Positions 1 to 64,000 of a stretch of DNA of 64,000 nucleotides are shown piece after piece; the stretch's first letter is position 1, and each line of letters starts with the position of its first letter. This DNA is from Lachnospiraceae bacterium (lineage in GTDB: Bacteria > Bacillota > Clostridia > Lachnospirales > Lachnospiraceae), in NCBI GenBank assembly GCA_900168235.1, contig FUZG01000002.1, positions 62,001-126,000 on the forward strand, written 5' to 3'. The notes beneath the pieces were generated by a model. That model did no database searches, was not told where the DNA came from, and saw nothing but the letters and a program-made list of their open reading frames with translations. A program made the position numbers and the translations under genes.

Positions 1-28
1 AGCCGGACACAAGATCATCGAGTGTTAA
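1..28 (+). CDS. 3' end of an upstream gene (partial)
   Basis: The window opens inside a reading frame (frame 2) that runs to a TAA at 26-28. Only eight codons remain (AGHKIIEC), too few for any functional call. It lies on the same strand as rpiB with an 84 bp gap, so the two could be co-transcribed. A tiny GGGT/ACCC stem (49-62) sits in the gap. It could also be a chance open frame. Confidence 0.25.
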
Positions 29-112
29 GCAGGTGTTTATGCAGGGGTGGGTCTTTATACCCATGATGCAATCACATATATTCAACAACCATCAACTTTG
101 GAGGAAATTAAA

Positions 113-553
113 ATGAAAATCGCAATCGGATGTGACCACGGTGGATACGATCTTAAAATGCAGGTGATCGAACATCTTAAGGAAGAGGGTTACGAAGTAA
201 ACGACTTTGGATGTCACGACAAGAACTCCTGCGATTATCCGGTATACGGTCACGCAGTTGCAAAATCCGTTGTTTCCGGTGAGTCAGATTTCGGAATCGT
301 TATCTGCACAACAGGAATCGGTATCTCCATCGCTGCAAATAAAGTTCCGGGTATCAGAGCAGCTATCTGTACAAACGAGCTTATGGCAAAGATGACACGT
401 CTCCACAACAATGCAAACGTACTTGCACTTGGCGCAAATGTTGTTGGTCCGGGTCTTGCATTTGAAATCACAGACACATTCCTTTCAACTGAATTTTCTG
501 AAGGCGAGCGTCATATCAGACGTATCAATGCTATTGAGGATCTTAACGTATAA
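113..553 (+). CDS. rpiB: Ribose 5-phosphate isomerase B (RpiB/LacAB family)
   Basis: Interconverts ribose 5-phosphate and ribulose 5-phosphate in the cytoplasmic pentose phosphate pathway. The 146-residue protein starts with the family signature CDHGGYDLK near residue 8 and has the active-site loop ICTTGIGISIAANK around residue 65, including the conserved Cys, followed by RLHNNANVLALG. Length is normal for RpiB. I start it at the ATG at 113, which has GGAGG eight bases upstream; an earlier in-frame ATG at 47 would add 22 unrelated residues and has no comparable RBS. The stop overlaps the start of the next gene by one base (TAATG), implying translational coupling with the wall hydrolase, an unusual functional pairing. 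Confidence 0.93.
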   Translation: MKIAIGCDHGGYDLKMQVIEHLKEEGYEVNDFGCHDKNSCDYPVYGHAVAKSVVSGESDFGIVICTTGIGISIAANKVPGIRAAICTNELMAKMTRLHNNANVLALGANVVGPGLAFEITDTFLSTEFSEGERHIRRINAIEDLNV

Positions 554-1962
554 TGAAAAAACGACTCCTGAAAAACTGCATGCTGCTTTTGCTGTGTGCG
601 GCAGTGGGAGCTGGTTCTTTGAGCTCTGCGTTGCCCGTTCAGGCAGCAAAATCAACCTCTGAAAAATTAAAAGAGGCACAGCAGAACAAAAAAGATACAG
701 AAAAGAAACTAGATAACACTACAGATCGTATCGATGATCTGAAAGACACAAAGGAAGGGCTTCAGAGTGATCTGAAGTCCCTTAATTCCCAGCTGTCCAC
801 TGTTTCGGACAAGATCGCCGAGATAGAGGCAAAGGAAGCTGATAAGGAAGCGGAGATAGAAGAGACCTCGAAAGCCCTTGATGCTGCAGAAGAGCAGCAG
901 GCAGCTCAGTATGAGTATATAAAAGCCAGGATCAGGGTGGTTTATGAAAAGGGTAAGGAGAATTACCTGGAACTCTTCCTTCAGACGACAAATTTCAGCG
1001 AATTTCTGAACAGAGCTGAGTATGTGTCCAAGGTTAATCAGTATGATGAACAGATGCTTGATAAATACGAGCAGCTTGTTGAGGACACAAAGGTAAAAAA
1101 AGCGAAGCTTGAAGAAGATAAAGCTGAGCTTGAAAGCCTGCATGAAGATGCGGAAGTTGAGCAGGCGAAAGTGCAGAAGCTTGTGGATTCAACAAAAAGT
1201 TCCATCACAGCATACGCCGGAGCTATCTCAGAAGCAGAGGCAGAAGCCCTTGCGTATGAGGCAAAGCTCATTGCCGCAAAGAACACTATAAGTGCTCTTA
1301 AAGAGCAGCTGAAAAAGGAAGAAGAGCTGGCGCGTCTCTCTGCATCAATGAAGAAGAGAAGTCTTTCCGAAGTTACTATCGGTAAGGGTGAGAAAGAGAT
1401 GCTGGCAGCGCTTATCCAGTGTGAGGCAGGCGGCGAGCCATGGGCAGGAAAGATTGCTGTCGGCGCGGTTGTAATGAATCGTGTTATGTCCGGAGCTTTT
1501 CCAAATACCATTACCGGAGTTATTTATCAGTCAGGCCAGTTTGAGCCTGTTTCATCAGGACGATTTGCCATCGTACTCGGACAAGGAGCAAACTCGGAAT
1601 GTACAAAGGCTGCGGAGCAGGCGCTGGGTGGTGCAAATAACATCGGTGAGTGTCTGTTCTTTCGAACCATCGTGCCCGGCATCAAGGGTACTATCATCGG
1701 TCATCATGTGTTCTATCTCTACTGGACAGGAAAGTATTCCGGCTACGGAACTGCTGAGGATTCCCTGAGTGACGGCTCTAAGGCTGCATCTGAGGCAGCG
1801 GATGAAAAGAGCAGTTCTGAAAGTTCAGAGAGCTCAGAAAATTCTGATTCATCGGGGGAGAAGGATGACGGCAAGTTCGATGATGATGATGAAAAGGACA
1901 AGGATAAAGACAAAGATAAGGACGACGATGACGAGGATGAAGACGAGGAAGGCGATGCCTGA
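553..1962 (+). CDS. Secreted coiled-coil cell wall hydrolase with SleB/CwlJ-type domain
   Basis: Predicted exported peptidoglycan hydrolase. Residues 1-31 form a signal peptide (basic MKKRLLK, hydrophobic core, cleavage near VQA). Residues about 35-265 are highly charged K/E/A-rich heptads, a long coiled coil of the kind seen at the N-terminus of PcsB/CwlO-like hydrolases. Residues about 277-400 match the Hydrolase_2 (SleB/CwlJ) family: an early Glu in IQCEAGGEPW, then VGAVVMNRV, and later HHVFYLYW. The last ~65 residues are a Ser/Glu run followed by an almost pure Asp/Glu/Lys tail ending EEGDA. SleB-type domains act as lytic transglycosylases in spore cortex breakdown, but they also occur in vegetative wall remodelling, which the PcsB-like N-terminus suggests here. 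The substrate bond is not shown by sequence. Confidence 0.85.
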   Translation: MKKRLLKNCMLLLLCAAVGAGSLSSALPVQAAKSTSEKLKEAQQNKKDTEKKLDNTTDRIDDLKDTKEGLQSDLKSLNSQLSTVSDKIAEIEAKEADKEAEIEETSKALDAAEEQQAAQYEYIKARIRVVYEKGKENYLELFLQTTNFSEFLNRAEYVSKVNQYDEQMLDKYEQLVEDTKVKKAKLEEDKAELESLHEDAEVEQAKVQKLVDSTKSSITAYAGAISEAEAEALAYEAKLIAAKNTISALKEQLKKEEELARLSASMKKRSLSEVTIGKGEKEMLAALIQCEAGGEPWAGKIAVGAVVMNRVMSGAFPNTITGVIYQSGQFEPVSSGRFAIVLGQGANSECTKAAEQALGGANNIGECLFFRTIVPGIKGTIIGHHVFYLYWTGKYSGYGTAEDSLSDGSKAASEAADEKSSSESSESSENSDSSGEKDDGKFDDDDEKDKDKDKDKDDDDEDEDEEGDA

Positions 1963-2011
1963 TACAGTCTGAAGCTTAAGTCCTGAAATTTTATAAAGAA
2001 TTTAAACATTG

Positions 2012-2055
2012 AACCGGAGGGATCCATTAAGGACACCCTCCGGTTAGCTTTTTTA
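2012..2055 (+). terminator. Intrinsic terminator after the wall hydrolase
   Basis: A ten-base perfect inverted repeat (AACCGGAGGG, 2012-2021, with CCCTCCGGTT, 2036-2045) is followed by a T run at 2049-2054. It closes the rpiB-hydrolase unit. Confidence 0.85.
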
Positions 2056-2190
2056 ACTTATAGGAAATTTCGTTGAAATTCCTATAAGTTAAAAAATGCA
2101 CTGCGTGCATAGGATGCGACGCGCGCGGATAGGAAGAGCCTACGGCTCCCGCGCTTGCGCGGAGAATCCGACAAAGTCGGATTCTTTGTT
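2049..2190. repeat. Cluster of five nested or adjacent inverted repeats
   Basis: This 140 bp gap between convergent genes is almost entirely palindromic. Stem A: TTTTTTAACTTATAGG (2049-2064) pairs with its complement ending at 2096, and the match continues inward with one bulged base. Stem B: ATGCA/TGCAT (2096-2110). Stem C: GAGCC/GGCTC (2136-2148). Stem D: CTCCCGCGC/GCGCGGAG around 2147-2164. Stem E: AGAATCCGAC/GTCGGATTCT (2163-2185) with a three-base loop and then TTGTTTT, resembling a second plus-strand terminator. The GC-rich middle (2115-2160) contrasts with its surroundings. Such packing is typical of dispersed intergenic repeat elements (REP/MITE-like), but no second copy occurs in this window. 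Confidence 0.6.
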
Positions 2191-2201
2191 TTCTGTTTTT
2201 A

Positions 2202-2690
2202 TTATTCGATATTGTCCATGACACGTGAAGTTAGTTCCCGTGTCAGCAGATTAAATTTACCTGAATAAATGATGTCCAGGAGACTTGAAAGTGAATGGAG
2301 CGCGCGCTTTACATCATCTACAGTGATCAGATTCTTTTCAAGTGCTTCTCCAAATTCATCAAGATCCATGACCTTTACAAAGTCGTCCGGATAAACCAGA
2401 ACATCAGCCAGCAGATCCCGAAAGATATATGTTTTATCGTCGGGATGCTCGTAATCAACAATATCGCAGTACCAGTAGAGAAGGCTTCCGTCGGGTTTTA
2501 TAAAACCGCTGACTTTATAACCTTCTTTCAGAAAATAGCAGGACGCACCATGGTCGAAAGATTTTTTCGGACGGATCGTCCGCCATCTGGTCACAATGAT
2601 CCGGTCATCAGCATAGACAACCTCGTCATCCTTCAGAAGAATACATTCTTCCGGGATAAGTCTCTTACGAAAAAGCTTCAGCTCTGGCAT
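2202..2690 (-). CDS. DUF402 family protein (possible nucleoside tri-/diphosphatase)
   Basis: A 162-residue cytoplasmic protein of the DUF402 family. The characteristic central block reads YWYCDIVDYEH, followed by LLADVLVYPDDFVKVMDLDEFGEAL, which supplies conserved Asp/Glu side chains. Some DUF402 members are nucleoside tri- and diphosphate phosphatases (the S. aureus Ntdp type) and others accompany antibiotic pathways (FomD); which role applies here is unknown. The ATG at 2690 lies 11 bp after the atpC stop and has AAGGAAG upstream, so it is very probably the last gene of the ATP synthase operon. Its mRNA runs into the palindrome cluster at 2049-2190. Confidence 0.75.
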   Translation of the reverse strand: MPELKLFRKRLIPEECILLKDDEVVYADDRIIVTRWRTIRPKKSFDHGASCYFLKEGYKVSGFIKPDGSLLYWYCDIVDYEHPDDKTYIFRDLLADVLVYPDDFVKVMDLDEFGEALEKNLITVDDVKRALHSLSSLLDIIYSGKFNLLTRELTSRVMDNIE

Positions 2691-2701
2691 ATTGGGCTTC
2701 C

Positions 2702-3118
2702 TTATGAAGAGTGGGTCTTTCCGGCAGTCTCGATACGGACAAGGGAACGGTAAAGCTTTGCCTCTGCCCGGTTTCTGGCTTCTTTACTCAGGTTATCTTT
2801 GTTAAGACGTTCCTGGGCTTCTCTCTGTGCAGCCTCGGCACGCGCTACGTCGATGTCTTCACTCCACTCCCAAGTGGTCGGAAGGACGCGGCACTCGCCG
2901 TTCATTACAGATATCATACCACCAATGCAGGCTGCTGTGCGCTCGGAATTATCTTCCATTACAACAACTGCGGTACCCATACCTATGGCAGAACAGTAAT
3001 TCATATGCCGTGCCAGGATGGCTACATCGCCATCCACGGTACGGAGCATGATGCGCTGCACATTTCCCTCAAATTCCAGGCCGTCCATAGAAACTACCTG
3101 TAAAGGAAAGGTAGACAT
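2702..3118 (-). CDS. atpC: F-type ATP synthase epsilon subunit
   Basis: A 138-residue F1 epsilon subunit, a central-stalk component that couples rotor and catalytic head and restrains ATP hydrolysis. It begins MSTFPLQVVSMDG with the expected beta-sandwich pattern (EGNVQRIMLRTVDGDVAIL, then AACIGGMISVMNGECRVLP). It ends in a helical hairpin rich in Ala/Glu/Arg (residues ~90-130), as in other epsilon subunits. It lies 25 bp downstream of atpD and is followed closely by the DUF402 gene. Confidence 0.95.
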   Translation of the reverse strand: MSTFPLQVVSMDGLEFEGNVQRIMLRTVDGDVAILARHMNYCSAIGMGTAVVVMEDNSERTAACIGGMISVMNGECRVLPTTWEWSEDIDVARAEAAQREAQERLNKDNLSKEARNRAEAKLYRSLVRIETAGKTHSS

Positions 3119-3143
3119 ATTATCACCTCATTTCAATGAAGGA

Positions 3144-4556
<1,413 letters not shown>

Positions 4557-4575
4557 TTATTTGTTTGCGAATTGC

Positions 4576-4599
4576 GGGAGTTTGATTCCCTTTACTCCC
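4576..4599 (-). promoter_or_regulatory. Intercistronic hairpin before atpD
   Basis: GGGAGT (4576-4581) is perfectly complementary to ACTCCC (4594-4599) within the atpG-atpD gap. One of three such stems in this operon; it could act in mRNA processing or translational tuning, which is inference. Confidence 0.35.
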
Positions 4600-4624
4600 C
4601 TTATTTTCTACACGGAACAGGATT

Positions 4625-5485
4625 TTACGAACCACCCTCGGCACCTGCCACGATTTCTGTAATTTCCTGTGTAATGCTTGCCTGTCTAGCTCTGTTGTAG
4701 AACAGTGACAGTTTATCGATCATCTCTGAAGCATTATCTGTTGCTGCTTCCATGGCTGTCCGGCGTGCGGCAAGCTCACTGGCAACAGAAACATTTATAC
4801 TTGTGTAGAGAAGACCGGACAAGTATTCCGGTACGATATCATTAAATACTGTTTCACTATCCGGCTCGTACAGGATAAGATCCCGGGCTTTGCCGGTCTC
4901 TTTCTCATCAGATGCAAAATCTGAGAGAGGAAGCATGGAACTTGCTTCCGGTACCTGAGACAGCATGGAGACAAAATTCGTATAACACAGATATACGTGT
5001 CCGAACTCGCCCTTTTTGAATGCCTCGCAGATCAGGCGTCCGATTTCAAAGCAGTCTGAGATGGTAACTGCAGCAACCTCAGCATACTCCTCTGTAAAGA
5101 GAGGTACCTTTCTGTGCTTAAAGTATTCCACACTCTTCTTACCGATAGGGAAAACGGTGATATCGCGTCCTTCAGTGGCTTTCTCAACAAACTTGAAAAG
5201 GTTTGAATTGTATCCGCCTGCAAGTCCGCGGTCACCGGCAATGACAATATAGAGCCATTTGTCATTGTCTGTCGCCTTTGTATAAGGAGACTGAAAATCG
5301 GTATTTCCGTTCGCGATATTTGTAAGGGTATCCTTCAAAATATCGAGATAAGGTTTGCTCTGATCGGCTTTTTCCTTAGCTTTACGAAGTTTTGATGCAG
5401 CTACGAGCTGCATGGCCTTCGTGATCTGCATGGTACTCTGTACGCTTTTGATCCGGAGTTTCACAGCCTTCATATTTGCAGCCAT
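4625..5485 (-). CDS. atpG: F-type ATP synthase gamma subunit
   Basis: The 286-residue central rotor shaft. The N-terminal helix (MAANMKAVKLRIKSVQSTMQITKAMQLVAASKLRKA) and C-terminal helix (ATDNASEMIDKLSLFYNRARQ, then ITQEITEIVAGA) match the two conserved ends of gamma that form the coiled-coil axle. The middle is the less conserved Rossmann-like region, including IAGDRGLAGGYN. It is preceded by a 50 bp gap that contains a CAGAGC/GCTCTG stem (5502-5518). Confidence 0.97.
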   Translation of the reverse strand: MAANMKAVKLRIKSVQSTMQITKAMQLVAASKLRKAKEKADQSKPYLDILKDTLTNIANGNTDFQSPYTKATDNDKWLYIVIAGDRGLAGGYNSNLFKFVEKATEGRDITVFPIGKKSVEYFKHRKVPLFTEEYAEVAAVTISDCFEIGRLICEAFKKGEFGHVYLCYTNFVSMLSQVPEASSMLPLSDFASDEKETGKARDLILYEPDSETVFNDIVPEYLSGLLYTSINVSVASELAARRTAMEAATDNASEMIDKLSLFYNRARQASITQEITEIVAGAEGGS

Positions 5486-5501
5486 GTTTCCTCCTAGCTG
5501 G

Positions 5502-5518
5502 CAGAGCGGTGTGCTCTG
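5502..5518 (-). promoter_or_regulatory. Intercistronic hairpin before atpG
   Basis: CAGAGC (5502-5507) pairs with GCTCTG (5513-5518) over a five-base loop in the atpA-atpG gap, just upstream of the atpG ribosome binding site (CTAGGAGGA on the coding strand). Confidence 0.35.
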
Positions 5519-5535
5519 TCAAAAACCTCCGGCGC

Positions 5536-7059
5536 TTAAGCTCTCTGCTTTACGAAGTTGTCCGTAAATGCCTTAAGGGCAGCCTTCAGCTTGTCTTCAG
5601 TATCCTGTTCCAGCTTTCCGGTCTCGCGGATAGCCTTCATTGCAGCCATACCGTCCGGATCCTGGTCGAGGTAACGATTCAGCTCGGCTTCATAGGTACG
5701 GATATCCGAAACCTCTACCGGAGCAAGAATGTTATTGACTACGGCGTAAAGAATAGCAACCTGCTTTTCAACCTCAGCCGGAGAATTCTTGTCCTGCTTG
5801 AGGACTTCAACGATTCTCTCACCCTGTGCCAAACGAGCTTTTGTATCTTCGTCAAGGTCGGAACCGAACTGAGCGAAGCTCTGCAGCTCACGGTACTGGG
5901 AATAGATCAGCTTAAGGGTACCGGCAACCTTCTTCATTGCCTTTGTCTGTGCATTACCACCAACTCGGGATACAGAGATACCGGGGTTAACAGCCGGCAT
6001 GATACCGGAATGGAAAAGCTCTGTCTCCAGGAAGATCTGTCCGTCTGTGATGGAGATAACATTTGTCGGAATATACGCAGAAACGTCGCCCGCCTGTGTC
6101 TCGATGATCGGGAGAGCAGTAAGTGAACCGCCGCCCTTTTCCTGAGACAGCTTAGCAGCTCTCTCAAGTAGTCTTGAGTGCAGGTAGAAAACGTCACCCG
6201 GGTAAGCCTCACGTCCGGGCGGTCTGCGGATCAGAAGGGAAAGTGCACGGTAAGCAACCGCATGCTTACTTAAGTCATCATAGATGATGAGGACATGCTT
6301 GCCCTTCTGCATAAAGTATTCACCCATAGCACATCCTGCGTACGGTGCGATGTACTGAAGCGGGCTGGGTTCTGAAGCGGTAGCTGCAACTACGATACTG
6401 TAGTCCATAGCTCCGTTATTCTTCAGGTCGGTAACGAGTGAAGCAACTGTCGAACGTTTCTGACCGATAGCTACGTAGATACAGATAACATCCTTACCCT
6501 TCTGGTTGATGATGGTATCGATAGCAATAGTGGTCTTACCTGTCTGACGGTCACCGATAATAAGCTCACGCTGTCCTCTTCCGATAGGGATCATGGAGTC
6601 AATAGCCTTGATACCTGTCTGAAGCGGCTCTTTAACGGGCTGTCTGTCAATGATTCCGGGAGCCGGTGTCTCAACCGGACGGAAATCATCTGATTCGATC
6701 GGTCCTGCGCCATCGATTGGCTGTCCAATCGCATTTACAACACGGCCGATCATTTTCTCGCCTACCGGTACGGAAACTACTCTACCGGTACGTTTAACGG
6801 TCTGTCCCTCGCTGATACCTGTATCAACACCGAACAGAACCGCGGAAACTACGGTCTCTTCAAGGTTCTGTGCCATACCAAAAGTTCCGTTCTGGAACTC
6901 CAGAAGCTCACCGGACATACAGTTCAGGAGTCCGCTCACTCGAGCGATACCATCACCTACGGTAAGAACCGAACCGGTTTCATTCTGAATGATAGCATTC
7001 TGGTAATTCTTGATCTGGCTTCGGATAACCTCGGAAATTTTTTCTGGTTTCAGTTCCAT
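5536..7059 (-). CDS. atpA: F-type ATP synthase alpha subunit
   Basis: Non-catalytic nucleotide-binding F1 subunit of 507 residues. Visible: P-loop [27 protein letters not shown], the [26 protein letters not shown]-type block, and the family signature around [18 protein letters not shown] start it at the ATG at 7059 (MELKPEK), which has GGAGGATAAA immediately upstream; the longer frame beginning at 7089 would add ten residues without an RBS. Gene order (after atpH, before atpG) is canonical. Confidence 0.97.
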
Positions 7060-7087
7060 TTTATCCTCCGAGTAAACCTGGGTTAAC

Positions 7088-7111
7088 AACCCTGTGCATG
7101 AAGCACAGGTT
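7088..7111 (-). promoter_or_regulatory. Intercistronic hairpin before atpA
   Basis: AACCCTGTGC (7088-7097) faces GCACAGGTT (7103-7111), giving a nine-base stem with one bulge and a five-base loop between the atpH stop and the atpA RBS. Confidence 0.4.
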
Positions 7112-7112
7112 C

Positions 7113-7652
7113 TTACATAACAGTTTCATTGATTTCTCTGCGGAGCGTATCAAGCCTTCCCTGCACTGTTCCGTCGAGGAGTTTTCCATCGACTTCTACA
7201 CGGAGACCGCCCATTACAGAAGGATCGTTCTTTTGCTGGAGAATGATCTTTTTGCCGGTCATACGGCTGAGCTTCTCGGTAAGTGCAGAAATATGCGCAT
7301 CGCTCAAAGGTACGGCAGAAACGACAAGTGCGTCGGCAATGCCGTTATCTTTGAAGTAGCTCGCACGGAAACGCTTATAGCAGGCAGAGAATTCATGAAG
7401 CATTCCACGCTCAGTAAGTATCTTAAGGAAATTCAAAAGATACGGCTGTATGGAATCTCCGAATGCCTCGTCTACAAGACGGAGGCGTTCCTTTTTGGGA
7501 ATGGATGGCTCCAACAGGAGCCTGATGTAATCCGGATTCTCTGCAAAGATCTTCCTGAGCTCCTCCATCTCGTGGAGGATATCATCAGTCAGATTTTCGG
7601 AGAGTGCCAGATCATACAGACTCTGTCCGTATAAATCTCCGGCTTTTGTCAT
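7113..7652 (-). CDS. atpH: F-type ATP synthase delta subunit
   Basis: A 179-residue peripheral-stalk subunit joining the b subunit to the top of F1. It begins with a helical domain ([18 protein letters not shown], equivalent to the usual 'YAxALFxLA' start) and ends with the beta domain containing [37 protein letters not shown], the family's conserved C-terminal signature (GG.R...G...D.S...L). It overlaps atpF by 4 bp (ATGA), indicating translational coupling. Confidence 0.95.
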
Positions 7653-8173
7653 GATGCCTCCCCTACTTTGTTGATGAATTCATCAATGAGCTTCTTGTGA
7701 TCAGCCTCGCTGATCTCCTTTTCAACTACCTTGCCGGCAATATCCATGGCAAGACCGCCAATCTCGTTTTTGGCGTCGTTGATAGCTTTTTTCTTTGACT
7801 GCTCGATATCTGCTTCTGCCTTGGCTTTGATTCCCTTGGCATCGGCTTCTGCTTTACGGATCATTTCATCTGCACGTGTCTGTGCAGCCTTTTCTGCATC
7901 AGCAACAATTCTGGATGCTTCTGCATGCGCGTCACTGAGACTGCTTTCATACTGATCTTTCAGGCTGTCAGCCTTTTCCTGGGCTTCTCTCGCCTCACGG
8001 ATCGTCTGATCTGCGAGTTCTTTCCTCTTTTCGAGGATATTGTTAATAGGCTTGAAGAGAAATCGTTTGATCAGATACAACTGAATAAAGAGGTTCAGGA
8101 TTTGCGCAATGAACGTCCAGGGGATGATCGTAACCAGATCCTGAGTCTCTCCGGATGTCAGTAAAAGCATCAT
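7649..8173 (-). CDS. atpF: F-type ATP synthase b subunit
   Basis: A 174-residue peripheral stalk protein. One N-terminal membrane span (about residues 15-38, IIPWTFIAQILNLFIQLYLI) precedes RFLFKPI, the usual hinge, and then a long Ala/Glu/Lys-rich right-handed coiled coil (residues 45-150). The C-terminus (GKVVEKEISEADHKKLIDEFI) binds delta. Single b subunit, as expected for a homodimeric stalk. Two adjacent ATG codons open the frame; either could be used. Confidence 0.95.
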   Translation of the reverse strand: MMLLLTSGETQDLVTIIPWTFIAQILNLFIQLYLIKRFLFKPINNILEKRKELADQTIREAREAQEKADSLKDQYESSLSDAHAEASRIVADAEKAAQTRADEMIRKAEADAKGIKAKAEADIEQSKKKAINDAKNEIGGLAMDIAGKVVEKEISEADHKKLIDEFINKVGEAS

Positions 8174-8225
8174 ATTGATCTCACTTTTCCTTTCATAGTG
8201 CTAGTGTAGATGCATTTTTCATTAA

Positions 8226-8546
<321 letters not shown>

Positions 8547-8592
8547 TTACATGCGGCTGAAATTAGCAGCAGCCGCTTCTGCAAAAACAGCG

Positions 8593-9342
8593 TCATTCTT
8601 CCGCAGCGTTCGCGATGTACATGATGGTCAGCATCGTAAAGATGAATGCCTGCATTACACCGGTAAACCAGTCAAAGTAGAATGAAAGAATGGCAGGAAT
8701 ACCGACTGCAAGAATCGGAATCTGCGCCAGTGTGTGACTGATCATGCCGAAGATCGCAGCAGATGCGATTCCGAGTGCTGCGTAGATCAGACCGTTGATA
8801 ACTATACCGGACAGGATGTTGCCGAAGTGACGGCAGGCCAGGCTGACCGGAGTTGCCAGTTCGGAAAGAACGTTAAATGGCGTCATAACCGGAATTGGCG
8901 TTGTGAATCCCTTTAAGTAACCAAGGATTCCAGACGTGTTGATCTTTTGAGCGGTGATCATGACGAAGACTACAACAGCCCAGGCTGCTTCAGTCGAAAG
9001 ATCGGCAGTAGGGCTTCTGAGTCCGGTCAAGCTGATCATGTTGGAAACAACGCTCGTTGCAAACAGAGCTGCAGCGAATGGTATGAGCTTGTCAAAACGT
9101 GTTGTTCCGGTGTTTGTGCGGACAAAATTATTTGCCGCTTCCACCAGCATCTCCGCGATGGCCTGACGCTTTGAGATATTCTCAACTTTCAGGTTTCTTG
9201 TCAGGAAGATACACAGCAACGTAATGATTGCCATGACAAGCCAGCTGACCACCAGCGTTTCCGTGATCAGAAAATCACCCAGGACCGGGATTCCCGTAGG
9301 GATCCGGGCAAATATCCGGGCACCAGCGACTTCAAAATCCAT
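8593..9342 (-). CDS. atpB: F-type ATP synthase a subunit
   Basis: A 249-residue multi-spanning stator protein that provides the two ion half-channels. The essential arginine lies in SLACRHFGNILSG (the family's conserved RxxGN block), and the C-terminal helix carries FDWFTGVMQAFIFTMLTIMYIANA, also conserved. I use the ATG at 9342 (MDFEVAG); a GGGGGG-type RBS lies ~9 bp upstream, and an in-frame start at 9381 would add 13 residues with no better RBS. The start overlaps the end of the atpI-like gene by 11 bp. Confidence 0.95.
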   Translation of the reverse strand: MDFEVAGARIFARIPTGIPVLGDFLITETLVVSWLVMAIITLLCIFLTRNLKVENISKRQAIAEMLVEAANNFVRTNTGTTRFDKLIPFAAALFATSVVSNMISLTGLRSPTADLSTEAAWAVVVFVMITAQKINTSGILGYLKGFTTPIPVMTPFNVLSELATPVSLACRHFGNILSGIVINGLIYAALGIASAAIFGMISHTLAQIPILAVGIPAILSFYFDWFTGVMQAFIFTMLTIMYIANAAEE

Positions 9343-9760
9343 TAAGCTTTTTACCCCCCTTTCTCGCGGATAGGATTCCACGGAATTTTATAGTAAGGCT
9401 TGGTATAAACAGCGGTATAATGCCAGCCGCTGCATTGAAAACCGGGAGGAAAATGGCGAGTACCACCCAGACGAGCTGGGTAAGGGTACGGTAGCGATAG
9501 CTGAGTGCCATTGTTTTCCGAGCCCGATCATCATTCTCAACTGATACTACTTTTTGAACGGTTAAAGCCATCCAGAAGAAGTTGCCGGCTGCAACCATGC
9601 CGCCGACTATCCCGCCGGCGATCACTTTTGAATTAAAGGGAATAAGTGCCGGCTCAAGATGGTTTCCGATTACAAAGCAGAGGATCATAATAATAACGCC
9701 AATAGCGGTCGATGTCGCTACGTAGATACTTTCCTTAAGTACGGCGTCCTGTATTTTCAT
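9332..9760 (-). CDS. atpI: ATP synthase I-like membrane protein
   Basis: A 142-residue hydrophobic protein with about four membrane spans (near residues 12-33, 45-68, 88-110 and 112-128), matching the ATP-synt_I family in size and topology. AtpI proteins assist assembly of the c ring and, with AtpZ, have been linked to divalent cation transport in some alkaliphiles. Located between atpZ and atpB, as usual. Its sequence is poorly conserved, so family membership rests partly on position. Confidence 0.8.
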   Translation of the reverse strand: MKIQDAVLKESIYVATSTAIGVIIMILCFVIGNHLEPALIPFNSKVIAGGIVGGMVAAGNFFWMALTVQKVVSVENDDRARKTMALSYRYRTLTQLVWVVLAIFLPVFNAAAGIIPLFIPSLTIKFRGILSARKGGKKLNGF

Positions 9761-9816
9761 CTGTCAATCTCCTGTCATCCGTGACAACCGGAAAAACCAG
9801 CTGCCATGCGGTTTTT

Positions 9817-10089
9817 TTAATAATGCCGGTTAAAAGATACACCAGGTTTTCTTCTGGCGTTTTTTGAAGACTTCTGTTCCTTTTTCGTGATGGCAAGATA
9901 TGTTTTCCAAGCAGTCATACCAGAACCTCCAAGTCCAAGGATAAAGCCGGGGATGTAGATCCATCCGCCGACAGAAAAATGCGCACAGAGATAGTTACAT
10001 CCCACTACGCATAACAACAGAGGCATGATAAGCGAGAGGCCAAACTGACCCACCATCGCAAAATTATTGAGGATAGAAAATTTTTTCAT
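9817..10089 (-). CDS. atpZ: AtpZ-like small membrane protein, first gene of atp operon
   Basis: A 90-residue two-span protein that begins MKKFSILNNFAMVGQFGLSL, continues through LIMPLLLCVVGCNYL, and has a second span GWIYIPGFILGLGGSGMTAWKTYLAI. The QxGLS...P.LL..GxxL pattern and the downstream G-rich helix match the ATPase_gene1/AtpZ family. A basic tail (KKEQKSSKNARRKPG) follows. I choose the ATG at 10089, preceded by GGGG; a TTG at 10110 is the alternative. It is the promoter-proximal gene of the ATP synthase operon. Confidence 0.8.
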   Translation of the reverse strand: MKKFSILNNFAMVGQFGLSLIMPLLLCVVGCNYLCAHFSVGGWIYIPGFILGLGGSGMTAWKTYLAITKKEQKSSKNARRKPGVSFNRHY

Positions 10090-10439
10090 CAGACCCCATT
10101 TTAACGGCAAAAGATAACGTAGTCAATTAGAACCAAAAAAGCACATAAAAAAGACCAAATTTTATCTATTATGCTTAAGAAAGCATTTTCTATTATTTTA
10201 TCGTCAAAAAACTATTAATACTTTATAAAAAAGTCAGACGGAGCAATAAAAAACATTGCATGAGTCAGATACTGAATTTCAACAATTTGTTGAGGTTTCT
10301 AAAAGAGTGTTTTAAAATACGGTGTCAGAGTTAAAATTCAGGCATCAAAATTATGAAAAAAAATTTTTTTGGATCATTTGTGTAAATCGTCATTCAATTA
10401 TGAAAAGACATTGAGATCCGGAAGGAAGTACTTATATAT
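10090..10439. other. AT-rich divergent intergenic region
   Basis: About 350 bp separating the minus-strand atp operon from the plus-strand gene at 10440. Strongly A/T-rich with several A and T tracts. A good plus-strand promoter is visible (10290-10318). I could not identify a convincing -35/-10 pair for the atp operon; candidate CATAAT (complement of 10168-10173) lacks a matching -35. Confidence 0.6.
10290..10318 (+). promoter_or_regulatory. Sigma-A-type promoter for the 10440 gene
   Basis: TTGAGG (10290-10295), a 17 bp spacer, and TAAAAT (10313-10318). Predicted transcript start near 10325, leaving a leader of about 115 nt before a GGAAGGAAG-type RBS. Confidence 0.6.
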
Positions 10440-12968
10440 ATGACAAAATCAATAATCAAGGCAGCGGTTTTTATAGTAGTCTTCGTTGCATCCATTTTTA
10501 TAATAAGCGCCATCATGAACCGCGGTACTACCGATATGACGGTAAAGATGGATGAGGCGAGTTATCCGGTCGTCAGCATGAAGTACTATGACCGTGAGAT
10601 AAATATGATGCACGGCTATGGAAATACGGAAATGAAGCCGGAGACATTAAGAGATTCGCTGACTCCCCTTAACGATGACAGAAGCGCGGACATCATCATA
10701 AATACTTATGGACAGAAGATCGCATCCATCGCGTATGAAGTCCGTTCCGCAGATGCAAAGAGACTCGTGGAGAATACAGAGGTCACGGATTACGTTCAGC
10801 GGAGCGACACCATGATCACCGCAAACCTCGCCATAAAAGACCTGATCCAGGACAACACAGAGTACATCCTTGCGGTAGTGCTTACCGATGTAAAGGGTCA
10901 TGAGCTCAGATACTTTACCCGTATAATCCACGACAGCAGGCTTCACGGAAAAGAGCTGTTAAAGTTTGTCACGGATTTTTCCAAAAAGACCTTTGATAAG
11001 ACACAGGCGAGAAGCATCACTACTTATCTTGAAAGTGATTCCACAGGAGACAATTCAAGCTTTGCGAAGGTAAATATCCATTCGAGCTTTGATCAGATAA
11101 CCTGGGGAAATCTGGGATTTACAGCACCTGAGACCGTAAAGACCAAAATTCTTGAGATGGATGACACAACTGCGACCATATCTCTCTCATATATACTTAA
11201 CAGGACGGACAGCGGAACGAACCGCTTCTATGATGTGACAGAGATATACCGCGTGCGCTACACGGACCGCAGGATATATCTCCTGAACTTTGAGAGAACA
11301 ATGGAGCAGGTTTTTGATCCTGATGCATCCGGAATATTTGCAGCAGACAAGATCATGCTCGGCGTAACAGATCCCGATGTAAATATGGTAGAAAATGAGG
11401 ACGGAAAGGTAGTTGCCTTTGTCCAGAACGGTGCGCTTTACGCTTACAGAAACACCGATTCCAGAGCAGTCCGTATCTTTTCCTTCTTTACAAAGGGTGA
11501 TGATGACGAGAGAAACCGTTTTGAAGACCACGGCATCCGGATCCTTCAGGTGGATGAAGCGGGCAATGTACATTTTATTGTATATGGCTATATGAACCGC
11601 GGAAGACATGAAGGTCAGGTGGGAGTATCCGTCTACTATTACAATTCAGCACTGAACCAGATAGAGGAAGAGGTATACATCCCGTATGTAAAGTCCTATA
11701 ACTATCTGAAATGTGAGATCGAGAAGCTTTCCTATTCTCACGGCGGAAATGAACTCTATCTCTTCCTGGACGGCAAGATACTGAGGGTTCACCTCGATAC
11801 ACAGGGCGCTGAGACAGTTGCTAAAAACATAAATTACGACGAGCTGGTAGTATCCGAGAGCAGCCGTATGGCAGGATGGCAGTCAGCTGATCACAAGACC
11901 GTACAGCTCTGCGACTTTAATACAGGTGAGATACGAGAGATAAGCAAGGGCGAAAATACGGAAGTCAGACCCCTTGGATTTATAGGAGAGGATCTGGTAT
12001 ATGGAATCGCAGATCCGTCTGATACGGTGAACAGCAGTATCGGAGTCGTTCTCCGTCCCATGCACACTATCTGCATCGAGAACAGCAACGGAGAGGTGCT
12101 CAAAACCTACAATCGTGACGGTGTTTACATCACGGATGTGAGTTTTGAAGATAACGAGATCGTCCTTAACAGGATCCAGATGGCTCATGGCAGCGGTACA
12201 TTCGTCAGCATGGCGCCGGACCAGATCGTAAATAATATCAGCGACACAGGTGACAGAAACTCCATCACTGTCGCAGCTACAGAGGAATACGAAAACATTG
12301 TTGAGATAGCCCTTGCAGGACGTATCAACAAAAATAACGTGCATGTGCTTACTCCTGAAGAAGTGCTTTACGAGGGCGGAAGAGAGCTTGCTCTGGAAGA
12401 AACAGAGGATGAGCAGGAGATTTATCTGGTATATGCTAACGGAAACATAACAGGTATCTATGACATGGTTTATGAAGCCGTAGACAGGGCTGATTCCGAG
12501 GGCGGAGTCGTTCTTGATATGGATCAGCACTATATCTGGCAGAAGGGCAACCGTGCTACAGTAAGAGAAATATCAGGACTTGCTGCAGATACTGCAGGAG
12601 ACACCGCATCATCCCTGAGCATATGCCTAAATGCGCTCCTTAAGCACGAAGGTGTATCTGTAGACGTATCATCCCTCTTAAACAGCGGAATGGGCGCTAT
12701 GGACGTTATAGACAACGAGATAGAAGATGCAAAAGCACTGAACCTCGGAGGATGTTCATTAAGTTCTGTTCTTTATTATGTAAGTGTCGGACGTCCGGTG
12801 CTTGCAGAGGTTGAGACAGGAAAAGTGGTACTGATCGTCGGATATGACGCGAAGAACACAGTCATCATGGATCCTGAAACAGGAACTACCTACAAAAAGG
12901 GAATGAATGATTCAAAAGAATGGTTTGAAAACCATGGAAATGAGTTCGTATCCTACATAATGAAATAA
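10440..12968 (+). CDS. Membrane-anchored protein with propeller-like body and degenerate C39-like domain
   Basis: An 842-residue protein of no named family that I recognise. One N-terminal membrane helix (residues ~6-26, IIKAAVFIVVFVASIFIISAI) would leave the rest outside the cell. Residues ~300-600 contain repeated beta-rich segments with Asp/Gly turns (for example VVAFVQNGALYAYRN and NELYLFLDGKILRVHL), suggestive of a beta propeller. Residues ~715-842 resemble the C39/papain-like peptidase fold: a helix SICLNALLKHEGVSVD and later GKVVLIVGYDAKNTVIMDPETG, equivalent to the family's 'HxxVxxGYD....xxDP' strand. Aligned by eye, the catalytic Cys position is Ser and the His position is Val/Lys, so the domain is probably inactive. 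Monocistronic: own promoter and terminator. Confidence 0.7.
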   Translation: MTKSIIKAAVFIVVFVASIFIISAIMNRGTTDMTVKMDEASYPVVSMKYYDREINMMHGYGNTEMKPETLRDSLTPLNDDRSADIIINTYGQKIASIAYEVRSADAKRLVENTEVTDYVQRSDTMITANLAIKDLIQDNTEYILAVVLTDVKGHELRYFTRIIHDSRLHGKELLKFVTDFSKKTFDKTQARSITTYLESDSTGDNSSFAKVNIHSSFDQITWGNLGFTAPETVKTKILEMDDTTATISLSYILNRTDSGTNRFYDVTEIYRVRYTDRRIYLLNFERTMEQVFDPDASGIFAADKIMLGVTDPDVNMVENEDGKVVAFVQNGALYAYRNTDSRAVRIFSFFTKGDDDERNRFEDHGIRILQVDEAGNVHFIVYGYMNRGRHEGQVGVSVYYYNSALNQIEEEVYIPYVKSYNYLKCEIEKLSYSHGGNELYLFLDGKILRVHLDTQGAETVAKNINYDELVVSESSRMAGWQSADHKTVQLCDFNTGEIREISKGENTEVRPLGFIGEDLVYGIADPSDTVNSSIGVVLRPMHTICIENSNGEVLKTYNRDGVYITDVSFEDNEIVLNRIQMAHGSGTFVSMAPDQIVNNISDTGDRNSITVAATEEYENIVEIALAGRINKNNVHVLTPEEVLYEGGRELALEETEDEQEIYLVYANGNITGIYDMVYEAVDRADSEGGVVLDMDQHYIWQKGNRATVREISGLAADTAGDTASSLSICLNALLKHEGVSVDVSSLLNSGMGAMDVIDNEIEDAKALNLGGCSLSSVLYYVSVGRPVLAEVETGKVVLIVGYDAKNTVIMDPETGTTYKKGMNDSKEWFENHGNEFVSYIMK

Positions 12969-12972
12969 AGAA

Positions 12973-13018
12973 ACGGCGCTGCTTCAGAATTGATCGAAGC
13001 GGCGCCGTATTGTTTTTA
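12973..13018. terminator. Bidirectional intrinsic terminator
   Basis: ACGGCGCTGCTTC (12973-12985) pairs with GAAGCGGCGCCGT (12996-13008) with one G-T wobble, followed by a T-rich tract (TTGTTTTTA). It separates the convergent 10440 gene and prs. Confidence 0.85.
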
Positions 13019-13024
13019 TATTAT

Positions 13025-14212
13025 TTATTCCATCTCTCCGTTGCGGTAACGGTTTACAAGAGCCTGAATACGGTTATTCGGATTCAGAAGGTCGCTGATG
13101 GAGGAATCGTGGTTCAGTGTATCGATGATGAATGCGATGTACTTACTCATATCGCAGGATACATAGTATTCACGCTCCAGAAGCTCAGGGCTCTGGTAGA
13201 TGCAGTTTGTTGTGAGGACACGTGTGATGGTTCCGTTATTGTATGCCTCATCAAACTCCTCGAGACCGTTTGTGAAGAGTCCGAAAGTAGCCATGATGAA
13301 GATTCTCTTAGCCTTGCGTGCCTTGAGCTCACGTGCAACGTCGAGAACGCTTTCTCCTGAAGAGATCATGTCATCGATAACGAGAACATCCTTGCCTTCA
13401 ACAGAAGAACCAAGGAACTCGTGTGCAACGATAGGGTTCTTGCCGTCTACAACCTGTGTATAATCACGGCGCTTATAGAACATACCCATATCAAGACCGA
13501 GTACGTTTGCAAGGTAGATAGCACGCTTCATTCCGCCTTCGTCAGGGCTGATGACCATCATATGCTCAGAATCGATCTGAAGGTCATTTACGTTGTTCAG
13601 AAGACCCTTCATGAACTGATAAGCAGGCTGGATGGTCTCAAAGCCGTGAAGCGGGATAGAGTTCTGTACGCGGGCATCGTGTGCATCAAAAGTGATGATG
13701 TTGTCAACACCCATGGAAACCAGTTCCTGAAGTGCGATAGCGCAGTCGAGAGACTCACGGGAGCTTCTCTTGTGCTGACGGCCTTCGTAAAGGAAAGGCA
13801 TGATAACAGTGATACGACGTGCCTTACCGCCGACAGCTGCGATGATACGCTTCAGATCCTGATAGTGATCATCGGGGGACATGTGGTTCTCTCTTCCGCA
13901 CATTTTGTAAGTCATGCTGTGATTACAAATATCGCAGAGGAGGAAAAGATCCATACCACGGATGGATTCGTTGATGGTTCCCTTTGCTTCGCCTGTACCA
14001 AAGCGGGCAATGGAAGCCTTTATCATATAGGAATCACGCTGATATCCAGCAAACGCGAGACTGTTTTTGTGTTCGTTCTCTCGCTCTGTACGCCAGTCGA
14101 CAAGGAACTTGTCAACCTTTCCGGCAAGATCTCTGCAACCCTCAAGAGGGATGACACCGAGTTTACCTACCGGGATACTATCGAGCTTACGCTTACCTTC
14201 ATGCACTGCCAT
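13025..14212 (-). CDS. prs: Ribose-phosphate pyrophosphokinase (long clostridial form)
   Basis: Makes PRPP from ribose 5-phosphate and ATP for nucleotide, His and Trp synthesis. The PRPP-binding loop VLVIDDMISSGES is intact, and the ATP-side motifs (RRITVIMPFLYEGRQHKR, TFDAHDARVQ) are present. At 395 residues it is about 80 longer than the classical enzyme; the extra length lies at the N-terminus (GKLGVIPLEGCRDLAGKVD...) and in the CDICNHSMTYKMCG segment. Related long forms occur in Clostridia. It is the last gene of the dnaD-loader-prs group on the minus strand and shares a terminator with the convergent neighbour. Confidence 0.92.
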   Translation of the reverse strand: MAVHEGKRKLDSIPVGKLGVIPLEGCRDLAGKVDKFLVDWRTERENEHKNSLAFAGYQRDSYMIKASIARFGTGEAKGTINESIRGMDLFLLCDICNHSMTYKMCGRENHMSPDDHYQDLKRIIAAVGGKARRITVIMPFLYEGRQHKRSSRESLDCAIALQELVSMGVDNIITFDAHDARVQNSIPLHGFETIQPAYQFMKGLLNNVNDLQIDSEHMMVISPDEGGMKRAIYLANVLGLDMGMFYKRRDYTQVVDGKNPIVAHEFLGSSVEGKDVLVIDDMISSGESVLDVARELKARKAKRIFIMATFGLFTNGLEEFDEAYNNGTITRVLTTNCIYQSPELLEREYYVSCDMSKYIAFIIDTLNHDSSISDLLNPNNRIQALVNRYRNGEME

Positions 14213-14256
14213 TGCTGAAATTCCTCACTTTCTGTGAAACAAATAAAGTTGCCCGA

Positions 14257-15219
14257 TCACTGGCACAGCTGCCTGAGCCGGAGATCTTCCCCCTTGAACC
14301 TATACAGATCGTACCCACTAAGAATCCTTGAAAATGAACGTTCCGAGTAATCCTCTTTGATCCTTGCCAAGTCCAGATTACTGGAAATGATCGTGGAATG
14401 CCTTCTCAAATGCCTTTCATTGAGGATAAGGAACAGTTCGGATCGTACAAAGGAATTTACAGTCTCCGTTCCGAGATCATCGATGATCAGCAGATCGGCG
14501 TTGAAAATATTACTGTAAAACTCGTTGTCTTCAGCCGTTTCGCCGTTTGCGCGGAAAGTATGATCCGCAAGCGCACGAAAAAGCCGGAAGGCAGAAAAAT
14601 ATACCACACTGTATCCCTCATCCAGCATCGCTTTTGCAATGCAGTTTGAAAGGAAAGTTTTTCCACTCCCGACGTTTCCTAAGAATAACATATTGGTATA
14701 TGTATTTGCAAATGTTTTTACGAACGTACGCGCGTCATTATAGGCTTTTTCCATGTCCGGACGCACATTGTTCGAAAAAAGATCCATTTTGCAGGTAGAA
14801 AAATTCTCTTTGTCGAGAACTTCCATCAGGTTTGACTGGGCATAAAGCGCATTGATGAGCTTCTGCTTCAGACAATGACACTTTTCCGTGCCGATATAGC
14901 CGGTATCCTTGCAGTCAGGACAGTCGTAGATAGGAGAGAGCCAGTCTGCGGGATGGCCGGATGAAAGGAGAAGCGCTGTCTTCTTTTCTGAAAGACGGCT
15001 GATCTTTTCCCGAAGATCAGCAATAGCGGATTCATCGCCTTCCATGTAGCGCGCAGCAGACTCTATAGCTGCATCTGCGATCTCCTTTTCAAGTTCATGA
15101 AAACCCGGGACATCGCGTCGTATAGAAGCTTTGCGCTCGGCAAGGATCTTTGCGTTTCTGGTTCGTGCGGATTCGTATCCGCTCATGATTTCATTAAAAC
15201 GGCTATCAGACAATGCCAT
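14257..15219 (-). CDS. Replicative helicase loader (DnaI/DnaC-type AAA+ ATPase)
   Basis: A 320-residue AAA+ protein that would load the replicative helicase onto DNA. An N-terminal helical region (residues 1-95) is followed by a four-Cys zinc-binding motif (C100, C103, C114, C116; CPDCKDTGYIGTEKCHC), as in Bacillus DnaI. The ATPase core has Walker A GNVGSGKT (181-188), Walker B LLIIDDLG (243-250), sensor ISSNLDL and arginine-finger region ERSFSRI. The gene lies 17 bp downstream of the dnaD-like gene and is clearly co-transcribed with it, which supports a replication role rather than an IstB transposition role. Confidence 0.88.
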   Translation of the reverse strand: MALSDSRFNEIMSGYESARTRNAKILAERKASIRRDVPGFHELEKEIADAAIESAARYMEGDESAIADLREKISRLSEKKTALLLSSGHPADWLSPIYDCPDCKDTGYIGTEKCHCLKQKLINALYAQSNLMEVLDKENFSTCKMDLFSNNVRPDMEKAYNDARTFVKTFANTYTNMLFLGNVGSGKTFLSNCIAKAMLDEGYSVVYFSAFRLFRALADHTFRANGETAEDNEFYSNIFNADLLIIDDLGTETVNSFVRSELFLILNERHLRRHSTIISSNLDLARIKEDYSERSFSRILSGYDLYRFKGEDLRLRQLCQ

Positions 15220-15236
15220 AGATAATCCCCTCTGAA

Positions 15237-16352
15237 TTAGTTCTTAGCAAATCTCTTTTCCAGATCATCGTAATCGTAGCTTCGTTCTTCAAAATTTCTG
15301 AACTTATCCCTGCGGTCAGGTGCAGGAGTTTTGTCACGCATAGCATTTACACTGCTCTTTGCATGATCGGCGTCAAGTGCATCGAGGTCAGACTTTTTGC
15401 GTACCTGCTTAGTCTTCCAGTTTTTAAGGATGCCGTCAGCATAGCTGAAGCTGGGCTTTGAAATGGAGCGCATTGTGCGGTTTACTGCTTCGATGATGAG
15501 ATCCATATCGAAACCGTACTCGTCCTTCCAGCGCTTGATAAAGTCGATATCAGCCTGGACAGGATTGCGTCCGTTTAGGCCGAAAGCACGGAGAACAGCG
15601 TAATAATCCTTCTTGAAGGTACTGGTCTCGGCACGTGCAGCCTTCACATCGTGGATACCCTGCTCATCCCATGCGATGGCGGTGGCTTCGATGTAGCGCA
15701 TGCTCTTATGTCCGGCATTTACGCAATATTCAACGAGATACTCGATAAGGTCCACGCTGAAATGAAGCTTATCGTAGATGAAGAGGATCGTGCTGATATC
15801 GGACATGCTGAGAGGTCGTCCGATATACTGTTCGGTCATAAAGAGTAGTCCCTGAACATCATCACGGCTCTTAAATTCATCAAGTTTATCTGCGGAGTAG
15901 AAAGGACGTGTTCCCTTTGCCTCGTCAGCGGGTGCAGCGGAAGCCTTGGAAACCTCATTATCTGCGGGGATACGGGGCTTAACTGCTTCTGCGGTCTGAG
16001 GGATATCCTGCGGAGCGGGAGCAGACTGGACAGAAGCTCTCTGTCGGTTTGCCACGCGGTGGATGTCATTCAGGCATATTCCGCGGATATTTTTGTCTGG
16101 ATCAAAGTCGATGGTAAGGAGACCCTGTCTGTCCCAGTACTGAAGGGCTCTCAGGATGTCGCCTTCCGTGTAGTTAAAGAGATCCGCAAGGGTAGAAACC
16201 GAGATCTCCAGATCACCGGAGGAAGCCCTGAGCAGGTAAAGATAGATCTTTATCTGGGCTTCATTAGCCTCGGTCATGAATTTATCGATAAAAATGTTGG
16301 AAACAAGTGTAGAACCGGTATCGTTTTTTTCGTAAAGTGCAATGCTGCTCAT
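15237..16352 (-). CDS. DnaD/DnaB-type replication initiation protein
   Basis: A 371-residue primosome protein. Residues ~15-100 form a winged-helix-like N-terminal domain (AQIKIYLYLLRA, VSTLADLFNYTEGDILRALQYWDRQGLL). A Pro/Ala-rich linker (105-148) follows. Two consecutive DnaD_2 (DDBH2) helical domains are visible: residues ~155-235, ending RYIEATAIAWDEQGI, and ~245-318, ending FSYADGILKNWKTK. Both carry the YxxxIxxxW helix that binds single-stranded DNA. Tandem DDBH2 domains resemble Bacillus DnaB more than DnaD. Promoter and RBS (AAAGGCGG) are strong, and a DnaA-box cluster lies upstream. The C-terminal 50 residues are charged and probably disordered. Confidence 0.85.
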   Translation of the reverse strand: MSSIALYEKNDTGSTLVSNIFIDKFMTEANEAQIKIYLYLLRASSGDLEISVSTLADLFNYTEGDILRALQYWDRQGLLTIDFDPDKNIRGICLNDIHRVANRQRASVQSAPAPQDIPQTAEAVKPRIPADNEVSKASAAPADEAKGTRPFYSADKLDEFKSRDDVQGLLFMTEQYIGRPLSMSDISTILFIYDKLHFSVDLIEYLVEYCVNAGHKSMRYIEATAIAWDEQGIHDVKAARAETSTFKKDYYAVLRAFGLNGRNPVQADIDFIKRWKDEYGFDMDLIIEAVNRTMRSISKPSFSYADGILKNWKTKQVRKKSDLDALDADHAKSSVNAMRDKTPAPDRRDKFRNFEERSYDYDDLEKRFAKN

Positions 16353-16408
16353 GGGTCCGCCTTTGAAAAACTGGATTCCTGATGTCTTTTCCCAATCAGG
16401 TCAGACAG

Positions 16409-16438
16409 ATTATAGCATAGGAAATTAACAATATACAA
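16409..16438 (-). promoter_or_regulatory. Strong promoter for the dnaD-loader-prs unit
   Basis: Read on the minus strand: TTGTAT, an 18 bp spacer ending in TGC, then TATAAT. The TGC makes it an extended -10 element. The DnaA-box cluster begins about 50 bp upstream of the -35. Confidence 0.75.
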
Positions 16439-16485
16439 TGGTGAAAACGGCGGAAACCCGCATGAAATGGGCGTTTGCGGGCTTT

Positions 16486-16600
16486 TGTGGATAATGTGGA
16501 TAGCGTGGATTACTCCCGCAAATGCCCAAAACACAAGAAAAAGAAATCCACACCTTTTTGTGGAGAGTTTTTCACAAAAAGATGTGGATAATGTGGATAA
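16486..16600 (-). promoter_or_regulatory. DnaA-box cluster upstream of the dnaD-like gene
   Basis: Three perfect copies of TTATCCACA (read on the minus strand) at 16486-16494, 16583-16591 and 16592-16600, plus two adjoining variants: CTATCCACA (16495-16503) and TAATCCACG (16504-16512). The 16486-16512 block is three consecutive 9-mers without gaps and 16583-16600 is two. A looser match in the opposite orientation lies at 16544-16552. A further perfect copy lies inside murC at 16921-16929. All consensus boxes have the same orientation and lie between murC and the dnaD promoter. Confidence 0.8.
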
Positions 16601-16601
16601 C

Positions 16602-17981
16602 TTATTCGCCAAGAAGGTCGGTGCCCACTTTATAAACATCTCCGGCACCCATAGTTATCAACAGGTCACCGTTGATACAATGTTCCTGAATAAATTTTTC
16701 GATCTCAGCAAAAGACGGGAGATAACAGGCATTTCCGCCTTTTTTGTTGATTTCTTCCATGAGGGTCTTGGAGCTTATTCCAAGGTCATCAGTCTCACGT
16801 GCAGCATAGATATCCGCAAGGATAACACGGTCTGAATGTGTAAGAGCCTCTGCAAATTCAGGGAGCAGAGCCTTTGTCCTTGTGTAGGTGTGAGGCTGGA
16901 ATACGCACCAGAGTGTCTTATGTGGATAATGTGCGGCAGCTTCCAGTGTTGCAGCGATCTCGGTGGGATGATGTGCATAATCATCGATGACTGTGATGCC
17001 GTTAAATTCGCCCTTCTTTTCAAAACGGCGCTCTGTTCCGCGGAACTCGGAAAGTGCCTTCAGTGCAGGCTCTGTGCTGATGCCGAGGATGTGGGATGCG
17101 GCAGCTGCAGCGCAGGCATTACCGATATTGTGCTCTCCGGGAACCTTAAGTGACACTGTTCCGATCTTTTCTGAGCCGTGGTTCAGAGTAAATGTAGGAT
17201 GAGCAAATTCATCATATGAAATATCTGTAGGATACCAGTCACAGCTGCTGTCCATGCCGAAAGTCACGATATTGCAGGAAAGACCCTCTGTCACTTCCTT
17301 AAATCCCGGATCGCCTCCGTTAATTATAAGTGTGCCGTCCTCAGGAAGAAGAGTCGCAAACTTATGGAAGGATGCACGGATGTCGTTGATATCCTTAAAG
17401 AAATCAAGGTGATCCTCATCAACGTTCAGGATGATGCTTATCTTCGGGAAGAAGCTGTGGAAGCTGTTTGTGTACTCGCATGCTTCTGTAACGAAATATC
17501 TGTCACCGCCGATGCGGAAGTTTCCGTTGATGGAGTGGAGCATGCCGCCTACTGAGATAGTAGGATCGGCATCTGCCTTGAGCAGGATCTCGGAAAGCAT
17601 GGATGTTGTGGTGGTCTTTCCATGAGTTCCCGCAACTGCAACGGGAAGGTCATACTTTTTCATGACCTGTCCTAAGAGCTCGGCACGTGTGAGAACAGGA
17701 AGGTTTCTCCTGCGGACCTCCATGAGCTCCGGGTTATTTTCGTGGATAGCTGCGGTCATTACAACGAGATCGATGTCGTCTGTGATGTTTTCGGCAGCCT
17801 GGGGATAACGAACGATGGCGCCGAGAGATGCGAGAGCGTGTGTCAGATCGCCTTCCTTCATATCAGAGCCTGATACGGTAAATCCCTTTGAAAGTAAAAG
17901 CTCGGAAAGTCCGCTCATGCTGATTCCGCCGATGCCGATGAAATGAATGTGAATCTTCTTATTAAAATCTATTTCGTACAT
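16602..17981 (-). CDS. murC: UDP-N-acetylmuramate--L-alanine ligase
   Basis: Adds L-Ala to UDP-MurNAc in cytoplasmic peptidoglycan precursor synthesis. The 459-residue protein has the MurC N-terminal nucleotide fold (IHFIGIGGISMSGL), the ATP loop AGTHGKTTTTSMLSEI near residue 110, the central block ACEYTNSFHSFFPKISIILNVDEDHLDFF, and the C-terminal domain with VIDDYAHHPTEIAATL. Its own promoter lies at 18050-18077 and its RBS reads GGAG. The stop codon sits one base beyond the last DnaA box. Confidence 0.97.
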   Translation of the reverse strand: MYEIDFNKKIHIHFIGIGGISMSGLSELLLSKGFTVSGSDMKEGDLTHALASLGAIVRYPQAAENITDDIDLVVMTAAIHENNPELMEVRRRNLPVLTRAELLGQVMKKYDLPVAVAGTHGKTTTTSMLSEILLKADADPTISVGGMLHSINGNFRIGGDRYFVTEACEYTNSFHSFFPKISIILNVDEDHLDFFKDINDIRASFHKFATLLPEDGTLIINGGDPGFKEVTEGLSCNIVTFGMDSSCDWYPTDISYDEFAHPTFTLNHGSEKIGTVSLKVPGEHNIGNACAAAAASHILGISTEPALKALSEFRGTERRFEKKGEFNGITVIDDYAHHPTEIAATLEAAAHYPHKTLWCVFQPHTYTRTKALLPEFAEALTHSDRVILADIYAARETDDLGISSKTLMEEINKKGGNACYLPSFAEIEKFIQEHCINGDLLITMGAGDVYKVGTDLLGE

Positions 17982-18049
17982 AAAATCTCCATAATAAAAT
18001 TATTCGCGCGGAAATTAAGAATATCAGGACACCGCGCTTCGCCATCATA

Positions 18050-18077
18050 ATTATATATTCTTATATATAAAAAGCAA
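18050..18077 (-). promoter_or_regulatory. murC promoter
   Basis: On the minus strand: TTGCTT (complement of 18072-18077), 16 bp spacer, TATAAT (complement of 18050-18055). Confidence 0.6.
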
Positions 18078-18247
18078 TAACAGAGCGGTTCCACAAAAGA
18101 CATGGATCAGAGGCTAAGATTTGTGCAAATTAGTTGTTATTTTTAAGTTGTATTAAATTGTACTGAGTTGTATCAATAAAATGTTATGAAAAAAGGAGAA
18201 AAAACATAAATTTATTTGTAAAAAACGCCCCGATGCGTTGATAGAAA

Positions 18248-18256
18248 TGCTATAAT
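18248..18256 (+). promoter_or_regulatory. Extended -10 promoter for glgCD
   Basis: TGCTATAAT with no good -35 at the usual distance, so recognition would depend on the TGN extension. Predicted transcript start near 18263, giving a leader of about 195 nt. Confidence 0.6.
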
Positions 18257-18459
18257 GTAGTCACGCTGTAACGCTGAAGTGTTCCTGCGAAAGTGCAAAT
18301 TGTCGCTGAAACGCACAATTAGCGCATAAAAGTAAATAAAAAGGGGCACGAACAGAGGGGTTTATACGGCTAAGAATGATGATTTCGGAAACTGGAAGCG
18401 GACCGGGCAAGCGGTATCGTGGACGAAATCGGACAAACTAACAGGATGAGGTGATGCGT

Positions 18460-19734
18460 ATGATCAAGAAGGAGATGATCGCTATGCTTCTCGCTGGAGG
18501 ACAGGGAAGCAGACTTGGCGTTCTGACGACACACATGGCAAAACCGGCCGTACCATTTGGGGGAAAGTACCGTATTATCGATTTTCCGCTCAGTAACTGT
18601 ATCAACTCTGGTGTTGATACGGTAGGTGTACTGACACAGTACCAGCCGCTGAGACTGAATTCGCATATCGGAATCGGTACACCGTGGGATCTCGACCGCT
18701 ATATCGGAGGAGTATCTATCCTGCCGCCATTCGAGAAGAATGTCAGCAGTGAGTGGTATACCGGTACAGCTAATGCGATCCTGCAGAATATCGAGTACAT
18801 GGAAAGCTGCAATCCGGACTATGTACTGATACTTTCAGGCGACCATATCTACAAGATGGATTACGAAGTAATGCTGGATTATCACAAGCAGCAGAATGCT
18901 GATGTGACTATTGCCTGCATGCCGGTACCGCTGGAAGAAGCGAAGAGATTCGGTATCATGATCACAGATGATGACCGCCGTATCGTAGATTTTGAGGAAA
19001 AACCGGAGCATCCGAGGGGAAATCTGGCATCCATGGGTATTTATATCTTCTCATGGAAGGTGCTGAAGGATGCGCTGATCTCACTTGCTGACCAGCCGAG
19101 TCTGGACTTTGGTAAGCACGTGATCCCGTACTGCCGTGAAAAAGACCAGCGTATGTTCGCATACGAGTATAACGGCTACTGGAAGGATGTCGGAACTCTT
19201 AATTCCTACTGGGAAGCAAATATGGAGCTTATCGATATCATTCCGGAATTTAATCTTTATGAAGAGTACTGGAGAATCTTTACAAAGAGTGAAATCCTTC
19301 CGCCGCAGTATGTTGCTGACAACACTGCTATCGAGAAGAGTATCATCGGTGAAGGTTCTACCATCAACGGACAGGTCATCAATTCTGTCATCGGATGCGG
19401 TGTAGTGATCGGAAAGGGAACCGTTGTAAGGGATTCCATCATCATGAACAGAACCGTGATCGGTGAAGGATGTATTCTGGATAAAGCTATTATCGCAGAG
19501 GACTGCACAGTAGGTGATCGTGTACAGCTGGGTGTTGGCGAGGAAGAAGAAAACGATTCCAGACCGGATATTTACAATCATGGTCTTGTAACAATAGCTG
19601 AGAAGTCTGTCATCCCTTCAGGACTGACAGTTGGAAAGAATACGGTTCTGTCCGGTTCCTTCCAGATCTCTGAATTTAAGAACGAAAGCCTTCCTTCCGG
19701 AAGAACATTCATCAAGGGAGGTGACGAGAAATGA
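18460..19734 (+). CDS. glgC: Glucose-1-phosphate adenylyltransferase, GlgC
   Basis: Makes ADP-glucose, the committed step of glycogen synthesis. The 424-residue protein opens with the nucleotidyltransferase signature [13 protein letters not shown], followed by [20 protein letters not shown]; the glucose-1-phosphate region ([10 protein letters not shown], then YWKDVGT) and the C-terminal left-handed beta-helix ([21 protein letters not shown]) are present. I start at the ATG at 18460, six bases after GAGGTG; a GTG at 18451 and an ATG at 18454 are possible. Overlaps glgD by 4 bp (ATGA). Glycogen synthase and branching enzyme genes are not nearby. Confidence 0.95.
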
Positions 19735-20849
19735 GAGCCATCGGAGTAATTCTTGCAGGTGGTAATAACCACCGTATGAAGGAACTGACAAAGAAGCGTG
19801 CCATCGCGGCAATGCCCATTGCAGGAAGTTACAGAGGTGTGGATTTTGCATTAAGTAACATGACTAACTCACACATTCAGAAGGTTGGTGTGTTTACACA
19901 GTACAATGCAAAGTCACTGACACAGCATCTGTCATCATCCAAATGGTGGGATTTCGGTCGTAAACAGGGTGGACTTTTTGTATTCACACCCTCTATCACA
20001 CCGGATCACAGCTTCTGGTCAAGAGGCACAGTAGATGCGATCTATCAGAACATCTCATTCCTTAAGGATAGTCACGAGCCTTATGTCATCATCGCTTCCG
20101 GAGATGGCATCTATAAGCTGGACTACAACAAGATCCTTGAGTATCACATCGATAAGAAAGCTGATATCACTGTGGTATGCAAGGACTTCCCGGAGACAGA
20201 GAATGTCGAGAGATACGGCGTCATCACCATGAATGAAGAGTCCCGTATCACAGAGTTCGAGGAAAAGCCCATTGAGGCAAGAAGCCACACAGTTTCCTGC
20301 GGAATCTACGTTATCCGCAGAAGACAGCTTATCGAGCTCATCGAAAAGTGCGAAGAAGAAGATCGTCACGATTTCGTAGCAGATATCCTTGTTCGTTACA
20401 GAACACAGAAGAGGATCTACGGCTACAAGATCAGCGAATACTGGAGCAACATCGCTACTGTAGAAGATTATTTCCGTACAAACATGGACTTCCTGAAGCC
20501 TGCTGTAAGGGATTACTTCTTCCATCAGTACCCGGATGTATATTCAAAGGTAGATGATCTGCCACCTGCAAAGTACAACGTAGGTTCCGCAGTTCAGAAC
20601 AGCCTTATCTCATCCGGATGCATCATAAACGGTGCTGTGCAGGATTCAGTAGTATTCAAGAAAGTATTTGTCGGAAATAACTGCTACATTAAGAACTCCA
20701 TCATTCTTAATGATGTATATATTGGTGACAATACACACATTGAAAACTGCATCATTGAGAGCCACGGAACGATTCGTGCGAACTCTTATTATAAAGGAGA
20801 AGACGGCATACAGATCGTAGTGGAGAAGAACGATCGATTTGTCCTGTAA
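19731..20849 (+). CDS. glgD: GlgD subunit of ADP-glucose pyrophosphorylase
   Basis: A 372-residue paralogue of GlgC that pairs with it in Firmicutes; GlgD is usually the non-catalytic, regulatory partner. The N-terminus ([20 protein letters not shown]) keeps the nucleotide-binding shape but lacks the canonical GxGxRL loop of GlgC, consistent with weak or absent catalysis. The region [22 protein letters not shown] and the C-terminal beta-helix ([22 protein letters not shown]) are clear. Translationally coupled to glgC. Confidence 0.93.
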
Positions 20850-20882
20850 GGGGAATATAAAAGGGCAAAAAGGGGGCAAACA

Positions 20883-21167
20883 GTGAACATTACAGATGTG
20901 AGAGTCAGAAGACTCACTAACACGGGGAAGATGCGTGCGCTGGTATCTATAACCATGGACAATGAGTTTGTTGTACATGATATCAAAGTCATTGAAGGTG
21001 AAAAAGGTCTTTTTATAGCAATGCCGAGCCGTAAAGCATCTGATGGTGAATTTCGCGATATCGCTCACCCTATAAACAGCGATACCCGCGACAGGATTCA
21101 GGACATAATCCTGAAGCGTTACTATGAAGTTCTTGATCAGGAAGAACCGCAGGCAATCGCCAGATAG
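20883..21167 (+). CDS. spoVG: SpoVG-family regulator
   Basis: A 94-residue SpoVG protein ([11 protein letters not shown]...[37 protein letters not shown], then [22 protein letters not shown]). SpoVG binds nucleic acid and affects sporulation, division and virulence genes in Firmicutes; it also occurs in non-sporing species. The start codon is GTG with AGGGGGC upstream. It follows glgD by 33 bp and may be co-transcribed with the glycogen genes, which is unusual. A hairpin follows. Confidence 0.95.
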
Positions 21168-21201
21168 CATGGGTCACTTCCTGTAAGAATGAGGGAGGGT
21201 A

Positions 21202-21210
21202 TGATATAAT
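21202..21210 (+). promoter_or_regulatory. Extended -10 promoter before mfd
   Basis: TGATATAAT gives a TGN plus a perfect TATAAT. The predicted transcript start (near 21217) would fall inside the left arm of the hairpin at 21214-21239. Confidence 0.55.
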
Positions 21211-21213
21211 AAG

Positions 21214-21250
21214 GAGCTCCGTCCATATGGGCGGAGCTCTGCTTGATTTT
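21214..21250 (+). terminator. Hairpin after spoVG, weak terminator
   Basis: GAGCTCCG (21214-21221) pairs perfectly with CGGAGCTC (21232-21239), followed by a short, interrupted T tract (TGCTTGATTTT). Acts as terminator for the glg-spoVG transcript or as the 5' hairpin of the mfd transcript. Confidence 0.55.
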
Positions 21251-21317
21251 AAATAAAAAACGATAATTAACCGATAAAACGAAATAGATGTGTTTGGGTA
21301 ATCAACGAGGAAAAAAT

Positions 21318-24300
21318 ATGAATTTTCTGACAGCGCCCCTTACGGAGCTTGGAGTATACGAAGATCTGAATAATGCCCTTAAAAAGCCGGGAGTTACGGA
21401 AGTTGAGGGCTGTGTCGATTCTGAAAAAGTAAATCTCATAGCGTCTCTCGGAGAAGAGGCAAAGTACCGTGTCATCGTGACAACAGACGATACAAGGGCG
21501 CGTGAGATACTGTCGGATCTTAGAGTCTACGACAGCAATGCCGTATATTACCCTGCCCGTGACCTTATTTTCTATCAGTCTGACCTTAACGGAAATCAGC
21601 TGATAAAAGACAGGATGGCAGCTATCCGGGCCATGCTGGAAGAAAAGAAAGTCACTGTCGTTACCACTTTTGACGCATTTATGGAAAAAATTCCGGGACT
21701 GGAGCTCATACGGAATCATGTGCTGGAAATCGATGACGAGAGCGAGCTTGAAACAGAGCAGTTGTCCCACGATCTCACAACCATGGGCTATACAAGGACT
21801 GTTCAGGTAGAAAGCGAAGGACAGTTTGCGGTCCGCGGCGGTATCGTGGATATATGGCCTCTTACCGAAGAAAATCCCATCCGTATGGAGCTCTGGGGTG
21901 AGGAAGTAACTGATATCAGAAGCTTTGACGCAGTGAGCCAGCGTTCCATCGAGGAAGTTCCGTGGTTTCGCGTATATCCTGCAACAGAGCTGGTACTCAC
22001 ATCCGAGGAACGGGATGCCGGACTCGATGCCATGCAGAAAGAGTTCGATGTCCGCTATAAAGCGCTCCGTAAAGATATGAAGACGGAGGAAGCTTACAGG
22101 CTGAAAAGTACCATCGGCGAGTTCAGGGAAGAGCTTCTCAACAGCCCGGGTTCTGTAAGCACGGCAGGTTATGTAAACTACTTTTTTAAGTCCCTTCATT
22201 CGTTTCTGGATTTCTTCAAGCCTGACGAGACGGTGATGTTCCTTGATGAACCTGTGCATCTCATAGAAAAAGCAGATGCTATCATGAAGGAATTTTCCGA
22301 GAGCATGACGGCACGTTTGGAAAAAGGCTATACACTGTCCGGTGCGGCAGATCTTCTTTATGATAAAAAAGAGATATTTGCCCGCATCACAGCGCGCCCG
22401 ACTCTTGCGCTGGCAACCATAATACAGAGGCAGGATCAGTACAAGCCTGAAACCAGGATCAGCGTCAGTGCACGACCTGTAAATTCCTATAACGGCTCCT
22501 TTGAGTCACTGGTAGAGGACCTTAAAAAATACAGGAAGAACCACTACAGGATAGTGATTCTCTCTGCGTCCGTGACCCGCGCAAAGCGCCTTGCGGATAA
22601 TCTGAATGAAAATGACATTCCGGCATTTTTCTCGGATGATCATGAGAGGGAGCTGAAGCCTGCGGAAGTAATGACAGCATATGGTTCTGTACGGCAGGGG
22701 TTTGAATATCCGGATATACGTTTCTGTGTCATGAGTGAAACGGATATTTTCGGCGGTATCCGTAAAAAGAAGAGAAAACGCCACACTTATGAGGGTGAGC
22801 GGATCGCGAGCTTTACGGATCTCGCTGTGGGTGACTATGTCATACACGAAAATTACGGTATCGGTCAGTATCAGGGCATCGAGCACCTGGATATCGACGG
22901 AGTTACCCGTGATTACGTAAAGATAAATTATAAAGATAATTCATCGGTCTATGTAATCGCGTCAAACCTTGATGCCCTGCAAAAATATGCATCAAGAGAT
23001 GCGGAGAAAAAGCCAAAATTAAATAAACTCGGCACACAGGAGTGGTCAAAGACAAAAGCCCGTGTACATAAATCTGTCGAGGGTGTTGCGAAGAAGCTGG
23101 TTGCGCTCTATGCTGCCCGTCAGAACGGAAAGGGCTTCGTGTGCGGTCCCGATACCGTATGGCAGAGGGAGTTTGAGGAAATGTTCCCCTTTGAGGAGAC
23201 TGAGGATCAGATCATGGCGATAGAAGCCGTGAAGCACGACATGGAGAGCACGAAGATCATGGACCGTCTGATCTGCGGAGACGTGGGCTTCGGAAAAACG
23301 GAGATCGCTATCCGCGCAGCTTTTAAGGCTGTTCAGGAGAATAAGCAGGTTGCGATCCTCGTTCCTACAACGATCCTTGCGGAACAGCACTACAATACAT
23401 TCCGTCAGAGACTCAAAAATTATCCTGTGCGCATCGACCTTCTCTGCAGATTCAGAACATCGGCGGAGCAGAAGAAGACCATAGCAGACCTGAAAAAAGG
23501 TCAGGTAGATATCGTTGTGGGCACACACCGCCTGCTGTCAAAGGATGTGGCATTTAAGGATCTGGGGCTCTTAGTGATCGATGAGGAACAGCGTTTCGGC
23601 GTGACTCATAAGGAAAAGATAAAGGAACTCCGGCAGAACGTGGATGTACTGGCACTCACGGCGACTCCGATACCGAGGACTCTTCACATGAGCCTTGTAG
23701 GTATCCGGGATATGAGCGTTCTTGAAGAAGCGCCTCAGGATAGGATGCCGATACAGACCTTTATCATGGAATATTCTGATGAGATGGTGAGGGAAGCGGT
23801 ATCACGTGAGCTTGCACGTGGAGGTCAGGTCTATTATGTATATAACCGCGTAAATGATATAGCACAGGTGGCGGCGGATCTGCAGGCTATGCTCCCGGAT
23901 GCAACAGTGGCATTTGCCCACGGACAGATGCGTGAGCGTGAGCTGGAAGATATCATGAGCGATTTTATAAATGGTGAGATCGACGTACTGGTGTCAACGA
24001 CGATCATCGAGACAGGTCTCGATATCTCAAATGCAAATACCATGATAATCCATGACGCCGACAGAATGGGGCTTTCCCAGCTCTATCAGTTAAGGGGGCG
24101 TGTCGGCAGATCTACAAGGACGGCATATGCTTTCCTTATGTACAGGAGAAATAAGCTCCTTAAGGAAACGGCTGAGAAGCGCCTCGCGGCTATCCGCGAA
24201 TTTACTGAGCTTGGAAGCGGATTCCGTATCGCCATGAAGGATCTGGAGATACGAGGCTCAGGAAATGTGCTGGGTGCTGAGCAGAGCGGTCACATGGAAG

Positions 24301-24857
24301 AAGTGGGATATGACCTTTACTGCAAGATGCTGGACACGGCTGTAAAGGAGGAAAAGGGCGAAAAAGTCCTGCCTGAATTTACAACAACGGTGGATATGGA
24401 TGAGGATGCGTTTATCCCTGAAACATATGTCCGTAATGAGAATCAGAAGCTTGATCTCTATAAGAGGATCGCTGTTATCGAAACTCACGAAGAAGCAGAG
24501 GACATGATACAGGAGCTTAAAGACCGCTTCGGAAAGCCTCCGAAGAGCGTGCTGAATCTGATAGAGATTGCACTTGTCCGTCAGAAAGCGCATAAGGTCT
24601 TTATCGAGAACCTGTCAGCAAAAGAAAACACCATCATGTTTAATGTATTTGCAAAGGCAGAGCTGAATCCTGTGAACATCCCGGAGCTTCTGGATCAGTA
24701 CAGCGGGGGACTGACTTTCAGAGCAGTCGGAAAGCCGATCTTTACATATAAATTTGGAAAAAATGAGGAACGTGATTATATCAAGGCAGCAAATGATGTG
24801 CTGGATCACATGCGTATCCTCCTTGATGAAAGCGATGCGGATGAAGGAACACACTAA
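21318..24857 (+). CDS. mfd: Transcription-repair coupling factor Mfd
   Basis: A 1179-residue DNA translocase that removes stalled RNA polymerase and recruits UvrA. The UvrB-like N-terminal module (residues ~1-350) includes [17 protein letters not shown] and [25 protein letters not shown]. The RNA polymerase-interacting domain region begins with [22 protein letters not shown] near residue 500. The translocase core has Walker [12 protein letters not shown], the DEEQ box [19 protein letters not shown], and [11 protein letters not shown]; the TRG-type C-terminus ends with the TRCF domain. I start at the ATG at 21318 with GAGGA upstream; an ATG at 21288 would add ten residues without an RBS. Confidence 0.97.
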
Positions 24858-24860
24858 CTA

Positions 24861-24889
24861 TTGTGTTAATACGCAGATTCTGTTATGAT
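24861..24889 (+). promoter_or_regulatory. Promoter for the small gene at 24981
   Basis: TTGTGT (24861-24866), 17 bp spacer, TATGAT (24884-24889), immediately after the mfd stop. Confidence 0.5.
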
Positions 24890-24980
24890 GACTGTTCGGT
24901 AACATTGAAAATTGGTACAATGAAATATAGAAAAAGAGCCCTTTTTATCGCGGGGGATCACAAACACAGGAGGATTTGAA

Positions 24981-25196
24981 ATGGAATACACACCGGTTGA
25001 TAACAATCCGATCAACAACATCGTTTTCACACCTGGCGCACATGTGCGTTTTAAGGATGAGAAAGACAAGATGGTAGGCGGAAAGATCGTTAAGGAATAT
25101 CCGTTTATCGTTACAGTTCAGGCTGATACACTTCACGGAAAAGTTTACGGCGTTTCAAAAAATTCTTTTGTATGCGGAGACGCTAAGTTCGAATAA
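24981..25196 (+). CDS. Small uncharacterised protein, 71 aa
   Basis: I do not recognise this gene. It encodes a short soluble protein, MEYTPVDNNPINNIVF..., with alternating beta-type segments (AHVRFKDEK, KIVKEYPFIVTVQA, KVYGVSKNSFVCG) that could form a small barrel. The RBS AGGAGGATTTGAA-ATG is strong and the gene has a plausible private promoter, so it is likely translated. No signal peptide, no membrane span, two hydrophobic strands. It lies between mfd and pth and is followed by a GC-rich hairpin. Confidence 0.7.
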   Translation: MEYTPVDNNPINNIVFTPGAHVRFKDEKDKMVGGKIVKEYPFIVTVQADTLHGKVYGVSKNSFVCGDAKFE

Positions 25197-25213
25197 TTTT
25201 GTATTTCTTTTAG

Positions 25214-25240
25214 TACCGGCGTCGGTTTATGACGCCGGTA
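25214..25240 (+). terminator. Hairpin between the 71-aa gene and pth
   Basis: TACCGGCGTC (25214-25223) and GACGCCGGTA (25231-25240) form a perfect ten-base stem with a seven-base loop. No T run follows, so it is not a classic terminator; it may protect mRNA ends or terminate weakly. Confidence 0.4.
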
Positions 25241-25255
25241 TAATGGAGTTTAGGC

Positions 25256-25822
25256 ATGTATATTATTGCAGGTCTTGGAAATCCCGGACGCCAGTATGAA
25301 GGAACCCGTCACAACGTGGGTTTTTCTGTAATAGATATTCTGGCAGATAAGCACGGGATCGCGCTTGATTTTGAAAAGCATAAAGCAATCTGCGGAAAAG
25401 GTGTCATCGACGGAGAAAAGGTCCTCCTTGTAAAACCGCTTACATTTATGAACTTAAGCGGTGAAAGTCTTCAGGAGATAGTTCATTACTATAAGGCTGA
25501 TCCGGATAATGATCTCATCGTTATATCTGATGACATTGATCTGGATGTGGGAAGGATCCGCGTACGTCCTAAGGGAAGTGCCGGAGGTCATAACGGACTG
25601 AAAAATATTATCGCACATCTCGGTACAGACGGATTTGCACGGGTAAAAGTCGGTGTTGGCGCGAAACCCAAAGGATGGGATCTCGCAGACTGGGTTCTCG
25701 GACATTTTTCTGGAGAAGATGAAAAAATAATGCAGGAATCGCGTGAAAATGCGGCACTTGCAGTGGTTGACATAATGCAGGAAGGCTGCGAAAAGGCAAT
25801 GAATCACTTCAATAAGAAGTGA
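25256..25822 (+). CDS. pth: Peptidyl-tRNA hydrolase
   Basis: Recycles peptidyl-tRNA released from stalled ribosomes. The 188-residue protein carries the family signature at the start, GLGNPGRQYEGTRHNVGF, with the catalytic His in TRHNVGF. Other conserved blocks are KPLTFMNLSGES, VISDDIDLDVGRIRVRPKGSAGGHNGLKNI and ARVKVGVGAKP. Length is typical. Start ATG at 25256 with GGAG upstream. Confidence 0.97.
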   Translation: MYIIAGLGNPGRQYEGTRHNVGFSVIDILADKHGIALDFEKHKAICGKGVIDGEKVLLVKPLTFMNLSGESLQEIVHYYKADPDNDLIVISDDIDLDVGRIRVRPKGSAGGHNGLKNIIAHLGTDGFARVKVGVGAKPKGWDLADWVLGHFSGEDEKIMQESRENAALAVVDIMQEGCEKAMNHFNKK

Positions 25823-25852
25823 GAGCCTATCTGAATCGAAAGGATTCTGGAC

Positions 25853-27193
25853 ATGAAGGATCTTACAAAGGGTAATCCCATCAGGCTTATCTTTTTATTT
25901 GCTCTTCCGCTGGTTTTAGGCCAGCTTTTTCAGCAGTTCTACAGCATAGTAGATGTGCATATAGTCGGAGAAACATTAGGGGAGGTCCCGCTGGCGGCAG
26001 TCGGCGCGACAACCCCTCTTTCTGATTTTTTGGTGGGATTTCTGAACGGTTTCTGCAACGGCTTTGCCATTGTGGTGGCGACCTGCTTTGGTGCGAAGGA
26101 TGAAAAGCGGGTGAGGCGTGCGGCAGCGGCATCATTTATCGTGGGTGCGTCGCTGGCACTGGTGCTTACGGCATTTGGAACAATATTTTTAAGACCGGTG
26201 CTGCATTTCCTGAATGTAGAGGAAAGCCTCATACCAATGTCGGTGTCATATATCAGAGTAATAATCCTGGGATTGGTGTTCTCGGTGCTTTACAACACCT
26301 GCGCGGCAGTACTTAGAGGCATAGGTGACACGGTGACACCGCTTATCTTCCTCGTGATGTCAGCACTCATGAATATCGGACTCGATTATCTGTTGATAGT
26401 AGGTTTCAAGATGGGTGTCGCAGGAGCAGCGCTCGCAACCGTGATGTCGCAGGCGATATCGGCAGGCCTTTGCATTATCTGGATCATCCGAAAGTATCCG
26501 ATATTGCATGTATCACGTGCGGATCTGAGCTTCGACAGATCTATTTATAAAAATATCCTTACAACGGGTCTCTCCATGGGACTCATGCTGTCACTCGTGA
26601 ATCTCGGAACCCTGGTGCTCCAGAGTGCCATCAATTCATTTGGACCGTATGTTATCGTGGCGCATACTGCGGCGAGAAAAGCAACGAGTATATATATGCT
26701 GCCAAACTCTGTTTTCGGAACAGCGCTCGCAACTTTTGCCGGACAGAATCTCGGTGCCGGTAAATACGACCGTATCCGGGTGGGATTCCGTGAAACACTT
26801 ATAGCGGTTTGTGTCTGGGATGTGTGTATCTGCATCCTGTCATGGATAGCGGGAGAGCGGATAATCGGGCTCATAACTGCAAGTTCAAATCACGATGTTC
26901 TATACTGGGGCGCCTGGTACTTAAAGATCGATACTATATTCTACTTCCTCGCAACAGCAGTCGTTCTTTTCAGAAATACGATACAGGGAATGGGATACTC
27001 CATGATGACTCTGCTTTCCAGCTTCTTTGAGCTCGCGGTAAAGGCTCTGGTAGCATTCCTGCTGGCACCTGGCATGGGTTATCCGGGTATTATAATATGC
27101 GAGCCTGTGGCATGGGCAGTCATGCTGATACCCCTTGTGGTAAAGTGGATATCTATCATCCGCTCATTGGGAATGAGGCGAAAGGAAGCCTGA
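25853..27193 (+). CDS. MATE-family multidrug/metabolite efflux transporter
   Basis: A 446-residue integral membrane protein with about 12 spans arranged as two homologous halves, matching the MATE (MatE Pfam) family: N-terminal GNPIRLIFLFALPLVLGQLFQQFYSIVDVHIVG with the conserved Pro, AAVGATTPLSDF, and CAAVLRGIGDTVTPL; the second half repeats the pattern (FGTALATFAGQNLGAG). MATE pumps export cationic compounds using Na+ or H+. Substrate unknown. The stop overlaps the next gene's ATG by one base (TGATG). Confidence 0.92.
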   Translation: MKDLTKGNPIRLIFLFALPLVLGQLFQQFYSIVDVHIVGETLGEVPLAAVGATTPLSDFLVGFLNGFCNGFAIVVATCFGAKDEKRVRRAAAASFIVGASLALVLTAFGTIFLRPVLHFLNVEESLIPMSVSYIRVIILGLVFSVLYNTCAAVLRGIGDTVTPLIFLVMSALMNIGLDYLLIVGFKMGVAGAALATVMSQAISAGLCIIWIIRKYPILHVSRADLSFDRSIYKNILTTGLSMGLMLSLVNLGTLVLQSAINSFGPYVIVAHTAARKATSIYMLPNSVFGTALATFAGQNLGAGKYDRIRVGFRETLIAVCVWDVCICILSWIAGERIIGLITASSNHDVLYWGAWYLKIDTIFYFLATAVVLFRNTIQGMGYSMMTLLSSFFELAVKALVAFLLAPGMGYPGIIICEPVAWAVMLIPLVVKWISIIRSLGMRRKEA

Positions 27194-28248
27194 TGGCTAA
27201 TGTATCAAAGATAATAAAAAAATATCCCTGGCAGGAGGATGGGGAACGGTGGTATACGTTCCCGTCTTTCTGTCGTCGTGTCTTTGGAAAAAAATTGTAC
27301 AGGGTTCCACTGGATATAGGCTGTACATGCCCGAATCGGGACGGATGTATAGGGAATCGGGGGTGCATTTTCTGTGACGAAGGCGGCAGCGGAGATTTTG
27401 CTATCCCCTATGACGGACAGAAATTAAGTGTAAGTGATCTCTCATGGAACAGTGAAAAAGAAAAGGGCGGTGACACTACAGGCAGGTTTATTGCATATTT
27501 TCAGTCCTACACCAATACTTACGCTCCGACAGAAAAGCTTAGGCGGATATTTGGATCGGCTCTTTCAGATCCGCTGTTTTCCGGTATATCAATCGGCACA
27601 CGGCCTGACTGCCTGGGGATGAGAGGGAGTACAGGAGCAGTTCTGCCATATCCCGAAGAGCCGATCATACCGATATTAAAAGAACTAAAAAATGCACATC
27701 CGGATAAATTTATCTGGGTGGAACTGGGACTCCAGACTATCCACGAGAGGACAGCCGGGTGGATACGAAGAGGTTATAAATCAGACGTCTTTGATCAGGC
27801 GGTGCACGAGCTTCACGAGGCAGGGATACCTGTGATATGCCACATGATACTCGGGCTTCCGGGAGAGACGCCTGAAATGAACCTTGAGACCATAAGGCAT
27901 CTGAATGATCTAAAGATAGAAGGAATAAAACTCCAGCTCCTTCATTATCTGAAAGATACAGATCTTGGGCGTATGTGGAAGGAACAGCATCCGGACGGAG
28001 AAGAGAGCGAGGCTGCCGGAGACGCAGAAATTCCATTAAATGCGTTGACAGAAAAATCTTATGTCAATTTAGTATCAGACTGTATAGCCGCACTTTCTCC
28101 CCAAACGGTGATCCACAGACTTACAGGAGACGGAGCACCGGACCTGTTGCTAGCCCCTACATGGAGCCGAAATAAAAATCGGGTAATAAACGAGATACGG
28201 CATACCATGAAAGAAAAGAATTTGAGTCAAGGAGTACGAACGATGTAA
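27193..28248 (+). CDS. TIGR01212-family radical SAM protein (YhcC/YtqA-like)
   Basis: A 351-residue radical SAM enzyme. The Fe-S region near the N-terminus reads CTCPNRDGCIGNRGCIFCDEGG, giving the family's CPNRDG...GCxFC cysteine cluster (C46, C58, C61). Downstream blocks AYFQSYTNTYAP, ISIGTRPDCL and WVELGLQTIHERT, plus GIPVICHMILGLPGE, are hallmarks of the YhcC/YtqA group, whose reaction is not established. I start at the ATG at 27193 overlapping the MATE stop; an upstream in-frame ATG at 27097 would overlap the transporter heavily. Confidence 0.88.
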   Translation: MANVSKIIKKYPWQEDGERWYTFPSFCRRVFGKKLYRVPLDIGCTCPNRDGCIGNRGCIFCDEGGSGDFAIPYDGQKLSVSDLSWNSEKEKGGDTTGRFIAYFQSYTNTYAPTEKLRRIFGSALSDPLFSGISIGTRPDCLGMRGSTGAVLPYPEEPIIPILKELKNAHPDKFIWVELGLQTIHERTAGWIRRGYKSDVFDQAVHELHEAGIPVICHMILGLPGETPEMNLETIRHLNDLKIEGIKLQLLHYLKDTDLGRMWKEQHPDGEESEAAGDAEIPLNALTEKSYVNLVSDCIAALSPQTVIHRLTGDGAPDLLLAPTWSRNKNRVINEIRHTMKEKNLSQGVRTM

Positions 28249-28314
28249 CAGTTTATGTACTCAAATATCACTACAATGTTATGACTTTTGAAATGCAAGC
28301 ATTCCAAAAGCCAT

Positions 28315-28353
28315 GAAATGGGCAATGCTTCGCATTTAAAAATTGCCCATTTC
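28315..28353 (+). terminator. Hairpin pair after the radical SAM gene
   Basis: GAAATGGGCAAT (28315-28326) and ATTGCCCATTTC (28342-28353) form a perfect 12-base stem. An upstream imperfect stem (CTTTTG...CAAAAG, 28284-28310) precedes it. No strong T run follows. Confidence 0.5.
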
Positions 28354-28397
28354 TGTTCAGTGAGAACTTTCATACGAAACCCGCAGTAAATGCGTGT

Positions 28398-28426
28398 TTC
28401 TGATTGTTAGTTTCAAAACATATAAT
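28398..28426 (+). promoter_or_regulatory. Candidate promoter for udp-deoC-cdd
   Basis: TATAAT at 28421-28426 is a perfect -10; the -35 at 17 bp (TTCTGA) is weak, suggesting an activator or a weak promoter. Confidence 0.45.
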
Positions 28427-28454
28427 TAAAGAAAAATGGAAAGGGGAATCAGAA

Positions 28455-29237
28455 ATGCATTACTCAGAAGATCCGGGAAGACAGTACCATATACAGGTTG
28501 CAAAAGGCGAAGTAGGAAGATATGTTATCCTTCCCGGCGATCCCAAACGATGCGAAAAAATCGCAAAATATTTTGATGATCCGAAGCTCGTAGCAGACAG
28601 CCGTGAATTTGTAACATACACAGGAACACTGGATGGCGAAAAAGTTTCTGTAACATCCACAGGAATCGGCGGACCATCAGCATCTATTGCAATGGAAGAA
28701 CTCGTAAAATGCGGAGCAGACACCTTCGTCAGAGTCGGAACCTGCGGAGGTATGCAGGAAGATGTACAGAGCGGAGATCTGGTCATTGCAAGCGGTGCCA
28801 TCAGAATGGAAGGAACCAGTAAAGAGTACGCACCTATAGAATATCCTGCAGTGCCGGATATAGACGTACTTAATGCACTGCGTACAGCGGGAAAAAATCT
28901 GGGGCAGAGGTGTCACACCGGTGTCGTTCAGTGTAAAGATGCATTCTATGGCCAGCATAACCCCGAACTCATGCCTGTAAGCTATGACCTTCAGAATAAG
29001 TGGCAGGCATGGCTCAGGATGGGATGTCTCGCGTCAGAAATGGAATCGGCAGCGCTCTTTATCGTAGGAGGATTCCTCAGAGTACGCGTAGGATCAGTAT
29101 TTTTAGTAATGGCAAATCAGGAAAGGGAAGCAAAAGGACTCCCAAATCCTGTTGTTCATGATACCGATATGGCTATCCGTACCGGAGTAGAAGCTCTCAG
29201 GATAATGATCCGTGAAGACAAAGAAAACAATAGATAA
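28455..29237 (+). CDS. udp: Uridine phosphorylase
   Basis: Cleaves uridine (and often deoxyuridine) to uracil plus ribose 1-phosphate. The 260-residue protein has the phosphorylase-1 motifs: [19 protein letters not shown] near residue 25, [44 protein letters not shown], and [14 protein letters not shown] with the nucleoside-binding Met/Glu. I start at the ATG at 28455 after AAGGGG; an earlier in-frame start at 28404 adds 17 non-conserved residues. First gene of a salvage group with deoC and cdd. Confidence 0.92.
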
Positions 29238-29271
29238 AAAGAAAGGATGCCGAAAGCGGCGAAATAACACT

Positions 29272-29946
29272 ATGAAGACAGAAGAAATCATGAAATATGT
29301 AGACCATACACTCCTTTTACAGACAGCGACTTGGGATGAGATCAAGGTAGTTTGCGATGATGCTATCCACTACGGCGCAGCATCAGTAATGATCCCGCCC
29401 TGCTATATCAAGCCTGCATATGACTATGTAAAAGGCGCAGTGAAGGTTGCAACTGTAATCGGTTTCCCCAACGGTAACTGCACAACAGCAACAAAAGTAT
29501 TTGAAGCAAAGGACGCTATCGCGAACGGCGCATCAGAAATCGATATGGTCATCAATATCGGATGGCTCAAGGATAAAAAGTATGACGAAGTAGAGCAGGA
29601 AATCCGCGCTCTGAAAGAAGCTGCAGGAGATCTCATCCTCAAAGTCATTATCGAGACATGCCTCTTAACAGACGAAGAAAAGATCAAGGCATGCGAGATC
29701 GTAACATCAGCAGGCGCTGACTACATCAAGACATCAACAGGTTTCTCCACAGGCGGAGCAACATTTGACGATATCAAGCTCATGGTCGAGCATGTAGGAA
29801 AGAACGTAAAAGTAAAGGCGTCCGGCGGAATCAGCTCTCTCGAAGATGCCGAGAAATACATCGAGCTTGGCGCAGAGAGACTTGGAACAAGCCGTATCAT
29901 CAAGATCGTAAAAGGTCAGGAAAAAGATTCGTCTGATAACTATTGA
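29272..29946 (+). CDS. deoC: Deoxyribose-phosphate aldolase
   Basis: Splits 2-deoxyribose 5-phosphate into glyceraldehyde 3-phosphate and acetaldehyde, the last step of deoxynucleoside catabolism. The 224-residue protein has the DeoC lysines: Schiff-base Lys in [10 protein letters not shown] and the second Lys in VKVKASGGI, plus [12 protein letters not shown] and [15 protein letters not shown]. The ATG at 29272 gives the expected N-terminus (MKYVDHTLL near the start) although no strong Shine-Dalgarno sits at the usual distance; a GTG at 29212 inside udp is a weaker option. Confidence 0.94.
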
Positions 29947-30011
29947 TATTCATGACGAATATTGGAAACAGGTCATTTGATTGACATAATGCAAGAGGAG
30001 TGGTACTTAGT

Positions 30012-30440
30012 ATGACAGAAATAAGCAAAGAGCTGGAAGAAAAGCTTTTTAATAAGGCTGAAGAAATGATGAAAAGATCATATATTCCCTATTCGGGCTT
30101 TGCTGTAGGCGCCGCTCTTCTTGCAAAAAACGGTACCATCTACACAGGATGCAATGTAGAAAATGCTGCGTTCACGCCTACAAACTGCGCGGAGCGCACA
30201 GCATTTTTCAAGGCAGTGAGCGAAGGCGTCACAGAATTTGATGCCATCGCAATCCTTGGAGGCAAGGACAGAAAGGTAAGTGATCTCTGTACGCCCTGCG
30301 GAGTATGCCGCCAGGTAATGGCAGAGTTCTGTAAGCCGTCAGATTTTCTCGTCCTCATGCGTGACGGACAAGGCGCAGTAAAAAAACAGCTCCTCTCCGA
30401 CCTTCTCCCCGAATCCTTCGGCCCGGGAAATCTGCTGTGA
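30012..30440 (+). CDS. cdd: Cytidine deaminase
   Basis: Deaminates (deoxy)cytidine to (deoxy)uridine, feeding uridine phosphorylase. The 142-residue enzyme has the substrate block PYSGFAVGAALLAKNGTIYTGCNVENAA and the zinc site NCAERTA and CTPCGVCRQ, the tetrameric CAE/PCxxC type common in Firmicutes. I use the ATG at 30012, 11 bp after GAGGAG; a GTG at 30000 lies too close to the RBS. Together with udp and deoC it forms a pyrimidine nucleoside salvage unit. Confidence 0.94.
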   Translation: MTEISKELEEKLFNKAEEMMKRSYIPYSGFAVGAALLAKNGTIYTGCNVENAAFTPTNCAERTAFFKAVSEGVTEFDAIAILGGKDRKVSDLCTPCGVCRQVMAEFCKPSDFLVLMRDGQGAVKKQLLSDLLPESFGPGNLL

Positions 30441-30567
30441 CCTGCTACTTAGCAACAACGTATAAGATTGGAAACATATATAATGAAAACTGAATATTCT
30501 GCATATTTATTCCGAAATAGTATTGGAATGAGTCTGATTTTTGATAGAGGCGGTATGGGGGAACGAA

Positions 30568-31332
30568 ATGTTCATTGAACATGATAAGCGCATTTTATCA
30601 AAGGCAATAAGCGTAACTGCGGTCATTAATACGGTCATGACGGCGGGGTCTGTTGCTGTGCGCTTTCTTGTAAAAGATACATCCTCTGTTACGCCGGATA
30701 TGCTGAATGACGCATATTGGACCTATCAGATCTTTTTCTCCGTGCTGCAAATTTTTGTCACAGCCTTTACATTCTGGTGTGCGTGGAGACAGCTTGATCA
30801 CTATAGAAAGCTGGTTCCGGTCGATGATTACACGGAAATGGCAAAACTTCAGGAAGAAGTAATGCCTGATGAGATCTCAAATCTTTCCAGTTATTCTATC
30901 CGTCAGCTTTTGGAAGTGTGGGCATTTATCCTTATCGGCGTGCGCATAGTATACGATATCTTTACGATCACGTATCGCCGATTCGTTGCAGGACTGTCAT
31001 CTCAGGTTGACATAACAAATGTGGGCGAACTCCAGACGTTCTCTGCGATCTATAACGGATCTCACAGCTTCAAATACATAGGAATGCTGATCGCGCTGGT
31101 TCTCGGTATCCTGATAACCGGTGTTTTTCTCAATGACAAATATCTGAAAATAGCGGCAGTTGTGCTTACGGTACTCTTCATAATCTCAGCAACACTGGTC
31201 CAGATCCAGACCTACACTATCTTTGATCACGAGATAGCCATTGTCTGGTCATCAGTTATCTTCCATCTGCTCCAGACTGTGGGGCTTTTAGCCCTGGGCA
31301 TATACCTAAAACGGGTTTACCGCGGTGTCTGA
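30568..31332 (+). CDS. Uncharacterised membrane protein, about six spans
   Basis: A 254-residue protein I do not recognise. Hydrophobic segments near residues 18-38, 60-85, 115-135, 170-190, 195-215 and 225-245 suggest six membrane helices; a soluble loop (residues ~88-112, DDYTEMAKLQEEVMPDEIS) lies between helices two and three. The ATG at 30568 has GGGGG at a suitable distance; the frame extends upstream to a TTG. A short stem (GCACCTT/AAGGTGC, 31344-31362) follows. No functional clue from neighbours. Confidence 0.65.
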   Translation: MFIEHDKRILSKAISVTAVINTVMTAGSVAVRFLVKDTSSVTPDMLNDAYWTYQIFFSVLQIFVTAFTFWCAWRQLDHYRKLVPVDDYTEMAKLQEEVMPDEISNLSSYSIRQLLEVWAFILIGVRIVYDIFTITYRRFVAGLSSQVDITNVGELQTFSAIYNGSHSFKYIGMLIALVLGILITGVFLNDKYLKIAAVVLTVLFIISATLVQIQTYTIFDHEIAIVWSSVIFHLLQTVGLLALGIYLKRVYRGV

Positions 31333-31415
31333 GAAAAAACATTGCACCTTTATCCAAGGTGCGATAACATGGCAGAGTCTGTATTTTAAAGAAACACAAT
31401 CCAGGAGGCATCACA

Positions 31416-32057
31416 ATGATCCGGTATAAAAACGGCGAAGGAAACGAATTTCCCGTTGTAGGGTATAAATTTACGATCACATCCGATCTGTTTAACAGAA
31501 ATGAGACACTGTACATGACTGCAAACTCTCTGTTAAACGTGTCAAAAGCTCCGCTTTATACAAATAAGATAGAGCTTGATATATCAAAAACAGATAAACT
31601 CACAGCAACACTTCAGAAGGATTCCGACGAAAGATGGAGAGGAAGTATCAGACTCTACCAGAACGGAATGGTTGAAAATGATAAGATTGTTGCTGATCAG
31701 AACGAAACAGAGCTCACTTCATACATGGTCTATGGTGAGAAAAAAGCGACATTTACAGTAGATAACGAAGAACTCATACAGGATATAAACAGCGGTATTT
31801 CGGCTGAGATCTCAGACGATGCGATGGACCTCATGACAAAGAAGACAATAAATGGGTATGAGATCCTTGGCCGATGCCTGGTAATGATCTCAAATTTTGC
31901 AGAGCCGGATACCGTAGATGTAGATAATAAGGGCGGTGTCAGCCGTGTGATAGAGATCGGTATCGAGCATATCGGAAGAGCGGCCGAGCTCAAAAAGTTC
32001 ATGAAAGAGCTTATCCTTTCGATCACAGGAATAACGCCTGAAACAGAAAACATTTGA
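31416..32057 (+). CDS. Uncharacterised soluble protein, 213 aa
   Basis: No recognised family. The N-terminal half is beta-rich (FPVVGYKFTITSDL, KIELDISKTDKLTATLQKD, WRGSIRLYQNG) and the C-terminal half more helical (ELIQDINSGISAEISDDAMDLM, HIGRAAELKKFMKELILSITG). No signal peptide or membrane span, so probably cytoplasmic. A strong RBS (CAGGAGGCATCACA-ATG) and a long bidirectional terminator afterwards support a real, separately ended gene. Confidence 0.65.
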   Translation: MIRYKNGEGNEFPVVGYKFTITSDLFNRNETLYMTANSLLNVSKAPLYTNKIELDISKTDKLTATLQKDSDERWRGSIRLYQNGMVENDKIVADQNETELTSYMVYGEKKATFTVDNEELIQDINSGISAEISDDAMDLMTKKTINGYEILGRCLVMISNFAEPDTVDVDNKGGVSRVIEIGIEHIGRAAELKKFMKELILSITGITPETENI

Positions 32058-32108
32058 TATTCAACGTAAATGCCGAAGCAAAACTTTTGTTTACGTTTGA
32101 ACAGTAAC

Positions 32109-32166
32109 AAAAATCGCCCTGCGGAAGATAGATCATAAATTTCTATTTTCCGGAAGGGCGATTTTT
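32109..32166. terminator. Long bidirectional terminator
   Basis: AAAAATCGCCCT (32109-32120) and AGGGCGATTTTT (32155-32166) pair perfectly; the stem continues inward (GGAAGATA with TATTTTCC, one mismatch). Confidence 0.85.
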
Positions 32167-32540
32167 ATGATTAATATGCAAAAAATATGCATTTTGCACG
32201 TGCACATAGAGTACAACCTTCAAAAAATACAAGCTTGCGTCGTACGTAAAAACTGATCAATTTGCCCAAAAACCATGTGCATCTTTATATAAAAATAAAG
32301 AGGAATCTGACACATATAGTACAAATTAACGAAGAAATATAATGGCGATTAATGTATTTCATATGTATTTTTAAAATACAGCTTGAAATGTGCATAAAAG
32401 TATGGATATACTATACGTAGTCAATATTCTGCATCTTCAATCAGTCAGTTCGAATGTAGTCCGATCGTTAAACGAATGGTTTTTCATCGGATGTTTTCTA
32501 TGCCATCAAATCTGGCTAACTCAGAAAGGATTAAGAGATT
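32167..32540 (+). other. ptsH upstream region
   Basis: About 370 bp of A/T-rich sequence without a convincing ORF. It carries the ptsH promoter (32383-32412) and a ~125 nt leader. Before the promoter are repeated short tracts containing ATATGCA and GTGCAT (32175-32280), possibly operator sites, which I cannot assign. Confidence 0.5.
32383..32412 (+). promoter_or_regulatory. ptsH promoter
   Basis: TTGAAA (32383-32388), 18 bp spacer, TATACT (32407-32412). Confidence 0.6.
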
Positions 32541-32798
32541 ATGAAAGAATTTACATTTAACGTACAGGATCCCATGGGTATTCACGCTCGTCCGGCAGGA
32601 CTTCTTGTAAAAGAAGCAAAGAAGTTTGAGAGTGCCGTAACTATCGCAAAGGGCGATAAGAGCACAGATATGAAGAAGCTTCTGGCACTTATGGGACTTG
32701 GCATCAAGCAGGGCGAGACTGTTACAGTAACAGTAGACGGACCCGATGAGGATGCAGCTGCTGAAGCAATCGAAAAGTTCTTGAAAGAGAATTTCTAA
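32541..32798 (+). CDS. ptsH: Phosphocarrier protein HPr with Lys46
   Basis: An 85-residue HPr. It accepts phosphate from enzyme I at His15 (GIHARPAGL, intact) and passes it to PTS IIA proteins. The alignment with Bacillus HPr is gap-free to residue 55, and the regulatory Ser46 position reads Lys (K45-K46-L47). Ser46 is the target of HPr kinase and underlies CcpA-type catabolite repression in most Firmicutes, so this HPr should not be subject to that control. GLGIKQGETVTVTVDGPDE is otherwise typical. Located 146 bp upstream of ptsI with a partial terminator between. Confidence 0.95.
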   Translation: MKEFTFNVQDPMGIHARPAGLLVKEAKKFESAVTIAKGDKSTDMKKLLALMGLGIKQGETVTVTVDGPDEDAAAEAIEKFLKENF

Positions 32799-32821
32799 AT
32801 TTTGCCAATATGAGGTAACTT

Positions 32822-32866
32822 CAGCCCGGGTTGAACGAAACGTCACATTCACTCGGGCTGTTATTG
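32822..32866 (+). terminator. Weak attenuator-like hairpin between ptsH and ptsI
   Basis: CAGCCCGGGT (32822-32831) pairs with ACTCGGGCTG (32851-32860), one mismatch, followed by TTATTGT. Could lower ptsI transcript relative to ptsH. Confidence 0.5.
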
Positions 32867-32944
32867 TATGTAAAGATATAAGCGAATGATGTCGGCGGAC
32901 CGATTCGTGACATCATGTTCATTTAATAAAGCTGGAGGAATAAA

Positions 32945-34579
32945 ATGCAGGTAGGAACAGGAACCAGTGTACTTAATAGAATTGCCATAGGTAAGATCCG
33001 TATCTTTCACCAGAAAGAATACAAGATAAACGAAGAGTTCGTTGAGGATCCGATCCCGGAGCTTGACCGCTTCGAGAAGGCAAGAGTAAAGGTTCAGGAA
33101 GATCAGCGTATACTTTATGATAAGGCAGCTGCATCTGCAGGTGAAGAAAGTGCAGCAATTTTTGAGTTCCATGCAGATATGCTGGATGATGACGATCTGA
33201 TCGATTCCTGCAAAACGATCATCGTAGAGCAGAAGCACACAGCAGAATATGCAGTAAAGCAGGGCTTTGCAAACACAGCTCAGATGTTCCACGATATGGA
33301 TGATCCGTACTTCCAGGCAAGAAGCGCAGACGTTATCGATGTAGGAAACGCAATGCTCGACGAGCTCCTCGGCTTCACATCAGATGCCGGCGACAAGGAC
33401 GAGCCGTGTATCCTCGTTGCAGAAGATCTCGCTCCGTCAGAGACAGTAAAGCTCGATAAATCACTTCTTCTCGGAATGGTTACAAGAGAGGGAAGTTCAA
33501 ACAGCCATACAGCTATTCTTGCAAGAAGCATGAATGTGCCGGCACTCATTCAGTGTAAGCAGATCGAAGAAGAGTGGGACGGCAAAATGGCTATCATCGA
33601 TGGCTACAATGCATGCATCTACGTAGATCCTACAGAGGATCTCCTGAAGTCCCTGAAGGAAAAGCAGAACGAGGATATCCGTAAGGAAGCGCTTCTCCAG
33701 GAACTCAGAGGTAAGAAGAATACAACTATCGATGGAAAGACCATCAAGGTTTATGCAAATATCGGCGGACCATCCGATGTAGGCGCTGTTAAGGCAAACG
33801 ACGCTGAAGGTGTAGGTCTCTTCCGTTCAGAGTTTGTATATCTGAACAGCACATCAGATCCTACAGAAGAGCAGCAGTTCCAGGCTTACAAGAGAGTAGT
33901 AGAGACACTTGCTCCGAAGCTCGTTATCATCAGAACATGTGATATCGGTGCAGATAAGACTGTTGATTACATGAATCTTGCAAAGGAAGAGAATCCGGCA
34001 CTCGGATACAGAGCTATCCGTATCAGCCTCACAAGAAAGGATTTCTTCAAGAGACAGCTCAGAGCCATCCTTCGTGCATCTGCATTCGGTAATGTAGGCG
34101 TTATGTTCCCGATGATCATCAGCGTACGCGAGGTTCGTGAGTGTAAGGAGATCATGAACGAATGCCGCAGAGAGCTTGAGAATGAAGGACAGAAGGTTGG
34201 AAACGTACAGATCGGAATCATGGTTGAGACACCGGCTGCCGTTCTCTGTGCAGATGAACTTGCTGAGGAAGTCGAGTTCTTCTCACTCGGAACAAACGAT
34301 CTGACACAGTACACATGCGCTATCGACCGTCAGAATGCTATGCTTGAGCCTTTCTCCGATACACATCATCCGGCTGTGCTCAAGATGATCAAGATGACCA
34401 TCGAAGCAGGCCACAGACACGGATGCTGGGTTGGTATCTGCGGAGAGCTCGGTTCAGATCTTACACTCACTGAGACATTCCTCAGAATGGGTGTTGATGA
34501 ACTTTCTGTTAATGCAAAGAGCGTACTTCAGATCAGAAAGCAGATCCGTTCCATCGATCTTTCAAAGAGCGCTGAATAA
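32945..34579 (+). CDS. ptsI: Phosphoenolpyruvate-protein phosphotransferase (enzyme I)
   Basis: First enzyme of the PTS: takes phosphate from PEP and transfers it to HPr. The 544-residue protein has the phospho-His region REGSSNSHTAILARSMNVPA, slightly different from the common GGRTSH form but with the His retained, the PEP-binding blocks GVGLFRSEFVYL and ALGYRAIRI, the signature FFSLGTNDLTQY, and the C-terminal active Cys in VGICGELG. About 30 residues shorter than typical. Own RBS GCTGGAGGAATAAA. Confidence 0.95.
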   Translation: MQVGTGTSVLNRIAIGKIRIFHQKEYKINEEFVEDPIPELDRFEKARVKVQEDQRILYDKAAASAGEESAAIFEFHADMLDDDDLIDSCKTIIVEQKHTAEYAVKQGFANTAQMFHDMDDPYFQARSADVIDVGNAMLDELLGFTSDAGDKDEPCILVAEDLAPSETVKLDKSLLLGMVTREGSSNSHTAILARSMNVPALIQCKQIEEEWDGKMAIIDGYNACIYVDPTEDLLKSLKEKQNEDIRKEALLQELRGKKNTTIDGKTIKVYANIGGPSDVGAVKANDAEGVGLFRSEFVYLNSTSDPTEEQQFQAYKRVVETLAPKLVIIRTCDIGADKTVDYMNLAKEENPALGYRAIRISLTRKDFFKRQLRAILRASAFGNVGVMFPMIISVREVRECKEIMNECRRELENEGQKVGNVQIGIMVETPAAVLCADELAEEVEFFSLGTNDLTQYTCAIDRQNAMLEPFSDTHHPAVLKMIKMTIEAGHRHGCWVGICGELGSDLTLTETFLRMGVDELSVNAKSVLQIRKQIRSIDLSKSAE

Positions 34580-34599
34580 TCATAAAACACACATAAAAG

Positions 34600-34648
34600 A
34601 AAAAGGCACTGCCGAAAAGGAGAAATCCATCGGCAGTGCCTTTTTTAT
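34600..34648. terminator. Bidirectional terminator after ptsI
   Basis: AAAAGGCACTGCCGA (34601-34615) pairs perfectly with TCGGCAGTGCCTTTT (34630-34644), flanked by A and T tracts on either side. Serves ptsI and the convergent 34659 gene. Confidence 0.9.
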
Positions 34649-34658
34649 AGATTCAATT

Positions 34659-35474
34659 TTACAGTACGCTTACGAGTCCTGTGATAGCCAGAACGAGGAG
34701 AATAGCAGCTATCCCGAGAAGGATAACATTGGGTTTCTTTTCAATGATCTCGCCTGTTTCGTTGTTGCAGTAGATGGTCATTTCCTGACCGATCTTAAAA
34801 ATATTCTTCGAATTTGTACTGTAGCGGCTCAGAAACTCTCTGGTGTCACCGTCCCGGGAGAAGCGTATTACCGGATAAAAAGTATCGGGAGCGCGCATGA
34901 TCCTTTTATGAGTGTTTTTCTCTGTTTCAAAGAGGAGCAGGTCTGCGATCTCTCCCTTTATCTGAGATGCAGTCTTCATACGGGACTTATCGGCAAGGAA
35001 AGTGATCAAAATAGACAAAGCGGCAAGTATCATAACGATAGATGCATCGATCGATGCGATCCTGTAGCCTGCTCTGTTCATTAAGTAAGGAAAAGCGATC
35101 ATTCCTGCACCGCATGCCATCGATATAAGTGCGGATACCGGATGAGGATAGGTTTCCTTTAAGATCTTGACCTTGTGTCCGTCACGGATGAGCCGAACCT
35201 TGTCGCCCTTCTTTCTTGAAGTTGTGTCATCAACAGCGATCGCTTTTATGTTTTTTCCCTCTTCATAACGAACATTAACTTTATAAAAGTACTGTATCAG
35301 GCGGTCCTTATCGTCACGTCTCTCTTCATGAGAACAGTTCTGGACTTCTCCGGTCAGCACATTTTTTGAACTGTGCTGTTTGAAAAATTCCGCAAGCAAT
35401 GAAATTCCGTAAAAGATAACTACAGCGCCGGCAACCTGCAAAAACAGGAGACCAAGTTCGGTTGATTCAAGCAT
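34659..35474 (-). CDS. Uncharacterised membrane protein with DUF3592-like segments
   Basis: A 271-residue protein with an N-terminal membrane helix (residues ~9-27), a central pair of helices (~115-165) and a C-terminal helix (ending VLAITGLVSVL). The loop YFYKVNVRYEEGKNIKAIAVDDTTSRKKGDKVRLIRDG, and a second copy-like segment FYPVIRFSRDGDTREFLS...FKIGQEMTIYCN, both resemble the extracytoplasmic beta domain of DUF3592 proteins, so it may be a tandem version. The ATG at 35474 is used; an upstream TTG-type extension would add 35 residues. Function unknown. Confidence 0.65.
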   Translation of the reverse strand: MLESTELGLLFLQVAGAVVIFYGISLLAEFFKQHSSKNVLTGEVQNCSHEERRDDKDRLIQYFYKVNVRYEEGKNIKAIAVDDTTSRKKGDKVRLIRDGHKVKILKETYPHPVSALISMACGAGMIAFPYLMNRAGYRIASIDASIVMILAALSILITFLADKSRMKTASQIKGEIADLLLFETEKNTHKRIMRAPDTFYPVIRFSRDGDTREFLSRYSTNSKNIFKIGQEMTIYCNNETGEIIEKKPNVILLGIAAILLVLAITGLVSVL

Positions 35475-35832
35475 AGTGGTGGTTCCTTTCTTTATGATCA
35501 AATGAAATGATCGTGCTTCTGAATGGTATTTTATCACAGAAAACGTAATACATGTCGATTTGACGAAACAAAAAAACAAATTTTATGATCATTATTTCAC
35601 TAATGATCATTATATAAATGAAAAACTGCATAAAAACCGAGGTTTTGAATTGGAGAAAAAGTAGAAAAAACGATTAACTAATCATAAACAATCATATAAA
35701 TGCTAAACAGTCATAAAATATGATTGAAATAATCGTAAAAGGCAGTATGATAGAGAAAGAAGATGCAGTTGTGATTTTTAATGTGAATATTGAACAATAG
35801 ATATCGGCTCACAGCGTGAATAGGAGGTAATA
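35475..35832. promoter_or_regulatory. ula control region with repeated operator-like motifs
   Basis: The 358 bp gap between the 34659 gene and ulaG is A/T-rich and full of short related motifs. ATGATCATT occurs at 35585-35593 and 35603-35611 (18 bp apart), and ATGATCA/ATGATCG at 35494 and 35507. A second series, AATCAT at 35680 and 35690, AGTCAT at 35709 and AATCGT at 35731, runs at roughly 10- or 20-bp intervals and overlaps the promoter spacer. This layout fits binding sites for the DeoR-type regulator encoded at 39497. A promoter TTGAAA-16-TATGAT lies at 35724-35751. Confidence 0.6.
35724..35751 (+). promoter_or_regulatory. ula operon promoter
   Basis: TTGAAA (35724-35729), 16 bp spacer, TATGAT (35746-35751). 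An AATCGT half-site lies inside the spacer, so a bound repressor would cover the promoter. Confidence 0.6.
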
Positions 35833-36936
35833 ATGAGCAAAGTTAGTGAAACAACACGTGAATCTTGGATCAAAAGTACATTCCCGGAATGGGGAACCTG
35901 GTTAAATGAGGAAATTGAAAGAACCGAGGTTAAGCCCGGCACTGTATCAATGTGGTGGCTTGGCTGCACAGGTATCTGGTTCAAGACACCTGGCGGAGCA
36001 AATGTAACGATTGATCTGTGGGCCGGTAATGGTAAGAGAACACACGGTGACGGACTTATGAAGCCCGGACATCAGATGGCTAACATGGCAGGTCTTAATG
36101 CAATGCAGCCGAACTTAAGAGCAGTTCCGTTCGTTATCGATCCGTTCGGTGTAAAGAGCGTAGATGCTGTTCTTGCAACACATTATCATCAGGATCACAT
36201 GAGTGCAGAATTTGCAGCTCACGTTATCAACTCAGGAATGACAACAACTGATGAGAATGGAAAAGAGATCCCGGTACCTTTCATCGGACCGAAGAAGTCT
36301 GTTGAAACATGGGTAGGCTGGGGTGTTCCGGAAGACAGATGCATCACTGTTAAGCCCGGCGATGTTATCAAGATCAAGGATCTCGAGATCGTAGCTCTGG
36401 ATTCCTTTGACAGAACATGTATCGTAACAACTGATTCCACAGGTCCGGATCGTGAGGATCTTCGCGGTAAGTGCCCGACAGATATGGATGAGAAGGCTGT
36501 AAACTACCTCGTAAAGACTCCGGGCGGAAATATCTACCACAGTGGTGACTCACACTACTCAATCTACTTTGCAAAGCACGGTAAGGATTACGACATCGAT
36601 GTAGCATTTGGTTCATTCGGACTGAATCCGGTTGGTATCCAGGACAAGATGGAGACAACAGATATCCTTCGTATGGCTGAGGCTCTTGATTGTAAGGTTG
36701 TTATCCCAATCCACTATGATGTATGGACAAACTTCATGGCAGACGTGAACGAGATCAAGGTTCTCTACGAGATGAGAAAGGATCGTCTGGATTACAAGTT
36801 CCATCCTTTCTTCTGGGAAGTAGGCGGACATTACACATATCCTACAGATAAAGACAGACGCGCATATCACCATGACAGAGGCTTCCATGATTGCTTCGAT
36901 CACGAGCCGAACGTACCGTTCAGATCTGTTCTTTGA
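35833..36936 (+). CDS. ulaG: L-ascorbate-6-phosphate lactonase
   Basis: Hydrolyses L-ascorbate 6-phosphate to 3-keto-L-gulonate 6-phosphate, the first cytoplasmic step after PTS import. The 367-residue metallo-beta-lactamase-fold protein has the metal motif ATHYHQDH near residue 118, [10 protein letters not shown], and a C-terminal IPIHYDVW block. The N-terminal start ([20 protein letters not shown]) matches the UlaG family closely. Strong RBS AGGAGG. First gene of the cluster. Confidence 0.93.
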
Positions 36937-36957
36937 TCGTAAATTTGGGAGGTTTCC

Positions 36958-37413
36958 GTGTTAAAAGATTTTGTTGATAAGAAGCATTATTTATTTGTTG
37001 ATGAAGTCAGCGACTGGCAGGAAGCAATAAGAAAGTGCTGCGAACCCATCATCGCTGATGAAACCGTTACAGAAAGATATCCGGATGAGATAATCCGCTG
37101 CGTAAATGAATACGGTCCGTACATCGTCCTTATCCCGGGTGTGGCAATGCCGCACTCCCAGGAGGGCGGAGACATGGTAAAGAAGACCACTATCTCATTT
37201 ATGAAGCTTCAGAAGCCGGTTGTCTTTGATGAGTCGGACCCGGACAGCTACGCTGATCTTTTCTTTACACTTGCATCATGCAACCCGGATGATCATTTAA
37301 AAGATATGCAGGAGTTATCCGCACTTCTCGAGAATGAGGATCTGGTAGAGGAGCTGCATGGTATTAAAGATGAAAATGATCTGCTTCGTCTGGCCGAGAA
37401 ATATAAACTCTAA
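36958..37413 (+). CDS. ulaC: Ascorbate-type PTS IIA component
   Basis: A 151-residue PTS EIIA of the mannitol/fructose fold. The phosphorylated His lies in IVLIPGVAMPHSQEGG, and KPVVFDESDPDSYADLFFTLASCNPDDHLKDMQELS matches the family's C-terminal region. Receives phosphate from HPr and donates it to IIB. The start is GTG with GGAGG five bases upstream. Order ulaG-IIA-IIC-IIB differs from E. coli ulaABC. Confidence 0.9.
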   Translation: MLKDFVDKKHYLFVDEVSDWQEAIRKCCEPIIADETVTERYPDEIIRCVNEYGPYIVLIPGVAMPHSQEGGDMVKKTTISFMKLQKPVVFDESDPDSYADLFFTLASCNPDDHLKDMQELSALLENEDLVEELHGIKDENDLLRLAEKYKL

Positions 37414-37454
37414 TTTATTTCATTGCCCGATAGGGCTTGGGGAAGGAATCTGAC

Positions 37455-38972
37455 ATGGTAGTATGGGAATTTTTTGTCAACAACATTTTGACAAAGCCAC
37501 AGTACATGGTCGGCCTTATTGTACTGGTTGGTTATCTGCTTCTGAGAAAGCCTTGGTATGACACCGTTGGCGGAACTCTGAAGGCAATCGTAGGTTATAT
37601 GATCCTTTCAACAGGATCCAGCGGACTGATCAATACGATCAAACCTATCCTTTACGGACTTGGTGATCGTTTTGGTCTCCAGGCAGCGATCATCGATCCG
37701 TATAACGGACAGAACGCTGTACAGGCAGGCGTTGATGCGGGAAATCCGATTGTAGGGGGCAGCGCGTTTTCCCAGGTTATGATTCTGATGGCGATCGCGT
37801 TCGTAGCAAACCTGATCCTCGTTCGTCTGAATCGTATTACAAAGCTTCGTTCCGTATTTACAACAGGTAACGTTCAGATCCAGCAGGCTTCCACTGCATT
37901 CTGGCTTATCCTGTTCGCACTTCCTGCACTCCGCGGACAGACAACAGTTACTCTGATCATCATGGCAGTAGTACTTGGTCTGTACTGGGCAGTTGGTACC
38001 AACCTTCTCGTTGGTTACGCGCAGGAACTTACAGATGGCGCAGGTTTCTCACTTGCACATCAGCAGATGTTCGGTGTATTCGTTTCTACATGGCTTGCTG
38101 ACAAGATGGGCAAGGCTGACAGAAAGAAGGCAGAGCAGAACCCGAACAGAAAGCAGTCAGTATTTGACAAGAAGCTTGAGGATATCGAGCTTCCCGGATG
38201 GATGCAGCTCTTCAATGATAACATGGTATGTACATCACTCCTGATGCTCATCTTCTTCGGAGTTATCCTTGCTATTCTTGGCAAGAACTATATCGTAGGC
38301 CTTGAGCTTATGAAAGAAACAGACAGTTTCTTCTTCTATGTATTTGGTACAGCACTCAGCTTCGCTGCAAACCTTGCTATCCTGCAGCTTGGTGTACGTA
38401 CAATGGTTGCAGAGCTTACAGTATCCTTCAAGGGTATCTCTGATAAGCTTCTTCCTTCCGCAGTTCCCGGTGTTGACTGTGCGGTTTCCTTCAGCTTTGG
38501 TTCTCCTAACGCTGTAACAGTAGGATTCCTTGCAGGTGCTATCGGTGAGATCATTGCGATCCTCGTTCTGATCTTTGCAGGAAGCCCGACCATCATCATC
38601 GCAGGATTTATCCCGATGTTCTTTGATAACGCTACTATCGCTGTATTTGCTAACAGCAAGGGCGGTTTCAAGGCAGCTGTTATCTTCCCGTTCATTTCCG
38701 GACTTCTTCAGGTATTCGGCTCAGCAGCTATCGCTACATGGGTTGGACTCGCAGAGTACGGCGGATACCTTGGAATGTGGGACTGGGCAGTTGTATGGCC
38801 GATCTTCACAGTTATCATGAAGTTCGCAGGCTTCATCGGTCTCGCGATCGTAATCATCTTCCTTATTGCTATTCCTCAGCTTCAGTATATGAAGGATCCT
38901 GAGCACTACTTCCTTGAAGTGGATGACTATGAGGAGTACAAAAAGCAGAAGGGCATCGAAACAACTTATTGA
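37455..38972 (+). CDS. ulaA: Ascorbate-type PTS IIC permease
   Basis: A 505-residue membrane transporter of the UlaA/SgaT family with about 10-12 spans. Conserved pieces include KPQYMVGLIVLVGYLLLRKPW at the N-terminus, TLKAIVGYMILSTGSSGL, and the C-terminal FFDNATIAVFANSKGG. It moves L-ascorbate across the membrane with phosphorylation at the 6-position. I use the ATG at 37455; a TTG at 37437 precedes the RBS GGGGAAGG. Followed by two hairpins and the separate IIB gene. Confidence 0.92.
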   Translation: MVVWEFFVNNILTKPQYMVGLIVLVGYLLLRKPWYDTVGGTLKAIVGYMILSTGSSGLINTIKPILYGLGDRFGLQAAIIDPYNGQNAVQAGVDAGNPIVGGSAFSQVMILMAIAFVANLILVRLNRITKLRSVFTTGNVQIQQASTAFWLILFALPALRGQTTVTLIIMAVVLGLYWAVGTNLLVGYAQELTDGAGFSLAHQQMFGVFVSTWLADKMGKADRKKAEQNPNRKQSVFDKKLEDIELPGWMQLFNDNMVCTSLLMLIFFGVILAILGKNYIVGLELMKETDSFFFYVFGTALSFAANLAILQLGVRTMVAELTVSFKGISDKLLPSAVPGVDCAVSFSFGSPNAVTVGFLAGAIGEIIAILVLIFAGSPTIIIAGFIPMFFDNATIAVFANSKGGFKAAVIFPFISGLLQVFGSAAIATWVGLAEYGGYLGMWDWAVVWPIFTVIMKFAGFIGLAIVIIFLIAIPQLQYMKDPEHYFLEVDDYEEYKKQKGIETTY

Positions 38973-38988
38973 TAAGAAATCCGTCGGC

Positions 38989-39058
38989 GGAGCGGATGCA
39001 TAAAATCCGCTCCTGATGGAACATGCATATCCACAGGTGAAGTAAAGCCTGTGGATAT
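38989..39058 (+). promoter_or_regulatory. Two intercistronic hairpins between ulaA and ulaB
   Basis: Stem 1: GGAGCGGAT (38989-38997) with ATCCGCTCC (39005-39013). Stem 2: ATATCCACAGG (39027-39037) with CCTGTGGATAT (39048-39058). Both perfect, neither followed by a T run directly, so mRNA processing or stabilisation elements are more likely than terminators. Confidence 0.5.
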
Positions 39059-39110
39059 GATCATTTATTGGATTTATGATTATTTTTTGATACAATTTGG
39101 AGGTACAACA

Positions 39111-39407
39111 ATGATTAGTATTTTAGCATGCTGCGCAAACGGATCCGGTACATCTCTTATGATGGACATGACACTTGAGAAGGTTATCAAGCAGGAAGGA
39201 TGGAATATTTCTAAGAGGCACCATTGCTCAATTTCAGAAGGAAAGAACACTTCTGTAAATTATGACCTGGTTCTCTGCCCGCAGAACTTCATCAGCATGT
39301 TCAAGGATGCAGAAGCAAAGGGAGTAAAGGTTGTTGGTCTTCGTAATGTAATGTCCGCAAAGGAGATCAAGGAGAAGGTTGAGGCAACAGGTCTTGATCT
39401 GAAATAA
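39111..39407 (+). CDS. ulaB: Ascorbate-type PTS IIB component
   Basis: A 98-residue EIIB. The phosphorylated Cys is in the N-terminal P-loop ILACCANGSGTSLMM. The remainder (DLVLCPQNFISMF, KGVKVVGLRNVMSAKEIKEKV) matches the lactose/ascorbate IIB fold. The ATG at 39111 follows GGAGGTACAACA; the open frame extends upstream to 39051 but without an RBS. Confidence 0.92.
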   Translation: MISILACCANGSGTSLMMDMTLEKVIKQEGWNISKRHHCSISEGKNTSVNYDLVLCPQNFISMFKDAEAKGVKVVGLRNVMSAKEIKEKVEATGLDLK

Positions 39408-39418
39408 AGAAGAGTTTA

Positions 39419-39481
39419 TGGGGGAGATTTCCGTACGGACAGGACGGCTTTGTCCTGATGCGTGGGAACTCCCCCCTTTTT
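39419..39481 (+). terminator. Terminator inside the ula cluster
   Basis: GGGGGAG (39420-39426) pairs with CTCCCCC (39469-39475), enclosing a second stem AGGAC/GTCCT, and is followed by CCTTTTT. It separates the transport genes from the regulator gene and probably lowers read-through. Confidence 0.7.
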
Positions 39482-39496
39482 GAGGGAAAAATCGAT

Positions 39497-40270
39497 ATGA
39501 AGAGAAGCAGAGACATAGTTGAAAACCGAAGAAAGCAGATCATTTCAATCCTTTCAAAAACCGGGGAAGCTCATGTGGCAGATATTGCGGCTTTCCTGGA
39601 TGTCTCTGAGATCACGGTACGCCGCGATCTGCAGTATCTCGAGGATAATAACAAGATCAGACGTTACTATGGCGGCGCAAAGATCGCTGACAATGATAAA
39701 CCGGAGAGTACCCGGGATCTGAACGAGAGATGCAAGGATGCGATCGCCCGTTATGCTGCGTCCCTGATCGAAGACGGCGACACAGTATTTATAAACACCA
39801 GTACAACGGCGTTGGAAGTGATCCAGTATATCACTGCAAAAAATGTGGTCGTTATCACAAATAACGGAAATGCAATAAATTCTCATAAACCTGCAAACGT
39901 GAGCGTTGTCCTCTCCGGCGGAGAGCTGAGAAACGTAAAGGGAAGCATGGTAGGTGAATTTGCTATCCACAGTCTGAACCGTGTTACTGCGAAAAAATCG
40001 TTTTTGGGATGCTCAGGTCTTTCTATCGCAAACGGAATGACCACTGAGATGATGAACGAGGTTGACATAAATAAAGTTATGCGCGAACGGACAAGGGGAA
40101 GATCTTTTATCCTTGCGGATCACAGAAAGCTCGGTGTAAACAGCAGTTTTGTGAGCTGCACCATTGATTCCGTGACGGACATAATAACGGACGAAATGGC
40201 TGATCCCGCTATGGTCGAGGAATTTCGTGAAAACGGGATCCGCGTTGATACGGTCAAGCTTGGATATTGA
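39497..40270 (+). CDS. DeoR-family transcriptional regulator (UlaR-like)
   Basis: A 257-residue repressor-type protein. The N-terminal DeoR HTH reads VADIAAFLDVSEITVRRDLQYLEDNNKIRRYYGG, and the C-terminal sugar-phosphate sensor domain contains TVFINTSTTALEVIQYI, VVLSGGELRNVKGSMVG and KSFLGCSGLS. UlaR in E. coli is a DeoR protein that responds to L-ascorbate 6-phosphate; position within the ula cluster suggests the same role here. ATG at 39497 with GAGGG upstream. Expected target: the repeated motifs at 35585-35740. Confidence 0.88.
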   Translation: MKRSRDIVENRRKQIISILSKTGEAHVADIAAFLDVSEITVRRDLQYLEDNNKIRRYYGGAKIADNDKPESTRDLNERCKDAIARYAASLIEDGDTVFINTSTTALEVIQYITAKNVVVITNNGNAINSHKPANVSVVLSGGELRNVKGSMVGEFAIHSLNRVTAKKSFLGCSGLSIANGMTTEMMNEVDINKVMRERTRGRSFILADHRKLGVNSSFVSCTIDSVTDIITDEMADPAMVEEFRENGIRVDTVKLGY

Positions 40271-40356
40271 TTTCTCATTATCGGGTGATAAAAGTTACGT
40301 TGAGAGATGACGGAAGGGTCATTTGAATTTTTTCGGATATATTTAGGAGGCAGTTC

Positions 40357-41406
40357 ATGAAGGCAGAAAAACAGGTGCTTGGAAGCCTGGAAAAATGTTA
40401 TGCAGTAACTGAATTTGAATATGATGGGGCTAGACACTTGGTAGTAGCAGCCGAGAAAGAAAATCCCTGTTATGTTTTTGATCTTGAAGGAAATAAGGTA
40501 GATACACTCTGGGAAGGTCCGGGCGGAGTAATGACACTCCTCCAGTATCCTATCGGAGATGAGCCGATCCTTATGGCTACACAGAAATTCTATTCACCGA
40601 ATAATTCTGCTGAAGCAAAGATCGTTTATTACACAAGAGAAAACGGAAAGTGGGTATGCCACGTTCTCTGCGACCTTCCTTTCGTTCACAGATTCGGAAT
40701 CGTAGAAAGAGGCGGTGTTCATTATCTCGTAGCATGCACACTTAAGTCTGCGCATGCATTCAAGAACGACTGGACATGCCCGGGACGTATCTGGGTTGCA
40801 AAGCTTCCTGAAAATATTAAGGACTATAACGAGAATAACCAGCTGGAGCTCACAGCTCTTACAAGCGGTCTTTACAAGAACCACGGTTTCGTAAAGTGTT
40901 ATGAGAGCGACTACAGCTTTGTGATGGTCGGAACAGAGAACGGTGTATATCAGGTAGTTCCTCCTGCATCCGAGGATGGCGAGTGGACAAGCGAAAATAT
41001 CCTTGAGACACCTACAAGCGATATGCTCTACTTTGATTTCGACGGCGACGGAGAACGCGAGCTGCTGGTACTTTCTCCTTTCCACGGTGATACGATTACC
41101 ATTTACAAGAAAAAGGACGGCAAATTTGTAAGCGTCTACGAGCATGAGAAGAAGTTGAAGTTCATCCATGCTATCTGGGGCACTGAGATCGACGGAACAC
41201 CGTATGCATTTGTAGGAAACCGCGAGGAAGACAGAGATCTCATCGCCATCCACTTTGATAAGGCTTCCGGAAAGTATGTATACGATACTCTTGATCAGGG
41301 GGCAGGTTCAGCAAACTGCATGTATTTCAAGGATGGAGATGCTCACAAGCTCTTTGCAGCTAACCGTGAGACAGACGAGATCGCTGTTTATACACTGACT
41401 CTGTAA
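40357..41406 (+). CDS. Uncharacterised propeller-like protein in the ula cluster
   Basis: A 349-residue protein with no family I can name. It consists of repeated beta-strand segments: HLVVAAEKENPCYVFDLEGN, PILMATQKFYSP, YSFVMVGTENGVYQV, and a DFDGDGERELLVLSPFHGD segment near residue 226 that resembles the calcium-binding turn of FG-GAP/VCBS repeats. The pattern suggests a six- to seven-bladed beta propeller. No signal peptide, so it acts in the cytoplasm. It sits between the DeoR-type regulator and ulaE on the same strand, with a strong RBS (TAGGAGGCAG), so a role in ascorbate or a related sugar-acid pathway (isomerase, lactonase, sensor) is a reasonable inference only. Confidence 0.75.
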   Translation: MKAEKQVLGSLEKCYAVTEFEYDGARHLVVAAEKENPCYVFDLEGNKVDTLWEGPGGVMTLLQYPIGDEPILMATQKFYSPNNSAEAKIVYYTRENGKWVCHVLCDLPFVHRFGIVERGGVHYLVACTLKSAHAFKNDWTCPGRIWVAKLPENIKDYNENNQLELTALTSGLYKNHGFVKCYESDYSFVMVGTENGVYQVVPPASEDGEWTSENILETPTSDMLYFDFDGDGERELLVLSPFHGDTITIYKKKDGKFVSVYEHEKKLKFIHAIWGTEIDGTPYAFVGNREEDRDLIAIHFDKASGKYVYDTLDQGAGSANCMYFKDGDAHKLFAANRETDEIAVYTLTL

Positions 41407-41429
41407 AGCGTCCGGAAAGAGAGGATAAA

Positions 41430-42293
41430 ATGGCTTTTGAATATTCGCTAGGCCTCTACGAGAAAGCTATTCCGGTCGGACTTGGCTTTCCGAAGATGTT
41501 TGATATTACAAGAGAAGGCGGTTTCGACAGACTTGAGATAAGTATTGACGAAACAGACTGGAGACAGGAGAGACTTGACTGGTCTGCTGAAAAGCAGCGT
41601 GAACTGGGCGTGCTGGCGAGAGCCTGCGGAACACCCATCACTACCATGTGTCTGTCCGGTCACAGAAAGTATCCCTTCGGTGCTCACAAGGCTGAGGATA
41701 GGGAGAAATCCATGGAGATCATGGAAAAAGCTATCCGCTTCTCTGTAAATTCCGGCGTTTCCATAATCCAGCTCGCAGGATATGATGTTTACTATGAAGA
41801 GGGTGACGACGATACCAGAAAGTGGTTTGCCGAAAACCTCAAAAAAGCCACAGATTATGCGGCAAGATGGGGCATCGTACTCGCATTTGAAACAATGGAA
41901 ACACCTTTTATGGATACAGTTGAAAAGTCCATGAAATATGTGGATCTGGTAAAGTCTCCGTGGCTTGGTGTCTATCCGGATATCGGAAACCTGAAGAACG
42001 CAGCAGTTCTCTACGGTCACGATGTAGTGGATGACATGAAGACAGGTGATGGACATATTTTTGCTATTCATCTGAAAGAAACAAAACCCGGTGTTTACCG
42101 TGACATGAATTTTGGTCATGGCGGGCACACAGAGTATGAGCGATGCATAAAAGCAGGTCTCGAAATGGGTGTCAGGACTTTTACCGGTGAGTTCTGGTAT
42201 CAGGAAGGTCAGGATTACAGGAGTATCATCCGTGAATCCAGCGATTTCCTGAGAGAAAAGATCGAAGGCGAAGCAAAGAAGCTGGGGCTTTAA
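41430..42293 (+). CDS. ulaE: L-xylulose/L-ribulose-5-phosphate 3-epimerase (UlaE/SgbU family)
   Basis: A 287-residue TIM-barrel epimerase. The N-terminus (GLYEKAIPVGLGFPKMFDITREGGFDRLEISIDETDWRQERLDW) and metal-site strands (QLAGYDVYYEEGDDDTRKWF, ALFETMETPFMDTV-like segment, GVYPDIGNLKNAA, IHLKETKPGVYRDMNFGHG) match UlaE. Converts L-xylulose 5-phosphate to L-ribulose 5-phosphate. The preceding decarboxylase (UlaD) and the final 4-epimerase (UlaF) are not in the window. 23 bp after the propeller-like gene. Confidence 0.93.
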   Translation: MAFEYSLGLYEKAIPVGLGFPKMFDITREGGFDRLEISIDETDWRQERLDWSAEKQRELGVLARACGTPITTMCLSGHRKYPFGAHKAEDREKSMEIMEKAIRFSVNSGVSIIQLAGYDVYYEEGDDDTRKWFAENLKKATDYAARWGIVLAFETMETPFMDTVEKSMKYVDLVKSPWLGVYPDIGNLKNAAVLYGHDVVDDMKTGDGHIFAIHLKETKPGVYRDMNFGHGGHTEYERCIKAGLEMGVRTFTGEFWYQEGQDYRSIIRESSDFLREKIEGEAKKLGL

Positions 42294-42316
42294 AAAACAC
42301 AGGTAATATGATTCAG

Positions 42317-42360
42317 AAATGCAGATCAGTCGTTATTTATCGACAGATCTGCATTTTTTT
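42317..42360 (+). terminator. Terminator of the ula cluster
   Basis: AAATGCAGATCAGTCG (42317-42332) pairs with CGACAGATCTGCATTT (42341-42356), one mismatch in 16, followed by TTTT. Confidence 0.9.
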
Positions 42361-42519
42361 GCGGAGCACTTAGCGAGGTATTTTCGAGCCTAGCGTAACT
42401 TGTTATGCATCGGTGACGCATGATGTGTTCATACAGATCCATAAAAAGGCGCGATTTTACTGACTTTTTCGGCGTATAAGGAAAGCTGATTGGGATTGTC
42501 CTTATAGATCGCAAAGAAG

Positions 42520-43128
42520 GTGCAGTCGGCGATCAACAGAAAGATGAATAAATTTGGTGATGTTGATCCTGATAAAGTAGTTTCATGCCTGATGGTTAAT
42601 GTAGATAAGGGGTACACGGCTCAGGAGTTACGGTTGGATATTAACAAAAATATCAAAGGAGTCAAGGCAGTACAGACAAGAGACCTTATAGCCGGCGTTT
42701 CAGAAAGTCTTGGGGGAGCGGCAGATCTGATCGGCGGTCTGTCGGCGCTTAGAAATGCACTGATAGGAGTTATACCTCAGGATCATTTTGCTATCCACAC
42801 TCTGACAGTGCTGCAAAACGTATGCCTTCCTGCAGTTTTGTTTGATAAGGATTCCGATGTTAAAAGCCGGGCAATGGAGCTTTTGAAACTTTTAGGAATT
42901 TCAGAGCTTGCCGGATCTGCACCAAGTGAGCTGTCCGGAGGTGAGCTTAGAAGGATGTCTGTAGCAAGGGCGCTCATCAATGACCCGAAGGTGATCCTGG
43001 CGGATGAGCCTACAGGAGATCTGGATGACGAAAATACTGAGCTCATTTTCGAAGTGCTTCGGAAGAAGGCGAGAGAAGGAGCATCCGTACTGGCCGTCAC
43101 GCATGAAAACGAAGCGGAAAAATATTAG
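42520..43128 (+). pseudogene. Remnant fusion of an FtsX-like permease and an ABC ATPase
   Basis: A 202-residue frame that joins pieces of two proteins. Residues ~1-72 (VDPDKVVSCLMVNVDKGYTAQELRLDINKNIKG, RDLIAGVSESLGGAADLIGGL) look like the extracytoplasmic end of an FtsX/MacB-type permease just before a membrane span. From about residue 75 the sequence is an ABC ATPase beginning at the Q-loop (LIGVIPQDHFAIHTLTVLQNV), with signature LSGGELRRMSVARAL, Walker B VILADEPTGDLD and H-loop AVTHE. Walker A is absent and the C-terminus stops early at EAEKY. An in-frame deletion between adjacent permease and ATPase genes explains this. Starts at GTG 42520 after AAGAAGG; function is unlikely. Confidence 0.7.
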
Positions 43129-43140
43129 GGTTAAATATAA

Positions 43141-43192
43141 CCTCTCATCTGACGAAATAATATCGTAGGACTGACTAAGTCCGGATGAGGGG
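43141..43192 (+). promoter_or_regulatory. Predicted three-way junction covering the GGDEF gene RBS
   Basis: CCTCTCATC (43141-43149) can pair with GATGAGGGG (43184-43192, one wobble), closing two inner stems: ACGA/TCGT (43152-43155 with 43163-43166) and GGACT/AGTCC (43168-43172 with 43178-43182). The right arm of the closing stem contains the Shine-Dalgarno GAGGGG of the downstream start at 43196. Opening the stem would permit translation. It matches no riboswitch class I know. Confidence 0.5.
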
Positions 43193-43195
43193 TAT

Positions 43196-44725
43196 ATGGA
43201 TAAAGAGCATGATATTGATATAGATGCGGAAATCAAAAATTCCGGCAATCTGATAAAACTCGTATTTGTCATCCTCATAATCATGTTGATAGGCATCTGC
43301 ATCGCATATTCGTGGATAACAATGAGCAACATGAGGCGGTACGGAGCGGATGTGTCTGCGCTGGTCTCTGAGCGGGTTGAGGATTCTATTGAGCTCCCGC
43401 TTGAGAGTGCATTAAATACAACGCGGGCCGTCGCAAGAGACGACAGGATACGAAGGTGGATCCTGGAGGAAGAGGATACATTCAGGAGTAAAGAGCATGA
43501 AGAAATGCTGGCAAAATATCTGAATGAATATTCTATCCAGAAAAATGTCATGAGGATACTCCTTCTCTCTGCGAAGACATCTTCGTATTATGCATCGGAT
43601 CTCGGCGGTTACAATCGCGGATTATCGAGAGATAATGAACGTGATAAATGGTTCTATGAATTTGTGGAAAGCGGCCGGGAAGACAGGGTAAATATTGAGT
43701 TTGACGAAGATGGAGAAAATGAGATCCGTGTCTTTACGAATCATTTGGTGACAGATGATGACGGAAATGTTATCGCAGTTGTAGGAATGCGGTTTAACCT
43801 TGATGAAATTTTTCCTGCACTGGCTTTTGAAACTTCGGTATTTACACAGCTCGGGGCGTGGTTTTCTGATGAAGACGGAAACGTGATATATTCCACAATG
43901 CTGGAAAAAGGGGAGAAACATAACCTTTTTAAGGATGGGTTTCTTAAAAACTATGACAAGTCGATCATAAAAGGCGTCGAAAAGAAAGACGGGATACTGC
44001 TTGATAAAGATCTGGCCGGAGTGGATCAATGCAAGATAAGCTACCTGCCTACTGCGAATCTTTATCTTATGGTCACATCAAACAGTGAACAGATGAGAAG
44101 TGCTGAGGGAAAAGCGCTCTTTATCATGATGTTTGGTGCGATCATCATGATATTCCTCGTAATGCTTCTCGTAAAAAATATCCTTACGCTGTACCAGAAT
44201 GAGATACTTAAGTATGTAAAGATACAGAAGGATATGACATATAAAGATGCACTTACAGGTATCGGAAGCCGGCACGCTTACAAGGAAAGGCTATATAAGA
44301 TCAGGGACGATCCAAATCTTTCGGAGAACCTGGTAGTGGTGGAACTGGATATAAACGGTCTCAAGGAAGTAAATGATAATTTGGGTCATGAAGCCGGAGA
44401 TGAGCTTATCTGCGGAGCTTCGGAATGTATTGTGTCGGTTTTTGAGGAATACGGAAAGTGTTTCAGGGTAGGCGGAGACGAGTTTGTGGCACTTGTAAGT
44501 ATTCCGACAAAAAAGATCAAGGATATCATGATGAAGCTTGATCGGGTTATAGAAAAGTGGAGTGGAGAGAAGGCCAAGACTATGAGTATATCCAAGGGCT
44601 ATGCTGCTTCAGAAGAGTTTCCTGACCATACGCCGGAGGAACTGGTTAAGGAAGCAGATAAAAGGATGTATGAGGACAAGGCAGAATACTATAAGACTCA
44701 TGACCGGAGACGGCAAAACAGGTAA
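43196..44725 (+). CDS. Diguanylate cyclase with extracytoplasmic Cache-like sensor
   Basis: A 509-residue membrane signalling protein that would make cyclic di-GMP. TM1 at residues ~19-41, a large outside domain (~45-300; SSYYASDLGGYNRGLSRDNERDKWFYEF and NHLVTDDDGNVIAVVGMRFNLDEI resemble dCache sensors), TM2 at ~303-327, a short linker, and a GGDEF domain (~345-505) with intact RVGGDEFVAL near residue 425. The inhibitory I-site (RxxD five residues before GGDEF) is not present (GKCFRVGGDEF), so product inhibition is not expected. RBS lies within a predicted RNA structure. Confidence 0.88.
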   Translation: MDKEHDIDIDAEIKNSGNLIKLVFVILIIMLIGICIAYSWITMSNMRRYGADVSALVSERVEDSIELPLESALNTTRAVARDDRIRRWILEEEDTFRSKEHEEMLAKYLNEYSIQKNVMRILLLSAKTSSYYASDLGGYNRGLSRDNERDKWFYEFVESGREDRVNIEFDEDGENEIRVFTNHLVTDDDGNVIAVVGMRFNLDEIFPALAFETSVFTQLGAWFSDEDGNVIYSTMLEKGEKHNLFKDGFLKNYDKSIIKGVEKKDGILLDKDLAGVDQCKISYLPTANLYLMVTSNSEQMRSAEGKALFIMMFGAIIMIFLVMLLVKNILTLYQNEILKYVKIQKDMTYKDALTGIGSRHAYKERLYKIRDDPNLSENLVVVELDINGLKEVNDNLGHEAGDELICGASECIVSVFEEYGKCFRVGGDEFVALVSIPTKKIKDIMMKLDRVIEKWSGEKAKTMSISKGYAASEEFPDHTPEELVKEADKRMYEDKAEYYKTHDRRRQNR

Positions 44726-44776
44726 TTGACGGATAAGGTCAGAGTCTGTTATCATATCGATATTTAAAAGGTCATT

Positions 44777-44815
44777 ACCCGGGGACAGCATCGGCTTTTC
44801 CCCGGGTTCATTTTG
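44777..44815 (+). terminator. Hairpin after the GGDEF gene
   Basis: ACCCGGGGA (44777-44785) pairs perfectly with TCCCCGGGT (44799-44807), followed by TCATTTTG. Located 16 bp before the mntP RBS. Confidence 0.65.
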
Positions 44816-44830
44816 TGTCAGGAGGATCAG

Positions 44831-45412
44831 ATGTTCAGATTTATAATAAACAGCATACTGCTCGGTGTGGGGCTTGCCATGGATGCTTTTTCAGTATCGA
44901 TCGTAAATGGTATAAATGAGCCGGATATGCCGGCAGGACGGACATGCGGGATAGCAGGTACTTATGCCGGATTTCAGTTTGCCATGCCGATGATCGGATG
45001 GGTATGCGTCCACACGATCCTTGAGTACTTCGAAGCTTTTCAGAAATTTATCCCGTGGATAGCACTGCTCCTGCTGCTCTACATAGGTGGAAAGATGCTT
45101 ATTGAGGGCCTCAGTAAGAAAGATGATGAGGAGGAAACAGAGACTGCTGCGCTCCTTAGTGCAGGAACCCTCGTTGTGCAGGGCATAGCAACATCCATTG
45201 ATGCACTGTCGGTAGGATTTACCATAGCTAATTACAGAGCTGCATCTGCATTTAGCTGTTCAATGCTGATCGCAGTCACGACCTTTATCATCTGCTTTGT
45301 GGGACTTCATTTCGGTAAAAAGCTGGGAGAGAGATTTGCTGACAGGGCTACGGTCCTCGGAGGAGTGATACTGATACTCATAGGAATAGAGATTTTTGTT
45401 ACAGGAATTTGA
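44831..45412 (+). CDS. mntP: Manganese exporter MntP
   Basis: A 193-residue, six-span membrane protein of the MntP (YebN/DUF204) family. The two inverted repeats each carry the conserved acidic motif: GVGLAMDAFSVSI near residue 18 and GIATSIDALSVGF near residue 120. The central loop is acidic (SKKDDEEETETA). Exports Mn2+ in other bacteria. ATG at 44831 after GGAGGATCAG. The ~100 bp upstream gap is too short and lacks the motifs of the yybP-ykoY manganese riboswitch. Confidence 0.9.
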   Translation: MFRFIINSILLGVGLAMDAFSVSIVNGINEPDMPAGRTCGIAGTYAGFQFAMPMIGWVCVHTILEYFEAFQKFIPWIALLLLLYIGGKMLIEGLSKKDDEEETETAALLSAGTLVVQGIATSIDALSVGFTIANYRAASAFSCSMLIAVTTFIICFVGLHFGKKLGERFADRATVLGGVILILIGIEIFVTGI

Positions 45413-45697
45413 GAAGAAAATTGATAAAAACGGGCGCTTTTTGTATACATGCAAGGGGTGCTCTTTTTGTATCTGAAAAAGTTCTATTTTAGGGAAAATT
45501 AAGGAAAACAGAGTATTAGGGAATGTACGGATTGTTGCACATGTTATAGAAACCTTCGTTTTTGAAAACGCGTGACATTGTTTTTGATAAAAAACCCCTA
45601 CCCTTTTAAAAGTGCGTATGATTATTGTATATCAACAAAAAACAAATAGTGATCGAGGGGACTATTTAGCATTTTAAACAAAAGAAAGGGGCATATT
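45413..45697 (+). other. Intergenic region after mntP
   Basis: 285 bp, A/T-rich. Two similar runs, GCGCTTTTTGTATAC (45434-) and GTGCTCTTTTTGTAT (45459-), form a degenerate direct repeat. A candidate promoter lies at 45584-45612 for the small secreted peptide. Confidence 0.4.
45584..45612 (+). promoter_or_regulatory. Candidate promoter for the secreted peptide
   Basis: TTGATA (45584-45589), 17 bp spacer, TAAAAG (45607-45612). Confidence 0.45.
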
Positions 45698-45943
45698 ATG
45701 GCAAAAAAGATTAATGCAGCGATTTTTGCGATAGCATTTTTTCTGTTCCTGGCCTTCAGTGCGGCAAAGGGCGGTGTGAGTTCTGCAAAGGCAGTTGATG
45801 TATATGCTGCGAGAGAAAATCATGTGTCAGAGTATGCGCCCACAGCAGGTGCGGCAACGGAGCTTGATGCGGATTTTGACGACTATTTCTGCATCCCCAC
45901 CGCCGGAGTAGAAACGACGCTTTCGCGGATGGTAAAATTCTAA
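45698..45943 (+). CDS. Small secreted or membrane-tethered peptide, 81 aa
   Basis: No recognised family. Residues 1-32 form a signal peptide (MAKKINAAIFAIAFFLFLAF, then a small-residue cleavage region ending SSAKA). The ~48-residue mature part contains two copies of a short motif, APTAGAATEL and IPTAGVETTL, an acidic stretch (DADFDDYF) and a single Cys. Strong RBS (AAAGGGGC) and a strong terminator indicate a dedicated transcript. It may be a signalling or surface peptide; no processing or maturation genes are adjacent. Confidence 0.65.
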   Translation: MAKKINAAIFAIAFFLFLAFSAAKGGVSSAKAVDVYAARENHVSEYAPTAGAATELDADFDDYFCIPTAGVETTLSRMVKF

Positions 45944-45972
45944 AAAATCGTACTTCCTTCTTCAAGCTATAT

Positions 45973-46012
45973 AAAAACACCGCCCGGGTTTTATGCTCGG
46001 GCGGTGTTTTGG
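45973..46012. terminator. Bidirectional terminator
   Basis: AAAACACCGCCCG (45974-45986) and CGGGCGGTGTTTT (45998-46010) pair perfectly. Shared by the secreted peptide gene and the convergent DUF4349 gene. Confidence 0.9.
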
Positions 46013-46044
46013 TGTGACGTGAAAAACACGGATTTTATTTATTA

Positions 46045-47280
46045 TCAGTTCTTTTTATCATCGTCAGCGTCGTTTTTTGGTGCATCAGGTATATCTGCGG
46101 GACTTACCGGAGGCTGATCCTGAACCGGCGGATTCTGGATCGGAGTACCCTGATTCGGGATAAAGCCCCTGTTCGGACCGTTCAGATTCATTTTTTTCAG
46201 GTTCTCAGCCTGCTTTTTCTTAGAGCGTTTATCTGCAGTGATGATGATCCGAACAACAACTAAGATGATCACGATAAGCAGCAGGAGGAATGTCCAGGTC
46301 CTTGCAAGGATAAGAAGTATGCCCTGAAGGAATCGGATAAATCCTGAGATGGATGCCAGGAACGCATCACGAAGTCTCTCTCCGAAAGTCGGGTCAGTCG
46401 TGGAGATCACGTCAGTCGGTGCAGCTTCGTTGATGTAGAGGGTCACATATGAGTAAGCCACATCTGTATCCATTGAGCTTATGCGGGACTTGACCTGATT
46501 GTAGTTTGTCTGAACTTCCGTGATACGGCTCTCGATAGTGAGGATATCAGACATCTCAGTTGCCTGCTCCATAAGGGCGTACAGGCGGTCAAGCTCCAGC
46601 TTGTAGGCTTTCATCTGTTCCTGAGCATCATAGTACTGATTGGAAATATTAGTAACATTCGTATTTTTACTGGTGATGATGCCTTCCAGTGATCCTGTGG
46701 AATTTACGAAGGAATCAAAGTTAGCAGAGGGAATACGAAGATTTACGGTATATGTTCTTGAATAACTGTCTCGCGCGTAGTTTTCCTCTGACAGATACCA
46801 TGAAGTATCACTGTCATCAAAATCTTCGCTTTCAACGATAGCGCCGTTCTTTTCTGCGAGTTCATGGCATCCTGCAAGCGTATCGTCAAATTTCTTTGTG
46901 CGGATAGTGATCGTCGCGTTGTAAACTAACTTATCGCGGCGGAGCTTGATATTCTCTCCGGTTTCACCTGATGAAGCATCAGGATCCATCTCGACATCAC
47001 CCTGAGGTTCATCGGAGTCAGCTCCCTTTTCACTGCTGTATCCTGCTTCTGCGCTGTCAGGAAGCTCTGCATACTCTTCGTTGTCTGTGTCTGCATAGTC
47101 TTCGGGGGCATATGCTGCGCCCTCGGCGGCTGATTCCACTGCCGGGTAGGAATCATTGCTCTTTGCAGAAGAAGCTGCGGAAGTACCTCCGCAACCTGAA
47201 ATGACCATGCTGCTGAGCATGGCTGCGGTAAATAACAGAAATCTCCTCTTTTTCATAGTTTTTCCGGATGTACAGTGCAT
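46045..47280 (-). CDS. DUF4349 lipoprotein
   Basis: A 411-residue predicted lipoprotein: signal peptide with lipobox VISGC (Cys30), a Ser/Asp/Glu-rich spacer (~31-110), then the DUF4349 domain (~112-345) with KLVYNATITIRTKKFDDTLAGCHELAEKNGAIVESEDF, a coiled coil (ISNQYYDAQEQMKAYKLELDRLYALMEQA), VTLYINE, and a membrane helix (LLLLIVIILVVVRIII, ~residues 330-348) followed by a Pro/Asn-rich cytoplasmic tail. Both lipid anchor and C-terminal span are typical of this family; function unknown. The ATG at 47280 has GGGAGG just upstream; ATG 47256 would shorten the signal peptide by eight residues. Confidence 0.8.
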   Translation of the reverse strand: MHCTSGKTMKKRRFLLFTAAMLSSMVISGCGGTSAASSAKSNDSYPAVESAAEGAAYAPEDYADTDNEEYAELPDSAEAGYSSEKGADSDEPQGDVEMDPDASSGETGENIKLRRDKLVYNATITIRTKKFDDTLAGCHELAEKNGAIVESEDFDDSDTSWYLSEENYARDSYSRTYTVNLRIPSANFDSFVNSTGSLEGIITSKNTNVTNISNQYYDAQEQMKAYKLELDRLYALMEQATEMSDILTIESRITEVQTNYNQVKSRISSMDTDVAYSYVTLYINEAAPTDVISTTDPTFGERLRDAFLASISGFIRFLQGILLILARTWTFLLLLIVIILVVVRIIITADKRSKKKQAENLKKMNLNGPNRGFIPNQGTPIQNPPVQDQPPVSPADIPDAPKNDADDDKKN

Positions 47281-47582
47281 CCGCCTCCCTTTACAAAAGT
47301 TTACGAGTTACGTAACGATCGCGGACCGCGCACCTATGCTGTGATGCCACTATGCCCTTTACAACATTAAAGCATAGAATTATTAAAACTAGTGAAAGAA
47401 AATCGAAATTATTTGTATCTGCATGTCAAAAAATATAGAAGCGAATTTATCAATGTTTTTCGTGTTTGATGATGCCCCTGCTTATGCCTTTCTCGTAATT
47501 ATAAACACCGATTGAAAAAAGCCGCCGGGAAAAGTAAAATCAATCAAAACGGTATAGATACAGTGCGAGGGGAGAAGTTCTG
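47281..47582. other. Divergent intergenic region
   Basis: About 300 bp between the DUF4349 gene (minus) and the 47583 gene (plus). It holds an excellent plus-strand promoter (47512-47540). A GCGGACCGC palindrome (47320-47328) lies nearer the lipoprotein gene. No ORF of interest. Confidence 0.5.
47512..47540 (+). promoter_or_regulatory. Promoter for the C39-like/LOG gene pair
   Basis: TTGAAA (47512-47517), exactly 17 bp, TAAAAT (47535-47540). RBS GAGGGGAG follows 30 bp later. Confidence 0.65.
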
Positions 47583-48290
47583 ATGAATAAGTTCTTTAGA
47601 AAACTTCTTGTTGTAAAGCCGAAAAACTACATACGTTTCAGTGAATTTATGCGGAAAATAAGCCGTAAACGGTGGGTCAATATCAAGGTCGATGCAGACA
47701 CCATCACAAGATTCCGCATAAACAGGCAGAGTATCATTGACGAAAACCTGAGGATAAATGAGAGATCATTTAAGAACCACGTGCTGAAAGACGGCTATAT
47801 CGAGGATCAGGAAAAATACACAGACATGCGGTACGGGACGCAGACCGTCCAGTATTCCGGCTGTCAGGTGATCGCGGTGTTCAATCTTCTTCGGGCTATC
47901 GGCAGGAGCATCCCGTTCACGGAGCTTTTAAGCATATTTGAAAAAGACGGTGTGCTGTTCGGAGGCGAATTTGGAACATCGCCGAAGGCGGCAGCGGAAT
48001 TTTTTACAAGGATAGGTCTCGGGGTTGAGACATCCTTTAACGAAGAGCAGTTTTCGGAAATTGCGGAACGCTCAAAAGCCATGATCCTCACGGCCTATAA
48101 CGACTGTACTGATATAATGAAGATGGCGCATACCATCTGTGTCACAAAGAGTAAGGACGGATACAGACCTCATAATTCCGTGAAAAGCAGGGATTACGAA
48201 AGTATCATCGATCTCATAAGAGAGATAAATGGGGGCGAGAGGGGAAAAGGAATCTATCTCATAGGAGTAACTTCGGAGGAAACAAAATGA
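47583..48290 (+). CDS. Uncharacterised protein with C39/papain-like cysteine peptidase features
   Basis: A 235-residue cytoplasmic protein. After a basic N-terminus (~1-80) comes YGTQTVQYSGCQVIAVFNLLRAIGRSIPF, which resembles the Q...GC...A helix of C39-type peptidases, with Gln and Cys92-94 region as potential oxyanion and nucleophile residues. Later FGTSPKAAAEFFTRIGLGVE and MAHTICVTKSKDGYRPHNSV could supply the His and the final Asn/Asp. This is a fold-level resemblance, not a confident family call. The gene overlaps the LOG gene by 4 bp (ATGA), so the two are translationally coupled. Confidence 0.6.
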   Translation: MNKFFRKLLVVKPKNYIRFSEFMRKISRKRWVNIKVDADTITRFRINRQSIIDENLRINERSFKNHVLKDGYIEDQEKYTDMRYGTQTVQYSGCQVIAVFNLLRAIGRSIPFTELLSIFEKDGVLFGGEFGTSPKAAAEFFTRIGLGVETSFNEEQFSEIAERSKAMILTAYNDCTDIMKMAHTICVTKSKDGYRPHNSVKSRDYESIIDLIREINGGERGKGIYLIGVTSEETK

Positions 48291-48817
48291 AAGTAGCAGT
48301 ATATTGCGGTTCACTCATGGGTGCAGACCCGGATTTTGAAAAAACAGCGTCAGAGCTCGGTGACTTTATAGGGTCAAAGGGCGGCACGCTGGTATGGGGA
48401 TGCGGAAACAGCGGACTCATGAATACCGTAGCGGATCACACGATAAATGCAGGCGGTCACGCAATAGGTGTCATACCGGGATTCATGAAAGAAAAAGGCT
48501 ATGCCTATGACAATGTGGATCAGATGTATGTAACAGAGACTATGGCAGAGCGCAAATCAAAAATGATAGAGCTTGCAGATCACTATGTAGCGCTTCCCGG
48601 CGGCCCGGGAACCCTTGAGGAGATCGCAGAAGTAATATCCTATTCGAAGCTTGGTTTACATAATAAATACTGCATCCTTTGTAATGTAAACGGCTTCTAT
48701 GACATGCTGAAAGTCCAGATAGAAAAAATGTGTGAAGCAGGTTTTGTAGAAAAAGAAGACCTGAAAAACGTCTACTTTGCAAATGAGCTTCAGGAAGTAT
48801 TTGATCTGTTAAGTTAA
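48287..48817 (+). CDS. LOG-family nucleoside 5'-monophosphate phosphoribohydrolase
   Basis: A 176-residue protein of the LOG (lysine decarboxylase-like, actually phosphoribohydrolase) family. Signature PGGPGTLEEIAEV near residue 105 corresponds to PGGxGTxxE; other blocks are VYCGSLMGADPDF, LVWGCGNSGLMNTVAD and MAERKSKMIELAD. LOG enzymes release a base from nucleoside monophosphates; in bacteria the physiological substrate is often unknown. Coupled to the upstream C39-like gene and ended by a clear terminator. Confidence 0.9.
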   Translation: MKVAVYCGSLMGADPDFEKTASELGDFIGSKGGTLVWGCGNSGLMNTVADHTINAGGHAIGVIPGFMKEKGYAYDNVDQMYVTETMAERKSKMIELADHYVALPGGPGTLEEIAEVISYSKLGLHNKYCILCNVNGFYDMLKVQIEKMCEAGFVEKEDLKNVYFANELQEVFDLLS

Positions 48818-48828
48818 AAACACGCAAA

Positions 48829-48870
48829 AGAACCGTTCGGAGGAAATTGATCGCCGGACGGTTCTTTTTG
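48829..48870 (+). terminator. Terminator after the LOG gene
   Basis: AGAACCGTTCGG (48829-48840) pairs with CCGGACGGTTCT (48854-48865), one G-T wobble, followed by TTTTG. Confidence 0.85.
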
Positions 48871-48890
48871 TTGTTGGATAGGAGATTCGT

Positions 48891-48986
48891 ATGAAAATCC
48901 TATTTGGGGTTAAAGGAAATCAATATTCACGAGGGGTGGAGTATTGGTTCCTAAAGAGGATTAGTACAAAAGGATCCGTCGAATGA
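48891..48986 (+). CDS. Candidate 31-codon small ORF
   Basis: MKILFGVKGNQYSRGVEYWF... ending STKGSVE. An AGGAG lies six bases before the ATG, the composition is peptide-like, and the stop codon falls inside a hairpin that looks like a terminator, an arrangement expected for a small dedicated transcript. No promoter is obvious in the 20 bp after the LOG terminator, so it might depend on read-through. No signal peptide. Confidence 0.3.
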   Translation: MKILFGVKGNQYSRGVEYWFLKRISTKGSVE

Positions 48987-49020
48987 AGGGGGGAGGAACG
49001 AGGAGATCCTTTTGTGTCTT
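48966..49020 (+). terminator. Hairpin overlapping the small ORF end
   Basis: ACAAAAGGATC (48966-48976) is a perfect complement of GATCCTTTTGT (49005-49015), then GTCTTTTA. The loop is long (28 nt) and purine-rich. Confidence 0.5.
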
Positions 49021-49345
49021 TTATGATAACGTAAAGATATTTCGATAGCCCAAAGAAAATGTGAACATAATCTTATTATTTCTTAAGGTTGTGTTATACC
49101 GACTCCGGAACTTGACCATATTTACGAATGGACAGACATTTTTTTGTGCAAATGCGACAAGAGAAGGCGAAAAACAGGGATTTATAGATCCAAATCATCA
49201 GAAAGCTGACATATACAGGAGAGGCATTTAAGCAAAAAGGAGGGAATATATGCTGCCGGTTTTCAGATATTCCAACCATTCGATACAGAGAATCGAGTGC
49301 CATCCTACATCCATGGAGAGCTTTGAACCCCTTACGGGGACGACA

Positions 49346-50269
49346 TTACTTTGCGGCCGGGATAACAGCTCCGTTGTAATTATCTTCGATGTACTTCTGA
49401 ACTTCATCGGACTGAAGGATCTCAACAAGCTTCTTGATGTTCTCGTTGTCCTTATTTGCCTCAGTTACTGTGATGATATTTGCGTACTCGGAATCCTCGC
49501 CCTCTCTCATGAGGAACTTTGTTGTATCGATACCGGCCTCAAGAGCACGGTTTGCATTTACAAAGTATGCGTCGAAATCGTCTGCGGCAGGGATGATATT
49601 TGCCTGATCCATCTCAACGATCTCGATAGGCTTTACATATTCATCAACCTGCTGAACAGTAGAGTTGATGGCTGTTGTGTCGCTCTTAAGAGTGATGAAG
49701 CCCTCTTTTTCAAGAACCTTCAGAGCGCGGTACTCATTAGAAGAGTCATTGGGGATGGCGATAACTGCGTTCTCAGGAAGCTCATCAACTGATGTGTACT
49801 TGTTTGAGAAGCATGTATAGGGCTCGACATGAACGCCGCCCATGCTGTAAAGAGTAGTACCCATCTCTTCCTCGATAGATTCCATAGCCGGAACGTGCAT
49901 GAAGTAAGCAAAATCGACCTCGCCGTCAACAAGCATGTCATTCCATGTTGCGTCCCATGTTGTAGAAACAACATCAACTTCGATACCTGCTGCATCGAGC
50001 TGGTCCTTTGCAGCAGCAAGGATCTCGCTGTGAGGTGTGAGGTCTGCTACGCACTTGAGAACTACCTTGTCACCTGTTGATTCAGAGGCTTCGGAAGCTT
50101 CTGTGGACTCAAGATTCTCAATGGGTGAAATTGTAGCTGCGACAGAAGTGGGATCAGCCTCAGTTGCCGGAACCGCAGACGGAAGCTCAGATGTCTTTCC
50201 GCCGCATCCTGCGAGAACTGCTGCAGTAAATACCATAGTCATCATTACAGAAACGATTCTTTTTTTCAT
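49346..50269 (-). CDS. metQ: Methionine ABC importer, substrate-binding lipoprotein
   Basis: A 307-residue NlpA/MetQ-family lipoprotein. Signal peptide with lipobox LAGC (Cys22), a Ser/Glu/Ala/Pro-rich linker (~25-68), then the binding domain: CVADLTPHSEILAAAKDQLDAAGIEVDVVSTT, DFAYFMHVPAMESIEEE, and IAIPNDSSNEYRALKVLEKEGFITL, ending NNGAVIPA-type sequence. Third gene of a metN-metI-metQ operon. The long low-complexity linker is unusual but common in Gram-positive lipoproteins. Confidence 0.92.
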   Translation of the reverse strand: MKKRIVSVMMTMVFTAAVLAGCGGKTSELPSAVPATEADPTSVAATISPIENLESTEASEASESTGDKVVLKCVADLTPHSEILAAAKDQLDAAGIEVDVVSTTWDATWNDMLVDGEVDFAYFMHVPAMESIEEEMGTTLYSMGGVHVEPYTCFSNKYTSVDELPENAVIAIPNDSSNEYRALKVLEKEGFITLKSDTTAINSTVQQVDEYVKPIEIVEMDQANIIPAADDFDAYFVNANRALEAGIDTTKFLMREGEDSEYANIITVTEANKDNENIKKLVEILQSDEVQKYIEDNYNGAVIPAAK

Positions 50270-50337
50270 TTTCCCTCCTTGCCTGTAAACGATATTCGCT
50301 TTCTCCTATCAGGCGTGTGCATGTTTATGGGTATCTA

Positions 50338-51048
50338 TCAGATAAGATGGCGCTTCCTGAGTATCATGTAGGAAATGCCATTACCCAGCATCTGGATCAA
50401 CTGAACCATGACGATCAGTACAACGATCGTTGCAAAGAGCAGATCGTGATTGTATCTGGTGTAACCGTAGGTCACTGCGATATAACCGATTCCTCCGGCA
50501 CCGAAACTGCCGGCAAGAGCGGTCATTGAAATAACGATGATAACTGCATTTGTAAATGCACGGATAAGTGAAGGGAGTGATTCAGGTACCATTATCTTGA
50601 AGAGGATGCGGGCATTTCCGCTTCCCATAGCCTTTGCGGCTTCGATCTTTCCTTTATCAAGCTCCAGGAGACTGCTCTCTACAAGACGAGCAAAAAATGG
50701 TACGCAGCTCGCGATGAGTGACAGGATGCAGGCATTTGAACCGTAGGATTTACCTATAAGAGCCCGGGCGACGGGGAGCATAACTATGATGATGATAACC
50801 TGTGGGAGTGAACGGAAGCAGTTGATGATGATGCCCAGTATGTTGTGGATCGGTGAACAGGGAGTCAGACCGTCATCTGCTGTGACAACCAGGATCAGAC
50901 CAAGGATGATCCCGAAGATAAGAACAAAAATGGAAGAAATGAGGACCATATAAAGGGTCTCTCCGATGGCAGGCACGACCTGTGCCCATACTTCTGCGCT
51001 GAAGGAATGAATGAGTACATCCCAGAAAGAATATTTATAAAGGCTCAT
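50338..51048 (-). CDS. metI: Methionine ABC importer permease
   Basis: A 236-residue permease with about five spans and the BPD-transporter signature ASCVPFFARLVESSLLELDKGKIEAAKAMGSGNARI (the EAA loop that docks on MetN). Starts MSLYKYSFWDVLIHSF. Located 46 bp after metN and 68 bp before metQ. Specificity for D/L-methionine is inferred from the family and gene order. Confidence 0.92.
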   Translation of the reverse strand: MSLYKYSFWDVLIHSFSAEVWAQVVPAIGETLYMVLISSIFVLIFGIILGLILVVTADDGLTPCSPIHNILGIIINCFRSLPQVIIIIVMLPVARALIGKSYGSNACILSLIASCVPFFARLVESSLLELDKGKIEAAKAMGSGNARILFKIMVPESLPSLIRAFTNAVIIVISMTALAGSFGAGGIGYIAVTYGYTRYNHDLLFATIVVLIVMVQLIQMLGNGISYMILRKRHLI

Positions 51049-51093
51049 GATACTGACTTTCTGCGGTAATACCGCGCTGATAAAAGGATAATC

Positions 51094-51861
51094 TTAGTTG
51101 TCGCTTCTGAACTTATTAAAAACGTTGATAAAGTTCGCTGCAGTCTCGCTTTTCGGAGTTTCAAATATTTCTTTGACAGTACCTGTTTCAACAAGTCTGC
51201 CGTCTTCCATGACTGCCATGCGGTCACAGGCATATCTGATAACTTCAAGCTCGTGGGTTATGAGGATAACTGTGAGCCCGAGTTTTTTATTTATCTCTTT
51301 TATTAGGTCCAGAACAGACAAAGTCGTCTGAGGATCAAGGGCGCTTGTTGCTTCGTCAGAAAGGAGTACTTCCGGGTCATTGGCGAGGGCACGTGCAATG
51401 CCTACGCGCTGTTTCTGACCGCCGGAAAGCTCGCCGGGATAAGAATCGCATTTATCGGAAAGACCTACGAGGGAAAGCATTTCATGCGCTTTCGCTTCTG
51501 CGGATTTGTGGTCCATGCCTGTGAGCTGCAGAGGATAGAGAACATTCTGCTTTACGGTCATGGAGTCAAAAAGGTTGAACTGCTGAAAGATCATGCCGAT
51601 CCTGCGGCGTTCGGTGTTTAACTCATTTTTGCTGAGAGATGTGATGTCCCGTCCGCCGATCAGCACCTGACCGCTGTCCGGTTCTTCCAGACGGTTTATG
51701 CACCGCACCAGTGTGGATTTTCCGGCACCGCTGAAACCTACGATACCGAAGATCTCTCCCTTGTTTACGGAGAAATCGATTCCCTTGAGCACTTCCAGCG
51801 ACTGCTTTTTCACATGGAAGGACTTGTGAAGGTCTTTTACTTCAATAAAATTTTCTGACAT
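51094..51861 (-). CDS. metN: Methionine ABC importer ATPase without NIL domain
   Basis: A 255-residue ABC ATPase: Walker A GFSGAGKST (42-50), Q-loop MIFQQFNLF, signature LSGGQKQRVGIARAL, Walker B VLLSDEATSALDP and H-loop LITHE. E. coli MetN (about 340 residues) carries a C-terminal NIL/C2 domain that binds methionine and shuts transport; here the protein ends shortly after the ATPase core (NVFNKFRSDN), so that control is absent. The ATG at 51861 has AGGAAG upstream; a TTG at 51876 is the alternative. Confidence 0.9.
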   Translation of the reverse strand: MSENFIEVKDLHKSFHVKKQSLEVLKGIDFSVNKGEIFGIVGFSGAGKSTLVRCINRLEEPDSGQVLIGGRDITSLSKNELNTERRRIGMIFQQFNLFDSMTVKQNVLYPLQLTGMDHKSAEAKAHEMLSLVGLSDKCDSYPGELSGGQKQRVGIARALANDPEVLLSDEATSALDPQTTLSVLDLIKEINKKLGLTVILITHELEVIRYACDRMAVMEDGRLVETGTVKEIFETPKSETAANFINVFNKFRSDN

Positions 51862-51896
51862 AGCTGCTTCCTGCAAATAAATTTGGTGAATAGGAT

Positions 51897-51919
51897 GATC
51901 ACAAAGATAAGCTGTGATC
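51897..51919 (-). promoter_or_regulatory. Palindrome in the metN leader
   Basis: GATCACA (51897-51903) and TGTGATC (51913-51919) form a perfect 7-9-7 inverted repeat, either a hairpin or a repressor operator. Confidence 0.4.
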
Positions 51920-52042
51920 CATCACTTATACTACTAAAATTTAGCGCATTAACGCAACATAAATCTAAAAATAAATCAAATGCGAAAACCAAAAAGTCAG
52001 TGTTGTTTGAGAGGAATAGCTTAATAAGTGTTAAGAAAACTA

Positions 52043-52051
52043 TGCTATAAT
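52043..52051 (+). promoter_or_regulatory. Extended -10 promoter
   Basis: TGCTATAAT, followed by a ~75 nt leader and the RBS GGAGCGGAGGA for the gene at 52134. No good -35. Confidence 0.55.
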
Positions 52052-52133
52052 TTTTTCGAGATCAAAAAATTGTTAGTTAATTAAAGGGCTTCGTAAAGAA
52101 GGAAAGGGCATTTTACGGAGCGGAGGACACAGA

Positions 52134-53738
52134 ATGGATTCAGCTATACATGCAGAGATAGATGCAGAGAAACGCCGTATCGCATTAATGATATTCATAA
52201 TAGGTGTATCTTCTGCATTTCTTTTATTTCGACTCAATTTTTATCCAAATGTTTTTACAGATGAAGGAAACGGGATGTATGACAGCTGGTGTCTCGCAAA
52301 GTACGGAATGGACAGCCATCTGATAAGAAATCCGATATATCTCCCGGGATACAGGGGGCAGGGACAGTCGGTGCTGTATGCGCTGATCGCGTCATTGAGC
52401 CTTAGGATCTTCGGTTATAAGCTGTGGGCATTCAGACTACCTCTGGTGCTGATATGCATTGCAAACATGGTACTCATGGCTTTTGCGGGGATGAGGAGAA
52501 AAGCGGACAGCGAGACATTTTATACGGTGCTTGCTGTGGGAACTTCACCGTGGATGCTGACGGTCACACGTTTTGGCATGGACTGTAACGTGGCACCCTT
52601 TATCTTTTCGATAGGATGCATCCTGCTGTATCTCGGATGCACGGAAGAACGGGAAGGGTTCAGAAAAGCAGGGCTCATAAGCGGTGCGATAGTCATGGCG
52701 CTGGTGTGCTACAGCTACAATGTGAGCTGGATCTTTTTGCCTGTATTTATGGTTGCACTTCTCACGACTCTTATTAAGAGCAAAAAAGTGAACATCGGCG
52801 AGCTGATAATCCCAGCGGCTGTTTTTATCATGATCGCACTGCCGATAATGATATTTGCGGTGCGGAGCAACATTTCATCCTTGAATCAGAGCATAAAGAT
52901 CCTGTGGATGACACTTCCGAAGCTTGCGGAGGGGCGTGCAGGCGAGTCGTTTATAGATATCAGTGATGGAATCATTCCGGCGATTAGGACAAATCTTTAC
53001 AAGGGTATCCGCATGTTTGCGAACGGAACAGACCTGCTTCCATGGAACAGCCCGGGAAACTTTGGTCCTTACTATATGTTCACTCTGCCGTTTTTCTTTC
53101 AGGGAATGGCAGTGAGGCTTAAGAGAAAATCCACGGCGGATCTTTTCGTATTGGCGCAGTTTATCGGTATGATACCGGTCATGCTGTTTGTGACGCCGAA
53201 TTATAACCATTGGATATTTATTCATTTTGCGTGCCTTTTCACCATCGGAACGGGGCTTTCGGATGTCCTTTCAAGGGTTGGAGAAATTGATTCATTAAGA
53301 TTTTTTAAGACGGCAGTTCTCTGTGCATACGCATTTTTTGCGGTGTGGTTCTTCCATCAGTATTTTCATGCGAGCCGTTTTACAGGCTGGGACAGTGATT
53401 CCAGAGCGAAAATGTTGGCGCTCGATACTGAAAAATATGAAAAAGTCTACGTGGTGACAGAGCAGGATGATTTTTTGGAAAATCTGAGGTTTGCGCTTCC
53501 TGTTTCTCCTGAGGAGTTTCAGGCGACAAAGGATCACCCGTATTCTGAGACGGAGTACACCATGGAAACCACTTACTCCAACTTTGAACTCTTGTCTGAT
53601 GACACGGAGATCCGTGATAATTCGCTGTTTCTCATTCAGAAAGCAAAAGCAGAAGATAACGAAGCGCTTGTGAGCGGACTTACGGATATCGGCGAGTTTA
53701 AGATGTATGAGATAAAATATCTGGTTTATGAGAATTAG
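52134..53738 (+). CDS. GT-C-fold membrane glycosyltransferase (ArnT/PMT-like)
   Basis: A 534-residue integral membrane protein with roughly ten spans and an extracytoplasmic C-terminal domain (from ~430). The first outside loop carries the catalytic acidic pair, D43-E44, in FTDEGNGMYDSW, the feature of GT39/GT83-type glycosyltransferases that use lipid-linked sugars. Later segments (SPWMLTVTRFGMDCNV) match the second conserved loop. Acceptor and donor are unknown. It is 10 bp upstream of the ABC exporter pair and presumably co-transcribed, suggesting export of a glycosylated product or lipid. Confidence 0.75.
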   Translation: MDSAIHAEIDAEKRRIALMIFIIGVSSAFLLFRLNFYPNVFTDEGNGMYDSWCLAKYGMDSHLIRNPIYLPGYRGQGQSVLYALIASLSLRIFGYKLWAFRLPLVLICIANMVLMAFAGMRRKADSETFYTVLAVGTSPWMLTVTRFGMDCNVAPFIFSIGCILLYLGCTEEREGFRKAGLISGAIVMALVCYSYNVSWIFLPVFMVALLTTLIKSKKVNIGELIIPAAVFIMIALPIMIFAVRSNISSLNQSIKILWMTLPKLAEGRAGESFIDISDGIIPAIRTNLYKGIRMFANGTDLLPWNSPGNFGPYYMFTLPFFFQGMAVRLKRKSTADLFVLAQFIGMIPVMLFVTPNYNHWIFIHFACLFTIGTGLSDVLSRVGEIDSLRFFKTAVLCAYAFFAVWFFHQYFHASRFTGWDSDSRAKMLALDTEKYEKVYVVTEQDDFLENLRFALPVSPEEFQATKDHPYSETEYTMETTYSNFELLSDDTEIRDNSLFLIQKAKAEDNEALVSGLTDIGEFKMYEIKYLVYEN

Positions 53739-53748
53739 GAGTTAGATT

Positions 53749-55509
53749 TTGAAAAAGGTACTTTCGCTGTTAAAGAGCTATAGAAAAGAAGCGATACTGT
53801 CTCCGACGTTTAAATTGCTGGAGTCGTTAATGGATCTGCTGACACCTCTGGTCGTGGCAGCGATCATTAATAAAGGCATAGTGCATGCGGACTTTTCGTA
53901 TGTGACCGGATGCTTTTTATTCCTGATATTCCTTGCGGTGCTGGGACTTATGTTTTCCTTTACAGCGCAGTGGTTTGCGGCAAAAGCCAGTGTGGGGGCG
54001 GCAACGGACCTGCGGCAGGAGCTTTTTGACCATATACAGGATCTGTCATGCGAAAAGCTTGATACTATCGGTACGGATACGCTGATAACCCGAATGACCA
54101 GCGACATAAATCAGGTTCAGAACGGTATAAATATGACGCTACGTCTCCTGCTCAGGAGCCCGTTCATCGTATTTGGCGCAATGATCATGGCATTTACCAT
54201 AGATTTCAGATGTGCTCTGATATTTGCCCTTGCGATACCTGTTCTGAGCGTGGTTGTTTACGGCATCATGATCATCAGTATTCCGCGATTTTCAAAGGTA
54301 CAGCAGTCGCTGGATAAACTGCTCGGAACCACCAGGGAAAACCTCACGGGTGTGAGAGTTGTAAGGGCTTTTTGCAAGGAATCTGATGCAGTCGCTGAGT
54401 TTGACAGGCAGAGTGAAGAGCTCACCCGTATGAACGTATTTGTGGGAAGACTTTCCGCAGTCATGAATCCTGCGACCTACGCACTTATAAATATCGCAAC
54501 TATCATGCTCATAAGAGAGGGCGCTGTCCGCGTGGAACTCGGCGCTATCGCACAGGGTGATCTGGTCGCGCTCTACAATTACATGGCGCAGATAATCGTG
54601 GAACTTATAAAGCTCGCATCGCTTATCATCACAATAAATAAGGCACTTGCCTGCGCGAAGCGTATAGAAACCGTATTTGATGTGAAGCCCGGGATGTCCT
54701 ATCCCGACAAAAAATTGTCTGAGACAGCGGATGATACAGAGAGTGATTCCGAAGTGGAATTTCGTCACGTTTCTTTTTCCTACAGCGGATCAGAGGAAAA
54801 TGCCGTATCGGACATAAATTTCTCAGTGAAAAAAGGTCAGACTGTGGGAATCATCGGCGGTACGGGAAGCGGAAAATCTACGATCGTGAACCTGATACCG
54901 AGGTTTTACGATGCTACGGAAGGTGAGGTTTTAGTTTCAGGACGGGATGTAAAGACTTTCCCGGAGGGAGATATCATAAGCCGTGTCGGAATGGTCCCGC
55001 AGAAAGCAGTTTTATTCGAAGGAACCATCAGAGATAACCTCAAGTGGGGAAATGAAAACGCGACTGATGAGGATATGTGGAAAGCGCTCGAGATCGCTCA
55101 GGGGCGTGAAGTTGCAGAGGGCAAGGATAAGAAGCTTGACGCGGAAGTGCACCAGGGCGGACGGAATTTCTCAGGCGGTCAGAAGCAGAGACTTACTATC
55201 GCAAGAGCGCTTGTCAGAAAACCTGAGATATTGATATTGGATGACTCTGCCAGTGCCCTTGATTTTGCGACAGATCTGAAGCTTAGACAGGCGATAGCAG
55301 GGCTTGATGGTGACATGACAGTATTTATCGTGTCTCAGAGGGCGTCCAGCGTCAGGGCAGCGGATCTGATACTGGTTCTCGATGACGGAGTGGTCGTGGG
55401 ACAGGGTACTCATGATGAACTCTTAGCTTCCTGTGAAGTTTATCAGGAAATCTACTATTCACAGGCTCCGGAAGAAAAGAATAAAAGCGGAAAGGAGGTG
55501 CTTGCATGA
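53749..55509 (+). CDS. ABC exporter half-transporter with degenerate site
   Basis: A 586-residue type IV ABC exporter: six membrane helices (~15-300) then an ATPase with Walker A GGTGSGKST (~370) and signature FSGGQKQRL. After Walker B the usual catalytic Glu is Asp (LILDDSASALD), as in TM287-like subunits that form the degenerate site of heterodimers. Starts at TTG 53749 after AGGAG. Overlaps the next gene by 4 bp. With the next protein it should form a heterodimeric exporter; substrate not shown. Confidence 0.88.
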   Translation: MKKVLSLLKSYRKEAILSPTFKLLESLMDLLTPLVVAAIINKGIVHADFSYVTGCFLFLIFLAVLGLMFSFTAQWFAAKASVGAATDLRQELFDHIQDLSCEKLDTIGTDTLITRMTSDINQVQNGINMTLRLLLRSPFIVFGAMIMAFTIDFRCALIFALAIPVLSVVVYGIMIISIPRFSKVQQSLDKLLGTTRENLTGVRVVRAFCKESDAVAEFDRQSEELTRMNVFVGRLSAVMNPATYALINIATIMLIREGAVRVELGAIAQGDLVALYNYMAQIIVELIKLASLIITINKALACAKRIETVFDVKPGMSYPDKKLSETADDTESDSEVEFRHVSFSYSGSEENAVSDINFSVKKGQTVGIIGGTGSGKSTIVNLIPRFYDATEGEVLVSGRDVKTFPEGDIISRVGMVPQKAVLFEGTIRDNLKWGNENATDEDMWKALEIAQGREVAEGKDKKLDAEVHQGGRNFSGGQKQRLTIARALVRKPEILILDDSASALDFATDLKLRQAIAGLDGDMTVFIVSQRASSVRAADLILVLDDGVVVGQGTHDELLASCEVYQEIYYSQAPEEKNKSGKEVLA

Positions 55510-57260
55510 GTAAGAACAGCGAAAAAAAGGTTAGCAGTAAAGATACGCTGATAAAAGTCATGCGCTTTATCGGACGGTACAAAATTCTGCTCGCGCTTAG
55601 CATCATCCTTGCAGGAGTGTCAGTAGTGCTCCAGCTTTATGTACCGATCCTTTTCGGACAGGCGATAGACCTTGTGATCGAAAAGGGAAAGGTAGATCTT
55701 GACGGAGTAGCGTTATATGCGGGAAAGATACTTGTGCTGGTACTCATTTCTGCCCTTGCCACATGGATCATGAATCTCATTAATAACCGTCTTGCATATA
55801 GGACAGTTCAGGATATCCGCGCAAAGGCCATCAGACGGATACAGGTACTTCCTTTAAGCTATCTTGATTCTCACAGCAATGGAGACACGGTCCAGAGAGT
55901 GATAGCGGATGTGGATCAGTTGTCGGATGGACTGCTTCTCGGATTTACACAGCTTTTTTCGGGAATAGTCACGATCTTTGTGACACTGATATTTATGTTT
56001 TCAAAAAATGTGCTCATCACGGGAATGGTGATAGTGATGACCCCTGTGAGCTTCCTTGTAGCGAAGTTTATCGCGTCGAGATCATTTCAGATGTTTAGGA
56101 AACAGACAGAAACCAGAGGATCTCAGACTGCTCTTATAAACGAGATGATCGGAAATGAAAAAGTCGTAAAGGCTTTTGGCTATGAGGAGCGGGCATCAGA
56201 GCGTTTCCGCGAGGTAAATGAAGAGCTTCGTGAGTATTCTGAGAAAGCTGTATTTTTCAGCTCACTCACAAATCCATCCACTCGTGCAGTAAATAACGTG
56301 ATATACGCGCTTGTTGCGCTGGTAGGTGCAAACAGGATACTCAGTGGTGTGCTGACGGTTGGTGATCTCACAGTGCTGTTGTCCTATGCGAACCAGTACA
56401 TGAAACCATTTAATGACATCAGTTCAGTAGTTACAGAGCTTCAAAATGCCCTTGCCTGTGCGGCACGCGTTTTTGAACTGATAGAGGCAGAGCCCCAGAG
56501 CAGAGAGGGCGATGCAGAGCTTCAGGATGTGAGCGGAAGAGTGGACATTGAGCACGTGGATTTTTCATATGTACAGGATAAACCGCTTATCAGGGACTTT
56601 AATTTCCATGCTGAGCCCGGAATGAAGATCGCGATCGTGGGTCCGACGGGATGCGGAAAGACAACGCTCATAAATCTGCTCATGAGATTTTATGATGTGA
56701 AGAGCGGATCCATAAAGATAGACGGGCAGGACATAAATGATGTATCCCGTGCATCCTTAAGACAAAATTTTGGAATGGTACTGCAGGAAACATGGATAAA
56801 GAACGGTACTGTGCGTGAAAATATCGCATTTGGTAAGCCTGATGCCACAGACGAGGAGATAATCAGGGCGGCAAAGGAAGCCCACAGCTGGGAATTTATC
56901 CGACGTATGCCGCGTAAGCTTGACACGGTTCTTACGGATGAGAGCCTGAGCCAGGGGCAGAAGCAGCTTCTCTGTATCACGAGGGTCATGCTCTGTGATC
57001 CGTCCATGCTGATACTTGATGAGGCTACATCGAGCATCGATACCAGAACCGAAGCTCTGATCCAGAAAGCATTTAATAAGCTCATGAAGGGCAGGACAAG
57101 CTTCATCGTAGCCCATAGACTCAGCACCATCCGCGATGCGGACAGTATCCTTGTAATGAAAGACGGATCCATCATCGAGCAGGGTGATCATGAAACACTG
57201 CTCGCAAAAAATGGATTCTATGCAGAGTTGTACAACTCACAGTTTAAGCTCAGTGCATGA
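55506..57260 (+). CDS. ABC exporter half-transporter with canonical catalytic site
   Basis: A 584-residue partner of the preceding protein. Walker A GPTGCGKTT (~380), Walker B LILDEATSSID with the catalytic Glu intact, and a degenerate signature (LSQGQKQLL instead of LSGGQ). This is the complementary pattern expected for a TM287/288-like heterodimer in which only one of two ATP sites turns over. Start ATG overlaps the previous stop (ATGA). A bidirectional terminator follows. Confidence 0.88.
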   Translation: MSKNSEKKVSSKDTLIKVMRFIGRYKILLALSIILAGVSVVLQLYVPILFGQAIDLVIEKGKVDLDGVALYAGKILVLVLISALATWIMNLINNRLAYRTVQDIRAKAIRRIQVLPLSYLDSHSNGDTVQRVIADVDQLSDGLLLGFTQLFSGIVTIFVTLIFMFSKNVLITGMVIVMTPVSFLVAKFIASRSFQMFRKQTETRGSQTALINEMIGNEKVVKAFGYEERASERFREVNEELREYSEKAVFFSSLTNPSTRAVNNVIYALVALVGANRILSGVLTVGDLTVLLSYANQYMKPFNDISSVVTELQNALACAARVFELIEAEPQSREGDAELQDVSGRVDIEHVDFSYVQDKPLIRDFNFHAEPGMKIAIVGPTGCGKTTLINLLMRFYDVKSGSIKIDGQDINDVSRASLRQNFGMVLQETWIKNGTVRENIAFGKPDATDEEIIRAAKEAHSWEFIRRMPRKLDTVLTDESLSQGQKQLLCITRVMLCDPSMLILDEATSSIDTRTEALIQKAFNKLMKGRTSFIVAHRLSTIRDADSILVMKDGSIIEQGDHETLLAKNGFYAELYNSQFKLSA

Positions 57261-57299
57261 AAAAACGGACGGCTGATCAATGTCAGCTGTCCGTTTTTT
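57260..57299. terminator. Bidirectional terminator overlapping sngC stop
   Basis: AAAAACGGACGGCTGA (57261-57276) pairs with TCAGCTGTCCGTTTTT (57283-57298), one wobble. The stop codon of the minus-strand helicase gene (57283-57285) lies inside the right arm. Confidence 0.85.
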
Positions 57300-59622
57300 C
57301 TATCCGCCCGCCGGGGACAAATTTTTTCCATTCCCTCACCCGGCTGAGCATACCGGTTATATCAAGTACACCGCAGGCGAAACCCTTGCGGACAAGGTCG
57401 CGGGGCAGGTACTCGTCGTATTTTTCGAAAACAGGATTCTCTGTCGGGTACAGGAGATCCATGGGGTCAAGCGGCATGTCGGCAGCTGTTGTCACGATAT
57501 CGAAAAATTCATTTTGGGATGCAGACATCGTAAACTGGATGTAGTATGGCCTTGATGCGTCAAAACCTTTGATAGCAAGTAGTTTCCCACAGCGAAGCTT
57601 CAGGAATCGTTCAAGTGCGAGGAATGAATAAGTTCCAAGCCACGGGAAAAGAGCCCACATATTTCCGCCAAGGGAAATAAGCGGATTCTCAAGAAGACCT
57701 GAGGATCTGGCTGCATTTCTGGCGCTTCCGAGACGGGCAGCCGCATTCTGCATGAGGTACGGGAAAAAGCTGTCTTCTTCAAGAACTTTCTTCATCCTTT
57801 CAAGGATGTGAGTATTGATATCCCCGGGACATTCTCCGAAGTAAGCGGGTATATTTCCCTTAACAAGCTCGCAGTAAACAGCGTGGCGCTTATGGTCTAC
57901 TTCTGTTACGACCCACACATGCCCTGCGATGGCGATCTTTTCTCCTGCGGGAGGCGGTGCAACTAGCGTTCCCAGCTCCTGGGATTCGCATCGAACGGTA
58001 TATTCTTCATTTTCCTGAAAAACAGCATAAAACTTAAAATTATTTGTGATGCGTTCTCCTGCAATACCTACGATAAGTCCTCCGCGCTCGGTCCACTGGA
58101 TATGGTCGGTTTCTATGAGGTGACGGAGCAGAACCCTGAAATCATCCTGACTCACTCTGTAAAAGACACTGAGTGACAGCACTTTTGATGCAAGGACTGC
58201 GGGAGTCATCTCACCGCCGGATGCGAGAGTGCTCATAGTCTGATGGTAGAGCAGGCTATAGGGCAGGCGGTCGAGACGAGGCGGTTCCACCCATTTTTCC
58301 TCAAGGTAGACCTGTACGAGTGCGATTCCCTGTATCAGCTTCCACGGGATGCACTCCGGGAGCATGGCTCTTGGTTCCGGCGGATCTTCGCGCATGACAA
58401 ACCACATTTCAGGGGGCAGGTCTCTCCGTCCTGTGCGTCCCATCCGCTGAAGGAATGATGACACCGTGAAAGGTGCATCTATCTGAAAAGCCCGTTCGAG
58501 GCGTCCGATATCTATACCGAGCTCAAGAGTAGAAGTGGTCACAGTTGTAAGGAACGTATCCTCATCCTTCATCAGCTCCTCAGCAGACTGTCTATATGAA
58601 GCCGACAGATTTCCATGGTGTATAAGGAATCTGTCAGGCTCGTGCTTTGCTTCGCAGTATTGTCTTAAGGTAGTGGTGACAGCTTCTGCATCCTCTCTTG
58701 AATTACAGAAAACAAGGCACTTTTTACCTCGTGTATGCTCAAAAATATATCCGAAACCGGGATCGGCTGCGAGAGGAGCTTTATCGGTCGCTTCTTCCAA
58801 AAGCGGAAGTGGATCAGGAGTCATGTCGTCGGAAGTGTGAACAGTTGGAATAACATCCACATCTATGACATTTTTTTGATCATCATTGCTTTCACGCCGG
58901 TCAGGGTCTGTTGACTGAGGACCTGATACAAAAAAATGTTCCATTGAAAGACGCCATTTCTGTCCTTTTGCTTCTATCTTTGGGATGACAGTACCTTTTC
59001 CTGTACCGGATGCAAGGAAACGCCCTGTCATTTCAGGATCGCCGATAGTTGCGGAAAGTCCGATACGACGGGGATTTACACCTGCCATTCGTCCGAGACG
59101 CTCTATGAGACAGATAGTCTGACCGCCGCGGTCTCCGCGCATCAGGGAATGAACTTCGTCTATGACTATGAAACGGAGATCTCCGAAAATCTTTGGTATG
59201 AGTGCATGTTTATGGAGCATCAGCGCTTCGAGCGACTCGGGTGTGATCTGGAGTATGCCGGAGGGCTTTTTCAGCATCTTGCTCTTATGAGATGCAGCCA
59301 CATCGCCGTGCCAATGCCATACAGGTATCTCAGCTTCTTCACAGAGTTCATTGAGACGTCCGAACTGGTCATTTATGAGGGCTTTCAGGGGACCAATGTA
59401 GATCGCACCGACAGATGAGGGCGGATCTTCTGAAAACAGAGTGAGGATCGGGAAGAATGCGGCTTCTGTCTTACCCGATGCGGTTGAAGCGGAGAGAAGT
59501 ACATTTTCATCTGTATTAAAAATGGCATCACCCGCAGCAACCTGTATCGCTCTGAGATTTTCCCATTCATGTTCATATATGAAATCCTGTATAAAAGGAG
59601 CATATCGATTGAAAATATTCAT
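57283..59622 (-). CDS. sngC: Lhr-like DEAD/DEAH helicase, SngC-type (Shango system)
   Basis: A 779-residue superfamily 2 helicase. Motifs: Walker A SASTASGKTEA (~45-52), motif Ia IGPLKALINDQ, DEVH box VIDEVHSLMRGDRGG (~155), motif III GLSATIGDP (~190), motif V region TTSTLELGIDIG, motif VI FLQRMGRTGRR. The C-terminal half is Lhr-like and lacks nuclease motifs. It is the last gene of a three-gene group with a BrxD-like ATPase and a TerB_N/TerB_C protein. This trio matches the Shango anti-phage system (SngA TerB-type, SngB ATPase, SngC helicase). Without a search I cannot exclude a related but distinct cassette. Confidence 0.8.
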   Translation of the reverse strand: MNIFNRYAPFIQDFIYEHEWENLRAIQVAAGDAIFNTDENVLLSASTASGKTEAAFFPILTLFSEDPPSSVGAIYIGPLKALINDQFGRLNELCEEAEIPVWHWHGDVAASHKSKMLKKPSGILQITPESLEALMLHKHALIPKIFGDLRFIVIDEVHSLMRGDRGGQTICLIERLGRMAGVNPRRIGLSATIGDPEMTGRFLASGTGKGTVIPKIEAKGQKWRLSMEHFFVSGPQSTDPDRRESNDDQKNVIDVDVIPTVHTSDDMTPDPLPLLEEATDKAPLAADPGFGYIFEHTRGKKCLVFCNSREDAEAVTTTLRQYCEAKHEPDRFLIHHGNLSASYRQSAEELMKDEDTFLTTVTTSTLELGIDIGRLERAFQIDAPFTVSSFLQRMGRTGRRDLPPEMWFVMREDPPEPRAMLPECIPWKLIQGIALVQVYLEEKWVEPPRLDRLPYSLLYHQTMSTLASGGEMTPAVLASKVLSLSVFYRVSQDDFRVLLRHLIETDHIQWTERGGLIVGIAGERITNNFKFYAVFQENEEYTVRCESQELGTLVAPPPAGEKIAIAGHVWVVTEVDHKRHAVYCELVKGNIPAYFGECPGDINTHILERMKKVLEEDSFFPYLMQNAAARLGSARNAARSSGLLENPLISLGGNMWALFPWLGTYSFLALERFLKLRCGKLLAIKGFDASRPYYIQFTMSASQNEFFDIVTTAADMPLDPMDLLYPTENPVFEKYDEYLPRDLVRKGFACGVLDITGMLSRVREWKKFVPGGRIEKTDS

Positions 59623-59643
59623 GTGCCCTCCGTGATCTGTGCT

Positions 59644-60984
59644 TTAGATCGTGAACTCTGCGAAGTTATCATCCGGGCGGGATGCAGTGTCGCTTCCCGG
59701 TTCTTCGCTCTTTGCGAAGCTGAAATTTTCTGACCCCAATATGGTTTCTATATCCTGATCCGGGTGCTGGAAGAGAATGTCCAGAAGTTCTATAAAGTCA
59801 CGTATTACTTCTCTCGGAGTGATCTTGGAATCAGCTCCTATCCGTCCAAACTCGATCTTTATAAAGGCAGCAAGTGCTTCGTCTGTAATGCTATTTTCGT
59901 ATCCGTAGAGGTCTGCATGGATATCTGCGAGCTTTCCTATGAGAACGAGCATTTCTTCCGCAGTCAGTGCTTCAAGCCTGATGACCGGAGCCAGCATGTC
60001 ACGGGCTCCTTCTACGGAGAATTTACCTTCCTGCAGGCGTGAGCGCAGTGCTTCGTAGCTGTAGACACCACGTCTGCGGTCCTCGATACACTGGGGCGTA
60101 CCGCACATGATGATTCCGAGATACTGCGCTTTTCCCTGCAGAGTATCATTGTACATGGTAAGGATCTTTTCGTAATTGTACTGGCGGGTGATAGAGTTCG
60201 GAATCTTGTAGATATTCACGAGCTCATCGATCATAATCATCATTCCGGTGTAGCCTGCTTTTTTCAAAAACCAGGCAAAGAGCTTCAGGTATTCATACCA
60301 GTCGTCATCGGTGATGATGATAGTGACGCCGAGCTCCTGACGTGCCTCAGTTTTAGTGGCATATTCGCCGCGGAACCACTTGATGACCTTTCCCTTGGTC
60401 TCTTCGTCACCTGTGATATGAGACTGATAATACATGGTGAGCAGACGGGCAAAGTCAAAACCATGTACCAGCTCATTCATGGAGTGAATGACCTGCATGA
60501 TCTTTTTCTCGACAGCTGCGGAAAAAGAAGGATCATCCATGGAAAGACCTGTTTCCTGCATAGTCTCATTCTGAACAGCGCTGATCCAGCGGTCCAGTAT
60601 GAGAGTAAGGGCACCGCCCTCGGGACGTGTCTTTGTTGACATGTTTCTCAGAAGCTCGCGGTAGGTAGCGAGTCCCTGGCCTCGGGTTCCCTGGAGTCTC
60701 CGCTCAGGTGACAGGTCGGCATCGACCACGACGAACCCTCTGTCCATCACATAATTACGGATGGTCTGCAGGAGAAAGCTCTTACCGCTTCCGTATCTGC
60801 CTGAGATAAAACGGAAAGATGCTCCGCCGTCGCTTATCACGTCCACATCATGCAGGAGCGCGCGGATCTCATCCTTTCTGCCGACTGTTACATAGGGGAG
60901 TCCGATACGCGGTACAACTCCGCCCTTAAGTGAATTTATGAGAGTACCTGCAATGCGCTTCGGTACTTTTTTTCTAACATCCAT
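59644..60984 (-). CDS. sngB: BrxD-like P-loop ATPase (DUF2791), SngB-type
   Basis: A 446-residue AAA-like ATPase of the BREX ATP-binding domain family. Features: MDVRKKVPKRIAGTLINSLKGGVVPRIGLPYVTVGR at the N-terminus, Walker A GRYGSGKS (62-69), VVDADLSPERRLQGTRGQGLATYREL, Walker B MIMIDELVNIYK (~248-258), then GIIMCGTPQCIEDRRRG and SRL sensor-like helices. A BREX locus would also need BrxB, BrxC, PglX and PglZ; none is present. Co-directional with the TerB-type and helicase genes at 17-21 bp spacing, so one operon. Confidence 0.8.
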   Translation of the reverse strand: MDVRKKVPKRIAGTLINSLKGGVVPRIGLPYVTVGRKDEIRALLHDVDVISDGGASFRFISGRYGSGKSFLLQTIRNYVMDRGFVVVDADLSPERRLQGTRGQGLATYRELLRNMSTKTRPEGGALTLILDRWISAVQNETMQETGLSMDDPSFSAAVEKKIMQVIHSMNELVHGFDFARLLTMYYQSHITGDEETKGKVIKWFRGEYATKTEARQELGVTIIITDDDWYEYLKLFAWFLKKAGYTGMMIMIDELVNIYKIPNSITRQYNYEKILTMYNDTLQGKAQYLGIIMCGTPQCIEDRRRGVYSYEALRSRLQEGKFSVEGARDMLAPVIRLEALTAEEMLVLIGKLADIHADLYGYENSITDEALAAFIKIEFGRIGADSKITPREVIRDFIELLDILFQHPDQDIETILGSENFSFAKSEEPGSDTASRPDDNFAEFTI

Positions 60985-61001
60985 CTATGAATGATCCTCC
61001 G

Positions 61002-62660
61002 TTACTTCTCCGGGATAATGTCTTTCAGGTCGGGGATATAGTCCTCGATAAGCTCAGGCTCATCCTCATTAAATTCGATCACTGTGTCACCGATAATATC
61101 CATCATCTGATCATTGATGCTGTCACAGAGCATATTTATCATCAGGTGATGTGACTGCACGTAGTCCTTCCAGGGCTCTCCGTAGAGCAGAGCATGAAGG
61201 ACAAAAATTTCATCAGGTGACAGAAATGAATCTATGTTATGTAAATCAAACTCCCCCGAGAACTCTTGGTTATGTAAACTACTCTCGGGTTCACCTCTAT
61301 CTGATAAAATATCGATATTTTCAGAAGTATTAGAAATATCACCGGATATATCGGGAACAATCTTATCGATATTATGTAAATCTGAATCCACGAGGTTTTC
61401 GACATTATGTAAATCAGATTCGACAGATACATTTTCAGAATGAGTTTCTTCCTCAACGATAAGCGAGTCACGTGTTTCTGCGGCGTCACGTCTTATGGAG
61501 TCGAGCATTGAAAGGTCGATCTCTATACGCGGCTTCGCAGCTTCCTCACGTTCTTTCAGGAATCTGTCCACGATCCAGCTGATCTCTTCTGCAAAGATAT
61601 CGTTCATGAGCCTGCGTTTGATGCTCTTTACGAGTCCGGTTTTGTCTCTTAGGACACGGTCTGTTTCATGGCAGATATCGCCGAGGATACGGCTTGGTTC
61701 TGCAAATCTTCCGTATGCTTCACGGGACCATGCGCCGTCACGGCAGTGATAACTGCATATGGGGCTTATTTCGTATGCATAGTCCGTATATTTTTTATGG
61801 TCATAAAAAACTGCATTTTGAAAGATCTTTACGGAAAAAACACCGCGCCGTCCAAAGCAGTATTCAAAGAGAGTATCACGGCTGAGGCGCTTCATCCCTG
61901 CGGAAAGCTCGCGGATCACGCGAACTATGGTGCTTTTCGTGAGCTCAGGATCCTTTTTATACAGCGTCGATTTTTTTATGTCATAGGATGACATGACGAG
62001 GAGCGCATCAAACAGGGCATCATCAGGTACTGAAGGATCGCACTCAGGGTCCTCTGCCTCGGAAAAAGCCTGCATCAGTACGGAAAGGGCTGAGTCCATA
62101 TCCACGCTGAAATATTCGGATGCGAGATTATGGTCGAGACCGTAGTAGATGATATAATCCCGTATCCAGCGCCGCAGATGATCCTTTAGGGTCACATCCA
62201 GATGCCCGTATAAGCGGTCTATTTTTAGGAGTATTTCGAAGCCCTCCTGAGGTGTTACGCCGATGCCGTTAAGGATCTCGTAGATATAAACATAGAGGAA
62301 CGAGAGCTGTGGAGACTGATCCGGAAAGCCATTCCGAAAACGGGTGCGGAACGAGAAATAGCCCCGAAGCTCGTTGTCTTTCATCGTTTTATATGTAGGA
62401 AAATATCTGCGGAATACACCGGTGAACTCGTAATCATCCGTGTAATCAGCGGCGAACTGTCCCTGTTTATAGAAGTACCAGCTCTCCGGTTTAGGGAAAG
62501 TGTGGACCTCACTTGCGATGGCTTTCATCCACTGCAGTTTGTCAGGCAGGGGTGTTTTTGGTGCGGCGGGGCGGTCCTTCCTGAGGGGAAGTGCTTCATC
62601 ATGATAACCGTCCGTGAAGCGCACATCTATTGAATTGTCAGAGAAAAATCCATTACCCAT
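61002..62660 (-). CDS. sngA: TerB_N/TerB_C protein, SngA-type
   Basis: A 552-residue protein, first gene of the cassette. Residues ~40-270 carry TerB_N features (ESWYFYKQGQFAADYTDDYEFTGVFRRYFPTY, LRGYFSFRTRFRNG); residues ~480-550 resemble TerB_C (FLSPDEIFVLHALLYGEPWKDYV). Between, from ~405 to 475, lies an acidic linker containing four copies of an S/FDLHN-type motif (SDLHNVENL, SDLHNIDKI, SSLHNQEF, FDLHNIDSF). TerB-type domains bind metal and occur in predicted stress and defence complexes. Promoter not clearly visible; no transposase, integrase or repeats flank the cassette. Confidence 0.75.
   Translation of the reverse strand: MGNGFFSDNSIDVRFTDGYHDEALPLRKDRPAAPKTPLPDKLQWMKAIASEVHTFPKPESWYFYKQGQFAADYTDDYEFTGVFRRYFPTYKTMKDNELRGYFSFRTRFRNGFPDQSPQLSFLYVYIYEILNGIGVTPQEGFEILLKIDRLYGHLDVTLKDHLRRWIRDYIIYYGLDHNLASEYFSVDMDSALSVLMQAFSEAEDPECDPSVPDDALFDALLVMSSYDIKKSTLYKKDPELTKSTIVRVIRELSAGMKRLSRDTLFEYCFGRRGVFSVKIFQNAVFYDHKKYTDYAYEISPICSYHCRDGAWSREAYGRFAEPSRILGDICHETDRVLRDKTGLVKSIKRRLMNDIFAEEISWIVDRFLKEREEAAKPRIEIDLSMLDSIRRDAAETRDSLIVEEETHSENVSVESDLHNVENLVDSDLHNIDKIVPDISGDISNTSENIDILSDRGEPESSLHNQEFSGEFDLHNIDSFLSPDEIFVLHALLYGEPWKDYVQSHHLMINMLCDSINDQMMDIIGDTVIEFNEDEPELIEDYIPDLKDIIPEK
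61238..61415 (-). repeat. Four short repeats in the sngA linker
   Basis: TTATGTAAATC-type units (plus strand) at 61238-61248, 61270-61279, 61372-61382 and 61405-61415. On the coding strand they encode the DLHN motif. The third-position match is nearly complete, which points to recent duplication or strong sequence constraint. Confidence 0.6.

Positions 62661-64000
<1,340 letters not shown>

Follow-up and report, generated by a model that had tools for sequence, protein, structure and literature searches.

The window analysed here, a stretch of 64,000 nucleotides from a Lachnospiraceae bacterium, almost certainly carries a complete Shango anti-phage operon, sngA-sngB-sngC, on the minus strand between positions 57,283 and 62,660 (Table 1), and its sequence predicts that the operon is functional. 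This confidence applies to the identity of the locus and not to its mechanism. The analysis shows family membership, intact motifs, purifying selection and a patchy distribution with signs of transfer. Shango is already known, and the locus adds another copy, from a Lachnospiraceae branch.

Table 1. Features of the Shango operon and its surroundings (window coordinates)
Feature	Positions	Strand	Description
Two-gene ABC exporter	53749..57260	+	Pfam; also near sngC in sisters G014 and G031 (pair 82-86% identical)
Inverted repeat	57259..57300	.	18 bp, with A and T runs; 94% complementary; contains sngC stop codon
sngC	57283..59622	-	779 aa; Lhr-like superfamily 2 helicase; PADLOC SngC 4.9e-277 (BrxHI 1.6e-117); Pfam DEAD 4.1e-26, Helicase_C 4e-17
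sngB	59644..60984	-	446 aa; BrxC/BrxD-family AAA+ ATPase; PADLOC SngB 1.2e-195 (BrxD 5.9e-50); Pfam BrxC_BrxD 9.6e-174
sngA	61002..62660	-	552 aa; TerB_N aa 34-200 (Pfam 1.5e-21), middle part, TerB_C aa 367-546 (2.9e-18); PADLOC SngA 1.2e-73
SngA linker-coding part	61233..61448	-	aa 405-476; probably disordered; four LHN motifs; repeats D1/D2
Divergent sngA-eno stretch	62661..62912	.	252 bp; promoters of both genes presumed
eno (enolase)	62913..64000	+	ATG at 62913; cut by window end; divergent from sngA; accessory in genus

An earlier note on this DNA had described three tightly spaced minus-strand genes with the composition of Shango, and both descriptions hold. The three open reading frames lie in the order sngA-sngB-sngC on one strand, separated by 17 and 21 nt, and each product matches its Shango model in PADLOC best and by a wide margin. 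SngC scores 919 bits against 392 for BrxHI, SngB scores 649 against 169 for BrxD, and SngA matches no other family, so that the closest families are those of Shango rather than of a different system. The call combines the PADLOC-DB family models with the adjacency of the three genes. In SngA, both TerB domains are above their Pfam cut-offs in HMMER, which was used instead of HHpred. SngB, proposed as a BrxD-like ATPase with intact Walker motifs, is above the BrxC_BrxD cut-off and has Walker A (GRYGSGKS, residue 62) and Walker B (MIMIDE, residue 249); otherwise this protein gave weak P-loop matches only. SngC likewise proved to be the expected Lhr-like DEVH helicase, with both of its Pfam domains above cut-off and the motifs SGKTEA (49), DEVH (155), LSAT (189) and QRMGRTGR (392).

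BrxD and BrxHI are the next-closest PADLOC families after Shango for SngB and SngC, and the available text of PMC12839542 describes an ATPase and a helicase paired in this way in type 2 BREX. The locus might be a remnant of that system (Pgl), or a divergent version of it, consisting of the BrxD-BrxHI dyad minus methyltransferase and PglZ, a reading that we consider extremely improbable. SngB reaches 171.6 bits against the NCBI BrxD equivalog cut-off of 350, and the third protein of the locus combines TerB_N with TerB_C, as do 40/40 of the SngA proteins selected for the Pfam scan. The statement that BREX partners are absent also stood up: PglZ (PF08665) has no match anywhere in the genome, although the same model found matches in 2 of 14 control genomes, and SngB is the genome's sole BrxC/BrxD-type protein. 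Neither a BrxX/PglX methyltransferase nor PglW was found near the ATPase and helicase among the six left-flank and four right-flank genes scanned. BREX membership is counted as refuted on the PADLOC ranking, the BrxD cut-off and the absence of PglZ. What is likely is a common ancestry of the SngB-SngC and BrxD-BrxHI dyads.

The relationship of SngC to Lhr itself is looser. Its predicted structure (mean pLDDT 67.9) aligns to Lhr with TM-scores of just 0.47-0.48; the Lhr fold was recognised over the whole length. SngC lies under the NCBI equivalog cut-offs for Lhr-like models; the best of them is the ligase-associated DEXH helicase, at 186.6 bits against 850, and three further NCBI helicase models are likewise far out of reach. 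Published groupings of these helicases differ: the accessible part of one paper places HamB near Ski2 helicases, with SngC and BrxHI in a separate clade, whereas BrxHI is classed as Ski2-like in the text seen of PMC12839542.

The distribution of the genes suggests that Shango comes and goes between species. SngB is present in 9 of 48 genomes of the same genus, the branching of its tree suggests that transfer occurred more than once, and relatives occur on 691 plasmid records, although all of these are less than 60% identical and some may be BrxD-type. The order sngA-sngB-sngC, with gaps of up to 600 nt, is kept in 60 of 80 relatives, and at some other loci restriction or candidate defence genes are inserted between the Shango genes. 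These observations bear on the idea that the three proteins form a Ter-type complex for cellular stress or DNA repair, with any anti-phage effect as a by-product. TerB-family domains take their name from tellurite resistance, SngC resembles Lhr, a repair helicase, and sister genomes keep sngC away from sngAB. We nevertheless judge this idea very improbable in view of the patchy presence, the signs of transfer, the plasmid-borne relatives of SngB and the nesting with restriction systems, all of which fit defence genes. Shango has, moreover, been assayed against phages, as the portion of PMC10250203 at hand reports.

The cassette does sit between eno and an ABC exporter, as first described, and no mobile element is visible among the Pfam-scanned flanking genes (six to the left, four beyond eno). 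The further suggestion that this is a core-gene neighbourhood fails, because Enolase_C matches were found in just 25 of 48 same-genus genomes. Many of the 23 without a match are incomplete drafts, yet eight of them are among the 22 good genomes, and eno was rejected as a core anchor. The match in G014 is a fragment only, and eno and Shango lie on different contigs in G009 and G031. Enolase loss is reported for Butyrivibrio in the part of PMC6912079 available to us and would fit these absences, with the reservation that the genus here is not established as Butyrivibrio. The sisters hold Shango in the same interval without eno; what they share with the window genome is the interval bounded on one side by a block that includes an ssb-like ORF and an ODP/flavodoxin protein, and on the other by the ABC exporter block. 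A search for exporter homologues, in which only 28 of the candidates were scored per genome in nearly all genomes, revealed no empty site: in genomes without an SngB match, the closest homologues (G062, G065, G066, G015 and G004; 57-71% identical) have other neighbours within contig reach. The exporter pair and sngC are convergent, with 22 nt between them, and the inverted repeat at this junction is a possible two-way terminator common to both. A pattern scan of 57000-63200 gave five terminator-like sites against 4.7 expected, and the shared terminator is therefore a reading, not proof. The same kind of scan listed no sigma-70-like site within the stretch between sngA and eno.

All three Shango genes have low dN/dS, with 0.016 for sngC against 0.147 for sngA, the least conserved. 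Because dS approaches saturation in comparisons of the window with its sisters (1.65-3.3 for G014, and undefined for some pairs) and dN/dS of the flanking genes is similarly low, purifying selection does not single out Shango. When aligned with 36 relatives from other clades, SngA shows 26-39% identity, and its role could thus have drifted. A YjbR-like N-terminal domain was found in 48 of 79 related SngA ORFs, a count that includes partial ORFs and uses a model made from 23 of the same sequences, and in 45 of 68 closed ORFs of at least 450 aa; it is absent from the SngA of the window and of its three sisters. The YjbR matches are weak (11/40 SngA at E 0.01 or better), and among seven proteins scanned singly only L071 was barely above the Pfam cut-off (30.2 against 30.1 bits). 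As novelty, the YjbR-TerB fusion was set aside, being already mentioned in the text available of PMC7641849. The missing domain and the low conservation of SngA could mean that the window copy is decaying or inactive. This is highly improbable, given that catalytic motifs and both TerB domains are present, that dN/dS is low throughout and that the three sisters retain the genes while also lacking the YjbR-like domain.

The AlphaFold2 model of SngA (pLDDT 82.9, pTM 0.62) falls below pLDDT 50 at residues 404-475, numbered without the start Met, which correspond to the linker. Four LHN motifs were reached there in 0 of 20,000 shuffles, a post hoc test of a motif already noticed, and LHN is repeated (at least twice) only in the window protein and two of its three sisters among 80 SngA. 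In its model, the C-terminal TerB_C part resembles a winged helix, a likeness whose match Z may reflect only a common arrangement. For whole SngA, Foldseek returned nothing at E 0.001 or better, and a sequence search that allowed E values up to 10 identified no relative in the PDB; a hidden nuclease is thus unsupported by either search, although an absent match is not proof.

Some related loci are split. Two sister genomes have an intact sngC that is separated from sngAB by about 6.3 kb and points in opposite directions in the two, which indicates that the three genes need not form one operon; sngC is nevertheless under stronger purifying selection than sngA. A repeat-based cause of this inversion between G014 and G031 was rejected, since no repeat pair was found at the two borders of sngC; in both genomes a 14-15 nt element, too short to decide the matter, adjoins sngC and has a second copy inside it (L133, 1482 and 1728; L134, 1946 and 4171). 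In one genome bin, sngC and sngB are on different contigs, and a mini-SngA made of YjbR and TerB_C lies beside sngB.

According to the available excerpts, the Shango systems of Pseudomonas aeruginosa PA14 and E. coli are reported to lower the plating of some phages, the PA14 effects being modest and not against all phages (PMC10250203), and the mechanism of Shango is listed as unknown (PMC12926258). As a tentative scheme, SngA, with its winged-helix-like TerB_C part and, in many relatives, the YjbR-like domain, would detect, bind or mark invading DNA. SngB, as an AAA+ ATPase kin to BrxD, would load or activate SngC, and this Lhr/BrxHI-like helicase would then move along the DNA and unwind it, which may block replication or expression or expose the DNA to nucleases of the host. 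PADLOC and Pfam revealed no nuclease domain in SngA, SngB or SngC. This result, the modest plating effects and the listing of the mechanism as unknown would also suit an alternative in which SngAB senses infection and triggers abortive infection, with no direct attack on phage DNA. We think this somewhat unlikely; no toxin-like domain was recognised either. Shango could consist of two units, an arrangement that we propose with reserve: a fast-evolving, domain-variable specificity unit, SngA(-SngB), and a conserved SngC that would act in trans with no need for co-transcription. SngB-SngC would then be a helicase-loader dyad of the BrxD-BrxHI type with another target-recognition partner.

As Shango is known, and is among the systems detected in rumen genomes in the part available of one survey (PMC13356809), a single instance is ordinary, and its value lies in natural material on how Shango works. 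The split loci, the mini-SngA and the SngA proteins with and without the YjbR-like domain offer a way to ask which subunit determines target choice and whether SngC acts in trans. Among known systems, Hachiman also uses a superfamily 2 helicase in defence, and its HamB structure 8vxa is in the Foldseek list of SngC (1.7e-7), but nothing equivalent to the HamA nuclease was recognised at the window locus. In contrast to the Lhr helicase of Mycobacterium smegmatis (5v9x), SngC is under the Lhr-like cut-offs and is encoded in an operon with SngA and SngB. Type 2 BREX, in the text seen of PMC12839542, likewise encodes an AAA+ ATPase together with an Lhr-like superfamily 2 helicase, whereas the partner here is a TerB_N/TerB_C protein in a genome where PglZ was not found. 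Closest is published Shango (SngABC; PA14_RS11735-RS11745 of P. aeruginosa, also E. coli), which, in the portion available of PMC10250203, has the same three families in the same order of TerB protein, ATPase and helicase in one operon; the window copy differs in its Lachnospiraceae branch, in the ABC exporter and eno that adjoin it and in an SngA linker with four LHN motifs.

On sequence grounds, the window holds a real and intact copy of an already known anti-phage system, Shango, in a further genome. The earlier note had described three minus-strand genes encoding a TerB_N/TerB_C protein, a BrxD-like ATPase and an Lhr-like helicase, and both the ORF positions and the concurring Pfam and PADLOC calls for each ORF bear this out. 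The assignment to Shango likewise holds, with PADLOC Shango models far ahead of other families for all three proteins: SngC scores 919 bits to its Shango model versus 392 to BrxHI, SngB scores 649 versus 169 to BrxD, and the Shango model is the sole PADLOC match of SngA. Every testable sequence-based feature of Shango was found, and the genome's one TerB_N match and one BrxC/BrxD match both fall inside the operon. Membership of the rival system BREX type 2 was rejected: SngB reaches 171.6 bits, under the NCBI BrxD cut-off of 350 bits, and the genome (99.93% complete) has no PglZ match.

Features of the window and of related loci (L numbers)
Feature	Coordinates	Strand or setting	Content
sngA, window	61002-62660	minus	552-aa ORF; TerB_N + TerB_C (Pfam), SngA (PADLOC)
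sngB, window	59644-60984	minus	446-aa ORF; BrxC_BrxD (Pfam), SngB (PADLOC)
sngC, window	57283-59622	minus	779-aa ORF; DEAD + Helicase_C (Pfam), SngC (PADLOC)
eno, window	62913-64000		
SngA linker, window	61233-61448		four short LHN motifs
L133 (G014)	1482-1496; 1728-1742	adjoining sngC; within sngC	14-15 nt element, two copies
L134 (G031)	1946-1959; 4171-4184	adjoining sngC; within sngC	14-15 nt element, two copies
L071 (G072)	7044-9338	adjacent genes	mini-SngA and sngB
L180 (G072)	7251-9482	other contig	only SngC match
L083	3888-5777	after sngC, opposite strand	sngA
L098	11752-13506	after sngC, opposite strand	sngA
L079	3783-6810	between Shango genes	EcoRI-type enzyme + two methyltransferases
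L080	6245-6757; 10551-13568	between Shango genes	DUF3990 protein + type IIG enzyme
L084	3938-7967	between Shango genes	type IIG-like enzyme + methyltransferase
L063	6903-7985	between Shango genes	PD-(D/E)XK protein
L094	3690-4619	between Shango genes	RhuM/Fic protein
L102	6521-7972	between Shango genes	ATPase
Klebsiella phage Kp4866-6 (OK490421.1)	125-2299	record start	SngC relative

Catalytic motifs are present in the window operon, whose intergenic gaps are 17 and 21 nt. Counting relatives and window together, SngB keeps Walker A in 87 of 88 rows and Walker B in all 88, and SngC keeps Walker A, SAT and motif VI in all 70 ORFs longer than 600 aa. Motif II of SngC reads DEVH in the window and DEIH in most relatives, one or the other occurring in 76 of 77 related ORFs, the last of which is partial. 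Between the window and G014, one of three sister genomes, dN/dS (Nei-Gojobori) is 0.046 for SngB, 0.051 for SngC and 0.092 for SngA; dS is close to saturated (1.65-3.3) and has no defined value for some other pairs. Since flanking genes give similar ratios and dS is so high, these values show constraint and nothing peculiar to Shango. The ABC exporter and sngC converge on an 18-bp inverted repeat that carries A and T runs and may be a two-way terminator common to both; terminator-like sites around the operon are not more frequent than in shuffled sequence. Across a 252-bp stretch, sngA and eno point away from each other. The repeated LHN motifs of the probably disordered SngA linker also occur in two of the three sisters and are rare elsewhere.

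The "core-gene neighbourhood" proposed earlier hangs on eno and falls with it: of the 48 genomes of the genus, just 25 gave an Enolase_C match (a fragment in G014) and 23 gave none; matches came from 14 of the 22 good genomes and from all 14 controls. Enolase loss has been reported in Butyrivibrio (available text of PMC6912079). Shango and eno lie on separate contigs in four genomes (G009, G010, G012, G031) and ~3.3 Mb apart in G033. Past eno, the window's genome carries genes that sit left of sngA in G014, namely an ODP/flavodoxin protein (89% identical), ORFs of 260, 365 and 137 aa (94, 79 and 95%) and an ORF that we read as ssb-like (99%). In G014 and G031, sngC lies near the ABC exporter that adjoins the window operon, and also near a three-gene NlpA-type importer and a 534-aa membrane protein that stand left of the exporter in the window. 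Shango thus occupies one interval common to the clade, and eno is an additional gene.

In the sister genomes G014 (L028/L133) and G031 (L029/L134), sngA and sngB are adjacent and sngC follows after 6.26 and 6.28 kb of metabolic genes, with NIF3-like, esterase, AraC and MFS genes among them (domains scanned for five insert genes, in G014). There sngC is open over 774 and 778 aa (88% identical). The two genomes give a dN/dS of 0.016 in sngC and 0.027 in sngB: both split genes are being retained. The gene is on the minus strand in L133 and the plus strand in L134, and a reversed match between them spans almost exactly sngC. A short element adjoins sngC in both, with a second copy inside it. In G009, an incomplete genome in which sngC was not found, sngAB adjoins the same gene cluster and the contig stops before the expected sngC; sngC was also not found in the assembly behind L055. 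In genome G072 (L071), the single SngB match adjoins a 318-aa mini-SngA (YjbR and TerB_C, without TerB_N), and an open 743-aa SngC lies on a different contig; this case is weaker because such a bin can be mixed.

With the window's genome counted, SngA has matches in 13 of the 61 genomes from the genus and order, and SngB in 9 of 48 of the genus (4 of 22 good ones). Patterns derived from the window's SngB, run against a single genome of each species, picked out 146 candidate stretches, 130 of them relatives. The 80 best relatives were retained and are 89-90% identical in the three sisters and 70-76% in the others; they are mainly from Clostridia, and include Limosilactobacillus strains, a complete Treponema vincentii chromosome and bins titled Bacteroidales and Chloroflexi. 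In the midpoint-rooted SngB tree (88 rows), window and sisters form a single clade (support 100/100). The eight rows taken from the genus, of which G012 and G033 sit on long branches, require 4 label changes, and well-supported branches make at least 3 of these unavoidable. This scatter suggests that Shango entered or left the genus more than once. SngB matches appear on 691 of 72,556 plasmid records, part of which may be BrxD-type because all are below 60% identity; the best, from Paenibacillus, has a TerB_N protein on one side and a DEAD/DEAH helicase on the other. A search of 50,697 phage records gave nothing for SngB and four matches for SngC, one spanning most of the query. The SngC relative in Kp4866-6 aligns over 98% of the query at 30% identity.

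The order sngA-sngB-sngC on one strand with gaps of at most 600 nt holds in 60 of the 80 SngB loci. In overlapping classes, the A-B gap is wider in nine and the B-C gap in seven, sngA follows sngC in two, no sngA ORF was found in two, and no sngC ORF in three, two of which end early. The survey of gap genes covered ten proteins from six loci, among which the DUF3990, PD-(D/E)XK, RhuM/Fic and ATPase proteins are PADLOC candidates only. Metabolic genes fill the L053/L054 gap, which counts against a general rule of defence genes in Shango gaps. The split and nested forms are side results that deserve a specialist's look, not a headline.

Purifying selection acts on all three parts of Shango here, the AAA+ ATPase SngB, the Lhr-type helicase SngC and the TerB_N/TerB_C protein SngA. 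The system reduces plating of several phages, not all (available text of PMC10250203). A joint mechanism is one we put forward tentatively: SngA would recognise or mark, SngB would load SngC, and SngC would unwind. We hold abortive infection to be nearly as probable, and a sizeable share of the probability goes to neither. BrxD has been proposed as loader or activator of BrxHI in PMC12839542, the available text of which lacks the words Shango and TerB, and SngC groups with BrxHI, DruE and DpdJ (available text of PMC12278908). Shango itself is already known, and the window adds another genome carrying an intact copy.
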